Origin: a virus
IMG/VR virus record: IMGVR_UViG_3300046817_000924
Location: 1-42,942 of that record
DNA length: 42,942 nt
Reading direction: 5' to 3' (one strand)
In this document: positions 1 through 42,942 of the stretch, in pieces
Layout of the letters: every line of letters starts with the position of its first letter
Numbering within the stretch: position 1 is the stretch's first letter
Notes under the pieces: model-generated
Seen by the model: only the letters and a program-made list of their open reading frames with translations
Database searches by the model: none
What the model was told of the DNA's origin: nothing
Program-made: the position numbers and the translations under genes

Positions 1-57
1 CTCATGCGAGAACTTTCCGTCCACCATTGTCTAATCAGTAACAAGTGAAATAATGTA

Positions 58-411
58 ATGGCAAAGTCAAACGCGGAGATTCAACGGGACTATATGGCGC
101 GGCTCAAAGCCCGCGCGGCGATGCCGCTTAACTTGGGTGCCGATTTGGAAGATGGCATTCCAGTTAAGCAAGAACAATTGACGCCGCTGGAATATATGCT
201 TCGGGTTATGAACGATCCGAATGCAGAGAGAGATCGGCGCGATAAGATGGCCATAGCGGCTGCGCAATATATGCATGTTAAGGCCGATGTGAAAGAAGCG
301 GCTAAAACAAAGAAAGAAGAGCAAGCTCAAGCTGCCGATGAAGCATCGAGCAATGGTATGTTTATACCGACTCAACCCCCCAAGACTCCTACGGAAGTAC
401 ACGTTAACTGA
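58..411 (+). CDS. terminase small subunit (putative)
   Basis: This 117-residue protein probably binds the packaging start site and loads the large terminase onto viral DNA. The core around residues 41-75 (TPLEYMLRVMNDP, then RRDKMAIAAAQY) matches a pattern common in small terminase subunits of phages from Proteobacteria. The C-terminus is charged, Lys/Glu/Ala-rich and probably disordered. Its stop codon overlaps the ATG of the large terminase gene by one base, the usual pairing, and this context is the strongest support. The ATG at 58 has only a weak ribosome binding site upstream. No helix-turn-helix could be placed with certainty. Confidence 0.75.
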   Translation: MAKSNAEIQRDYMARLKARAAMPLNLGADLEDGIPVKQEQLTPLEYMLRVMNDPNAERDRRDKMAIAAAQYMHVKADVKEAAKTKKEEQAQAADEASSNGMFIPTQPPKTPTEVHVN

Positions 412-2099
412 TGGCTGTACCCGTCTGGACCACCGCGTTACCAGATTGGGAAGAAAGACTGCTTTCGGGTTCTTCGCTTGTTCCGTGTCCGCCCCTGTTT
501 CCCGACTACGCGGCCCGCGCTTTAAGTGTATTTAAAGAGCTTAAGATTGTTGATGCTCCGGGGCAGCCGAAGATGGGCGATGTGGCCCGGCCTTGGGTCT
601 TTGACTTTGTTTCTGCAATTTTCGGTTCTTACGATAGTGAGACAGGCCGACAGGCGATCCGGGAATTCCTACTACTTGTAAGCAAGAAGAACGCTAAGAG
701 TACGATTGCAGCGGGCATTATGCTCACGGCGATCATTCTTAATTGGCGACATTCTGCCGAGCTTTTTATTTTATCCCCAACCAAAGAGATTGCTAACAAT
801 TCTTTTATTCCTGCTCGCGATATGATTGCAGCAGATGATGTTTTGCGGGATTTGTTCCATGTGCAGGAGCACCTGCGGGTTATTACCCACCGAAAAACCA
901 AAGCAACTCTTAAGGTAATTGCTGCCGACAACGAGACGGTTGGCGGTAAGAAGGGTAGTTTTGTTTTGGTTGATGAAATGTGGCTGTTTGGAAAACAACA
1001 GAAGGCGGAGAGTATGTTGCGGGAAGCCCTTGGTGGGCGAGCATCCCGGCCCGAAGGGTTTACAGTTTATTTAAGTACCCATTCAGATGAACAACCGGTG
1101 GGAGTTTGGAAGCAAACCTTGAATGACTATCGGGATATTCGGGACGGAAAGTTGGTTGATCCCAAGAGGATGGGAATTCTATATGAGTTCCCGCAACGGA
1201 TGATTGATTCGGGAGAATACAAGCTTCGGAAGAATTTCTACATTACAAATCCAAACCTGGGTGCGAGTGTTGATCCGGAGTTTTTGGACGAAGAATATAC
1301 GAAGGCCGAGCGGAACGGGGCTGTGAGTTTCGCTGGATTTGCAGCAAAGCATCTTAATGTTGAAATTGGACTCGGGCTTCGGAGTGATGGCTGGATCGGG
1401 GCCGAGTATTGGAATGCGGCGGCTGAACCGGACGTTGATTTGAATTTTATTCTAACAAACAGCGAAGTGGTTGTTGCTGGGGTTGATGGCGGCGGATTGG
1501 ATGATATGTTGGGGTTGGCGGTTTTGGGTCGGGAAGCTGGGAATGGCCGTTGGATGCTTTGGACTCATGCATGGGTTCATAAGATTGCACTTGAACGGCG
1601 GAAGGGGGAAGTGAGTAAGTGGAAAGATTTGGAGACAGCCGGTGATTTGACGGTTGTAGAAAATCTTGGCGAAGACATTGAACAGATTATTGAGATTGTT
1701 AAGCGGATAGAAGTGGCTGATTTGTTTCCTGAGAAGAATGCAATCGGGTTGGATCAAGTGGGGATTGGACAACTGCCGAACCAACTTGCGTTGGATGGAT
1801 TTGAGCATCCACGGGTTGTTGCAATTACCCAAGGTTGGAAGTTGAGCGGAGCTATTAAGACTGCGGAGCGAGAACTGGCATCGATGAACCTGGTTCATGG
1901 CGGCCAACCGCTTATGGATTATGCGGTGACCAATGCCAAGGTAGAACCGAAGGGAAATGCAGTCTTAGTTACCAAGCAGGTTTCGGGTGCCGCGAAGATT
2001 GATCCGTTGATGGCGATGTTTAATTGTATTGCATTGATGAATATGAACCCGACGAGTGCAAAGAAAGAATATCAAGCTTTCTTTCTTAATGTGGCCTAG
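411..2099 (+). CDS. terL: terminase large subunit (TerL)
   Basis: ATP-driven DNA packaging motor and headful or site-specific nuclease that docks on the portal. At 562 residues it has the usual length for the HK97/lambdoid-type large subunit (Terminase_1 family). A deviant Walker A motif lies at residues 91-98 (SKKNAKST) and Walker B at about 184-190 (FVLVDEM, with D188/E189). A C-terminal RNase H-like nuclease domain starts near residue 350 (VVAGVDGGGLDD), with a second acidic strand in NAIGLDQVG. The ATG overlaps the stop of the small subunit gene. The protease/capsid gene follows directly rather than the portal, which is unusual for this family. Confidence 0.95.
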   Translation: MAVPVWTTALPDWEERLLSGSSLVPCPPLFPDYAARALSVFKELKIVDAPGQPKMGDVARPWVFDFVSAIFGSYDSETGRQAIREFLLLVSKKNAKSTIAAGIMLTAIILNWRHSAELFILSPTKEIANNSFIPARDMIAADDVLRDLFHVQEHLRVITHRKTKATLKVIAADNETVGGKKGSFVLVDEMWLFGKQQKAESMLREALGGRASRPEGFTVYLSTHSDEQPVGVWKQTLNDYRDIRDGKLVDPKRMGILYEFPQRMIDSGEYKLRKNFYITNPNLGASVDPEFLDEEYTKAERNGAVSFAGFAAKHLNVEIGLGLRSDGWIGAEYWNAAAEPDVDLNFILTNSEVVVAGVDGGGLDDMLGLAVLGREAGNGRWMLWTHAWVHKIALERRKGEVSKWKDLETAGDLTVVENLGEDIEQIIEIVKRIEVADLFPEKNAIGLDQVGIGQLPNQLALDGFEHPRVVAITQGWKLSGAIKTAERELASMNLVHGGQPLMDYAVTNAKVEPKGNAVLVTKQVSGAAKIDPLMAMFNCIALMNMNPTSAKKEYQAFFLNVA

Positions 2100-2171
2100 C
2101 GGCGCGCGGCGTTGAAAACTCGTGATCCAGTTCCGCCTGTAGAGATTCCAATATTTCCAGGGGACGGAAGT

Positions 2172-4496
2172 ATGCCAGTTCCAAAGCCGCATAAGAATGA
2201 AAATCAAAGCGACTTTATTGATCGGTGCATGTCCGATCCAAACATGCAAGAGTATGACCAAGATCAACGCCTGGGTGTTTGCTTTACCCAGTGGCGCGAT
2301 AGAAATAAGGATGGTACAATGGCGTATGATGGTCCCTGCCCAACTCCCAATGCCGGCGAAACTCAAAGCGATTTTATGGATCGTTGTATGGCTGATCCTG
2401 CGATGGATGCAGCATCATCGGCGGAAAAGCTATCGGCTTGCACAATTTCTTGGAACGATAACCAGAAAGCCGCGCCGGAACCAAAGACCCGCGCCTATAG
2501 TATTATTGAAGTTAAGAGCATCAATGAAGAAGAACGGATAATTGAAGGGATTGCAACAACGCCGGCGACCGATCGGTACGATGATATTGTTGAACCGATG
2601 GGCGCTGCGTTTAGTTTGCCGATGCCATTGCTTTGGCAACACAATCCCGAACAACCGGTTGGATTGGTTGATGTTGCAAACGCGACCAGTAAGGGAATTT
2701 CGTTTCGGGCAACACTACCAAGGATTACGGAGCCGGGAATTCTAAAGGACCGAATTGACGAAGCTTGGCAAACCGTCAAGGCTGGTTTGGTTCGGGGCGT
2801 TTCGATTGGGTTTAAGCCGATTAGTTATGAAGTAATTAAGGATGCTGAAGGTAAATCGACCTTTGGGCTTCGGTATACTGCTTGGGATTGGTTGGAATTA
2901 AGTTTGGTCACAATTCCTGCGAACACCGAAGCAACAATTTCTGCTATTCGTTCCTTTGACAACCAGAACACCCGCGTTAGGAATAGTATGGTTGTCACGC
3001 TGAAGCCCGGCGGTGCGGGCAATCGGAGCAATCCCGCTCCAACTTCTACTGTCAAACCCGCATTGAAGGGAAACACCACTATGCCCAAGCCGTTGAATGA
3101 ACAGATTGCTGACTTCATTGCTGTTCGAGGAGAGAAAGCTTCTCGGATGCAAGTGGTCATGGACGAGGCCGCCGAGAAAGGCGAAACTCTCGACGCCGCA
3201 AAGCAGGAAGAGTTTGACGGGCTTCAGAAAGAAATCGAGACAATCGACCAACATCTGACTCGGCTTCGGATGATGGAAAAGTTGGCTCAAAGCTCCGCGA
3301 AGCCCGCTGCCGGAAGCACTATTGACGATGGAAGCAATTCGCGCAGTGGTACGGTTCCGGCGACACCGATTCATTCGCGCCGGAATACTCTTCCGGGAAT
3401 TGAGTTTACCCGGTATGCCATGTGTCTGATGAGTGCGCGCGGTAATGCCGATGCGGCTCTTAAGATCGCAGAAGCACGGTATCCCGATGAACAGCGAGTG
3501 CATCATGTTCTTCGGGCGGCTGTTGCAGCCGGAACCACTACCGATCCGAATTGGGCCGGCGCGTTGGTACAATACACCAACTTCGCGGGCGACTTTATCG
3601 ACTTCCTGCGACCGGCAACGATCATCGGGAAGTTCGGTACGAATGGAATTCCCTCGCTTCGGGCCATTCCGTTCAATGTTCGGATCAAGAAGCAAACGAC
3701 CGGTGGTGAAGCCTACTGGGTTGGAGAAGGCCAGCCCAAGCCGCTGACGTTCTTCGACTTCGATACCATTTTGCTTCGTTGGGCGAAGATTGCAAACATT
3801 GCAGTCCTTACCGCGGAGCAGGTTCGGTTCTCGACGCCGAGTGCAGAACAAGCGGTGCGGAGCGCGCTCGCCGACGCGATTGTTGCGCGGGAAGATATCA
3901 CTTTTATCGACCCGAGTGTTACGGCAATTGCCGATACGCGACCAGCGGCCATTACCAATGGTGCAACGGCGCACGCCAGTTCGGGCACTGATGCAAATGC
4001 GGCTCGGGTTGATGCGGGTGTTTTGATGACCGCGTTGGCTACAAACTTCTTGCCGTATTCCCAAGCGGTCTGGATCATGAATTCCACGACTGCTATTTCG
4101 CTGTTCTTGATGCGGAATGCTTTGGGGCAGCCCGAGTTTCCGGGGTTGTTGGCCGACGGTGGCACTTTCATGGGCCGCCCGGTTATTGTCTCGGATCATA
4201 TTTCTCTTACCGGTTCGCCCGGAACGAGCATTATGGTTCTGATGATTCCGCAAGAAGTCTATCTGTCGGATGACGGGCAGGTTGTTGTGGATGCCAGCAC
4301 CGAAGCAAGCTTGCAGATGGACAGCGCCCCGACAATGGCAAGCACGAGCGGAAGTCCCGCCACTCCGACTGCAACCCAAGTGGTGAGCATGTTCCAAACC
4401 AATAGCATTGCTATTCGGGCGGAAAGGTTCATCAACTGGGCGCGCCGCCGGGATGCAGCGGTACAATACTTGACCGGTGTTCATTACGTCGCGTAA
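2172..4496 (+). CDS. fused prohead protease / scaffold / major capsid protein
   Basis: One polypeptide combines three head functions. Residues 1-105 hold two copies of a small Cys motif (QSDFIDRCM with GVCFTQW; QSDFMDRCM with SACTISW). Residues about 105-275 are a U35 (HK97-type) prohead protease with a plausible catalytic His in LLWQHN (about 157) and Ser in RGVSIGF (about 211). A charged helical segment follows (about 305-375), like the HK97 delta domain or scaffold. The rest is an HK97-fold major capsid protein (FTRYAMCLM, VRSALADAIVARED, ALGQPEFPGLL, GRPVIVSDHI). ATG 2172 follows AGGGGACGGAAG. A TTG at 2112 in the same frame would add 20 residues. Protease and capsid are separate genes in HK97 but fused in a number of other phages, and self-cleavage would release the shell protein. 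Confidence 0.92.
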   Translation: MPVPKPHKNENQSDFIDRCMSDPNMQEYDQDQRLGVCFTQWRDRNKDGTMAYDGPCPTPNAGETQSDFMDRCMADPAMDAASSAEKLSACTISWNDNQKAAPEPKTRAYSIIEVKSINEEERIIEGIATTPATDRYDDIVEPMGAAFSLPMPLLWQHNPEQPVGLVDVANATSKGISFRATLPRITEPGILKDRIDEAWQTVKAGLVRGVSIGFKPISYEVIKDAEGKSTFGLRYTAWDWLELSLVTIPANTEATISAIRSFDNQNTRVRNSMVVTLKPGGAGNRSNPAPTSTVKPALKGNTTMPKPLNEQIADFIAVRGEKASRMQVVMDEAAEKGETLDAAKQEEFDGLQKEIETIDQHLTRLRMMEKLAQSSAKPAAGSTIDDGSNSRSGTVPATPIHSRRNTLPGIEFTRYAMCLMSARGNADAALKIAEARYPDEQRVHHVLRAAVAAGTTTDPNWAGALVQYTNFAGDFIDFLRPATIIGKFGTNGIPSLRAIPFNVRIKKQTTGGEAYWVGEGQPKPLTFFDFDTILLRWAKIANIAVLTAEQVRFSTPSAEQAVRSALADAIVAREDITFIDPSVTAIADTRPAAITNGATAHASSGTDANAARVDAGVLMTALATNFLPYSQAVWIMNSTTAISLFLMRNALGQPEFPGLLADGGTFMGRPVIVSDHISLTGSPGTSIMVLMIPQEVYLSDDGQVVVDASTEASLQMDSAPTMASTSGSPATPTATQVVSMFQTNSIAIRAERFINWARRRDAAVQYLTGVHYVA

Positions 4497-4508
4497 GGGC
4501 GCCGAACG

Positions 4509-5171
4509 TTGTTAAATCTCGCCATTGCAGATCGTCGTTGGAATGGATGCCGTGTTGTTGTTGCGGCGTCTGGACCAAGCCTGAGTGCTCAGGTAGCGGC
4601 GGTTTGCGATGGCGAGATTGTTTTAGCAGTTAATGATGCGTATAAGTTATTTCCCAACGCAGCGGTTTTGTATGCTTGCGATGCTGTTTGGTGGGAAGTT
4701 AATAACTTTGTTCCAGAATTCTCCGGTGAACGATGGACAAGTCATTCAACATCGCCGAGGAACGATAAGACTGGGCTGAAGAATCGGGAACTTTTTCATA
4801 TTATCGGTGGAAGAACTCAATCAGGGTTTTCGACTGATCCAGGTTTTGTTAGTTATGGAAATAACTCTGGGTTCCAAGCGGTAAATTTGGCGATTTTGTT
4901 CGGGGCGACAGAGATTGTTTTAATTGGGTTTGATATGCGGGTTGTTGGGGAAAAGTCGCATTTCTTCGGGAACCATAAAGTTCCGCTTCGTGCGGCGAAC
5001 TCGTATTTGACTTGGATTAATGAATTTGCGAATGCCGGCAAAATGCTGGATAAAAGAATACAAATAACAAACGCAACTCCCAACAGCGCCTTGAAGTGTT
5101 TTCCGATGATACCGCTAGAAGAAGCCCTGCGGAGCGGTGGGGGTTTTGTGCACGTTGAGGCCGCGGAATGA
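4509..5171 (+). CDS. Maf/DUF115-like (MptE-like) sugar transferase family protein
   Basis: This 220-residue protein starts from a TTG 12 bases after the capsid gene. It resembles the MptE-like/DUF115 domain of Maf proteins. The N-terminal strand-loop VVVAASGPSLS looks like a nucleotide-sugar or nucleotide loop and is followed by LAVNDAYKLFP. The C-terminal half has AVNLAILFGATEIVLIGFDMR and a His-rich HFFGNH segment, then ITNATPNSALKCFP. In bacteria, Maf proteins are needed to attach nonulosonic acids to flagellin Ser/Thr. Phage homologues are usually left unnamed. It heads a run of sugar-enzyme genes, so a glycosyltransferase acting on a virion protein is a reasonable inference. A pterin pyrophosphokinase role is the alternative. 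Confidence 0.65.
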   Translation: MLNLAIADRRWNGCRVVVAASGPSLSAQVAAVCDGEIVLAVNDAYKLFPNAAVLYACDAVWWEVNNFVPEFSGERWTSHSTSPRNDKTGLKNRELFHIIGGRTQSGFSTDPGFVSYGNNSGFQAVNLAILFGATEIVLIGFDMRVVGEKSHFFGNHKVPLRAANSYLTWINEFANAGKMLDKRIQITNATPNSALKCFPMIPLEEALRSGGGFVHVEAAE

Positions 5172-5275
5172 TAATTGTCAACGATCAACGTTTGATAAAA
5201 CGATTTCAAGAACTAGCAATTTGTTTTATTTGTATTGTTTTAATTCTATTTATTTTGGCACTGGTTTATGATTAA
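5168..5275 (+). CDS. 35-residue single-pass membrane protein
   Basis: A short gene whose ATG overlaps the stop of the upstream gene (ATGA) and whose 3' end overlaps the start of the next gene by eight bases. The product has a basic, polar N-terminus (DQRLIKRFQE) followed by about 20 hydrophobic residues (LAICFICIVLILFILALVY). This predicts one membrane helix with the N-terminus on the cytoplasmic side. The double overlap and the strongly hydrophobic composition argue that it is translated. It may anchor or recruit the sugar enzymes encoded around it, or be an unrelated small phage membrane protein. No family was recognised. Confidence 0.55.
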   Translation: MIIVNDQRLIKRFQELAICFICIVLILFILALVYD

Positions 5276-6059
5276 AATCTTTGTCGGTTGTGCGGGGAAT
5301 AACGAAGACCTTGAGTCGCAGGCTGTGTTGCATTGGAGTTTGCAGAAGAATGCTTCTGAGCCGTTTGTGATTTCGTTTATGCAGCTTTCGAAAGAACCTG
5401 ATTCGCTATTCTATAGCGATGGGAAGGCTGGGTGGCAGATTTCTGAATGGACAACTCCGTTTTCTGGATTTCGGTGGGCTGTTCCAGAGCTTTGTGGATT
5501 TGAAGGATCAGCTATTTATATGGATAGCGATGTTATTGTTCGCGGGGACATCGCGCGGCTTTGGAACAGGGAGTTTGAGCCGGGGAAGATTGTAATTGCT
5601 AAAGGAAGTCCGCACCCGCAACGACTGTGTGTTTCTAAGTGGAACTGTGCAGCCGCCAAGAATTGGCTTCCAAGATTAAGTAATATTAGATCTGATCTAA
5701 ATTGTCATCGGTATTTGATGCGGCGGATTGCAACCGATGTAAAGTTGGTTCAGCCGTTCGGGGAATTGGGCAATTGGAACGCATTGGATATCGAGCCGTT
5801 GGATTTGGAAGATGAGAGCATTCAGGCAATTCATTATACTGGAATTCCAACCCATCTTGGATTGAAGTATGCAATCCCAAGGTTGGCGGCACAGGGTAAG
5901 AGGCATTGGTTTACTGGTATTCCCCGAAGCAACCCAAATGCCAAGCTTCAGGTTTTGTTTGATGAGTTGCTTGTGGAAGCGATTGAAGCCGGCTTTCAAC
6001 CGGAAGATTATATTCGGCCAGAGTTTGGCAAATATACGCTTAATAGATATCCGACATGA
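5268..6059 (+). CDS. glycosyltransferase, GT8-like
   Basis: A 263-residue soluble GT-A-type glycosyltransferase. The N-terminus MIKIFVGCAGNNEDLE and the later SAIYMDSDVIVRGDIARLW carry the DxD metal/nucleotide-sugar motif (D-S-D) with the spacing seen in family 8 retaining transferases. The late HYTGIPTHLG resembles the His-containing C-terminal motif (HxxG-type) of that family. Donor and acceptor sugars cannot be read from the sequence. It overlaps the tiny membrane gene upstream and is followed after a 57-base gap by a GT9-like gene. Its place in a transferase run suggests it adds one sugar to a glycan on a virion or host-surface molecule. Confidence 0.8.
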   Translation: MIKIFVGCAGNNEDLESQAVLHWSLQKNASEPFVISFMQLSKEPDSLFYSDGKAGWQISEWTTPFSGFRWAVPELCGFEGSAIYMDSDVIVRGDIARLWNREFEPGKIVIAKGSPHPQRLCVSKWNCAAAKNWLPRLSNIRSDLNCHRYLMRRIATDVKLVQPFGELGNWNALDIEPLDLEDESIQAIHYTGIPTHLGLKYAIPRLAAQGKRHWFTGIPRSNPNAKLQVLFDELLVEAIEAGFQPEDYIRPEFGKYTLNRYPT

Positions 6060-6116
6060 GGCATAGGGACCGGATGATTCTCTCTTGCCACCAAATAACT
6101 TTGTTGGAAGATAGCT

Positions 6117-6926
6117 TTGGGCTTTGGTGACGAAATCATTGCAACGGGTTTGGCCCGAGGGGCGATGAAACGTGGCAAACTTATTGCGTTTGGAAATGGT
6201 GATAGAATAATTTGGTCCGACCAATCGAGAATTGTGTTTAAAGATAATCCAAACATTGCGGTGCCGGGGAATGAGAAGCTGGATAATTTGGAGTGGATTT
6301 CTCATTATCGTGGAAATCGGATGTATGGAAAAGCAGAAAAAGGAAAGTGGAAATTTAAGGATTGGAAGTGTCCACAAGGGGAAATCTTCTTTAGTGAGAC
6401 TGAAAAGCGTTTTGGCCTTGAGTGTCAAAGTGATGGTTGGCCGTTTGTCGTTATTGAGCCGAGAGTAAAATTGTCTGGGGCTTGTGCTGGTGCGAATAAA
6501 CAGTGGCCGGTAGATCGATATACGGAAGTGGCTCAAAGTTTAATTGCGCGCCGAATTCGAGTTGTCCAATTGGTGCCGCCGAATTCTAAGAAAATACTTC
6601 CACTGATTGAAGGGGTTGAGACATCGGACTTTCGTTTGGCACTGGCGGTACTTGCTCGGGCGGTGCTTTATATTGGTCCGGAAGGTGGCCTTCATCATGG
6701 AGCGGCTGCGGTTGGAACCAATGCAGTGGTAATATTTGGGGGATTTAATAGTCCAAGATCAACCGGATATGAAATGCATGAAAACATTTCGGTTGGCGAA
6801 CCGTGTGGAAGTATAGGGAGATGTTTGCATTGTAAGGAAGCAATGGAATCAATCTCGGTTGAGCGGGTTTTGAGTGCAGCGGTGAATAGAATTCGCTATC
6901 CAGTTGAAACAGGAGTTTTTGCATGA
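6117..6926 (+). CDS. glycosyltransferase, GT9 (heptosyltransferase)-like
   Basis: A 269-residue GT-B-type protein resembling ADP-heptose:LPS heptosyltransferases. The diagnostic C-terminal block is LYIGPEGGLHHGAAAVG followed by VVIFGG, the nucleotide-sugar site of GT9. WPVDRYTEVAQSL resembles the preceding conserved helix. The N-terminal GFGDEIIATGLARG corresponds to the first loop of the fold, so the usual first beta strand seems to be missing. The only start close by is TTG 6117 (ATA at 6111), because in-frame stops lie at 6075 and 6096. Either the gene starts unusually close to this loop, or a frameshift or sequencing error lies in 6060-6116. A Cys cluster (CGSIGRCLHC) sits near the C-terminus. 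Confidence 0.75.
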   Translation: MGFGDEIIATGLARGAMKRGKLIAFGNGDRIIWSDQSRIVFKDNPNIAVPGNEKLDNLEWISHYRGNRMYGKAEKGKWKFKDWKCPQGEIFFSETEKRFGLECQSDGWPFVVIEPRVKLSGACAGANKQWPVDRYTEVAQSLIARRIRVVQLVPPNSKKILPLIEGVETSDFRLALAVLARAVLYIGPEGGLHHGAAAVGTNAVVIFGGFNSPRSTGYEMHENISVGEPCGSIGRCLHCKEAMESISVERVLSAAVNRIRYPVETGVFA

Positions 6927-7063
6927 CGGCACATTTGATTCTTGTGTTGTTGGCAATGGTATTTGCGGGGCTTGCTGCAATTAATGTTTCTTCGCCGCCC
7001 TGGTTTAAGGTTCATTGGGGTTGGTTGGGAATTACTATTTGGATTTTATCAACTTTGGTGTAA
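6923..7063 (+). CDS. 46-residue membrane protein with two hydrophobic segments
   Basis: ATG 6923 overlaps the stop of the GT9-like gene (ATGA), and the frame closes at TAA 7061-7063, two bases before the next ATG. The product has two hydrophobic helices, HLILVLLAMVFAGLAAI and a C-terminal segment around GWLGITIWILSTLV, joined by a short loop with Pro-Pro-Trp. Small two-helix proteins of this pattern occur in many siphophages of Proteobacteria, with no function known to me. Here it lies inside the sugar-enzyme run, so membrane recruitment of those enzymes is possible. A role in lysis is an alternative but has no direct support. Confidence 0.65.
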   Translation: MTAHLILVLLAMVFAGLAAINVSSPPWFKVHWGWLGITIWILSTLV

Positions 7064-7065
7064 GA

Positions 7066-7719
7066 ATGACAATTCAGAATTACAAAGGCATTTGGCTCCC
7101 AGATCGGGAAGAGTATCTTAAGCAAGATATTGATGTCTCGCCGATGTTTGCGGGAAAGCCAACCATTCAGTTTAAGAAATTTGCTCGGGCGTTTCCGGAG
7201 ATTAAGAATTGGCGTCATGCTATTGATATTGGGGCAAATTTGGGAATTTGGACTAGAGTAATGGCGCGGTGCTTTGATCAGGTTAGTTGTTTTGAGCCGA
7301 ACCCTGAGTGCCATGAAGCATTTCTGAAAAATACGGATGGCGGCGATTGTAAGATTGATTTATATACCTCTGCGCTCGGTGAAGAAAGACGTGATGTTTG
7401 TTTGAATACAAGATTACGTAGCACAGGATTTACCAGAATTGACGAGAGTGGTGATTATTATGTTACGCAAGAAACATTGGATAGTTATAAATTTGAACAG
7501 GTTGATTTCATTAAGATTGACGTTGAGGGTTGGGAACATAATGTAATCAAGGGTGCGATTAAGACAATTAACAAATATAAACCGACGATTATTATCGAAC
7601 AGAAGCCAAATAATGCAGAACTGCATGGATTGAAACAGTTTGGAGCAAGGAACCTATTGCAGAAGATGGGAATGCGGGTTGCTGCGGAAATGGCCGGCGA
7701 TTTTATAATGGTTTGGTGA
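7066..7719 (+). CDS. FkbM-family methyltransferase
   Basis: A 217-residue SAM-dependent O-methyltransferase of the FkbM type. Motif I is IDIGANLGIWTRVMA near residues 51-65, followed by an acidic strand end (CFEPNPECHEAF) as in the family. The central VDFIKIDVEGWEHNVIKGA is the FkbM hallmark. The frame extends upstream to a possible ATG at 7015, but ATG 7066 follows the previous stop directly and gives the expected N-terminus MTIQNYKGIWLP. FkbM enzymes often methylate sugar hydroxyls in polysaccharide or antibiotic gene clusters. Lying between glycosyltransferase genes, it probably caps or decorates the same glycan. Confidence 0.85.
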   Translation: MTIQNYKGIWLPDREEYLKQDIDVSPMFAGKPTIQFKKFARAFPEIKNWRHAIDIGANLGIWTRVMARCFDQVSCFEPNPECHEAFLKNTDGGDCKIDLYTSALGEERRDVCLNTRLRSTGFTRIDESGDYYVTQETLDSYKFEQVDFIKIDVEGWEHNVIKGAIKTINKYKPTIIIEQKPNNAELHGLKQFGARNLLQKMGMRVAAEMAGDFIMVW

Positions 7720-7720
7720 A

Positions 7721-8530
7721 GTGTATTATTTATGTATTACACCAGATCGGACTATTAAGACAAGTATGATAATGGAAGCCTTGAATGCGGGTTTTAAGAA
7801 TGAAGTGAGAAAGGTGGTTGTTGGTGTTCCACCGGAAGATGAGCATCCGTTTGTTGTTTGGGGCCAAGAGTGGACAGCCCTTGAAGCAATTCCAAACGCA
7901 ATCAAACAGAATAGACCATTTTGGCACATCGACAACGGATTTTGGGACCCGGCTCGGGGAACAAGTCGGGGCTATTATCGGATGACTTATAGGTCAATGA
8001 CCCCGATTTATTTGTCGGAGGGAATGAACCTCAAGGCTCCAACTGCCAGTCTTATTCCTTGGCGAAAAGTCGGTGGTCATGTTCTGTTGGCAATGCCTGG
8101 GGTTCATTTTGGAATGGCATTGGGAATTGACGTGGCGGGTTGGTGTGCGAAGATTATTCCGGAAATGATATTTGCGTGCAGTAGAATTGATCGTCCGCTT
8201 CGAATTCGGGAACGGGATGCGCAACGGCCCCTTCGGAATGATTTGCTTGGAGCGTGGGCTGTTGTTACGCATTCGAGTAACGTTGCTGTGGATGCAGTTA
8301 TTTCTGGAATTCCAGTGTTTGTGCAAAGAACCTGCGCGGCGGCCCCAGTTGGAAGATTGGATTTAGACTTGGAAAATCCGATTACTCCGGGGCGCAATCG
8401 TTGGATTAGATCGCTTGCAAGCCAACACTTTACGTTGGATGAAATGAAAAGCGGGACGGCGCAGTTCTGGATGAAGACGATTGAAGAAATCGTGGACAAC
8501 ACCAAAGCAGGAGAAGTTAGCTATGGCTGA
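7721..8530 (+). CDS. capsule-synthesis (KpsS/KpsC)-like glycosyltransferase
   Basis: This 269-residue protein starts at GTG 7721, one base after the methyltransferase stop. The segment WAVVTHSSNVAVDAVISGIPVFV closely follows the pattern of the Capsule_synth family, in which Kdo or similar residues are transferred by a GT-B fold. The Ser/Asn loop there contacts the nucleotide. No membrane segment is visible. The rest, including RPFWHIDNGFWDP and a basic Arg-rich stretch, was not recognised. It closes the sugar-enzyme run and overlaps the next gene by eight bases. The substrate is unknown. The alternative is a non-catalytic nucleotide-sugar binding protein. Confidence 0.6.
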   Translation: MYYLCITPDRTIKTSMIMEALNAGFKNEVRKVVVGVPPEDEHPFVVWGQEWTALEAIPNAIKQNRPFWHIDNGFWDPARGTSRGYYRMTYRSMTPIYLSEGMNLKAPTASLIPWRKVGGHVLLAMPGVHFGMALGIDVAGWCAKIIPEMIFACSRIDRPLRIRERDAQRPLRNDLLGAWAVVTHSSNVAVDAVISGIPVFVQRTCAAAPVGRLDLDLENPITPGRNRWIRSLASQHFTLDEMKSGTAQFWMKTIEEIVDNTKAGEVSYG

Positions 8531-8801
8531 CAAGGTTAAGGTGACGTTACTGAAGAAGCTGTATAGGGATAATGCTGGGGATGTTATCGAGGTTCGATCG
8601 CACGAAGCCCGAGCGCTTATTGCTCTTGGAACGGCAGAGAATTACGTTGAAAAGCCGGTCCGGACAACCACAACTCGGGTTATGCAACCGCTAAAAGAAT
8701 CTGAGCCGGCTGCGGATACCCAGGATGTTACAGTTACTGGGACTATTGGTGAAAATCAATTTGGCCGGTATACTCGCCGCGATATGCAACCGGAAGAGTA
8801 A
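8523..8801 (+). CDS. small phage protein of unknown function, upstream of portal
   Basis: A 92-residue protein with a strong ribosome binding site (AGGAG at 8509-8513) that fixes ATG 8523 rather than the longer in-frame ATG at 8481. Residues 4-40 (VKVTLLKKLYRDNAGDVIEV followed by EARALIALGTAENYV) look like a small beta domain that recurs in phage head modules, often beside portal or connector genes. The second half is Thr/Pro/Glu-rich and probably disordered. The portal gene starts eight bases later. A minor head or head-completion role is inferred from position only. Confidence 0.6.
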   Translation: MADKVKVTLLKKLYRDNAGDVIEVRSHEARALIALGTAENYVEKPVRTTTTRVMQPLKESEPAADTQDVTVTGTIGENQFGRYTRRDMQPEE

Positions 8802-8809
8802 ATAAGCCT

Positions 8810-10240
8810 GTGGCAAATCTTCTAGCTCGCGTTCGGAATGCATTGGTTCCGGTTACTAAAGCTCCCGTCGCGCCAATGGTCGCAAGTAATATTGTTGGCT
8901 ATGGCGCGGGTAGTGGTGGCTGGTGGCCGTTGATCCGAGAACCTTTTGCTGGGGCTTGGCAACGGAACTTGGAAGTTCGCGCCGATCATGTCGTTATGAA
9001 TGTAACGGTTTTTCGGTGCATAAGTTTGATTTGCTCCGATATTGCCAAGATGCGAATGAAGCTGATGACGCAAACTTCGGATGCTAATATTTGGGAAGAA
9101 GCATCGAACCCCGCTTGGTCGCCAGTTTTATCAAAACCAAACCATTTCCAGAATAGAATCCAGTTCTTCGAGAATTGGTTGAATAGTAAACTGAACGCGG
9201 GGAATACGTATATTCTAAAAGAACGTGACAATCGCAATGTTGTTGTTGGTTTGTATATTCTCGATCCCCGCCGGGTTCGCCCGCTCGTTGCGGATAGTGG
9301 GGATGTTTTCTATGAACTTCATACCGATAACTTGGCGGGGATTTTAGAAAATGTAAATGTACCGGCGAGCGAAATCATCCACGATCGTTGGAATTGTTTC
9401 TTTCATCCTCTTTGTGGCCTAGGTCCGATTGTTGCAAATGGATTGGTTGCAACCCAAGGGCTTCGAATTCAGGAGCATTCGGCACAGTTCTTTAGAAATG
9501 GGGCAAATCCTGGGGGGATTTTGACGGCCCCTGGAAAAATCGACAACGATACCGCTGAACGGCTTAAGGCTGATTGGCAACAACGGTTTACGGGAAGTAA
9601 TGTTGGATTTGTGGCGGTTCTGGGGGATGGGCTTACTTATAACCCAATGTCAGTTACGCCGATTGATGCACAATTGATAGACCAATTGAAGTGGACTGCG
9701 GAAACAATTGCCGCTAGTTATGGGGTTCCAGCCTATAAAGCGGGAGTGGGCGCGCTTCCAACAAATACCAATATCGACGCGCTGGAAACTCAATACTACC
9801 AATCTTGTTTGCAAATCCACATTGAAGCAATTGAGTTGTGCCTCGATGAAGGATTGAATTTACCGAATGACTGGACTGTTGAGTTTGATTTAGATGGTTT
9901 GCTGCGTATGGACGCAGCAACGATGATGAAGTATCTTAGCGATGGGGTTAGTTCGGCGATTATTGAACCGAATGAAGCAAGAGGAAGAATTGGGCTTGCG
10001 CCGAAAACTGGCGGCGATGCCCTTTACTTGCAGCAACAGAATTATAGTCTTGCAGCCCTTGCAAAGCGGGATCAATCCGCTGATCCGTTTAGTAAAGGTT
10101 CGCCGCCAAACCCGGCCCCGAATTCGACTTCGGACCCAAATCCGGCCCCAAGTTCTGTTCCAAATCCAGATCAAACTACAAACAATTCTCTTGTAGGTGA
10201 TCTTTCTAGAAGGTTGCTTCGCTTTGCCAACAACAATTGA
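8810..10240 (+). CDS. portal protein (HK97 family)
   Basis: The dodecameric ring at the capsid vertex through which DNA enters and leaves. It has 476 residues from a GTG start. Conserved segments of the HK97-type portal family are visible: VFRCISLICSDIAKMRMKL near residues 66-84, HFQNRIQFFENW, NAGNTYILKERD, the hairpin stretch AQFFRNGANPGGILTAPG and YGVPAYKAGVG near 306-316. The last 60 residues are a Pro/Asn/Ser-rich, probably disordered tail. The gene lies 4.3 kb downstream of the capsid gene instead of between terminase and protease, and its 3' end overlaps the collagen-like gene. Confidence 0.93.
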   Translation: MANLLARVRNALVPVTKAPVAPMVASNIVGYGAGSGGWWPLIREPFAGAWQRNLEVRADHVVMNVTVFRCISLICSDIAKMRMKLMTQTSDANIWEEASNPAWSPVLSKPNHFQNRIQFFENWLNSKLNAGNTYILKERDNRNVVVGLYILDPRRVRPLVADSGDVFYELHTDNLAGILENVNVPASEIIHDRWNCFFHPLCGLGPIVANGLVATQGLRIQEHSAQFFRNGANPGGILTAPGKIDNDTAERLKADWQQRFTGSNVGFVAVLGDGLTYNPMSVTPIDAQLIDQLKWTAETIAASYGVPAYKAGVGALPTNTNIDALETQYYQSCLQIHIEAIELCLDEGLNLPNDWTVEFDLDGLLRMDAATMMKYLSDGVSSAIIEPNEARGRIGLAPKTGGDALYLQQQNYSLAALAKRDQSADPFSKGSPPNPAPNSTSDPNPAPSSVPNPDQTTNNSLVGDLSRRLLRFANNN

Positions 10241-11288
10241 CGATCTGCTTCCTGAGGCGCTTGCAGAAGCGTTGGGAGGTATTATTAAGAATGAACGCCG
10301 CGAGTGGCAGCGAGAGCATGAGCTTGCATTAGCTCATCGCGACGCAATCATTGCGGATATAAAGAGAGAGAATACTGAACTTCGAGTTGAGCTTAGGGAT
10401 ATTGTGAACGGGTTTTTGGCTCGGGCAGAGATTGTAATTGAGCATGTTAAGGATGGTGAGCCGGGGCCGGAAGGAAAAGAAGGTGCACCAGGCATTCAAG
10501 GTGAACGTGGATTTACAGGCGAACAAGGAATTGCGGGTATTGATGGATTGCCCGGTAAAGATGGAGAAGCAGGTTTGCAGGGGGAACAAGGTATTCAGGG
10601 AATTTCAGGAATAGATGGTAAAGATGGAATTGATGGAGAGGATGGAAAAGATGGAATAAATGGCGTTGACGGGAAGAACGGCGAAAATGGAATAGATGGA
10701 AAAGATGGAGAAATTGGTTTAGCCGGTAAAGACGGCTTGAATGGCAAAGACGGTAGGGATGGAATAGATGGTATTAATGGTATTGATGGTAAAGACGGTA
10801 TAAACGGTAAAGACGGAATTGATGGCAAGGATGGAAATCCTGGGGAACCGGGTATTGCTGGCAAGAATGGAACTGATGGAGCGGACGTAGTTGGTGGATT
10901 TGTTGATAGGGAAGGTAATGGGATTCTAACGTTAACTAACGGTAAGACTATAACGCTTGGGGTGTTGGTTGGAAGGGATGGCGAACGTGGGCCGCCGGGG
11001 GAACCACCAAATTCAGATACAATCGCTAAGTTGGTTGCAGACTGCGTTGATAGGGGATTGTTGGCGGCTGCGGTTCCACTTGTTGCACCAGATGATGTTG
11101 CTCCGGTTATTGGTAGAGGGATATCGTTGCTGGCAGAGTCGGCGGCTATTCCTGAATGGAAAAAGGAAACTGTTTTACCGCCGATTAATTTGATTGTTGA
11201 TAACGGTGCAACGGTTCCGAGAACGAAGACAATTACTACAAGCCGGGACGGGGCGGGGAATCTGGTTGCAAATGTTGTTGAAAATTAA
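10224..11288 (+). CDS. collagen-like repeat structural protein
   Basis: This protein of about 354 residues has an N-terminal helical, charged region (LLPEALAEALGGII, then about 60 residues of coiled-coil character). An unbroken run of 48 Gly-X-Y triplets follows, then a small beta-rich segment (GGFVDREGNGILTLTNGKTITLG), a further short GRDGERGPPGEP and a C-terminal domain. Such proteins trimerise as collagen helices and form fibres or decorations on phage virions. TTG 10224 follows AGAAGG with 10-base spacing. GTG 10197 is an upstream alternative, and either start overlaps the portal gene. The Lys/Asp-rich triplets have almost no Pro in Y positions, typical of bacterial collagen-like proteins. 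Its closeness to the sugar module suggests it could be glycosylated. Confidence 0.85.
   Translation: MPTTIDDLLPEALAEALGGIIKNERREWQREHELALAHRDAIIADIKRENTELRVELRDIVNGFLARAEIVIEHVKDGEPGPEGKEGAPGIQGERGFTGEQGIAGIDGLPGKDGEAGLQGEQGIQGISGIDGKDGIDGEDGKDGINGVDGKNGENGIDGKDGEIGLAGKDGLNGKDGRDGIDGINGIDGKDGINGKDGIDGKDGNPGEPGIAGKNGTDGADVVGGFVDREGNGILTLTNGKTITLGVLVGRDGERGPPGEPPNSDTIAKLVADCVDRGLLAAAVPLVAPDDVAPVIGRGISLLAESAAIPEWKKETVLPPINLIVDNGATVPRTKTITTSRDGAGNLVANVVEN
10455..10886 (+). repeat. collagen-type Gly-X-Y coding repeat (48 triplets)
   Basis: Nine-base units coding for Gly-X-Y, 48 in a row without interruption. The commonest are Gly-Lys-Asp and Gly-Ile-Asp. At the DNA level this is a degenerate GGN-rich tandem array that could change length by recombination. 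Confidence 0.9.
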
Positions 11289-11702
11289 ATGCCATCAGTG
11301 ATCTATAATTCCATACTTGAAGACACCCTTGGCGGGAATGTTGATTTTACTAAAGATGCGTTTAAGGTGATGCTGGTGACTTCCAACTATGTGCCAAATA
11401 AAGAAGCCCATAGTCGGCGATCGAATATTAGTTATGAAGTATCTGGTATTGGTTATAAGCCGGGCGGGTTGTTGGTTCCAGTGTCGGTTAAGAAGAATAA
11501 TAATTTGGAGGTTTTATTTGGATTGGTTGCTTGGTCGTTGTCTACAATAACAGGTGCGGGCGCGGTTTATTATAGGTCGCATGATAGTTTGGCTATGTTG
11601 GACGAATTAGTTGCGTTTGTGGATTTTGGTCGCGATGTGGTTTCTATTAATGGGCAATTCCTACTCAACACTTCAACGTTACGTTTCCAAAATGGGAGCT
11701 AG
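11289..11702 (+). CDS. small virion-associated protein, paralogue of the one at 31124
   Basis: A 137-residue protein starting at the base after the collagen-like stop. The N-terminal pattern VIYNSILEDTLGGNVDFTKDAFKVMLVTSNYVP followed by EVSGIGYKPGG is that of a frequent but unnamed phage structural family found among tail-fibre genes. A second member lies at 31124-31534 (KVDVKA-type core NVKAALVNTTSYTY). The sequence is beta-rich with no enzymatic motif. It begins the first fibre cluster and is probably an appendage or fibre-linked structural protein. Confidence 0.6.
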   Translation: MPSVIYNSILEDTLGGNVDFTKDAFKVMLVTSNYVPNKEAHSRRSNISYEVSGIGYKPGGLLVPVSVKKNNNLEVLFGLVAWSLSTITGAGAVYYRSHDSLAMLDELVAFVDFGRDVVSINGQFLLNTSTLRFQNGS

Positions 11703-11705
11703 GGA

Positions 11706-12146
11706 ATGAGTAAGTCAAATTCTTGGGAAAATGCCCTTCTGTTACTTTTGTTTAATAATACGAATGCAGCTAATATCGGCGATGCGACCGGGTTGCGGGG
11801 AAGCACTGTTGCGGGAAGTTTGTATTTGTCATTGCATACCGCCGATCCCGGTGAAGCGGGAGATCAAACTACCAGTGAGGCGGCCTATACGAGTTATGCA
11901 AGAATTGCAGTAGCCCGATCGGGGTCTGGGTTTACGGTAAGTGGGAATAGTGTTAATTTGACCTCAGCGGTTAATTTTCCTGCTGGTACTGGTGGCTCTG
12001 GGACTGTTACTCATTTTGGAATTGGTACGGCATTGAGCGGTGCTGGTGTTTTGTTATATTCGGGAACCGTGACACCAAATATCGTAACTGGGAACGGGGT
12101 TACTCCCCAGTTGACAACTGCGGCCGGTTTGGTTACTGAGGATTAA
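11706..12146 (+). CDS. tail-fibre-associated protein (gp80-like family)
   Basis: A 146-residue protein. The segments WENALLLLLFNNT, AGSLYLSLHTADPGEAG and EAAYTSYARIAVARS are typical of a phage protein family that lies beside tail fibre genes and is thought to be a virion appendage or fibre-connecting component. The rest is a Gly/Ser/Thr-rich beta sandwich-like sequence. ATG 11706 lies four bases after the previous stop, and the big fibre gene starts four bases after this one, so the three are very likely co-translated. Confidence 0.65.
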   Translation: MSKSNSWENALLLLLFNNTNAANIGDATGLRGSTVAGSLYLSLHTADPGEAGDQTTSEAAYTSYARIAVARSGSGFTVSGNSVNLTSAVNFPAGTGGSGTVTHFGIGTALSGAGVLLYSGTVTPNIVTGNGVTPQLTTAAGLVTED

Positions 12147-12149
12147 CTT

Positions 12150-15100
12150 ATGGCCGATAAGTCCTTTAATCTCTGCCGGTTTACGACAGCAACGACGGGA
12201 ACCGGCGCGATTGCTATTGGTGCAGCGGTTGTTGGGTTTTTTACGCCTGCTGGTGCCGGTGCAGTTAATGGGGATGTTGGAACTTATTCAATCCAGGACG
12301 GTGCAAACAGCGAGACGGGGCGCGGAACTTATAGTTCAACGGGACCAACACTAACTCGCACCACGGTATTTCTTTCAACGGCTGGTGTTGGTACGCCGAT
12401 TAGCTTGTCCGGTAGCGCGCAGATTATCTTTACACCACTTGCAGAAAATACGACGTTATCCGGTGGGATGACGTTAAATCAAGTTCCAAAAGCAAGCGGC
12501 GCTGTTGGGCTAGTTGATAGTTTAATTACTGACGACGGCACGACGGTTACGATTGGTAGTGGTACTTCTAATAATCTTATAGTAAATGGGTCAATTTTCG
12601 CGAGTGGTGGTCTTATAGCCGCCGGTTCAGCATCTACACCAGGTGGTATAAGGATTCTTTCGGGCGATGGCGTTGCTAATCATTATGCACAAATCATTAC
12701 AACTATACCTAATTCAAATAGACCTAGTTTTCAGTTGCCGAATGTAGCGGCAGGTTCGTTTAACTTAATCTCTTCTGGCGATACTGGGTCTGTTACTAAT
12801 ACGATGCTGGCTAATTCGTCAGTAACGGTAGCCGGCCACGCGATATCCCTGGGTGGTTCGTCAGCGTTGGCGGCGAGTGATCTGTCGAATGGTGTTAGCG
12901 GAACTGGCGCGGTCCTTCTTGCATCGGTTATAGATACTGATGCTACACTTGCCGCAAATAGTGCAACGTTGGTTCCTGCCCAGAGCGCGATCAAATCTTA
13001 TGTTGATAATTTTAGTACGGGTTTGAAGTGGAAACTGCCGGTCGTAGTTGCAACCACCGCGAATATAACATTATCTGGTGAACAGACGATCGATGGGGTG
13101 TTGACTTCTGCTTCACGAGTTTTAGTTAAAAATCAAACCACTGGCTCACAGAATGGTATTTATGTCTCGGCGGCTGGTGCTTGGACCAGATCAACCGATG
13201 CCGACACTGCACCCGAGATTACTCAAGCAACTTTATTTGTTCAACAAGGCACGGTTAACGCTAACACTCAATGGACCTGCTCAACCGTTAGTATTACACT
13301 TGGAACTACCGCGTTGACTTTCGCGCAGATTTCGGGAGCGGGCACCTATTCGGCTGGTGCTGGTTTAACGTTGACGGGAAACCAATTCTCGCTAACTAAT
13401 TCGTCGTTGACAATTGGCTCGACTACTGTTTCGTTGGGCGGGACCGCTGCTACTATAAACTCGTTGACGCTAAGCGGTACGACGATTGCGACCGGAGCTA
13501 TTTCTCAAAGTTATGATGGATCGGTTAATCCAAATGCTGGCAACACTCAAGGTATTGCTTCGCTCAATTCCGTCTACAACGAGATAGCCGTTTATGGAAA
13601 CTACCCGACCAGCAGCACAGACTTTACAGCCATAGGGCATCAAGATGGCGCTGGTTATTTATATAGCAATAGTAGTCAGCTTCGTTTGCAGGTCAATACC
13701 GGGAACTTTATAGCATTTGACATTGGATTTAGTACTGAGATCGGAAGGTTTGATGCTGCTGGCTTGCATGTGGCAGGAAGTCTTGATATTGCTGCAACAG
13801 ATGGTGTTACAACTTCTGCATTAATACACGGCTCTAATAGAGCCATTCGTATGTGGACCACAGCGAGCGGTAGCGCTTATATTGAAGGTGTAGATAATAC
13901 CGGAGCGTTAAGTTATCAACCTTTAATTATTGGCGGCAGCAGTCTCGACTTTCAAATCTCTAGCGCATCCAAATTTTCGATCAGCACTTCGGGCGATATA
14001 CTTGTCAATAGCAATAACTCTGTTTTCTATTCGGCGACAACCCCCACGACCGCTGCGACTGCAAAGCAGGTCCAGATAGGTGAGGCAACAGACAATACGG
14101 CTTACCGGCTCTCGTTGGGTTACTACAACGATAGCACTTATGGATATACTGGCGTCATCCAAGATACCGCTGGTGGAAGTCCAAGTAGACTACTAATAAA
14201 TCCACTTGGTGGTAATGTCGGGATCGGCAGCACCTCGATCAACCCGTCAGCTACTCTCGACGTGACCGGCACGGGCAAGTTCAGTGGCAGTCTTATTACG
14301 ACCGGAGTTATTGCTCAAAGCTATGATGGATCGGCCAACCCGAATGCCAGTTATCAGGGTATAGCCTCGCTCAGGTCCGTCTACAACGAAATCGCTGTCT
14401 ATGGAGATTATCCAACATCCTCTGCGCGTTACATGGCTATGGGGTCTGACAATCTCGCTGGTTATCTATATACCAATGATACTCCACTGTTCATACAGGT
14501 CGATACTGGTAATTATATAGGATTTGACGTTGGATCTAGCTCGACAGTTCATGTTGGAAAATTCGATGCTTCTGGTTTGCATGTGTCTTCAGGTAATACT
14601 TATGCAGTTAGTCTTTTCGGAGCATCTGCATATCCAAAGGTTGCGGCTGGGGCTGGTGCAACTGGACTTTTGATAAACCCAAGCGATAATGCCAGCAATG
14701 CAACTTTTCGTTTAACCAATTCAACAAACGGTGTAAAGATCGAAGGAGTGGATTATACTGGCACCGGTGCTTACAAAGATATTGGGATCAACGGCTCGAC
14801 GGTTACACTTCAAATCGCCGGGGCCGATGCACTCTCGATTAACGCTAGTAAAAATACTCTATTATTGGGTACTTTACAGGTACCCAACGAAGTTGCAATT
14901 ATTACATCGGCTTCGAGTTCTCCACTGCTTGCTCTTGTAGACACAACAGACGGCGGCTGGCTGGCGTTTTCGCAAAGCGGAATTTTCCGTCTGGCCACAG
15001 CAAACACGTCTACAGGTTCGACAGGTAATAAGTTGGGGGTAGATACTAGCGGCAATATTGGTGTGTTGGGATCATATTCGTCAAACAATAAAGTTGTCGT

Positions 15101-16181
15101 TGATAATGGTAGCGGCTACACCCGTCTTTGGGACGATGCTGGCCACGTTGCAATATACCTTGGCGGAGCAGGCGACCAGCAAAATTATTATCGTAATACC
15201 TTGCATACTTTCGGGAGTGTTAACGGAGCTTCAACATATTTTGGGATGGCTGTTGATGTTCTGTATATGTATGTTGGCGGGGCAACGCAAAAGGAAGCGC
15301 TGTATAACGATGGTGCAAATCAATACATTTTTCCATATGGTACCGGGACATCAAACCAGCGAGTTTATATAGGTGGCGGCAGCACCGTTGATTTCACTGT
15401 AAGTGGTGCCACGAATTTAAGTGGCCATCTAACGGTTGAGGGTGTTACTAGTACCGGAGCGACTGGCACTGGCAAGCTTGTTTTCGATAGTTCGCCCACG
15501 ATAACCACGCCTTTAATTGTTGGGGGCCAATCATCGAATTTTTCAGCTACGGGGGTTTCCAGTAGCCCAACGCTATCCGCTTTGACCACTTCGTTTACAA
15601 CTACATTTTCATATACGCCGACATCAAACAACACTACCGGATCAATCGCCGCCTCTGTTACGAAAGCCAGCACTGTAGGCGGCAATGTAAACGTACAGAA
15701 CCTTATAGCGTCTTATCACCAGTACACTTATGGGCATTCGGGCACATTAAACAGCGGCTACGGTGTTTATATCGACTCCGCAGGAAAGACAGGCGGCGGA
15801 GTGATCGGAACAAATATCGCGCTTTATGTAGCGAGCCAAACCGCGGCTGGTGGCGGGAACGATTATGCGATTTGGACTAATGCGGGTACCGTTCATTTTG
15901 ATGACCGCGTAGCTATTGGTTCTGGCGTTTCACCCGGAGGGACCGGCACTCTTACTGTTTTGAATGGCGTATATGCAGACTCGGTTAATTTAAACAAATC
16001 GGTAGTTATAACCCCGATCGCTTTCGCGAGTCGTCCTACTGGTGTAGACGGTATGATGTGCATGTTTTATGATGCTAACACCGCTGTTTGGGGAGCAAAC
16101 ATTACGGCTGGTGGCGGTAGCAATCATGTTCTGGCTTGGTACAACGGATTTGCGGCACAATGGCGAGTAGCAGGAGCTTGA
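12150..16181 (+). CDS. large tail fibre / receptor-binding protein
   Basis: The 1343-residue product is the longest in the window and almost entirely Gly/Ser/Thr-rich beta sequence. Residues 1-105 form an adaptor-like domain (TATTGTGAIAIG, GTYSIQDG, GTYSSTGPTLTRTTV, ISLSGSAQIIF) shared with the fibre gene at 29668. Residues about 290-400 hold a module common in tail fibres (LPVVVATTANITLSG, ASRVLVKNQTTGSQNGIYV). Two diverged copies of a 97-99-residue module follow (YDGS, YNEIAVYG, GLHV), separated by the fibre-type motif GNVGIGSTSINPSATLDVTG. The C-terminus shows no Lys/Ser catalytic pair of an S74 intramolecular chaperone. It most likely forms a trimeric fibre that recognises the host surface. 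Base composition differs from the flanks (see findings). Confidence 0.85.
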   Translation: MADKSFNLCRFTTATTGTGAIAIGAAVVGFFTPAGAGAVNGDVGTYSIQDGANSETGRGTYSSTGPTLTRTTVFLSTAGVGTPISLSGSAQIIFTPLAENTTLSGGMTLNQVPKASGAVGLVDSLITDDGTTVTIGSGTSNNLIVNGSIFASGGLIAAGSASTPGGIRILSGDGVANHYAQIITTIPNSNRPSFQLPNVAAGSFNLISSGDTGSVTNTMLANSSVTVAGHAISLGGSSALAASDLSNGVSGTGAVLLASVIDTDATLAANSATLVPAQSAIKSYVDNFSTGLKWKLPVVVATTANITLSGEQTIDGVLTSASRVLVKNQTTGSQNGIYVSAAGAWTRSTDADTAPEITQATLFVQQGTVNANTQWTCSTVSITLGTTALTFAQISGAGTYSAGAGLTLTGNQFSLTNSSLTIGSTTVSLGGTAATINSLTLSGTTIATGAISQSYDGSVNPNAGNTQGIASLNSVYNEIAVYGNYPTSSTDFTAIGHQDGAGYLYSNSSQLRLQVNTGNFIAFDIGFSTEIGRFDAAGLHVAGSLDIAATDGVTTSALIHGSNRAIRMWTTASGSAYIEGVDNTGALSYQPLIIGGSSLDFQISSASKFSISTSGDILVNSNNSVFYSATTPTTAATAKQVQIGEATDNTAYRLSLGYYNDSTYGYTGVIQDTAGGSPSRLLINPLGGNVGIGSTSINPSATLDVTGTGKFSGSLITTGVIAQSYDGSANPNASYQGIASLRSVYNEIAVYGDYPTSSARYMAMGSDNLAGYLYTNDTPLFIQVDTGNYIGFDVGSSSTVHVGKFDASGLHVSSGNTYAVSLFGASAYPKVAAGAGATGLLINPSDNASNATFRLTNSTNGVKIEGVDYTGTGAYKDIGINGSTVTLQIAGADALSINASKNTLLLGTLQVPNEVAIITSASSSPLLALVDTTDGGWLAFSQSGIFRLATANTSTGSTGNKLGVDTSGNIGVLGSYSSNNKVVVDNGSGYTRLWDDAGHVAIYLGGAGDQQNYYRNTLHTFGSVNGASTYFGMAVDVLYMYVGGATQKEALYNDGANQYIFPYGTGTSNQRVYIGGGSTVDFTVSGATNLSGHLTVEGVTSTGATGTGKLVFDSSPTITTPLIVGGQSSNFSATGVSSSPTLSALTTSFTTTFSYTPTSNNTTGSIAASVTKASTVGGNVNVQNLIASYHQYTYGHSGTLNSGYGVYIDSAGKTGGGVIGTNIALYVASQTAAGGGNDYAIWTNAGTVHFDDRVAIGSGVSPGGTGTLTVLNGVYADSVNLNKSVVITPIAFASRPTGVDGMMCMFYDANTAVWGANITAGGGSNHVLAWYNGFAAQWRVAGA
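13488..13778 (+). repeat. fibre module repeat, copy A
   Basis: Copy A of a module of about 97 residues within the large fibre gene. Shared landmarks with copy B are YDGS-NPNA, GIASL-SVYNEIAVYG, a YL-Y strand, Q-NTGN/Q-DTGN with I-FD-G, and FDA-GLHV. The DNA is also visibly similar, for example around TATGATGGATCGG. Confidence 0.8.
14298..14594 (+). repeat. fibre module repeat, copy B
   Basis: Copy B of the same module, about 810 bases downstream of copy A. It carries small insertions and deletions relative to A. Copy A has GNTQG where B has SYQG, and B has two extra residues before its FDASGLHV block. This suggests duplication followed by divergence. Confidence 0.8.
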
Positions 16182-16183
16182 AA

Positions 16184-16501
16184 ATGCAGTTCACAATCGA
16201 AATCGATGATCCGCGGCTTTTGGCTGGCATCACCTATGCTCGCGAAAAGTCGAATTTCTATCTACCGCTTGCAGAGCAAAGTGTGCAAACCGACCAGGAC
16301 TATGTTACGCAACTCATTATGGGCGTTGCAAAAGTAAATGCCGATATGAAAGACAACGAAGATTTGGCGGTGGCGCATCGAGCGGCATTGACTGGTGATT
16401 TCAGTAAATTTGACGCTTTACGCGCGGTGTATGTGGAAGCGGCAAGTGCAACCACAGTCGTAGCTGCTGATCCAGTAGCACCGGTAACCAAAACGTCATG
16501 A
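16184..16501 (+). CDS. small protein following the tail fibre
   Basis: The 105-residue product starts from ATG 16184, directly after the fibre stop (GAGCTTGAAAATG). The longer frame would start inside the fibre gene. Features are MQFTIEIDDPRLLAGITYAREK near the N-terminus and a helical middle (DYVTQLIMGVAKVNADM), ending in an Ala/Val/Thr-rich tail. Short proteins with an F-I-I-DP-LAGI-YAR start sit after fibre genes in other phages and may be fibre-assembly or fibre-tip factors. That role is inference from position. Confidence 0.55.
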   Translation: MQFTIEIDDPRLLAGITYAREKSNFYLPLAEQSVQTDQDYVTQLIMGVAKVNADMKDNEDLAVAHRAALTGDFSKFDALRAVYVEAASATTVVAADPVAPVTKTS

Positions 16502-16662
16502 CGGAAATTGATGTAATTATAACCACACTAGAAGAACAACGTAATGCGGCGTTGGCCATGTGTGTGAATCTGAAGGTACAAAACTTTCAGCTTCAAACGG
16601 AGATTGATAAACTGAAAGCCGAGATCGCTGAACGCGATAAGCCAATAGTTCCGCCCGAATGA
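16498..16662 (+). CDS. 54-residue coiled-coil protein
   Basis: A short gene whose ATG overlaps the preceding stop (ATGA) and whose stop overlaps the next ATG in the same way. The product is almost wholly helical with heptad character (IITTLEEQRNAALAMC, LQTEIDKLKAEIAERD) and ends with IVPPE. The two tight overlaps make translation likely. Its place among fibre genes suggests a small assembly factor or a trimerising accessory of a fibre, but no family was recognised. Confidence 0.6.
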   Translation: MTEIDVIITTLEEQRNAALAMCVNLKVQNFQLQTEIDKLKAEIAERDKPIVPPE

Positions 16663-17819
16663 GTAACGGTTTCGGTGCAGTAGGCGAACTGGCATTAGGC
16701 CAAATACCATCAGGTATTCGTGCGTCTGCTGGTGCGTCTATTGGTATTGCAACGGTTTCTGTAACCAGTGTTACGATTCATTGGGGTATTGGAAGTTCTT
16801 CGGGAACCGTCAGCGTAACAGCGATTGGTGGATCGACTGTAGCGTCGGTTGGTAGCTGTTCTGGAATTGCTACGGTTGTTGCAGTTGGGGCTGGTGTTGC
16901 AGCGGCTGTGGGGAGTTCGGTCGGTATTGGTGTTGTACTTGCGGGTGGAAGATCGGTCGCAGCATCAAGTGGAAATTCAACTGGTACTAGTTCAGTAATT
17001 GCGAACGGTGCATCGGTTGCGGCGGCGGCTGGAAATTCTAATGGAACTTCAACTGTAGCAGGAATTGGGGCCAGCGTTGCAAGCGGGGCCGGTAGTTCAT
17101 TTGGTACAAGCGTTGTTCAAGCGGTTGGTGGTTCGGTCGCCGCAAGTGTCGGTAGTTCAAACGGTACCAGTTCTGTTTCAGCGGATAGTGTTACTGTTCA
17201 TTGGGGTTTGGGAGCCTCGGTCGGGACAAGCAATGTAGAAGCAACAGGTGTCGCAGAATTCGCCGGCGATGGAAGTTCAGTCGGTTCTAGTTTAGTTTCT
17301 GCAATTTCTATTGAAATTCATTGGGGCGCAGGAAGTTCCGATGGGACTTCGGCGGTTGATGGTGTTGGTACATCAATTGCAACGTTTGACGGTGAGATTG
17401 TTGGATCTTCAACAAATGTTGCGGTTGGATCAAGTGTAGCGAGTGCGGCTGGAAGTGCAGCCGGAACTAGCACAGCACATGCAAATAATAATTTTGAAAC
17501 TATTACTGCTGATGGTGCTGCCCAGGGAACGTCAACGGCTGCGGCTGTTGGGGCGTCGATTAGATTTTCTGCGGGTAATAGCGGCATTCCGCTACCGCAA
17601 ATTCCACCTATTGTAATAATCGATGGTGAAGCGCCCGGCGCGGTATTTGTTGTAACAGTACAATTAATAGGTGGGAATTCTTTAGGTTCTATTTCGATTG
17701 ATGGTGAATTTGGTTCAACGGATTTGGTTGCGGCCAAGGTGTCGATTATCGGTGGCGGCGCAGTTGGTGAACAAAACCTAAACGATGACGAGTTGTTAAT
17801 TCTGTTAGAGGCGGCTTAA
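16659..17819 (+). CDS. repetitive Gly/Ser/Ala-rich appendage protein, probable beta-solenoid
   Basis: A 386-residue protein built from roughly 19-22-residue repeats of the form GxSVAaxxGxSxGTSxVxAxG, about a dozen of them between residues 20 and 300. Special copies contain S-V-T-V/I-H-W-G (VTIHWGIGSS, VTVHWGLGAS, IEIHWGAGSS) at regular intervals. The alternation of small and beta-branched residues suggests a stacked beta-solenoid or trimeric fibre shaft. The C-terminal 80 residues are different (PPIVIIDGEAPGAVFVVTVQ). It lies between the fibre and the tail connectors, so a virion appendage is likely. No enzymatic motif was seen. Confidence 0.65.
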   Translation: MSNGFGAVGELALGQIPSGIRASAGASIGIATVSVTSVTIHWGIGSSSGTVSVTAIGGSTVASVGSCSGIATVVAVGAGVAAAVGSSVGIGVVLAGGRSVAASSGNSTGTSSVIANGASVAAAAGNSNGTSTVAGIGASVASGAGSSFGTSVVQAVGGSVAASVGSSNGTSSVSADSVTVHWGLGASVGTSNVEATGVAEFAGDGSSVGSSLVSAISIEIHWGAGSSDGTSAVDGVGTSIATFDGEIVGSSTNVAVGSSVASAAGSAAGTSTAHANNNFETITADGAAQGTSTAAAVGASIRFSAGNSGIPLPQIPPIVIIDGEAPGAVFVVTVQLIGGNSLGSISIDGEFGSTDLVAAKVSIIGGGAVGEQNLNDDELLILLEAA

Positions 17820-17820
17820 A

Positions 17821-18243
17821 ATGTCTGATAAAATACCGCTTCCGCGCTATTCGGTTTGGCAAGGGGTGGGAGTTGCAATAAACCTTGCGTCCCGCGCACT
17901 GGAAGAAGTTCGAGCGTTTATAAGAGAAGGCGGTAAGCCAGGGCCGCCCGGCTTGGGGTTTGATGATTATGATATAAAGTATGACGGGGAACGTAAAGTT
18001 ACGTTCACGTTGGCTCGGAATGGGATTCCGCCGAAAGCTTGGGAAATTAATTTTCCTATGCAAATTTATCGGGGAGTGTATGTAGAGAATAACGAATATG
18101 TTCGGGGGGATACAGTAACTTGGGGCGGAAGCCTGTATCATTGTAATGAACCAACAAAAGACAAGCCTGGTGGCGGGTCGAAGGCTTGGACGCTCGCGGT
18201 TAAACGGGGCGCGGACGGTCGCGACGGAAAAGTGAAGGAATAA
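17821..18243 (+). CDS. tail/fibre protein with a carbohydrate-binding-like module
   Basis: The 140-residue product begins with a helix (VGVAINLASRALEEVRAF), then a short collagen-like GKPGPPGLG linker and a beta segment (YDGERKVTFTLARNG). It ends with a module, YRGVYVENNEYVRGDTVTWGG then LYHCNEPTKDKPGG and WTLAVKRGADG. The aromatic-rich pattern, W/Y-x-GVY, Y-GD-V, G-LY-C, is that of small chitin/carbohydrate-binding-like modules frequent in phage fibres. It may bind host surface sugars or cap a fibre. The next gene starts four bases after its stop. Confidence 0.6.
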   Translation: MSDKIPLPRYSVWQGVGVAINLASRALEEVRAFIREGGKPGPPGLGFDDYDIKYDGERKVTFTLARNGIPPKAWEINFPMQIYRGVYVENNEYVRGDTVTWGGSLYHCNEPTKDKPGGGSKAWTLAVKRGADGRDGKVKE

Positions 18244-18247
18244 TAAG

Positions 18248-18874
18248 ATGCGCTCAATTATCAAAGTAACCACCCCCGCGGTTAGCCATGATCTTATTAC
18301 ATTGGATACGCTTAAATCAGAATTGAATATTACCAACAACGCTTCCGATGTCCGATTGAGCGAAATTATTAGTCAGGCGAGCGGGGTTGTGGAGGATCTA
18401 ACTGGGCGGGTTTGGGTCAGCGAAGGTATAAATCAGACATATTATATTGGTTTTTGGGAAAACGTTCCAACGTTGGTTTTGGCCCGACGGCCAGTTTCTA
18501 ATATTGCTTCAGTGGTTGAGAACGGGGTAGTGTTGGTTGAAGATGTTGATTTTGCCAATGATGCGAGAAAGGGGATGTTATATAGAATTAATTATACTGG
18601 TTTTATTAGTGGAATTATCGGTGCGCCAAGTATTGTTGTGGATTTCACGGGAGGATATGATTTGTCTGGAAGCCCACCACCTGACAAGCTTCCTGGCGGA
18701 TTGGTTCGGGCAACACTGTTGTTGTCAAAGGCATATTGGTATGGTTCGCGCGATCCAACAGTACGGAGCGAAACTACGTTTGAGATTGATTCGGTAACTT
18801 ATCGCGATCAAACGGATGTTGAGAAAGCGGTTATGGATTTGCTCGATGTTTATTCTGATCCAGGTTGGGCGTGA
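18248..18874 (+). CDS. head-tail connector protein (gp6-like adaptor)
   Basis: The ring below the portal that joins head and tail (HK97 gp6 / SPP1 gp15 type). It has 208 residues. The N-terminal LITLDTLKSELNITNNASDVRLSEIISQASGVVEDLTGR pattern is the helical gp6-like signature, and the C-terminal third returns to helix (GGLVRATLLLSKAYWYG, VEKAVMDLLDVYSDPG). The insert between them is beta-rich. It overlaps the next gene by one base (TGATG), and connector, head closure, terminator and tube follow in canonical order. Confidence 0.8.
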   Translation: MRSIIKVTTPAVSHDLITLDTLKSELNITNNASDVRLSEIISQASGVVEDLTGRVWVSEGINQTYYIGFWENVPTLVLARRPVSNIASVVENGVVLVEDVDFANDARKGMLYRINYTGFISGIIGAPSIVVDFTGGYDLSGSPPPDKLPGGLVRATLLLSKAYWYGSRDPTVRSETTFEIDSVTYRDQTDVEKAVMDLLDVYSDPGWA

Positions 18875-19251
18875 TGGATACCGCGGGGGGAAAGATTGCT
18901 CGGCTGGAACGGTCGATTGGAAGGACTGGAGAAAGTATTGTTTTGGAACGTCTGGCCACCGATCCGACAACCGGGGCGTCGGTTGTTGTTATGTCGGTTG
19001 TGTTGCCTGCGTGGGTTCGGTCGAGTGAACCGCAGGACTTGTTAGCTGGGGATGGGGTTAGGGACATTAGAATTGTGGTAAGTCCAACAATTTTGATGGA
19101 AGCGAACATTGGTTCGCCGCCAATGGCGTTTGGGCTTCCGCAGCGGGATGATCGGATTATTGTGCAAGGAAGTTCCGCGAATATTCAAGATATAATGCCG
19201 ATCTATTGGGGTGGGGCATTGGTTCGGGTTAATCTATTGGCGCGTGGGTAG
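18874..19251 (+). CDS. head closure / head-tail joining protein
   Basis: A 125-residue protein from ATG 18874. It resembles the phage head-tail joining family (SPP1 gp16 / lambda FII type). A short N-terminal helix (ARLERSIGRTGES) is followed by a beta barrel with VVLPAWVRS, a segment on coordinates and grids of the form DIRIVVSP, and the typical late QRDDRIIVQG then ALVRVNLLARG. It lies between the connector and the tail terminator as expected. Individual residues are weakly conserved, so context carries much of the call. Confidence 0.7.
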   Translation: MDTAGGKIARLERSIGRTGESIVLERLATDPTTGASVVVMSVVLPAWVRSSEPQDLLAGDGVRDIRIVVSPTILMEANIGSPPMAFGLPQRDDRIIVQGSSANIQDIMPIYWGGALVRVNLLARG

Positions 19252-19259
19252 TAGTGGTT

Positions 19260-19715
19260 ATGATAGATGTTCGAGAACAAATCTTAGAACGGTTGCCAGT
19301 TGTTTGTGCGGGAGTTACTGGAATTGGTGCGGTTGCACGAAATCGGCTTGATGTTCCAGGATTGACTCGACCGGCAGTTTTGATAATGGATGGGGTCGAA
19401 GAGACATCTTTGGATCGGCCTGCAGGAGGAATAAAGAGGTTTAGTCAAATTCAATTTATGGAATTGACGCCGGAGATTAGAATTTTGCTTCGCGCCGATG
19501 ATGGAACGGATGCGGGGGCTGTTACTAGTTTGTTTCGACGGAGAGTTATTTCGTCAATTCTCAATGATGCTGCGCTCCAAGCTATAATGGGAGCTAATGG
19601 AATAATAAGATATGGGGGTTGTTCAGTTCCCGAGCCGGACCCTCAGACGAAAGAACCACGGCTCGATCTTACGTTCGTGTTTACCTATCCCTTGCGGCTG
19701 TCGGACTTAACCTAA
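19260..19715 (+). CDS. tail terminator protein (putative)
   Basis: About 151 residues. ATG 19260 is chosen, although GTG 19254 two bases after the previous stop is equally possible. The pattern DVREQILERLPVVC, then AVLIMDGVEE, later TPEIRILLRADD and a C-terminal LDLTFVFTYPL fits the alpha/beta tail-terminator fold (lambda gpU-like), which caps the tail tube and stops its growth. Position between head closure and tube protein supports this. There is no close sequence signature. Confidence 0.65.
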   Translation: MIDVREQILERLPVVCAGVTGIGAVARNRLDVPGLTRPAVLIMDGVEETSLDRPAGGIKRFSQIQFMELTPEIRILLRADDGTDAGAVTSLFRRRVISSILNDAALQAIMGANGIIRYGGCSVPEPDPQTKEPRLDLTFVFTYPLRLSDLT

Positions 19716-19730
19716 ACTTGGAGGTATGTT

Positions 19731-20273
19731 ATGCCTGCTTCTCCAAATGTTGACAACATCTCTCTGTTCAAAGGAATTGTCAAGTACATGAAAGCCGGTA
19801 GTGGAAGCTACCGCGATCTTGGGGAATGTTTGACTTTCACCACCACCATGACAGTGCAAACGTTGGAATATCAATCCCGCCGGCATTCGACCCGGATTCC
19901 GGTTAAGATTATTAACCTCGGAAAGACGTTGGTGGTTGCGTTGACTATGAGCGAATTCTCCCCGGAGAATTTCGAAATGTGGGCAATGGGAACTAATGTT
20001 GGTTCCCCGCCGGTGACGCCGATTGGAAGCGATGCGGAAGTTCGGGGCGCCCTTCGAGTAATCGGGGAAAATACAGTCGGCCAAACTTTCCAGCTTGATT
20101 TGTATGATGTAAGCCTACGTCCGAACGGCGCGCTTGCATGGCTTGCTGATGCAGATTGGTCTGAAATGATCTTGGAAGGAACGGCCAACGCGGATACGGT
20201 TACAGGGAAGTTTGGTGATATCCAGCCGATTACGGCGGGCGCTGAAATTCCAATGGGATCGCCGCCAATCTGA
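19731..20273 (+). CDS. major tail tube protein
   Basis: The 180-residue product has a clear ribosome binding site (GGAGG at 19720-19724). The beta-rich sequence with SLFKGIVKYMKAGS, a Thr-rich strand (LTFTTTMTVQTLEY), and FQLDLYDVSLRPNGALAWL followed by WSEMILEGTA fits a tail tube protein that stacks as hexamers around the tape measure protein. It is the first gene of the tail-assembly set and is followed by the chaperone gene with a frameshift, as in most siphophages. No sheath gene follows, consistent with a non-contractile tail. Confidence 0.82.
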   Translation: MPASPNVDNISLFKGIVKYMKAGSGSYRDLGECLTFTTTMTVQTLEYQSRRHSTRIPVKIINLGKTLVVALTMSEFSPENFEMWAMGTNVGSPPVTPIGSDAEVRGALRVIGENTVGQTFQLDLYDVSLRPNGALAWLADADWSEMILEGTANADTVTGKFGDIQPITAGAEIPMGSPPI

Positions 20274-20309
20274 TCCAGAGCGTAAGTTCACCTTAAATAG
20301 GAGTTACCG

Positions 20310-20759
20310 GTGGGACTTCCTGATATCGCGCCGCCCGAAGTTATGGCAAAAACAATAACAATTCGTGGTGGCGACTTGAATGTGCGGGGTATTAAGAACC
20401 TTGAATGGGTGCAGTTGATACAACGGTTCCCGGATATAAAGAAGCTGATTGACGGAACCGGGATGAATATTGTCGATGTGTATGAGTCTACTTCGGATGG
20501 GCTTATACCCGCGGTTATTGCTACCGGAATGGGTAATTGTGGAGATAAAGCGACGGAAGATTTGATACTAGAGAGATTGAGCGAGGCGGAGCAGTTTGCA
20601 ATCTTTGAGTCTATAATGGAATTGGGCTCTGCTGAGAAAGCGGAGGCGAGAAGGAAAGTAAACCCTTTGTTAGAAAGCCCGGGAACGAACAAACCGGGCA
20701 CGGCCAACGGAAGCCTAGAACCAATTCCGCAGATGATTTCGCCGCAGCCATTTTTGTAG
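20310..20759 (+). CDS. tail assembly chaperone, short (G-like) product
   Basis: A 149-residue product from GTG 20310 with AGGAG eight bases upstream. It lies between tail tube and tape measure, the place of lambda gpG. The N-terminal part (IAPPEVMAKTITIRGGDLNVRGI) is beta-like and the middle is helical (WVQLIQRFPDIKKLI, ILERLSEAEQFAIFESIM), the composition usual for chaperones that coat the tape measure protein. The last 30 residues (NKPGTANGSLEPIPQ) are low complexity, as expected for the part that is replaced after frameshifting. Confidence 0.75.
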   Translation: MGLPDIAPPEVMAKTITIRGGDLNVRGIKNLEWVQLIQRFPDIKKLIDGTGMNIVDVYESTSDGLIPAVIATGMGNCGDKATEDLILERLSEAEQFAIFESIMELGSAEKAEARRKVNPLLESPGTNKPGTANGSLEPIPQMISPQPFL

Positions 20760-20929
20760 TAGCAAAACATCTTGGCTGGGAAGTTGCCTGGAATATGACA
20801 ATGAGGCAAACTCAGGCGGTGTTGAAGATAATTGATCGGGAATATCGTAAAGGACTTAGGGACCAACTAAGGATCCAGGTTCTTGCGGTTCATGGTGATC
20901 CGAAAGAAGTTATGAAGATGGTGAAGTAG
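20310..20929 (+). CDS. tail assembly chaperone, long (G-T-like) -1 frameshift product
   Basis: A frame shifted by -1 is open from 20636 to TAG 20927-20929. It has no start of its own but codes for a helical tail (AIFVVAKHLGWEVAWNMTM, then a Lys/Arg-rich stretch and DPKEVMKMVK). Joined to the upstream frame by a -1 slip it gives a product of about 206 residues, the expected G-T arrangement. This accounts for the otherwise empty 170 bases before the next gene. The exact slip point is uncertain (two heptamers). A separate gene is less likely because the frame contains only internal ATGs and no good ribosome binding site. Confidence 0.72.
20663..20684 (+). promoter_or_regulatory. candidate -1 ribosomal slippery sites
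   Basis: Two heptamers of the form X-XXY-YYZ in the reading frame of the chaperone gene: CCCTTTG at 20663-20669 and CCCGGGA at 20678-20684. Both fall where the -1 frame is already open. In the second, Pro and Gly tRNAs could re-pair with CCC and GGG, so it may slip more easily. Confidence 0.6.
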
Positions 20930-20930
20930 G

Positions 20931-21686
20931 GTGCAAATTAAAGTTGAATCACGAAACCAAGATTGGAAGGATGCGGCGAAGCAGATTGAAGGAACAATCT
21001 TTGGCGCGGCTCGGGGTGCGTTTCAGGACTTAGCGGCCCAAGTCCAATCTAAAGCTCGGGCAGAGATTGCTGGGGCTGGGTTTAAAGGAAAATGGGTTAC
21101 GGGATTTAAGACTTATATTTTTCCGAGGGTTCCAGGGCCAAATGATGTAACTGAGTTGACTATGCGGGGGTTTCATAGTTATAATATAGCGAATGTTTTT
21201 GAACGAGGCGCAAATGCTGTGGGGAAACCGTTGTTGTGGATTCCTCTTGCAACAGCGCCAAATTCGGTTAATGGAAAAGCAACAACTCCGGCGAGGCTTA
21301 TTGCGGCGGGGGTGCGGTTGCATAAAATTACTCGGGGTGGAAAGAACATCTTGGTTGGGAACATTATTCGGCCAAGCGCACGGTCGAAGAAGAGAACGCT
21401 TGTTAAGTTGGCGCGGGGCCGGTTTGTACAGTCGGGCAAGGTTACGTTGGCGCAACTGTTGAATGCACAAAGGAATATTAGGCGGACCCAGGTTCGGCGC
21501 GCGTTTGGTGTTGCAGGTGGCTATCAGACTGTTTCGATACCACTTTTTGTTGGTGTTAGTTCGGTTGAGATTAGGAGGAAGTTTAATATTTCTGCAATAT
21601 ACGAGCAAGGACGGGATGATTTGCCAGAGTTATACAATGCTCGGCTAGCACAGCTGATCTTCAGTACAGTAGGGAAAGCGGTATAG
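20931..21686 (+). CDS. tail protein of unknown function before the tape measure
   Basis: A 251-residue protein from GTG 20931, one base after the frameshift product. It is basic and rich in Arg/Lys (KKRTLVKLARGRF, RNIRRTQVRRAF), with an N-terminal helical region (KDAAKQIEGTIFGAARGAFQ). A central KPLLWIPLATAP segment is reminiscent of a phage family found beside tail chaperone and tape measure genes (possibly DUF6441). It probably belongs to the tail assembly set. No catalytic motif or membrane helix was seen. Confidence 0.6.
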   Translation: MQIKVESRNQDWKDAAKQIEGTIFGAARGAFQDLAAQVQSKARAEIAGAGFKGKWVTGFKTYIFPRVPGPNDVTELTMRGFHSYNIANVFERGANAVGKPLLWIPLATAPNSVNGKATTPARLIAAGVRLHKITRGGKNILVGNIIRPSARSKKRTLVKLARGRFVQSGKVTLAQLLNAQRNIRRTQVRRAFGVAGGYQTVSIPLFVGVSSVEIRRKFNISAIYEQGRDDLPELYNARLAQLIFSTVGKAV

Positions 21687-21689
21687 AAG

Positions 21690-23600
21690 ATGGCACAGGG
21701 CGTTAATATAAATCAAAGAATTGTTATAATCGGTGGCGATGATGCAAGGCGGCAGTTGGAGGGGGTTGCAAAGGTTGGGGAACAGTTAGGAGTAAATATC
21801 CAGAAAGGGGCGGAGAGAGCCAACCAAGGGTTAAAGACGTTTGAGACCGGATTAAATCAGGTTGAAGTTAGCGCTAAAGCAACTCGATATGCGGCGCAAA
21901 ACCTTACATTCCAAATTAATGACGTTGTTACGAGCTTGGCGAGTGGGATTAGTCCATTTCGAACCTTTACTCAACAGGGCGGTCAGTTTGTTCAGTTGTT
22001 CCAGCAAGGTGGCGGCGTTGGGAATGTTTTAAGGGAATTGGCAAGTCGTTTCAGTGGAGTGATATCGCCATCAAAGTTGGCGCTTGGTGGAATTGTAGCT
22101 ATTGGTGCCGAAGCGGGAGTTTTAGGTGAAAAGGTATTAGAAAGCTCTGATAGAGTTAGAAGATTTGGAGTTATATTAAATACGCTTGGAGGAGGGCCGA
22201 CGGTTCTTCGTGGGGGTGAGGACAATGCTCAACGGCTTAATTTCCCAACTGCTGTTGGTCCACAAACCGCACAAGAATTAACAGACCTTACTACTAAATT
22301 TCGTGATTTAGCACTTGCTCCGGCAGAGGTTGCTAAAAGATTTGAACAAATTCGTCGTGAAGGTATTTTGCCGTTGCAAGTGGATTTTGGAAAGCTTGTT
22401 CGGGCAGGAGAAAATCTTAATACTGCTCTGGGAGCAGGTTCGTCTGATAAGCTTACTTCTGCTATAGCTGAACTATTAAAAGGAAATGTTGCGCCCGCAA
22501 CTGAGCTTGCAAAACAAGTTGGCCTTATTGGGCAAAATTCAAATCTTGCTGCAAATGGCCTTGGGAATGCAGCGGGATTTTTGGAAGCGTTTAAGAATAA
22601 AATGGGCGATGCAAATGTAAATGCACTTGATCCATTTAGTAGGCGGCTTCGGGAAGTTAATACAGAATTTCAAGGCTTTCAGGATAGGCTTGCTCAATTC
22701 TTTAAAGAAGGGGTGGTAAATTTTGGTGAAACTATCGGTGCGTTTAATGATCTTGGAAGAGCAATATCGGCAGCTTTTAATAGAGGTGATGTTGATGGTT
22801 TAAATCGTGCATTGGCTGAGACGAAAAAACAAATTAAAGAATCTACTTTTGGAGGCACAGTTCAGGGTGTTGCTGATATTGCTAAGGGGGTTGAAGATAG
22901 AATTCCTAGGATGCTCGGCGGCACTCAGGGGCCACCAATTCAACAACAAATTCAAGCAACTGATCCCGTAGGAGGTTTTGCTCTTGCGACGGGAATTGTG
23001 GATGATATTACAAAAGTATTTACTGCGGAGAACCCGTTTGCCGAGTTGGAAGTTTCAGCGAAAGAAACTGGAAATAGTATATTAAGTTATTATACAAGTA
23101 TTGCAAATGCTATTAATGATGTTCTTGGTACTAATATTCAAGCTCCGGGAAGTCGGGTGGTGGCGTCAGCGGCTATCCCGCCGGCAACGGGTGGCGGTTC
23201 TTTCGATACCGGCTCGACCAACTTCGGCACACTTCCAGATGGGTTTTCTAGTGGCGGGTTATTTAAGGGGGCCGGGAGTGGAACGAGCGATAGTAATTCC
23301 ATTCGGATTAGTGATGGAGAGTACATTGTAAACGCAGTTGGAACCCGCGCAAATTTTCCTCTGTTGGAAGCGATTAATTCAATTGGGCGGCCAATCCGAA
23401 GCAATAGTAGGGGATTTGCTGCGGGTGGTTTGGTGGGTTCTGGTGGATTGGTTGATTCTCGAACCAAATTTACGTTGTTTATCGAAGGGCGACCGTACGC
23501 TGATCTTGTAGCCCCGGATGCAACGGCGAATAGTCTTCTTCAACATGCCCGAACGAGTGATTTAATAAGTTTGGGAAAATCGCCAAGTTGGAAGAGGTAG
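21690..23600 (+). CDS. tail tape measure protein
   Basis: The 636-residue product sets tail length and is ejected with the DNA. The segment LTFQINDVVTSLASGISPFRTFTQQGGQFVQL at residues 71-102 is the hallmark of the tail-length tape measure family. It is followed by helical regions and one hydrophobic stretch (LALGGIVAIGAEAGVLG). The C-terminal part is Gly/Ser-rich. No lysozyme or peptidase domain is visible. At about 0.15 nm per residue this length would give a tail of roughly 95 nm, fairly short for a siphophage. It sits directly after the chaperone block. Confidence 0.85.
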   Translation: MAQGVNINQRIVIIGGDDARRQLEGVAKVGEQLGVNIQKGAERANQGLKTFETGLNQVEVSAKATRYAAQNLTFQINDVVTSLASGISPFRTFTQQGGQFVQLFQQGGGVGNVLRELASRFSGVISPSKLALGGIVAIGAEAGVLGEKVLESSDRVRRFGVILNTLGGGPTVLRGGEDNAQRLNFPTAVGPQTAQELTDLTTKFRDLALAPAEVAKRFEQIRREGILPLQVDFGKLVRAGENLNTALGAGSSDKLTSAIAELLKGNVAPATELAKQVGLIGQNSNLAANGLGNAAGFLEAFKNKMGDANVNALDPFSRRLREVNTEFQGFQDRLAQFFKEGVVNFGETIGAFNDLGRAISAAFNRGDVDGLNRALAETKKQIKESTFGGTVQGVADIAKGVEDRIPRMLGGTQGPPIQQQIQATDPVGGFALATGIVDDITKVFTAENPFAELEVSAKETGNSILSYYTSIANAINDVLGTNIQAPGSRVVASAAIPPATGGGSFDTGSTNFGTLPDGFSSGGLFKGAGSGTSDSNSIRISDGEYIVNAVGTRANFPLLEAINSIGRPIRSNSRGFAAGGLVGSGGLVDSRTKFTLFIEGRPYADLVAPDATANSLLQHARTSDLISLGKSPSWKR

Positions 23601-23606
23601 TAGAGG

Positions 23607-24065
23607 ATGGAAGTTAATGACTTTACGGAATTACGGATTTCGGGAGCAGAAGTTCCGCCGTTCTCGGCGCGCGGGCTGACGCAAACCATTGAACCGATCG
23701 CTCCGGCTATTAAATTGGAACGGGCGGTGAATGGAAGATTAATTGATATGTCAATTCCGTCGATGAAGTTGTATAAGAGTAGGATCTCATGCAATGATCT
23801 CAATCCTCCTGCAATTGGGGGTTTGTGGCCGGGGATGGAAGTTACAATCGATTGTGTTGCGGAACTCTGTTATCCAACTGGAAGCCCTGGGTTGCAGGAG
23901 AGGAACGCGGTTTCGGGCAGCACTAGGACTGAAGGGGATTTTACATTCTATAAGCCAATCTTGGTGATGGTTTGTACGGGATTTAATACATCAACCGATG
24001 AGTACGGCGCGGCTGTTTCATGGTCGTATGAGTTCGAGGAACAGACGTTGAGCACAAGTCCATGA
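23607..24065 (+). CDS. tail-tip protein of unknown function
   Basis: A 152-residue, beta-rich protein with an ATG preceded by AGAGG. The start DFTELRISGAEVPPFSARGLTQTIEPI and the segment MSIPSMKLYKSRISCNDL were not recognised as a named family. Its stop overlaps the next ATG (ATGA), and it lies between tape measure and hub genes, where distal tail proteins (Dit-like, lambda gpM/L positions) are encoded. A structural role at the tail tip is inferred from position. Confidence 0.6.
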   Translation: MEVNDFTELRISGAEVPPFSARGLTQTIEPIAPAIKLERAVNGRLIDMSIPSMKLYKSRISCNDLNPPAIGGLWPGMEVTIDCVAELCYPTGSPGLQERNAVSGSTRTEGDFTFYKPILVMVCTGFNTSTDEYGAAVSWSYEFEEQTLSTSP

Positions 24066-26677
24066 CGTTTTATTTCGCTTGGGTTGGAGGAACCCCAATA
24101 CCAGCGTTTGATTTGGTAACGGTTGGTGATATATGGGGCGGATCGGCAGAAGTGGTTTGTCAAATTTGGGCGGGTAAGTTAGAAACCACAGCGGACTTCT
24201 TACCAAGCATTAATTGGCGGAGGAAAGTTACCGAAGCTACAAATATGCGAAGCGTTGATGGGTTGGTTGTGGGCAGGGTTTATAAGGCAACTATTGGAGA
24301 AGTTATTTCAGATTTTATTTATGAGGGGGATTATTCTGGAACGCTCTCGAATAGTCGGGATAGTAATGGATTGCCGTATCTTTTTATGGGTGTTGAGCCG
24401 GCTGAAGGGTTGGCAATGTTGCTGCAATCGGATACGGGTATAACAGACATTGTTCTGAATGATACAAGCAAGTTGGTTGTGGGGACGACGTATAATGTTT
24501 CTGGCGGCAGCACTTCTCCGGGAACAATTGGGACTTATACTGGAAGTAATACTATTTCGGTGAATAACAACAATAACGCAACAGCGCGCGATGTTACGCT
24601 TACTTTTTCGACCACTGTTGGGCAGAATAGAATAACCAATTTGGGCAGCACGGTTGGATTGGTGATTGGGAATGTTTATCAATTGTTTGCGCGGGGTTTG
24701 TCGGGGACTGTTTTGGGAACGTTCGAAGCGGACAATACATTTTTGCTTTCTGAGTTGCCGACGGTTTCTACAAAGCAGGCGCATCTGAGGATTCATCATG
24801 GAATTATTTATCCTGATGGCGGGACTTTTGATGAAGTAGCTCATGCCAGGAACGACGAGGAAGTTTTATCAATCGACATAAAGCAATCGGAAGGCAACGC
24901 GGCGCTGCTTACAATTAAATTGAAGAACCCGCATATGGGATATTTGTATCCGGGGCGGAATATTTGGTGCTGGTTGAGTTGGAGAGAGATTGAAGATGGA
25001 AGTCCGAGTGGAATAACTCCACTGTTCCATGGACGGCTGGTTACGGTTCCCGACGAAATCAAAGATGAAGAAGTTACGCTGCAATTCTTGGCAAAGCCGT
25101 CGGAATATGAAAACTTGCAGACCGTTCTGGCGGCGACACTTCGGGTTAATCCTTATTGGGATCCAATTTGGTATAGCAATGGGGTTGATGATAAGGATAC
25201 AATTCTTGAAGCGCGGCCCGACCTTTGGCATACAGATAGGACTACATTGGAAGTTAGTATTTCTAACATTACATCGGGCGAAGATGGAACTCTTTTTATT
25301 GGCGAAAACGATCACATTTATGCGGATTTAGATTATAAGATTGGTAATCCGCCACTGGCTGCGGTTTATATGACTGGCACGGTTACTTGGACACAAGAAG
25401 CAAACGATACCGTTGATCTGACGGACACTATTCGACAGGTGTTTTATGATGGCGGGTCGCGGTTCGGGCGGCCAAATATATCTGCATACCAGGGGAGTGG
25501 ATTGCTTTCTAGTTGGCCAAAGCCGCTTCAAAACATCGGTGCGGGATGGCAGGTTAATGCGGATACGATTATTATTGAAAGCACACGGATGTTCGGGACT
25601 ACGGACATTCTTACAAAATACACGACTTCGTTCTCAGCGGGCCAGGATTTCAACGATGCAGCGGTTGATGATTGGGGAAATCCTACTGGGTCGGCGGCCA
25701 AGGATGCGCAGGGAAGTTATGTAGAAACCCATGCACTGTTTAAGTTGAGTGTTTATAAGATTGCATTTTTGGCGGATTTCTCAGCAAATCGAGAGTGGAC
25801 GGAAAGTGTTAGTTTCTTCTTGGAAGCTGATGTTCAGCAAGTTGCGAGCGATAGCCGGGCGTCGGTGGAAGCGTTTTCGTTATCTTCGGATTTGATTAGC
25901 AAGAGAATTGATCCGGGCGGCGTCACGCCGATTCGGGATTTGCGCGATAACACCTATTTCAAGAGTGATCGGGGACAACAGAGCTTTCGGTTCCTATTGG
26001 CTTATGCGCGGGCGAAACTTATTGTTCGGGCGCGAGCGGTCGAGATTACATTGACTACCACTTGGCACAAGGGGATTAGTGTTTCGTGTAGGAAGAATGT
26101 GCATATTATTGATAGCAGACTTCCGGGCGGTTCGGCGGTGGGGAAGGTGATTGACTATACGATTTCCGCGAGTGCGAACGGTGGGATGCGGGTGGTTATT
26201 AAGATTGGGTGTACTGTGGGGAATGGGGGAACAATTCCCACGACTGTTGGAGCGGGGAATTATGTGAATGATAATTATGTAGATCACGGGTATCAGACTG
26301 AGGTTGATGGGACGATTGATTTTGGGGACGGATCTATTGTTTATGAGACTTTTGATGATTTTGAAGTTGTGGATGACGGGGTTAATTTTTATAATATGAC
26401 TCCACAGACGGTAGTGAGGCGGTGTCAATTGGTTGGTGGGATCAACCAACAGAAGACGGCGATCGCAGCAACTATACCATTGCCGGCTGGAATTGCATTG
26501 GGGGCATTGAATTCAATCTCGAAGCAACCATTAGACCCGGCGACGGTGTTGACTAATTGTTATCCGCATGTGCTGTTGGAGTTGGTTCCGGTTACGGGTG
26601 GAGCGTTTTTGAGTGAGTTTTATGTTGATGTTTCAAAGTTGGCGATTGCGAAAACTATTGATTTGGCGGCGGGGTAG
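24062..26677 (+). CDS. tail hub / host-specificity-like tail tip protein
   Basis: The 871-residue product starts MTFYFAWVGGTPI. An N-terminal segment holds two Gly/Thr-rich inserts between about residues 50 and 230. A conserved-looking core follows (ARNDEEVLSIDIKQSEG, LTIKLKNPHMGYLYPGRNIWCWLSW, LFHGRLVTVPDEIKDEEVTLQFLAKP), whose pattern is like gp27-type hub domains that close the tail tube. The C-terminal third contains SVSCRKNVHIIDSRLPGG. This is the expected place of the tail-tip hub (lambda gpJ/gpL equivalents). Catalytic residues were not seen. Confidence 0.65.
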   Translation: MTFYFAWVGGTPIPAFDLVTVGDIWGGSAEVVCQIWAGKLETTADFLPSINWRRKVTEATNMRSVDGLVVGRVYKATIGEVISDFIYEGDYSGTLSNSRDSNGLPYLFMGVEPAEGLAMLLQSDTGITDIVLNDTSKLVVGTTYNVSGGSTSPGTIGTYTGSNTISVNNNNNATARDVTLTFSTTVGQNRITNLGSTVGLVIGNVYQLFARGLSGTVLGTFEADNTFLLSELPTVSTKQAHLRIHHGIIYPDGGTFDEVAHARNDEEVLSIDIKQSEGNAALLTIKLKNPHMGYLYPGRNIWCWLSWREIEDGSPSGITPLFHGRLVTVPDEIKDEEVTLQFLAKPSEYENLQTVLAATLRVNPYWDPIWYSNGVDDKDTILEARPDLWHTDRTTLEVSISNITSGEDGTLFIGENDHIYADLDYKIGNPPLAAVYMTGTVTWTQEANDTVDLTDTIRQVFYDGGSRFGRPNISAYQGSGLLSSWPKPLQNIGAGWQVNADTIIIESTRMFGTTDILTKYTTSFSAGQDFNDAAVDDWGNPTGSAAKDAQGSYVETHALFKLSVYKIAFLADFSANREWTESVSFFLEADVQQVASDSRASVEAFSLSSDLISKRIDPGGVTPIRDLRDNTYFKSDRGQQSFRFLLAYARAKLIVRARAVEITLTTTWHKGISVSCRKNVHIIDSRLPGGSAVGKVIDYTISASANGGMRVVIKIGCTVGNGGTIPTTVGAGNYVNDNYVDHGYQTEVDGTIDFGDGSIVYETFDDFEVVDDGVNFYNMTPQTVVRRCQLVGGINQQKTAIAATIPLPAGIALGALNSISKQPLDPATVLTNCYPHVLLELVPVTGGAFLSEFYVDVSKLAIAKTIDLAAG

Positions 26678-26682
26678 CCGGC

Positions 26683-27306
26683 GTGGCTCTTGAACAGATT
26701 GTTCGCGGTCCTTGGCAACCATTAGGGACTATCAACGATAAGAAAATTGTCGTTACTAGGGTTACAAAGGTAACTACGGATCGGGCTATTATTGCTTGGG
26801 GTTCTCCGGGTAGTGCCCCCGAGACGAAGCAAACTGGAATTAGAGTAATAGTAAAAGGGGTTGATGTTAAGAAAGGGTTTACAGAGAAAGATCGTAAGAC
26901 GACTGATATTCGGGTGGAGAACCCGGATGATGCTAGTCAGAATGTGAATGTTAGACGGATTAATGAAATTAGGTTTTCGCGGCCCAAGCCATTTGCGGAT
27001 AACCAAAGCGGGCAGCCTACTGATGTTCCGCCGGGGAATCAGAAGGGGAAGTTGGTTTCGCCGCCCGGAGCGCCATCGCAGAGTGGGCTGACGGTTCCGA
27101 GTGTTATTTCTGGACCAGGATTTAGTGATGGAAGCCTCGGAACAACAATAAGTTCAACTGATGCCGGGGCTTCGGCAACACCTGTTAATGGAAATCCGAA
27201 TACAACTCTTGCATCGAATGCGGGGGCGGTGACTGGTGCGCCAGAGAAGAGAAATGAAGTTGAAACGTTTGTGTTGAAATGGGATGATACCGGGTCGGTT
27301 GCATGA
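26683..27306 (+). CDS. hypothetical tail-region protein
   Basis: The 207-residue protein starts from GTG 26683, five bases after the hub stop. Residues 1-95 look folded and basic (IVVTRVTKVTTDRAIIAWG, INEIRFSRPKP). The middle is a Pro/Gly/Ser/Asn-rich, probably disordered linker and the last 20 residues (EVETFVLKWDDTG) form a short conserved-looking end. No family was recognised. It overlaps the next gene by four bases and is likely a tail-tip or fibre attachment protein. Confidence 0.55.
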   Translation: MALEQIVRGPWQPLGTINDKKIVVTRVTKVTTDRAIIAWGSPGSAPETKQTGIRVIVKGVDVKKGFTEKDRKTTDIRVENPDDASQNVNVRRINEIRFSRPKPFADNQSGQPTDVPPGNQKGKLVSPPGAPSQSGLTVPSVISGPGFSDGSLGTTISSTDAGASATPVNGNPNTTLASNAGAVTGAPEKRNEVETFVLKWDDTGSVA

Positions 27307-28277
27307 TTACTGAAGGCAGCAAAGCAAATCCGGTTCAGATGGATCCGTGGCAACTTATTACTAGGGTTCATTGGTCGAGCGCGCCGGTGGTTAAGTTGGA
27401 ATTGGAAGGCCAGATATCGCTTCCGAATGGTGGCCCGCCATCGTTTACGTTTTTAACGGCCCCGAAAGAAGGCGATAGTGTGGTGATTAATGGAACCGAA
27501 ATCAAGTTTGGAATTTCTATTGGGGGTGTTGCTATTGGAGCGGACGGGGCGGCTTGTGCGGAAGCGTTGGCAGAGTATATTAATAGAGATCCGCCACTGA
27601 TTGTTGGAATTACTGCTAGACATCGGGACGCGACGACTTTTATCGACTATGATGCCCAGAAAGCAACGCTTAATTCAACTAGCTCAGCGATCGAAACGAT
27701 TGGTGGAATTTGGCGTGCTGATCCGCCGCTAGAGGGAATGATAACAAAAGAAATGTATGATGGAATTTCGCTGCTGGTTCCAGGTCCGGTGAATATTGTT
27801 GGGGAAGATTTAATTTTTCTAATTGTTACCGAAAAAGAAGTGGCTCTTGGTGAGTTTGCTTTGGTGTATAGAAATGAATACATAAATAGAAATCGCTTGT
27901 CGGTATTATTTAATTTTAAAGTTATGCAGCAGTTAGAGATTGATATATTTGCTGATGCGGCGAATAATTATATTTATCTTGCGCCGCTGACGTTTCCTCC
28001 ATTGGAAGGTGCAAATCCAGTTAGGTTATTGCAAACTACATTTCAATTTGTAACCGCAAATGCTTACGCGCAAGGAACGGAATTTAAGATTGAAGCTGAT
28101 GGAAAATTATCGACTACGGCGACCCCGATTTGGACTGTTTTGAAAAGAATTCCTGTTTTTGATCCGCGAGGGAAACCGGGGGATAGCCCGGAAGCGGTTG
28201 CAGCATATAATGCTTTCTCTTTACCGCATCCATATTCGAAGGTTAAATTGGATAAATCTGGCGAAGTCGTAGTTTGA
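27303..28277 (+). CDS. hypothetical tail-region protein
   Basis: A 324-residue protein with ATG overlapping the previous stop. Segments GDSVVINGTEIKFGISIGG and CAEALAEYINRDPPLIVGITAR resemble a small beta/alpha domain seen in phage tail proteins, where a hairpin is followed by a helix and a YIN element. The second half (LLQTTFQFVTANAYAQGTEF) was not recognised. No enzymatic motif, membrane helix or signal peptide is visible. It is probably a structural component linking hub and fibres. Confidence 0.55.
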   Translation: MITEGSKANPVQMDPWQLITRVHWSSAPVVKLELEGQISLPNGGPPSFTFLTAPKEGDSVVINGTEIKFGISIGGVAIGADGAACAEALAEYINRDPPLIVGITARHRDATTFIDYDAQKATLNSTSSAIETIGGIWRADPPLEGMITKEMYDGISLLVPGPVNIVGEDLIFLIVTEKEVALGEFALVYRNEYINRNRLSVLFNFKVMQQLEIDIFADAANNYIYLAPLTFPPLEGANPVRLLQTTFQFVTANAYAQGTEFKIEADGKLSTTATPIWTVLKRIPVFDPRGKPGDSPEAVAAYNAFSLPHPYSKVKLDKSGEVVV

Positions 28278-28299
28278 TCGGGATGGGAGCACGCAGGTA

Positions 28300-29106
28300 A
28301 TGCCGGTTTATCGGACTGATGATGGAACCAAATGGGGAACGGGTAAAGGGTCAAACCTTACCCCCACCGAGGTTGACGATAATATTTGGGAACTGCGAAC
28401 GGCGATCGATGCGGTTATTGCTAGTCCGCCGGTTGCGGTTAGTATTGTTTCTGTTTCGCAATCTGATGATAAAACGCAACTCACATTTAATACGTCCGAT
28501 AGTGAATCAATTGGACCGTTTACGCTGCCGGTGTTGGAATTTCGTTGGAGAGATATTTGGGAACCGGCCACGCTTTATGAAGTTTTGGATATATTTCAAG
28601 TTCCGGGCGTTGGTATGTATGCTGTGGTGGCAAATCATACTAGTGCGGGTGTGTTTGATAAGAATGCGGTTTCCGGCTCGCCACCGGTGGTACTTTATAA
28701 GGAAATGTTTGTTTTCGCGCCGGCCCAGAATATTGTTTATGATATGGGGTTTTATTATCCGGGCATGTTGAAGGATATTCCGGGAAGCGTTGATCGGATT
28801 TACGAGGAACCGATTGTTAGGAAGATTTTGCTACCGGTGGTTCCGATGTCGGGAAGCTTTCATCGGGCGCATTTGCGAACCCCGGCTTCCACGGCAGTTC
28901 AGGATTTTGTTATTTATCAGAACTCAACTAATATCGGCACGGTTCATTTTGAAATTGCGAGTAATGCGGGAACGGTTACGATTAATGCAGATGTCAATTT
29001 GATTGCAGACGTTGATATGTTGGGGGTTGGTCGGCAGGGGGCTGATGACGCGGTGGCGGCGGGGTTGTCAATTGTATTTGCGGCCCAACAGGTTATAGGA
29101 GTTTAG
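28300..29106 (+). CDS. tail fibre-like protein with carbohydrate-binding-like module
   Basis: The 268-residue product has an ATG following GCAGG. The start TDDGTKWGTGKGSNLTPTEVDDNIWEL is a short attachment element frequent at the N-termini of fibre-cluster proteins. Residues about 86-135 (WRDIWEPATLYEVLDIF, MYAVVANHTSAGVFD) follow the aromatic pattern of small carbohydrate-binding-like modules. The C-terminal part is beta-rich and ends FAAQQVIGV. It opens the second fibre cluster and is likely part of the host-binding apparatus. Confidence 0.6.
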   Translation: MPVYRTDDGTKWGTGKGSNLTPTEVDDNIWELRTAIDAVIASPPVAVSIVSVSQSDDKTQLTFNTSDSESIGPFTLPVLEFRWRDIWEPATLYEVLDIFQVPGVGMYAVVANHTSAGVFDKNAVSGSPPVVLYKEMFVFAPAQNIVYDMGFYYPGMLKDIPGSVDRIYEEPIVRKILLPVVPMSGSFHRAHLRTPASTAVQDFVIYQNSTNIGTVHFEIASNAGTVTINADVNLIADVDMLGVGRQGADDAVAAGLSIVFAAQQVIGV

Positions 29107-29111
29107 CGGGG

Positions 29112-29666
29112 GTGCACAAGTTTAATGTAATACCCGTATTTGTACGCACGGCGGCGGCAGGGGATATTCTTGTTCCGACACATGGCAACTTCTCTATTCT
29201 TCGCCCGCCAACGGTTGTTGTTGAACAAGATATTCGGCTTCCGGCGCTTACGAATGTTTCTGATTTGGATGTTGATGGGCACGCGCGGGTTTATTTCCAT
29301 GAAGGAGTTGTTGACGATATTGTTCTTCCCGCGCTCAGTAATATTTCGGTGCTTGCAGGTGGAAGTCCGTTAGCGGCGTTTGTAGGGATTGCTGAGGCCC
29401 CGCCCGATGGGTTTATTAGACTTCCAAGTTTAATTAATTCTTCTATTCTTAGTGGTGGAAGCCCGAGCGCAGCGTTGGTTTCGGTTGATGTAGCACCGGC
29501 TGATGGATATATTCGGTTGCCAGCGCTTATAAACAGTTCGGTTGTTGGTGGAGGAAGCCCAAGCATTTCGCCCGAGGTTCAGGTTATTTCTTCGCTTGGC
29601 ACGGACACGGATGACAATAACGATGGGTTTGTTGCTGGTGGATCAGTTGGTGGAAGGGTAGTTTAA
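29112..29666 (+). CDS. repeat-containing fibre-cluster protein
   Basis: The 184-residue product starts at GTG 29112. It contains four copies of a repeat of about 32 residues with core (I)RLPALxNxSxLxGGSPxAAxVxVxxAPxDG (for example IRLPALINSSVVGGGSPS, IRLPSLINSSILSGGSPSA, IVLPALSNISVLAGGSPLA). The last 25 residues hold an Asp/Asn-rich run (GTDTDDNNDGF) that could bind calcium. The repeats suggest a stacked beta structure. It lies between two fibre-like proteins, and no known family was recognised. Confidence 0.55.
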   Translation: MHKFNVIPVFVRTAAAGDILVPTHGNFSILRPPTVVVEQDIRLPALTNVSDLDVDGHARVYFHEGVVDDIVLPALSNISVLAGGSPLAAFVGIAEAPPDGFIRLPSLINSSILSGGSPSAALVSVDVAPADGYIRLPALINSSVVGGGSPSISPEVQVISSLGTDTDDNNDGFVAGGSVGGRVV

Positions 29667-29667
29667 C

Positions 29668-31110
29668 ATGGCTTTTAAAATCCTGGCGCGGACCCGCGAA
29701 CAGACTGCAACTACTGGAACAGGCGATATAACTGTTTCAGGACTTGTAAGCAGCGATAATGTGGCCTTTTCGGCGGGAATGAGTATTGGCGATACTACGT
29801 TTATGTGTGTGGTGAGTGGGGATGGGGTGGCTTGGGAAGAATTCCTTGGCACCTATTCCGCTATGGATACAATTCAACGAACAACCACTATTATAAACAA
29901 TTCTGGAACCACTGGGCATATTAGTTTGAGTGGAACAAGCCGGGTTTTTGCTATTATTCCAAGTGATTTTGGGGCACTGTTTAATGCTCTTGGGGGTGGG
30001 GATATAACCAAGTTTGTTAGTGGGGATGGAACTTTTAGAACTCCACCTGCATCGATTGGTTGGCATCCTCCGGTGACGGTTACTACAACTGCGGCGCTGC
30101 CGGCAAATACCTATAACAATGGGTCTTCTGGGGTTGGAGCAACTCTTACGGGAAACAGCAACGGAGCATTTCCAACGGTTGATGGGATTGCACCGGTTGT
30201 TGGGTATAGGTATTTGATTGGGTACGAAGCCGCGCCGGCGAACAATGGTGTGTTTGCGTTGACGCAGCTTGGGGATGGGTCGCACCCGTATATTTTGACC
30301 CGGACGAGCGATTTTAATAGTGCAGGTAATATAAACCAGGCAGATATTGTTCCGGTTGGTCCGGGTGGGACGGTAAATGGGGATCGAATTTTTGACGTAG
30401 TGGCAAGCGCAAGTCCAATTGTAATGGGAACAACCGGGTTTACGTTTAATTCGGTTGTTGGTCCAGTTATGGTTGGGGATAGTGGTAGCGGGGGAACGAA
30501 AGGATTAGTGCCAGCTCCGGCATCGGGGGATGCGGCGGCGGGAAAAGTTCTTAAGGCTGATGGAACTTGGGCTGTACCGGCTGGGAGTAGCGGGGCTTAT
30601 GGAACGGCCACAACTGTTTCGGCGGCCAATACTAGTGGAACAATTCAAATAACCGGAATTGCCGCGTTTGTTGCGTATAAATTGATTGTGGTAAATTTGC
30701 TTCCTGCTACTGATGGCGCGACGGCGACGCTTCAGTTCGGTATTGGTGGAACTCCAACTTGGGCGACCTCAAACTATGGCTGGAATTGGCACGCCGCCGA
30801 TACGGTTAGTAATAATACTGTTGGAGGTAGCGATAGCGATAGTTCAATTAATTTGTTCCCGAATTCTTTAGGCAATGCGTCGCATGGTGTTTCGGGAGAG
30901 TTTTTGATAAGCTCTGCTGGGGATAATAGTCATTATACAATTATCGGTTCTCATGGTGGCCGGGTTTCGTATGGAGGAACTAGGCACAATTATCATACAA
31001 GGGCTGGTGGAACCGCAATACTTGGGGGCGCGTTGACCGCGCTTAGGATTGTAACATCAGCCGGCAACTGGGTAAGTGGTAGTATTTCGTTAATTCCAAT
31101 CACCCTGTAA
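29668..31110 (+). CDS. second tail fibre protein
   Basis: The 480-residue product has an N-terminal domain of about 105 residues that parallels the large fibre at 12150: TATTGTGDITVSG, GTYSAMDTIQRTTTI, HISLSGTSRVFAII. The middle (VTVTTTAALPANTYNNGS, YRYLIGYEAAPANNGVFAL, YILTRTSDFN) is like a fibre domain. The last 150 residues form a compact beta domain rich in His/Asn/Gly (HSHYT-type segment NSHYTIIGSHGGRVSYGG), a likely receptor-binding or tip domain. It therefore probably attaches at the same site or through the same adaptor as the large fibre. Confidence 0.72.
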   Translation: MAFKILARTREQTATTGTGDITVSGLVSSDNVAFSAGMSIGDTTFMCVVSGDGVAWEEFLGTYSAMDTIQRTTTIINNSGTTGHISLSGTSRVFAIIPSDFGALFNALGGGDITKFVSGDGTFRTPPASIGWHPPVTVTTTAALPANTYNNGSSGVGATLTGNSNGAFPTVDGIAPVVGYRYLIGYEAAPANNGVFALTQLGDGSHPYILTRTSDFNSAGNINQADIVPVGPGGTVNGDRIFDVVASASPIVMGTTGFTFNSVVGPVMVGDSGSGGTKGLVPAPASGDAAAGKVLKADGTWAVPAGSSGAYGTATTVSAANTSGTIQITGIAAFVAYKLIVVNLLPATDGATATLQFGIGGTPTWATSNYGWNWHAADTVSNNTVGGSDSDSSINLFPNSLGNASHGVSGEFLISSAGDNSHYTIIGSHGGRVSYGGTRHNYHTRAGGTAILGGALTALRIVTSAGNWVSGSISLIPITL

Positions 31111-31123
31111 GGGAGTTCAGTAG

Positions 31124-31534
31124 ATGGCGAACAAAATCTATCCGAAGTTTAAGAAGGCTAGCATGACCGGGGGAGCGAATACAAATTTGCTTACCGGGAA
31201 TGTTAAGGCGGCGCTGGTTAATACGACCAGCTATACTTATAATGATGCCCATGAGTTTTTGTCGGATGTTGCGGGGGCGGCGATCATTGCCTCGACGGGG
31301 GCCGCAGGCAGTAAATCGGTTACGGACTTAGCCGCGTTCTTGTCGGGAACTGTTGTTGCAAGCTCGGTAACTGGCGCGGAGATTGATGCGGTTATTTTGT
31401 ATATCGATACTGGGTCGGGAAGTACAAGTCGGCTTGTGGCGTATTATGATACGGGGGTTACGGGACTGCCGGTGACGCCAGCCGGGGCAAGTTATAATGT
31501 TATCCCCGATGCCACTGGATGGTTTGTGGAGTAG
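31124..31534 (+). CDS. small virion-associated protein, paralogue of the one at 11289
   Basis: The 136-residue product has an ATG preceded by GGGAG. The core MANKIYPKFKKASM, NVKAALVNTTSYTYNDAHEFLSDV and a late LVAYYDTGVTGLPVTPAGASY belong to a common phage structural family located with fibre genes. The same basic pattern, in shorter form, is found in the protein at 11289. It may be a fibre-associated or decoration component. No enzymatic motif is present. Confidence 0.6.
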   Translation: MANKIYPKFKKASMTGGANTNLLTGNVKAALVNTTSYTYNDAHEFLSDVAGAAIIASTGAAGSKSVTDLAAFLSGTVVASSVTGAEIDAVILYIDTGSGSTSRLVAYYDTGVTGLPVTPAGASYNVIPDATGWFVE

Positions 31535-31546
31535 ATTTGTTTCTCT

Positions 31547-32140
31547 ATGGCTTCATTTTTGAAGCAACTGCTGGCGTATATGGATACGCCTTGGAAAGCA
31601 ATGGCTATATTTATCTTAGCCATTACTTTTGGTGTTGGTTGGACATTATATGAAAGGCGCGCTGAATTGATCGAGGCGTTTTTGACGCCGAGTGAAATTG
31701 AACTTAAGGTTGCCGATGTTCCGGTAGCGCTTGATAAACTAACCACGGATACTGATGCGGATTTAATTCAAATCTGGGCAGTTGATTTAGGGGAAAATTC
31801 ACAGCGGTTTATTGCTGCGCGTCGGCATGACGGCGAACGGCCAATCATTCCTTCGCCGCGCCGATTGCCTATTATTGTTACCGTTTCGGATGTTCGAACT
31901 TTGATAGCAATCTTAGAGGGACATCCAATTTGCGTTGATCTGTCGCCGCTTGGATCGCCGCTTGCAAGACGGCTTGCGGAGCGCGGAATGCGCCGTGGTT
32001 GTGCAATACCAATCCCGCCAACACCGGATAAATTTGTTGGTGTAATTTATCTTGCTTGGAAAAATCCGGTTGACGAAACTAGCGAAAATGTAGCTGTAAC
32101 CGCCGCTCGTGAAATTGCTGGTTCGTTGGTTAATAAATAG
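31547..32140 (+). CDS. membrane-anchored GAF-like domain protein
   Basis: The 197-residue product has one membrane helix at residues 17-35 (KAMAIFILAITFGVGWTLY), a charged linker, and a C-terminal domain of about 140 residues. Its pattern is that of a GAF domain: DADLIQIWAVDLGENSQRF near the start, ERGMRRGCAIPIPP and FVGVIYLAWKNP near the end, then a helix VAVTAAREIAGSL. GAF domains bind small ligands or mediate dimerisation. It is the last gene before the terminator. No strong ribosome binding site precedes ATG 31547. Last-gene position and one helix would suit a lysis-timing or superinfection-related role, but this is unproven. Confidence 0.6.
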   Translation: MASFLKQLLAYMDTPWKAMAIFILAITFGVGWTLYERRAELIEAFLTPSEIELKVADVPVALDKLTTDTDADLIQIWAVDLGENSQRFIAARRHDGERPIIPSPRRLPIIVTVSDVRTLIAILEGHPICVDLSPLGSPLARRLAERGMRRGCAIPIPPTPDKFVGVIYLAWKNPVDETSENVAVTAAREIAGSLVNK

Positions 32141-32159
32141 AAGGTAGAGGTTTGTTTGG

Positions 32160-32193
32160 GTGGGGGCGTTATGCCCCCAATTTTTTTTTTTTT
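32160..32193 (+). terminator. intrinsic terminator ending the + strand structural operon
   Basis: An inverted repeat TGGGGGC / GCCCCCA (32161-32167 and 32173-32179) with a GTTAT loop, followed by an A and an unbroken run of 13 T (32181-32193). It lies 20 bases after the last + strand gene and just before the 3' end of the opposing operon (32198). The T-run is on the + strand only, so it is expected to stop rightward transcription. Confidence 0.88.
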
Positions 32194-32197
32194 CTAA

Positions 32198-33136
32198 TTA
32201 ACTATCATCTAATAGGGCTGAACCGTGCCCAAAACCACCACGCTCCACTGTATCTGTTTCGGGGTGTTCGATTGTTATCGAATTATACGGTTTGTTCAGT
32301 CCAGCGTTCATTCCACGAAATAATTCTCGTAAAACGTGGTAATGTTTATCCTTATCTACAAGCCCGTTAATTAGAGAAGCATTGTAAAGCTGTTCAGCGA
32401 CTTCCATTGCGCTGATCCAGCCTTTGCAAATCATGCCACCTAGAATAAATGCGCGGCGATGGAGCGCGCTTCCGCGACCGCTATCCGGTCCCATTCGTAT
32501 TAATTCAGCCCAAGCGTTCTGAAGCGCAGCTTGGGCATATCGATTTTCTGGACATTTATTGGGAACTGTTTGCGGCCAATCAATTAGTGTTTCTTTTAGA
32601 GTGGCAATCGAGAAATCGTGGGAGGGTGGGGGTTTTGGATATTGTTCAACTAAGTCTAATAGTTCTTGTGGCCATTCTTTAATAGATGTGGCTCTTGTAA
32701 TGCTATATCCTGTTGATGGTGGCCAAGCAACATAGCCGCCATCGCCTTTTATATCAACGCCCAGCTTCGATAGTGTTTGGGGACAGCCGATACCATTTGC
32801 GTGACGTAGTATAATGTGCCAACCGCCGCGCGGGGTTCGGTGAACAAGCGTTTGTGGTAGAAGCCAAGCGTTATTAATAAGCCAATTATCACCGCCGTTG
32901 CGTGGGTCGATGTCTAGCACATCAATTCCTGATATGGTTCCAGTTGCAACTGCTATTATGGAACCAGGCGCGGCGGCAAATAAGCGGCGGATAGTTTTTG
33001 GATTGGTTGAGGCTCCGTAGACGCCACTAAAACAGCGTGGCCGTTTGGTTTTAGAGTCGATTGGTAATATTGCTGCTGGTTGAGCGAAATTTAACATTGG
33101 TAATGGGGCGGGTCCGTTGGGGAGATTGATTGTCAT
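32198..33136 (-). CDS. prim-pol domain primase/polymerase
   Basis: A 312-residue protein with a prim-pol (bifunctional DNA primase/polymerase) domain. It has the catalytic-type DxD in GIDVLDIDPRNGGDNW at residues 75-77, RTPRGGWHIILRH with His 107, and VDIKGDGGYVAWPPST near 127-142. It would synthesise primers for the phage polymerase. ATG 33136 (AAAGGA eight bases upstream) is chosen, since the longer frame overlaps the zinc-ribbon gene. The C-terminal 150 residues are helical with no Walker motif, so helicase activity must come from another gene. It is the last gene of the - strand operon. Confidence 0.82.
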   Translation of the reverse strand: MTINLPNGPAPLPMLNFAQPAAILPIDSKTKRPRCFSGVYGASTNPKTIRRLFAAAPGSIIAVATGTISGIDVLDIDPRNGGDNWLINNAWLLPQTLVHRTPRGGWHIILRHANGIGCPQTLSKLGVDIKGDGGYVAWPPSTGYSITRATSIKEWPQELLDLVEQYPKPPPSHDFSIATLKETLIDWPQTVPNKCPENRYAQAALQNAWAELIRMGPDSGRGSALHRRAFILGGMICKGWISAMEVAEQLYNASLINGLVDKDKHYHVLRELFRGMNAGLNKPYNSITIEHPETDTVERGGFGHGSALLDDS

Positions 33137-33279
33137 TATTGAAATCCTTTTCCGTAACAGAATGGACACCCGGAACCGTCGCTTGGATCGACTCCCCAAC
33201 CGGCACAGAAATAGCACCACCAAACACGGACGCCCTTTATGTGGAAGGGGTGGCCAAAGAACCAAAACCGGAGCCACAT
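33136..33279 (-). CDS. 47-residue zinc-ribbon protein coupled to the primase
   Basis: A short frame between the ribonucleotide reductase and primase genes. It starts at ATG 33279-33277 and ends in TAA, which overlaps the primase ATG (TAATG). The product has two CxxC pairs, C22/C25 (WWCYFC) and C38/C41 (GCPFC), twelve residues apart, the arrangement of a zinc ribbon, with an aromatic N-terminus (MWLRFWFFGHPF). Coupling to the primase suggests a separate zinc-binding subunit for it, like the zinc domains of many primases. The ribosome binding site is weak (AGG nine bases before the ATG). A chance frame is possible but the Cys spacing and stop/start overlap argue against it. Confidence 0.6.
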   Translation of the reverse strand: MWLRFWFFGHPFHIKGVRVWWCYFCAGWGVDPSDGSGCPFCYGKGFQ

Positions 33280-33299
33280 GGATTGCAACCTATGTTGGT

Positions 33300-35321
33300 T
33301 TAGATTTCACAGAACCCGCTCATGCAGGCGAGTTCTTTTGCTTGTTCGGTGTAGTCGGAGTCTTCACTAAACCCGGACCAGTCGATTGTTGTAGGTGTTT
33401 TTGCTACGAGTTCATCGAATTGGTCTTTGGAGCAGGTGATGTAGGGTGCTTGGCGGTAATTGCCGCCAGCATAGGGGAGGAACGCAATACCGCTTATCAT
33501 GTTGAAGTTCTCGTAGACCCAAGCCCCGACTGAAATCCATTCTCGATCTTTGACGGAGATCGTGACGCTTGGCTTGTGTTCGCAGTAGTGGAGTTGATAG
33601 AGTTGCCAGATTTTTAGGTGTTCGACTGCGGTGTAGTCTTCACGGCTGATTGCGCCAGCGGGGACGGTTATTGGGAAGTAGAGCACCCATGCGGATTCGG
33701 GGGAACTAACGTCGTCTTCGGCGTAGACTCCTTGGGTTATCATATATGCCGCGAGGCGATCGACTTTGTTTGCACGGTTTGTGCGGATATAGAAGTTCTT
33801 TGTGTGTGCGCCGTGTAGGCCGGATCGGCAATTGACAAGGTTGCTGTTGTTGCCTTCTGGTTTTACGGTTGTGATGGCGGCGCTGGGGTTTATACCGATG
33901 CGGTTGGCCCAATCGCGATTGACTGCGACTGCGGTATCGCGCATCCGGGCGAGAACGTTTGGTAATTCGACTTTCACGCCATCGATGATAAAGTCGTCTG
34001 ATGTGAAAGTTCCGTTTCGGATGTAATCGAGGCCGGCCATGAAACGGTTGTCGAAGATGCCGTTCAGGCTGACGCCGAGTAGTCGTTCTTCTTCACAGTT
34101 TGCTTTCCATTCGGGTCGGAGATAGCGGAAGTTGGTTAGGGTTGATTGGAGGGTGCCGAGTATTGTTGATAGGCGTATTTTGCGCAGGAGACTTCCGAGG
34201 CCGTCGTTGGCTCGAATTATGTTTGTTGTAAGATTGCAGAATTGTCGGGGGCGGAGTATTATTTCGCCGCAGGGATTTAGTCCGTAGTCGTCGCCCCACA
34301 TATCTACGTTGATTCGACGAGTTCGACGGGCTTGGTCTATGAGGGCGCGGCGGTTTATTTGGCCGCGTTCGCCGGCCTGGGATCGAACTAATGCTATCCA
34401 TTCATCCATGAATTGCATTGAGTCGGGGTGGTCTGTCCAGACTGCGGAGTTGTTAGCGAGGCGGAAGTGGGGTTTGCGAAGATGCCATTCGCCTGACTTT
34501 GCATCGCGCATCCGTTCGTCGGAAGGATTGGATAGGGATATCATTGCACCACGGCGAACGCCTCCTGAATTGGCTACGTCGGATGCTTTTGTCATAAGGT
34601 CGTGTTGTTGTAGGGATGTTAGGCGGCGTTGACCGTTTTCTATTGCTTCGCGGAAGATTGTGACTGCATGATTGAATAGATCTATTAGGGGTTCTGGGCC
34701 GGACGCGCGCCCGCCGAAGGTAACTAGCCGCGAGCCTTTCAATCGAACTCGGGATGTATCCCAACGTGGTAGTTCGCCCCGATATAGATGGGTTAGCAAG
34801 TCGAAATAACTTTCGGCCCACCCAATCTTATCGTCATCGACAACAATGGTTCGCCAATTGATCTCGGTTAGGGAATCGGGTAGTAGGGGCATCCGGTTTG
34901 TGTATTGGCGTTCAGCAGAAAACCCAACTCCACAGGAACACATTGTGAGATAGAATGCTTCGCTGTGGGTTGTTAGGCGATCGATTGGAGCGTAGGCGCA
35001 GTTATAGGCGGCGGCGTGATCGCGTTCCAGTGCGGGGCCGGCGGTCATCATTGCTCGCATAGATGGCATTACTGCAAGCTCGACGCAGATTGCTTCGAAT
35101 ATTTCAATTTGGTCGGCTTCGGGAATTAGATAACCAAAGTTATGGAAGATATGGTTTGACATGAAATCCCAGTAGCGGAAAACAGTTTCGGGCCAGAACT
35201 CTCGGCGTTTGAGGTCATCGCGCCAACGGGAATATTTGGTAAGGCCGGTCTGTTCTTGGTATAGTGTTGGAAGGCGGATATGGCGATAGTTGTCGAGATT
35301 GACAAGGCAGGCATTGGTCAT
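33300..35321 (-). CDS. nrdJ: ribonucleotide reductase, class II, monomeric B12-dependent type
   Basis: The 673-residue enzyme reduces ribonucleotides to deoxyribonucleotides with adenosylcobalamin. Cys pattern matches the monomeric Lactobacillus leichmannii enzyme: C108 (AYNCAY) and C362 (RQFCNLT) as the reducible pair, NPCGEI at 349-354 giving Asn 349, thiyl Cys 351 and Glu 353. The C-terminal pair is C666/C671 (LACMSGFCEI), spaced five residues as in L. leichmannii C731/C736. KPEGNNSNL and SGLHGAH are the usual late substrate loops. No NrdB-like partner exists in the window, consistent with class II. It is shorter than the 739-residue model enzyme. ATG 35321 follows GGAG. Confidence 0.93.
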   Translation of the reverse strand: MTNACLVNLDNYRHIRLPTLYQEQTGLTKYSRWRDDLKRREFWPETVFRYWDFMSNHIFHNFGYLIPEADQIEIFEAICVELAVMPSMRAMMTAGPALERDHAAAYNCAYAPIDRLTTHSEAFYLTMCSCGVGFSAERQYTNRMPLLPDSLTEINWRTIVVDDDKIGWAESYFDLLTHLYRGELPRWDTSRVRLKGSRLVTFGGRASGPEPLIDLFNHAVTIFREAIENGQRRLTSLQQHDLMTKASDVANSGGVRRGAMISLSNPSDERMRDAKSGEWHLRKPHFRLANNSAVWTDHPDSMQFMDEWIALVRSQAGERGQINRRALIDQARRTRRINVDMWGDDYGLNPCGEIILRPRQFCNLTTNIIRANDGLGSLLRKIRLSTILGTLQSTLTNFRYLRPEWKANCEEERLLGVSLNGIFDNRFMAGLDYIRNGTFTSDDFIIDGVKVELPNVLARMRDTAVAVNRDWANRIGINPSAAITTVKPEGNNSNLVNCRSGLHGAHTKNFYIRTNRANKVDRLAAYMITQGVYAEDDVSSPESAWVLYFPITVPAGAISREDYTAVEHLKIWQLYQLHYCEHKPSVTISVKDREWISVGAWVYENFNMISGIAFLPYAGGNYRQAPYITCSKDQFDELVAKTPTTIDWSGFSEDSDYTEQAKELACMSGFCEI

Positions 35322-35375
35322 TGTAGGTAACTCCGGGTTTGGTTTTTGGTTATGGTTGTAGGAAGGTGGCCGGGA

Positions 35376-36398
35376 TTATTGTTGATATTCCTTTGGAAGA
35401 GGGGCGAGGGCTTCGCCTGGGAGCATTTTGCGATATTGACACCAACCGGGGCCAAGGTTTCCGGATTGTTGTGGATTTTTCCATTGGTAATAGGCATAGC
35501 GTGAATTGCTTGGACTTGGGTTTATGGGAGCGTCGTATGGGCTAGAAGGATTGCGTATATATTCGTCGGGGGTTGCTTGGTGTTCTGCGGGGCTGGCGTG
35601 GATGATTGGGCCGCCAACAAGCCGTTGGTAAAGGTCTAGGTCTTCTTCGATTGTGGAGCGACGGTTGGTTGTGAAAGATTCGTAAGAAAGGCGGGCGCAG
35701 CGGGCGACGGAAATTTTTATTAAATTTCGTTGTACTTCCAACGGATATTGTGGATTTAATAGAATAGTGTTTTCGTAATCTTGATCTTCGATGAATGGTA
35801 GGTGCCATTCGCCTGGTTTGAGGGTTGTTGGTTTGTGTTCGTTCCATTCCTTCCAGAGGGCTTCGGCTAGCGCGCGAAGTGTTTTATCGGCTCCTATGTC
35901 GAGGCGGAGGCCAAAGAAGTTCATCCAGCCGGGTTCGGTTCCTGTCCATAGGCAATGGGTGTGGTTGTAGATGCTTAGAATTCTATTGGATGTTGATTTA
36001 TGATGGCCTGCATTTGCAAAACATTGTGCCCAATCCGCGTTTATGTTTGCTAATAACTCCCAAGCTTTATCGGGGGTTCTTAAACCTCCATCTGGACATC
36101 GCATTTTGATGTTTGATAAATCTTCATCGGATGATTGCATTCCGCGCTGTTCGCCGCCCCAGAAAACTGGTTTTGCAGGTGTGGTTCTTACATCGGCGAG
36201 TGTTTTTGTGAACGGAATGGCGCGGGTTGATGAAACTGAATAAGAGAAATCGAAATCGCCGCGAAGGGCGTCCTCGCAATAGATTGTTCGATGGCGAAGA
36301 GTTTCTTGGTGGGTCATTGTTGGGGATATTGTTTTAACAGTCCAAAGGCGTGGGGCGTTGGCGGCGATGCTGTCGGCGATGGTTTCGAGGGCTATCAT
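35376..36398 (-). CDS. ThyX-like FAD-dependent thymidylate synthase
   Basis: A 340-residue protein like phage ThyX-type enzymes that make dTMP from dUMP using FAD and methylene-tetrahydrofolate. The signature is split: RHR at residues 35-37 and SVSSTRAIPF at 54-63, with about 11 extra residues (rich in Asp/Cys/Leu) between them compared with the usual spacing. Other conserved pieces are PVFWGGEQRGMQ, HKSTSNRILSIYNHTH, WTGTEPGWMNFFGLR and PGEWHLPFI, then SVARCARLSYES. The longer frame is ignored, because ATG 36398 lies after the upstream stop. It pairs with the dNMP kinase and reductase genes for dTTP supply. Confidence 0.85.
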   Translation of the reverse strand: MIALETIADSIAANAPRLWTVKTISPTMTHQETLRHRTIYCEDALRGDFDFSYSVSSTRAIPFTKTLADVRTTPAKPVFWGGEQRGMQSSDEDLSNIKMRCPDGGLRTPDKAWELLANINADWAQCFANAGHHKSTSNRILSIYNHTHCLWTGTEPGWMNFFGLRLDIGADKTLRALAEALWKEWNEHKPTTLKPGEWHLPFIEDQDYENTILLNPQYPLEVQRNLIKISVARCARLSYESFTTNRRSTIEEDLDLYQRLVGGPIIHASPAEHQATPDEYIRNPSSPYDAPINPSPSNSRYAYYQWKNPQQSGNLGPGWCQYRKMLPGEALAPLPKEYQQ

Positions 36399-36403
36399 TG
36401 GGC

Positions 36404-36967
36404 TTAGCTCCCGGTATAATCGATGATTGTTTTGAGTTGGTCGAGCATCTTTTCGGGGGTCGAGTTGTTTAGGATGGTTAGATCGGGAACGATGACGGAC
36501 ATTTCGATTTCGGAAATATGGGTTGAGGCGATTTGGTTGGGATTGTTTGGCCGCTCGATGCGGATTATTATGCCGCCCATTTCGCGGATTGTATTGATTT
36601 CGTGATGAAAGCGGGTGTCGTCTATTACGATTTTGATATCGGGATAGTTTGGATGATTCATAATATTTCGTTTCCAAACATCGACCCAGAGATTTTTGTC
36701 GATTAAATCTCTCCATTCTGTGCCGAGGGTTTGCATTACATAGCGTGGAGTGCGGTTGTTTAGAAATAAGGTTGGTGTTTCTTTTAAATCTCCTTCGAGC
36801 ATTCTGTGCGCGGTGGTAGTATCAATGCCTTGATATCTAAGGAGATATGATAACATTGATTTTAACGGAGTTGCAAACTTCGTTTGTGTCCAGCCGCAAT
36901 TGAATAGTAGGTTGGAGAGGGTTGTTTTACCGCTGCCGGCGACGCCGGTGATGGCGAGGAGTTTCAT
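36404..36967 (-). CDS. deoxynucleoside monophosphate kinase
   Basis: The 187-residue P-loop kinase is similar in pattern to T4 gp1-type dNMP kinases. Walker A is GVAGSGKTT at residues 8-16, followed by GWTQTKFATPLKSML, the segment that positions the nucleotide. YVMQTLGTEWRD and KIVIDDTRFHHEINTIREMGG carry the acidic strand and the helix typical of this family. It would phosphorylate dNMPs, including dTMP from the ThyX-like enzyme. Its ATG overlaps the upstream stop, and ThyX-like follows five bases after its stop. Confidence 0.87.
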   Translation of the reverse strand: MKLLAITGVAGSGKTTLSNLLFNCGWTQTKFATPLKSMLSYLLRYQGIDTTTAHRMLEGDLKETPTLFLNNRTPRYVMQTLGTEWRDLIDKNLWVDVWKRNIMNHPNYPDIKIVIDDTRFHHEINTIREMGGIIIRIERPNNPNQIASTHISEIEMSVIVPDLTILNNSTPEKMLDQLKTIIDYTGS

Positions 36968-37179
36968 GCTACCACCTTTACCTTTTTCATGTCTTTCATT
37001 GCGAAGTCGCGAGTTTCTTTTTTATTTATATCGAGAGCTTTCATGAACCATTGAAGGTCGGGGTGATATTGGTTTCCGCCATAGTAGATTTCGTAAACTA
37101 AAACTATTCGGTGGCTTTCGACACCTTTATAGTTTACGTAATCGAATTCTAGGACTCGTTTGTCTTTGATGCTTATCAT
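36964..37179 (-). CDS. small conserved phage protein, WYL-like strand pattern
   Basis: A 71-residue protein from ATG 37179, which overlaps the stop of the 2H phosphoesterase gene (ATGA). The pattern MISIKDKRVLEFDYVNYKGV, RIVLVYEIYYGG and HPDLQWFMKALDINK then RDFAMKDM is widespread in phage genomes as a small beta-rich unknown protein. Its YxNxxG then LxxYEIxxG and LxAxDxxK strands recall a WYL-like fold. The partner and function are unknown. It sits between the phosphoesterase and kinase genes with overlaps on both sides. Confidence 0.6.
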   Translation of the reverse strand: MISIKDKRVLEFDYVNYKGVESHRIVLVYEIYYGGNQYHPDLQWFMKALDINKKETRDFAMKDMKKVKVVA

Positions 37180-37601
37180 CGCAGGGTTCCTTTTGAGGTT
37201 TCTTTCCAAGTGCCATAATATTCGTTGGATAGAGTTATTGGAAATCTGGGTGTGTGTAGTTTTGTTATATCCCATTTGTTTGGTGATATTGGTGGGGAGA
37301 TTGTGATGTGAGATTTGAAATATTCATGGTCAGCTGTAGCGCCGAGATTTCTTAATTCAATATGTCGTTCAAAGAGACGTTGGTTTTCAAGTCTAAGTAC
37401 TAAACTTTCTTCTAAAACTTCAAGCCAATATGGCGGTTCGATTATTAATGGAAAACATTTGGCGGTTCTGTATGGGAACCATTTACGGGAATAGATTATT
37501 GTGGCATGTGGGCGAGGCATTTCATAGGCAAAGTGTTTCCATAATAAAAATCTGGATTCGAAACTGACTTCGGCCCCTACGTAATAGATTGTATCGTTCA
37601 T
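37176..37601 (-). CDS. 2H phosphoesterase, Acb1-like (possible anti-CBASS)
   Basis: The 141-residue protein carries two HxT motifs, H32-x-T34 (PHATIIYSRKW) and H98-x-T100 (SHITIS), which define the 2H phosphoesterase fold. Between them is RLFERHIELRNLGATADHEYFKSHITIS-type sequence, whose RH..L...GA..dh.ey..HIT pattern matches phage Acb1-like proteins. The two motifs are 66 residues apart, close to the spacing in T4 Acb1 (H44/H113 from memory). Acb1 cleaves cyclic di- and trinucleotide signals of CBASS defence. A tRNA-processing or 2',3'-cyclic phosphodiesterase role is the alternative. Its ATG overlaps the helicase-like gene stop, so it is expressed with replication genes, early in infection. 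Confidence 0.75.
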   Translation of the reverse strand: MNDTIYYVGAEVSFESRFLLWKHFAYEMPRPHATIIYSRKWFPYRTAKCFPLIIEPPYWLEVLEESLVLRLENQRLFERHIELRNLGATADHEYFKSHITISPPISPNKWDITKLHTPRFPITLSNEYYGTWKETSKGTLR

Positions 37602-38794
37602 CGGGAATTCCTTTCCACAAAGTCGGGAGTGTTGGGTTTGTAGCCTTCTTTTGATCCGAAGCCGGCCCCGAGTAGGAAGCCGCGCTGTTCGGCGGTTTTT
37701 AGTAGATGGGGAATTCGCTCAACCGGGGCACGTTTGGAGAAGAAGCTATATATTTCGCCGGGAAGAATGATACGCTCGTTTTCGTTTTTCCAAAGTATCC
37801 AAACGAAGTGGTGCATGTCAATTAAGAGTTGGTTGTCGGATTTTTGGCCCATTGCGCGGAAAACATCGGGCATGGTTTTTTCGGCTTCTAGTAGCCAGCC
37901 GAGGCCGCGTTTCCAGTCGGAAAGCATTACTTGGTTGCCGTGACCGGCGGAGACTGCGGAAATCATCGCGAGCTTTAGAGGAAATACGTCGCGGCGGCCA
38001 ACGTAATTGGCGAGACGCTGGTAGTTGGGAACTGGGGCCATTTCGTTGACATTGAACCATTGATCCCAGGCATCCATTGCGTCTTGATCCCAAATGAACG
38101 GGCCGTGCAAATCTTTGAACCAAACGGCTAGATCTTTTTCTAGTTCGGTGGTGTCGAGATTGTCTTTCTTCTTGAAGATGTTTCGGTATTTTTTAACCGG
38201 GGCACCGTAGATGAATAAGATGCGGGAACAGAAGCCTTGGCCCCAAGCGTTTTCGGGCATGATGTCGTTTAGGGCATCGGGGGTTGTTCCAGCGAGGATG
38301 TTTAGTGTTGGACGTTCGATGTCTACGTCATCGGATGTTTGCCGTGGGGCGGTGTATTTTTGCGGAGAGTCGTAAATGTGAGTTAAGTCGGCAACGAAAT
38401 CTTTTTCGTATTTGGAAATTAGGACGGAGAGTTCTGGAACTAGGGCAGTCATTGCACAATACGGGTCGAAGCCGTTCATGTTGGAGCGGAGAGCGTTTTG
38501 GAGGGCGTTTAGGAAGGTTCGCTTTGTGGGATTGTCGGGGGCAAGAAATAAACCATTTACGGAACCGAGAAGTTGGCGTGCGATTGTAATGACTTGGCCT
38601 TTTCCGGTTGCGGGTGGGCCGGTTAAAATGATGTAGAGGTTGGGGCGGAGCGGATCGAATGCATCGGTATCGGTATAGACTTTACGTTCGAGAACGGATG
38701 CAATGGTTCCTATGGCGGCCCATAGACGAAAGCTTTCCGGCGACCAGAGATCGGAAGTTAGGTCTAGGAACTTTTCAATCCAATCGGAAGACAC
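37598..38794 (-). CDS. P-loop helicase-like replication protein (DUF3987-like)
   Basis: The 398-residue protein starts at GTG 38794 with AGGAAAG upstream. Walker A is LTGPPATGKGQ near residues 57-67, a Walker B-like strand MTALVPELSVLISKYEKDF lies near 114-132, and a sensor-like LNILAGTTPDALNDIMPENAWGQGFCSRILFIYG segment follows near 164-197. This order matches phage replication ATPases of the DUF3987 type, often fused or adjacent to primases. It would be the replicative helicase working with the separate prim-pol. It has no primase domain of its own. Confidence 0.72.
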   Translation of the reverse strand: MSSDWIEKFLDLTSDLWSPESFRLWAAIGTIASVLERKVYTDTDAFDPLRPNLYIILTGPPATGKGQVITIARQLLGSVNGLFLAPDNPTKRTFLNALQNALRSNMNGFDPYCAMTALVPELSVLISKYEKDFVADLTHIYDSPQKYTAPRQTSDDVDIERPTLNILAGTTPDALNDIMPENAWGQGFCSRILFIYGAPVKKYRNIFKKKDNLDTTELEKDLAVWFKDLHGPFIWDQDAMDAWDQWFNVNEMAPVPNYQRLANYVGRRDVFPLKLAMISAVSAGHGNQVMLSDWKRGLGWLLEAEKTMPDVFRAMGQKSDNQLLIDMHHFVWILWKNENERIILPGEIYSFFSKRAPVERIPHLLKTAEQRGFLLGAGFGSKEGYKPNTPDFVERNSR

Positions 38795-38808
38795 AAGCTG
38801 AAACTTTC

Positions 38809-39000
38809 CTACAAAATAGAGAGTTCTTTTTTGGCGGTTATTTTTAGTGTTTTGGGTATTTTTTGGTAGACGGTTCCATCTGGTGTTTTGAGTTCGCGGT
38901 ATTCGTATTCGATGTCTACTTCATCGATTTCAAATGAAGTAGACGTGATGACATTTTCGGTAGATTGAATAGTTAGTAGGATGTTGCCGGTTAACTTCAT
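38809..39000 (-). CDS. 63-residue hypothetical protein
   Basis: ATG 39000 overlaps the upstream stop (ATGA). The product is polar and beta-like (STSFEIDEVDIEYEYRELK, KTLKITAKKEL) and has no recognised family. It precedes the helicase-like gene by 14 bases. A small accessory of replication is possible from position alone. Confidence 0.5.
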   Translation of the reverse strand: MKLTGNILLTIQSTENVITSTSFEIDEVDIEYEYRELKTPDGTVYQKIPKTLKITAKKELSIL

Positions 39001-39398
39001 TTGGGTTCCTTGAGTTCCTTGTGTTTGCATACTATGTGGCCGCAGGTTCTACAGGTTGGAATGTCTTCTATAGCGGTAAAAATGGGATAGTCAAATTTAT
39101 ATCCGTGTATTTTTGCAGCGCGCGATTCAAATAACCATAATGATATTCGGAGGTTGTGAATTATAGAGCGGGTTTCGTTGCATGGGATTTGAGAATTTAA
39201 ATACTTACACCGGGCAATTAAAGCGCGGATTACTTCTTGACAATTGGTTCCGTCGTATGGAGAATCTTGGTTTCCAGGATAGCCTGGTCCAATTCGGTGC
39301 ATGAAATGTAGTGATTGTTCTGACGATACAGTTTCGTTTGGGTTGTCTCCGGAATAGTCGTTGAGGAAATAGTAGTGGCCGGGATCCATGGTTTTCAT
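38997..39398 (-). CDS. conserved phage protein with a C-terminal zinc-knuckle-like motif
   Basis: The 133-residue protein has the segment GTNCQEVIRALIARCKYLNSQ, then LRISLWLFESRAAKIHG, a pattern recurring in phages next to DNA replication genes but without assigned function. The C-terminus holds Cys/His ligands (TCRTCGHIVCKHK: C-x2-C-x4-C-x-H) that could bind zinc. It starts at ATG 39398, overlapping the stop of the upstream 71-residue gene. It may be a DNA-binding accessory, but this is not shown. Confidence 0.62.
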   Translation of the reverse strand: MKTMDPGHYYFLNDYSGDNPNETVSSEQSLHFMHRIGPGYPGNQDSPYDGTNCQEVIRALIARCKYLNSQIPCNETRSIIHNLRISLWLFESRAAKIHGYKFDYPIFTAIEDIPTCRTCGHIVCKHKELKEPK

Positions 39399-39610
39399 GC
39401 TAGAGTTTCCTGCTTTATACGAGCAATTGCTACTTCTCTACGCCATATTTCTGCGGAGCCGCAAATGTCTAAATGGCCGCCGCCAACGAATAGCAATCTT
39501 GTTGGACCGTTGGCTTCTAGTTCAATTATTGCAGCGATGTTGCAAATCTCGATGAATGCTCGATTTCGATCTTCGAGAGTTATTGTTTCTATTTGACCAT
39601 AGATGCTCAT
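39395..39610 (-). CDS. 71-residue hypothetical protein
   Basis: ATG 39610 overlaps the polymerase stop and the 3' end overlaps the next ATG. The middle contains a hydrophobic strand-turn (RLLFVGGGHLDICG) and helical flanks (RAFIEICNIAAIIELEA, RREVAIARIKQE). No family was recognised. The tight overlaps on both sides support translation. Confidence 0.5.
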   Translation of the reverse strand: MSIYGQIETITLEDRNRAFIEICNIAAIIELEANGPTRLLFVGGGHLDICGSAEIWRREVAIARIKQETLA

Positions 39611-41112
39611 TGTAGTCTGATCCCATCTAGGCCAGCGGGGTTCCAATCTTCTTTGGTTCCGTCAGCGAGGAGTCGGTATCGATGCGCCCAGTTTTGGCCG
39701 CCGACTATTTCACCAGGAATTGTCATGGTGCGTCCAGAGCGAGAGTGTTGTGTTACTTGGATATTGTTGAGAGCCTTTTCTAACATGTTAAATTCTTCGC
39801 GTTCGGAGCAGAATGGATATTGAAAATAGATGGCATCGTGGAGTTGACTTAGGATTTGGACTTCTGTTCCTTGGTACTTCCAGAGGCGGTATAGACCAAG
39901 ATTAACTGCGTCGGCGGTTGCGGATTGGAACATATAGGCGATGGCGGATTTCCATGTTTCGCGGTCGGTAGGGCGGTCAAAGAAGTCACGCCTGCGGCCA
40001 TAGCTGTTGGTTAGGTTTCTTTCGGTTTGAAGAACTGCAATGATATATTGATGCATTTCGCGGATTGGGAATGCGGCGAAGTAACGGTCTTGGAACTCTT
40101 GAACAAGATGGAGTGGAATTCGAGTTTGCCGGGAGATTTCGTTTGGTTCGCCCAGGTAGTTGGTTGCGTGTCCGAGTCGTTTGCTGGCATCGCGATATGT
40201 GAAGAAACGGTAGAAACGCCGCTCGGCAATTGCACGATCCTTTTTAAGATCCCCAGTCCACGCCCATTCGGGATAAAGTAGGCGTGTAACGTAAGTATGG
40301 AGATCGCCTGACTCGCAGGCGTTGAGATAAGTCCAGTCTCCCAGGACGGTTCCCAGGAACCAACCAACATCGCGGGCTTCTGATTGCGCTTTATCAATAC
40401 CATAGAGTTTGTATCCAGGATCGGGGATGAAGACGCGACGGAGAATTTCAGAAATGTTTTGGAAATTGTTTCCGGTTTGTCGCCAAGCTTGATCGGTTTC
40501 ATTGTAGATCATGAAGGGAGATTTGGAACTAGAAAAGCGACCGGTCTTGGTTCCGGCAATGTTGTAGGAACAACGCCAACGCCAATCGGAATCAATTTCG
40601 GTTTCGAGAACTTGGAGTGATTTGCCTAGGTCGCGGTGGGTTAGAATTCCATTGACTATCGGGGCGGCGAAAGGGTCGGAAAGTTCGAGCTTTTCTAGCG
40701 TAGCTCGGTCCATTGGAAGTTTGGTTTCGCCCATTGTGGTTTTTTTGATTTGGGGCAACTTCATTATGTCGTAGAATAGATGTTGGAGTTGCTTACCGGA
40801 ATTGGGAAGCTTTTCGGTAAAGTTGCAGCCGATGGCGGAGATTATATTGGAAAGATTGGTCCAGGTGTTGGAGCGTTTGTTGCCAAGTTCGATGATAGCC
40901 CGCTCGCGTTCTTCCATATCAACGAGGAAGCCGCGCAAGGTCATTTCCATTGTAACGCCCATTAGGGCGCGCTCGAAGCGGTATATTAAGTCGTCGTTCT
41001 GACGTAACTCAACGCGGGCGTCGTTGATTTGGTATGTGGCCGCGCAATCAAATCCATTATAAATTGGATCGGTCGCGTCGGCTATTTCTACTTTGTGGCC
41101 AGCGATTATCAT
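39607..41112 (-). CDS. family A DNA polymerase lacking an exonuclease domain
   Basis: The 501-residue protein is a polymerase I-type palm/fingers/thumb. Motif A is GIDKAQSEAR at 238-247 (Asp 240, Glu 245, Arg 247; Tyr/Ser of the usual DYSQIELR replaced), motif B RDASKRLGHATNYLG at 307-321 (Arg 307, Lys 311, Tyr 319) and motif C QLHDAIYF at 423-430 with HDA rather than HDE. The frame starts at the point where the 3'-5' exonuclease of related enzymes would end (IYNGFDCAATY), so proofreading is absent from this chain. It is the phage replicative polymerase candidate. ATG 41112 lies one base after the upstream stop. Confidence 0.88.
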   Translation of the reverse strand: MIIAGHKVEIADATDPIYNGFDCAATYQINDARVELRQNDDLIYRFERALMGVTMEMTLRGFLVDMEERERAIIELGNKRSNTWTNLSNIISAIGCNFTEKLPNSGKQLQHLFYDIMKLPQIKKTTMGETKLPMDRATLEKLELSDPFAAPIVNGILTHRDLGKSLQVLETEIDSDWRWRCSYNIAGTKTGRFSSSKSPFMIYNETDQAWRQTGNNFQNISEILRRVFIPDPGYKLYGIDKAQSEARDVGWFLGTVLGDWTYLNACESGDLHTYVTRLLYPEWAWTGDLKKDRAIAERRFYRFFTYRDASKRLGHATNYLGEPNEISRQTRIPLHLVQEFQDRYFAAFPIREMHQYIIAVLQTERNLTNSYGRRRDFFDRPTDRETWKSAIAYMFQSATADAVNLGLYRLWKYQGTEVQILSQLHDAIYFQYPFCSEREEFNMLEKALNNIQVTQHSRSGRTMTIPGEIVGGQNWAHRYRLLADGTKEDWNPAGLDGIRLQ

Positions 41113-41113
41113 G

Positions 41114-41434
41114 TTATTTTATACCTACAACATAGACCACGACTCCGATGTAACCAGATCGATAGACCGATCCCATTTGTGCGATCTCCCCACCAACAAT
41201 TGAAATGTTTTCTTTTTTAGCCGCTTGAGATAACCCAATTGAGAAATCGTCAATCCAAGGCCCCATTGAATGAACGCTTAAATCATCTACCGCAGAAATA
41301 GGATTGATACCTTTAATTCGCATTTTGTAGCAGGCTTTTCGAACTGCTGAAGAACTCATCTTTCGAATTTGTCTACGGTTCAATCGATCAACTCGTTTTC
41401 TATGGGACGCGCCAATGGTGATTTCTATAATCAT
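41114..41434 (-). CDS. short AIR-synthetase (PurM)-like protein
   Basis: The 106-residue product (ATG 41434; a longer frame from 41530 would overlap the deaminase-like gene). Residues 50-104 (DDLSVHSMGPWIDDF, SQAAKKENISIVGGEIAQM, GYIGVVVYVVG) parallel the central part of phosphoribosylformylglycinamidine cyclo-ligase, in which an ND-loop is followed by IVGGETAEMP and GVV strands. The rest of the roughly 340-residue enzyme is missing, including the usual DGVGTK loop. The first 50 residues are highly basic (RRKRVDRLNRRQIRK). It may be a remnant or a repurposed ligand- or DNA-binding piece. Purine synthesis by this fragment alone is unlikely. Confidence 0.5.
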   Translation of the reverse strand: MIIEITIGASHRKRVDRLNRRQIRKMSSSAVRKACYKMRIKGINPISAVDDLSVHSMGPWIDDFSIGLSQAAKKENISIVGGEIAQMGSVYRSGYIGVVVYVVGIK

Positions 41435-41439
41435 AGCAA

Positions 41440-42084
41440 TTAGCTCGGTTCGTTCCTTGCGGGTTGGGGGCCGGGTTCTTGGTTTTGGTATTTGCCGCGG
41501 TATGGAAGATCGGTTGGTTCGTCGAGCCATTCAAACTTGACTTGACAAACTGGATCGCCGCGTTTGTAATGGATGGTTGTGTTGCCACAGTTTATGAGTT
41601 CGACTGTTAGGAAACCTTCCCAACCGGGGTCTAGGTGGGTGTTGAAAGCGGAAATAAATACGCGGGCGTAGGATGATTTGTCGAGAACGGAACCGCAGAT
41701 GTTGGCTGGGAATGCAAAACGCTCGATAGTAGAGGCGAGTGCTGTATAATTGGTATTTGAAATTCGATCTTTAAATTCGGAATATTCTTCGGCGTGCATA
41801 AAATCTTGATGTGCCATTCGTTGTAGAAATTCAGCAACAATCCAAAATGGCATTGGTTCGAGAATTAATTCTTCTTCGGCAATACGGCAGTCGTAGGTGC
41901 AAGAACTGAGGCCGAATGATTTGCCGTTCTGGGTTCCGCGTTCGACGAATGGAGCAATGAGAGGTTTTTCTAAAGTGTCTATTACATATCTGTTTAAAAT
42001 TTTATGGTGGTATATTGATATGTATTCTCTAACGTAATTTGGAACGCAAAGTCTTCGGATTGATTGGGCTGAGAGGACGGTCAT
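41440..42084 (-). CDS. dCTP deaminase / dUTPase-superfamily protein
   Basis: The 214-residue product has the trimeric dCTP deaminase/dUTPase fold motifs. These are AFPANICGSVLDKSSYAR (equivalent to the conserved Ser/Arg phosphate loop) and HLDPGWEGFLTVELINCGN, then IHYKRGDPVCQVKF (the Gln strand). It would make dUMP from dCTP or dUTP, feeding the ThyX-like enzyme downstream. The first 75 residues contain an unusual HHKILNRYVIDTLEKPLIAPF segment. A specialised reaction, such as bifunctional dCTP deaminase/dUTPase, cannot be excluded. It heads the main metabolic part of the operon. Confidence 0.8.
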   Translation of the reverse strand: MTVLSAQSIRRLCVPNYVREYISIYHHKILNRYVIDTLEKPLIAPFVERGTQNGKSFGLSSCTYDCRIAEEELILEPMPFWIVAEFLQRMAHQDFMHAEEYSEFKDRISNTNYTALASTIERFAFPANICGSVLDKSSYARVFISAFNTHLDPGWEGFLTVELINCGNTTIHYKRGDPVCQVKFEWLDEPTDLPYRGKYQNQEPGPQPARNEPS

Positions 42085-42097
42085 AGGGTTGGGTTCC

Positions 42098-42325
42098 TTA
42101 GGCGGCGCAGAATTCGGCGTCGGGCCAGGATGGAGAGCAGGGAAGATATTGTACTGTCATTCCTTCTTCAAGGATGATGACATTGGTTTTAGGATTGCTC
42201 ATTGCTTCATTCCACATTTCTTGTATTCGTTCGATTTGTTCTCTGGATAAATTTCCTGGAACGGTTAGAATGTATTTGCCGCCTGGCGGTGGATCACAAA
42301 TGAATATGTGGCCGTCGTCCTCCAT
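42098..42325 (-). CDS. 75-residue hypothetical protein
   Basis: ATG 42325 has GGAG nine bases upstream. A TTG at 42340 would add five residues but overlaps the upstream gene. The sequence has a beta/alpha look (HIFICDPPPGGKYILTV, REQIERIQEMWNEAM, NVIILEEGMTVQYL). No family was recognised. The pattern of two strands, helix, strand is seen in several unnamed phage proteins. Confidence 0.5.
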   Translation of the reverse strand: MEDDGHIFICDPPPGGKYILTVPGNLSREQIERIQEMWNEAMSNPKTNVIILEEGMTVQYLPCSPSWPDAEFCAA

Positions 42326-42327
42326 TT

Positions 42328-42504
42328 TTATGCACTCCAATTGAAAAGATGATAGAGTGGTGGTCTTGCTTCGAGTTGTTTTAATTCTTCTTCGAGGGTT
42401 TGTAGCAAGTTTTGTGTCTGTTCAATTTTCTCTTTTAATCGTCCAACTCTGGAATCGTATCGCCAAGCGGTTTCGGATGATTGGTAGGAAGCAATGTCGT
42501 CCAT
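42328..42504 (-). CDS. 58-residue coiled-coil protein
   Basis: ATG 42504 has GAGG eight bases upstream. Residues 17-46 are a likely coiled coil (RVGRLKEKIEQTQNLLQTL, EEELKQLEA), and the last 12 residues are aromatic (LYHLFNW). Its stop lies three bases before the next gene's start. Unknown function. Confidence 0.5.
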   Translation of the reverse strand: MDDIASYQSSETAWRYDSRVGRLKEKIEQTQNLLQTLEEELKQLEARPPLYHLFNWSA

Positions 42505-42508
42505 CTTA

Positions 42509-42721
42509 TTAACCTCCAAATACAGATGTTGCTTCAAACGCTTTTTTTCGCGCTACGCACCGTTTTACACGTTCTATAATCTGAGTATCAAAACATGCTG
42601 TCGAATTAGGATCATTTTGGAATTCTGTATTTATTAAATCTAGTAACATAAAAGCTTCTTGTGTGTTTTTAAAATTTTCTTCTATTGCTTGCTGTGCAGA
42701 AGCGGTTAGTTGGGTTTGCAT
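42509..42721 (-). CDS. 70-residue hypothetical helical protein
   Basis: ATG 42721 overlaps the stop of the upstream gene (TAATG). The product is mainly helical (ASAQQAIEENFKNTQEAFMLLDL, IIERVKRCVARKKAFEA). No family was recognised. Confidence 0.5.
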   Translation of the reverse strand: MQTQLTASAQQAIEENFKNTQEAFMLLDLINTEFQNDPNSTACFDTQIIERVKRCVARKKAFEATSVFGG

Positions 42722-42921
42722 TAGATGAAGCCTTTTTCTTGGGCTAGCCATTCGGGCATTGTCATTGTTCCAATATTTGGATCACGGTCTGAAGCGTCCC
42801 ATTCGCATTGGAACTTTGGTATCCATTCGGTTCGAGAGCCATCGTAGAAACGATAGGCGAGCGGGGTTTCGAACGGAACGACGAGTTCGCCGGAAATGTC
42901 GATTAATTTATTGTTGGGCAT
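42721..42921 (-). CDS. 66-residue conserved small phage protein
   Basis: ATG 42921 follows AGAGAGGAT, a good ribosome binding site. The C-terminal pattern WIPKFQCEWD, then MTMPEWLAQEKGFI is widespread in small phage proteins of early operons, function unknown. It is the first - strand gene in the window, and the promoter for the operon would lie beyond 42921 (only 21 bases remain). Confidence 0.6.
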   Translation of the reverse strand: MPNNKLIDISGELVVPFETPLAYRFYDGSRTEWIPKFQCEWDASDRDPNIGTMTMPEWLAQEKGFI

Positions 42922-42942
42922 TTCGTAAATCCTCTCTAATCG

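Follow-up and report, generated by a model that had tools for sequence, protein, structure and literature searches.

The question raised by this locus is whether a small gene embedded in the replication operon of an uncultivated virus encodes an Acb1-type nuclease directed against CBASS, and whether such an enzyme would act on the same signals as Acb1 of phage T4. In the window, by which we mean the whole 42,942-base stretch of this virus record, the plus strand carries the structural genes and the minus strand the replication genes, the latter running from the right end of the window down to ~32.2 kb. The initial annotation had placed an Acb1-like 2H phosphoesterase with two HxT motifs (H32/T34 and H98/T100) at 37176-37601. 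An ORF of 141 aa was present on the minus strand at exactly these coordinates, with both motifs at the expected residues (Table 1) and a good ribosome-binding site, GGAAAGGAA, upstream of its ATG. The gene starts inside the end of the DUF3987 gene and ends inside the WYL gene, with four-base ATGA overlaps at 37598-37601 and 37176-37179, respectively, and a third such overlap (36964-36967) joins the WYL gene to the dNMP kinase gene. The claimed coupling to replication genes is thereby established from the coordinates.

Table 1. Features of the acb1-like locus (positions in the window)
Feature	Position	Strand	Remark
acb1-like gene, 2H phosphoesterase, 141 aa	37176..37601	-	ATG to stop
Catalytic motif 1, H32-A-T34 (T4 H44/T46)	37500..37508	-	alignment, DNA pattern
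Catalytic motif 2, H98-I-T100 (T4 H113/T115)	37302..37310	-	alignment, DNA pattern
Y7, base-stacking tyrosine (T4 Y12)	37581..37583	-	Y in 56/56
L63, replaces base-stacking T4 W74	37413..37415	-	F or W in 52/56
H92, replaces T4 F107	37326..37328	-	H in 28/56, mostly portal-fused forms
G130, replaces adenine-contacting T4 E141	37212..37214	-	E in 41/56
C-terminal tail, residues 131-141, at site of T4-type W147 lid	37179..37211	-	low model confidence
DUF3987 primase/helicase-type gene	37598..38794	-	ATGA overlap with acb1-like gene
WYL-domain protein, 71 aa	36964..37179	-	ATGA overlap with acb1-like gene
Deoxynucleoside monophosphate kinase (DNMK, T4 gp1 family)	36404..36967	-	ATGA overlap with WYL gene
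Family A DNA polymerase	39607..41112	-	same operon as acb1-like gene

The family of the predicted protein was assessed by sequence and by fold. It matched the Pfam family Acb1 (PF23474) with an E-value of 3.1e-15 and 56.6 bits, above the curated cut-off of 27; up to E 1, this was the only Pfam family matched. When all solved structures were searched with phmmer, Acb1 of phage FBB1 (7t26) was the sole PDB match up to E 10 (E 2.4e-5), and BLASTP gave 32% identity to T4 Acb1 over 100 residues (E 2e-10 for a single comparison); elsewhere we quote the identity to T4 as about 31%. The AlphaFold2 model, built from 26 sequences, reached a pLDDT of 84.6 and a pTM of 0.78. Foldseek of this model against the PDB returned Acb1 at ranks 1 and 2 (7t26, TM 0.75, E 3e-7; 7t27, TM 0.64), and many named Acb1 proteins were among the matches in the viral library. 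No PADLOC model matched the protein. Profile and model together establish family membership and predicted fold, and they support the assignment as an Acb1-family 2H phosphoesterase whose relationship to T4 Acb1 is distant but still recognisable.

To place the active site, 56 Acb1 domains were aligned, comprising T4-like stand-alone, portal-fused and other stand-alone forms and the protein of the window. The tetrad H32/T34/H98/T100 aligned with T4 H44/T46/H113/T115 and was invariant in all 56 rows, as was S38, which establishes the catalytic residues at the level of the alignment. A DNA pattern for both motifs at the spacing of this gene (HxT-x-x-Y-S ... D-x6-H-[IV]-T) had a single match in the window and no match in 100 dinucleotide shuffles; across all viral contigs it matched only two near-identical relatives. 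Residues and predicted fold strongly indicate that the enzyme is catalytically competent.

The ligand pocket differs from the published one. In T4/FBB1 Acb1, the bases stack against four aromatic residues (Y12, W74, F107 and W147), the adenine N6 is contacted by E141, and a lid is made up of residues 145-152 (PMC9117128). In T4, recognition of adenine requires E141, which also sets the choice of substrate. Three of these five published ligand contacts are replaced in the window protein, namely W74, E141 and W147, the last of which aligns with S136. This gives substance to the earlier suggestion that the sequence has diverged so far that its substrate range could be new. W132, four residues earlier in the alignment, may stand in for the lid tryptophan. 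The hairpin and the tail are the least certain region of the alignment, and a pairwise alignment sets W59 opposite W74. We scored each domain for an aromatic residue or histidine at the four stacking sites plus E141. The window protein kept 2 of the 5 contacts, the lowest count among 55 Acb1 domains; the next lowest was 3, and 51 domains keep 4 or 5. In the family tree its branch is the longest, and no supported node places it with either the portal group or the T4 group. Since A, Q or K occupies the E141 position in 13 of the 56 aligned domains, we did not treat this residue as required for Acb1 membership, nor were the stacking aromatics (Y12/W74/F107/W147) taken as defining alone, because they vary among accepted members. 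As W74, E141 and W147 are all replaced, the base preference or affinity probably differs from that of T4 Acb1, and it is not certain that the usual CBASS signals would be cleaved; from the aligned residues, a changed base preference is plausible.

The Acb1 family is known and widespread, T4 Acb1 matching 1,449 phage records. With T4 gp57B and FBB1 Acb1 (PF23474; 7t26, 7t27) the window protein shares the fold, the HxT/HxT tetrad and the equivalent of Y12, and like T4 Acb1 it is a small stand-alone protein with a DNMK-family dNMP kinase encoded close by. Unlike T4 Acb1, it lacks W74, E141 and W147 and has 66 instead of 69 residues between the catalytic histidines. The T4 gene lies in the T4-like tail/tRNA region, whereas the window gene lies between the DUF3987 and WYL genes of a much smaller genome. 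Stand-alone Acb1 genes neighbour a dNMP kinase gene in T4-like phages, a clamp-loader-like gene in contig L088 and a DnaB helicase gene in Vibrio phage pv27, so a location among replication or nucleotide genes is recurrent and not peculiar to this phage. The portal-fused forms (PF06381 + PF23474) of alphaproteobacterial phages and prophages are alike in having H at the F107 site and in some loss of E141. They differ in that the Acb1 domain is the C-terminal part of a portal of ~600 aa, whereas the window Acb1 stands alone in a replication operon and does not group with the portal forms in the tree. Acb1 domains at the C-terminus of ~600-aa proteins were seen in L046-L049, L051-L057, L092-L111 and P0004, and P0004, the one that was scanned, is a fusion of Phage_portal_3 with an Acb1 domain. 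If carried in the virion as part of a portal, an anti-CBASS nuclease might in principle be active as soon as the phage enters the cell. The BCSR5 phage phosphodiesterase (9q2g, 9q2y), which followed FBB1 Acb1 in the Foldseek ranking, resembles the window protein in fold and has a lid that is open or closed; the two share 14-16% identity at a TM of 0.62-0.66. A literature search found no paper on this enzyme.

The small gene downstream had been suggested to belong with acb1. Its ATG at 37179 has a ribosome-binding site, AAAAGGAA, and the upstream ATG at 37275 has none, so the gene is best taken as 36964-37179. The case for a link to Acb1 is weak. Relatives of this WYL-only protein occur in 389 phage records, one of them, in a Cronobacter phage, adjoining a ribonucleotide reductase gene, and the annotations of the two phage neighbourhoods examined held no Acb1 near the WYL relatives. 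Given this wide distribution and the two neighbourhoods without an annotated Acb1, the idea of a dedicated acb1 partner was dropped, and we leave the WYL protein out of the system.

The lineage is known from three near-identical contigs only, the window and two others. One is 100% identical over the shared 13.8 kb; the other has 98% DNA identity and 96.5% identity in the Acb1 protein. In the latter pair, Acb1 differs by 5 amino-acid changes in 141, all within residues 71-86, and by 5 non-synonymous versus 4 synonymous codon changes. Ten other operon genes of the same pair carry 23 changes in 2,924 residues (0.8%), which gives an odds ratio of 4.6 for acb1 (p 0.008, small numbers). The dCTP deaminase gene was excluded here, since a deletion lies next to it and its own identity is 96.2%. 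The excess of amino-acid change in acb1 is compatible with an arms race and with relaxed constraint alike. A 138-aa ORF at 41114-41530 on the minus strand, whose N-terminal domain is AIR-synthase-related (AIRS, E 3e-5), overlaps the dCTP deaminase gene at its end. About 330 bp of this ORF are absent from the near-identical contig L002, which suggests a recent insertion or deletion. In the early region, far from the head genes, an 80-aa ORF (42098-42340, minus strand) matches phage portal proteins over ~50 residues with E about 1e-6.

The phage lineage has no close relative among 50,697 phage records, and no plasmid relatives were found. For terminase and capsid, the closest relatives belong to proteobacterial phages; for the polymerase, the closest is in Caulobacter phage Kuura. 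In the sister contig L114, just past the position of the window's right end and by the end of the shared region, lies a NADAR-domain gene (16656-17144 of that contig, plus strand, Pfam E 6e-27). NADAR enzymes reverse guanine ADP-ribosylation (PMC11125620), and the family is known to undo ADP-ribosylation of the DarT type, against which this gene may protect the phage lineage. The lineage may therefore be equipped against two kinds of defence, and more than one counter-defence gene in this phage would fit the presence of NADAR in a near-identical contig.

How T4/FBB1 Acb1 works has been published, as has cleavage by 9 more homologues (PMC9117128). The window protein is most likely an early counter-defence nuclease of the Acb1 family that would linearise CBASS cyclic di- or trinucleotides, possibly with a changed base preference. 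By analogy with T4 and FBB1 Acb1, a host CD-NTase would meet infection by making such a nucleotide, and the U-shaped pocket of the enzyme would bind the ring. The two HxT motifs would provide metal-free acid-base catalysis, in which a ribose 2'-OH would attack the 3'-5' bond and the ring would become a linear product via a 2',3'-cyclic phosphate. The CBASS effector would stay inactive and the phage could complete its cycle. In this scheme we infer cleavage as well as its target, its timing and the advantage that it gives the phage. As to timing, translation is coupled to that of replication genes, and the enzyme should accordingly be at hand by the onset of replication; the position of the gene suggests that it is made early, while promoter scans for early expression gave results at chance level when set against shuffled DNA.

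A general 2H phosphoesterase of the LigT, CPDase or AKAP7 type, with RNA ends or other 2',3'-cyclic phosphates as its substrate and no anti-CBASS role, would share the superfamily fold and the HxT motifs. The protein also matches PHROG 755, which is labelled 'RNA ligase', as are many T4-like records. The same annotation, however, is carried by T4 57B, the founding Acb1, so the label is no argument for an RNA-end role. The LigT_PEase and 2_5_RNA_ligase2 profiles of Pfam gave no match up to E 1. In the Foldseek comparison of Acb1 with RNA-end 2H enzymes that had been proposed as a check, Acb1 came first, with LigT and plant CPDase well behind (TM about 0.5, E 3e-3 or worse). With the predicted fold clearly nearer Acb1, this explanation is improbable.

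Because the adenine contact and the lid are lost, we also considered an Acb1 relative whose substrate has shifted to adenine-free rings, such as clade E cyclic di-pyrimidines, or to another cyclic or linear signal. The replacements at E141, W74 and W147, the lowest contact count and the longest branch all point this way, and clade E CD-NTases making cyclic di-pyrimidines have been described (PMC10442399). On the other hand, portal-fused domains can likewise lack E141 (with A, Q or K in its place), W59 or W132 may take over stacking, and the alignment of the short hairpin is uncertain; we give such a shift a modest chance. It is rather doubtful that we are dealing with an Acb1 lineage that has neither an adenine requirement nor a closing lid and whose CBASS substrates, for example cyclic di-pyrimidines or larger rings, would be beyond the reach of T4 Acb1. 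The lost contacts, together with the high amino-acid divergence between otherwise near-identical phages, could mark a decaying gene whose function is gone. Against this, the open frame, catalytic residues and start signals are intact and the ATGA overlaps are kept in three contigs, which makes decay very unlikely.

The favoured reading, an Acb1-family nuclease, extends stand-alone Acb1 to an uncultivated small-phage lineage. The protein is a divergent new member of a known family, and its interest lies in the altered ligand pocket. As a natural variant without the published adenine and lid contacts, it offers a direct test of the residues that set specificity for CBASS signals. If it is active on non-adenine rings, the known range of anti-CBASS nucleases would be widened.
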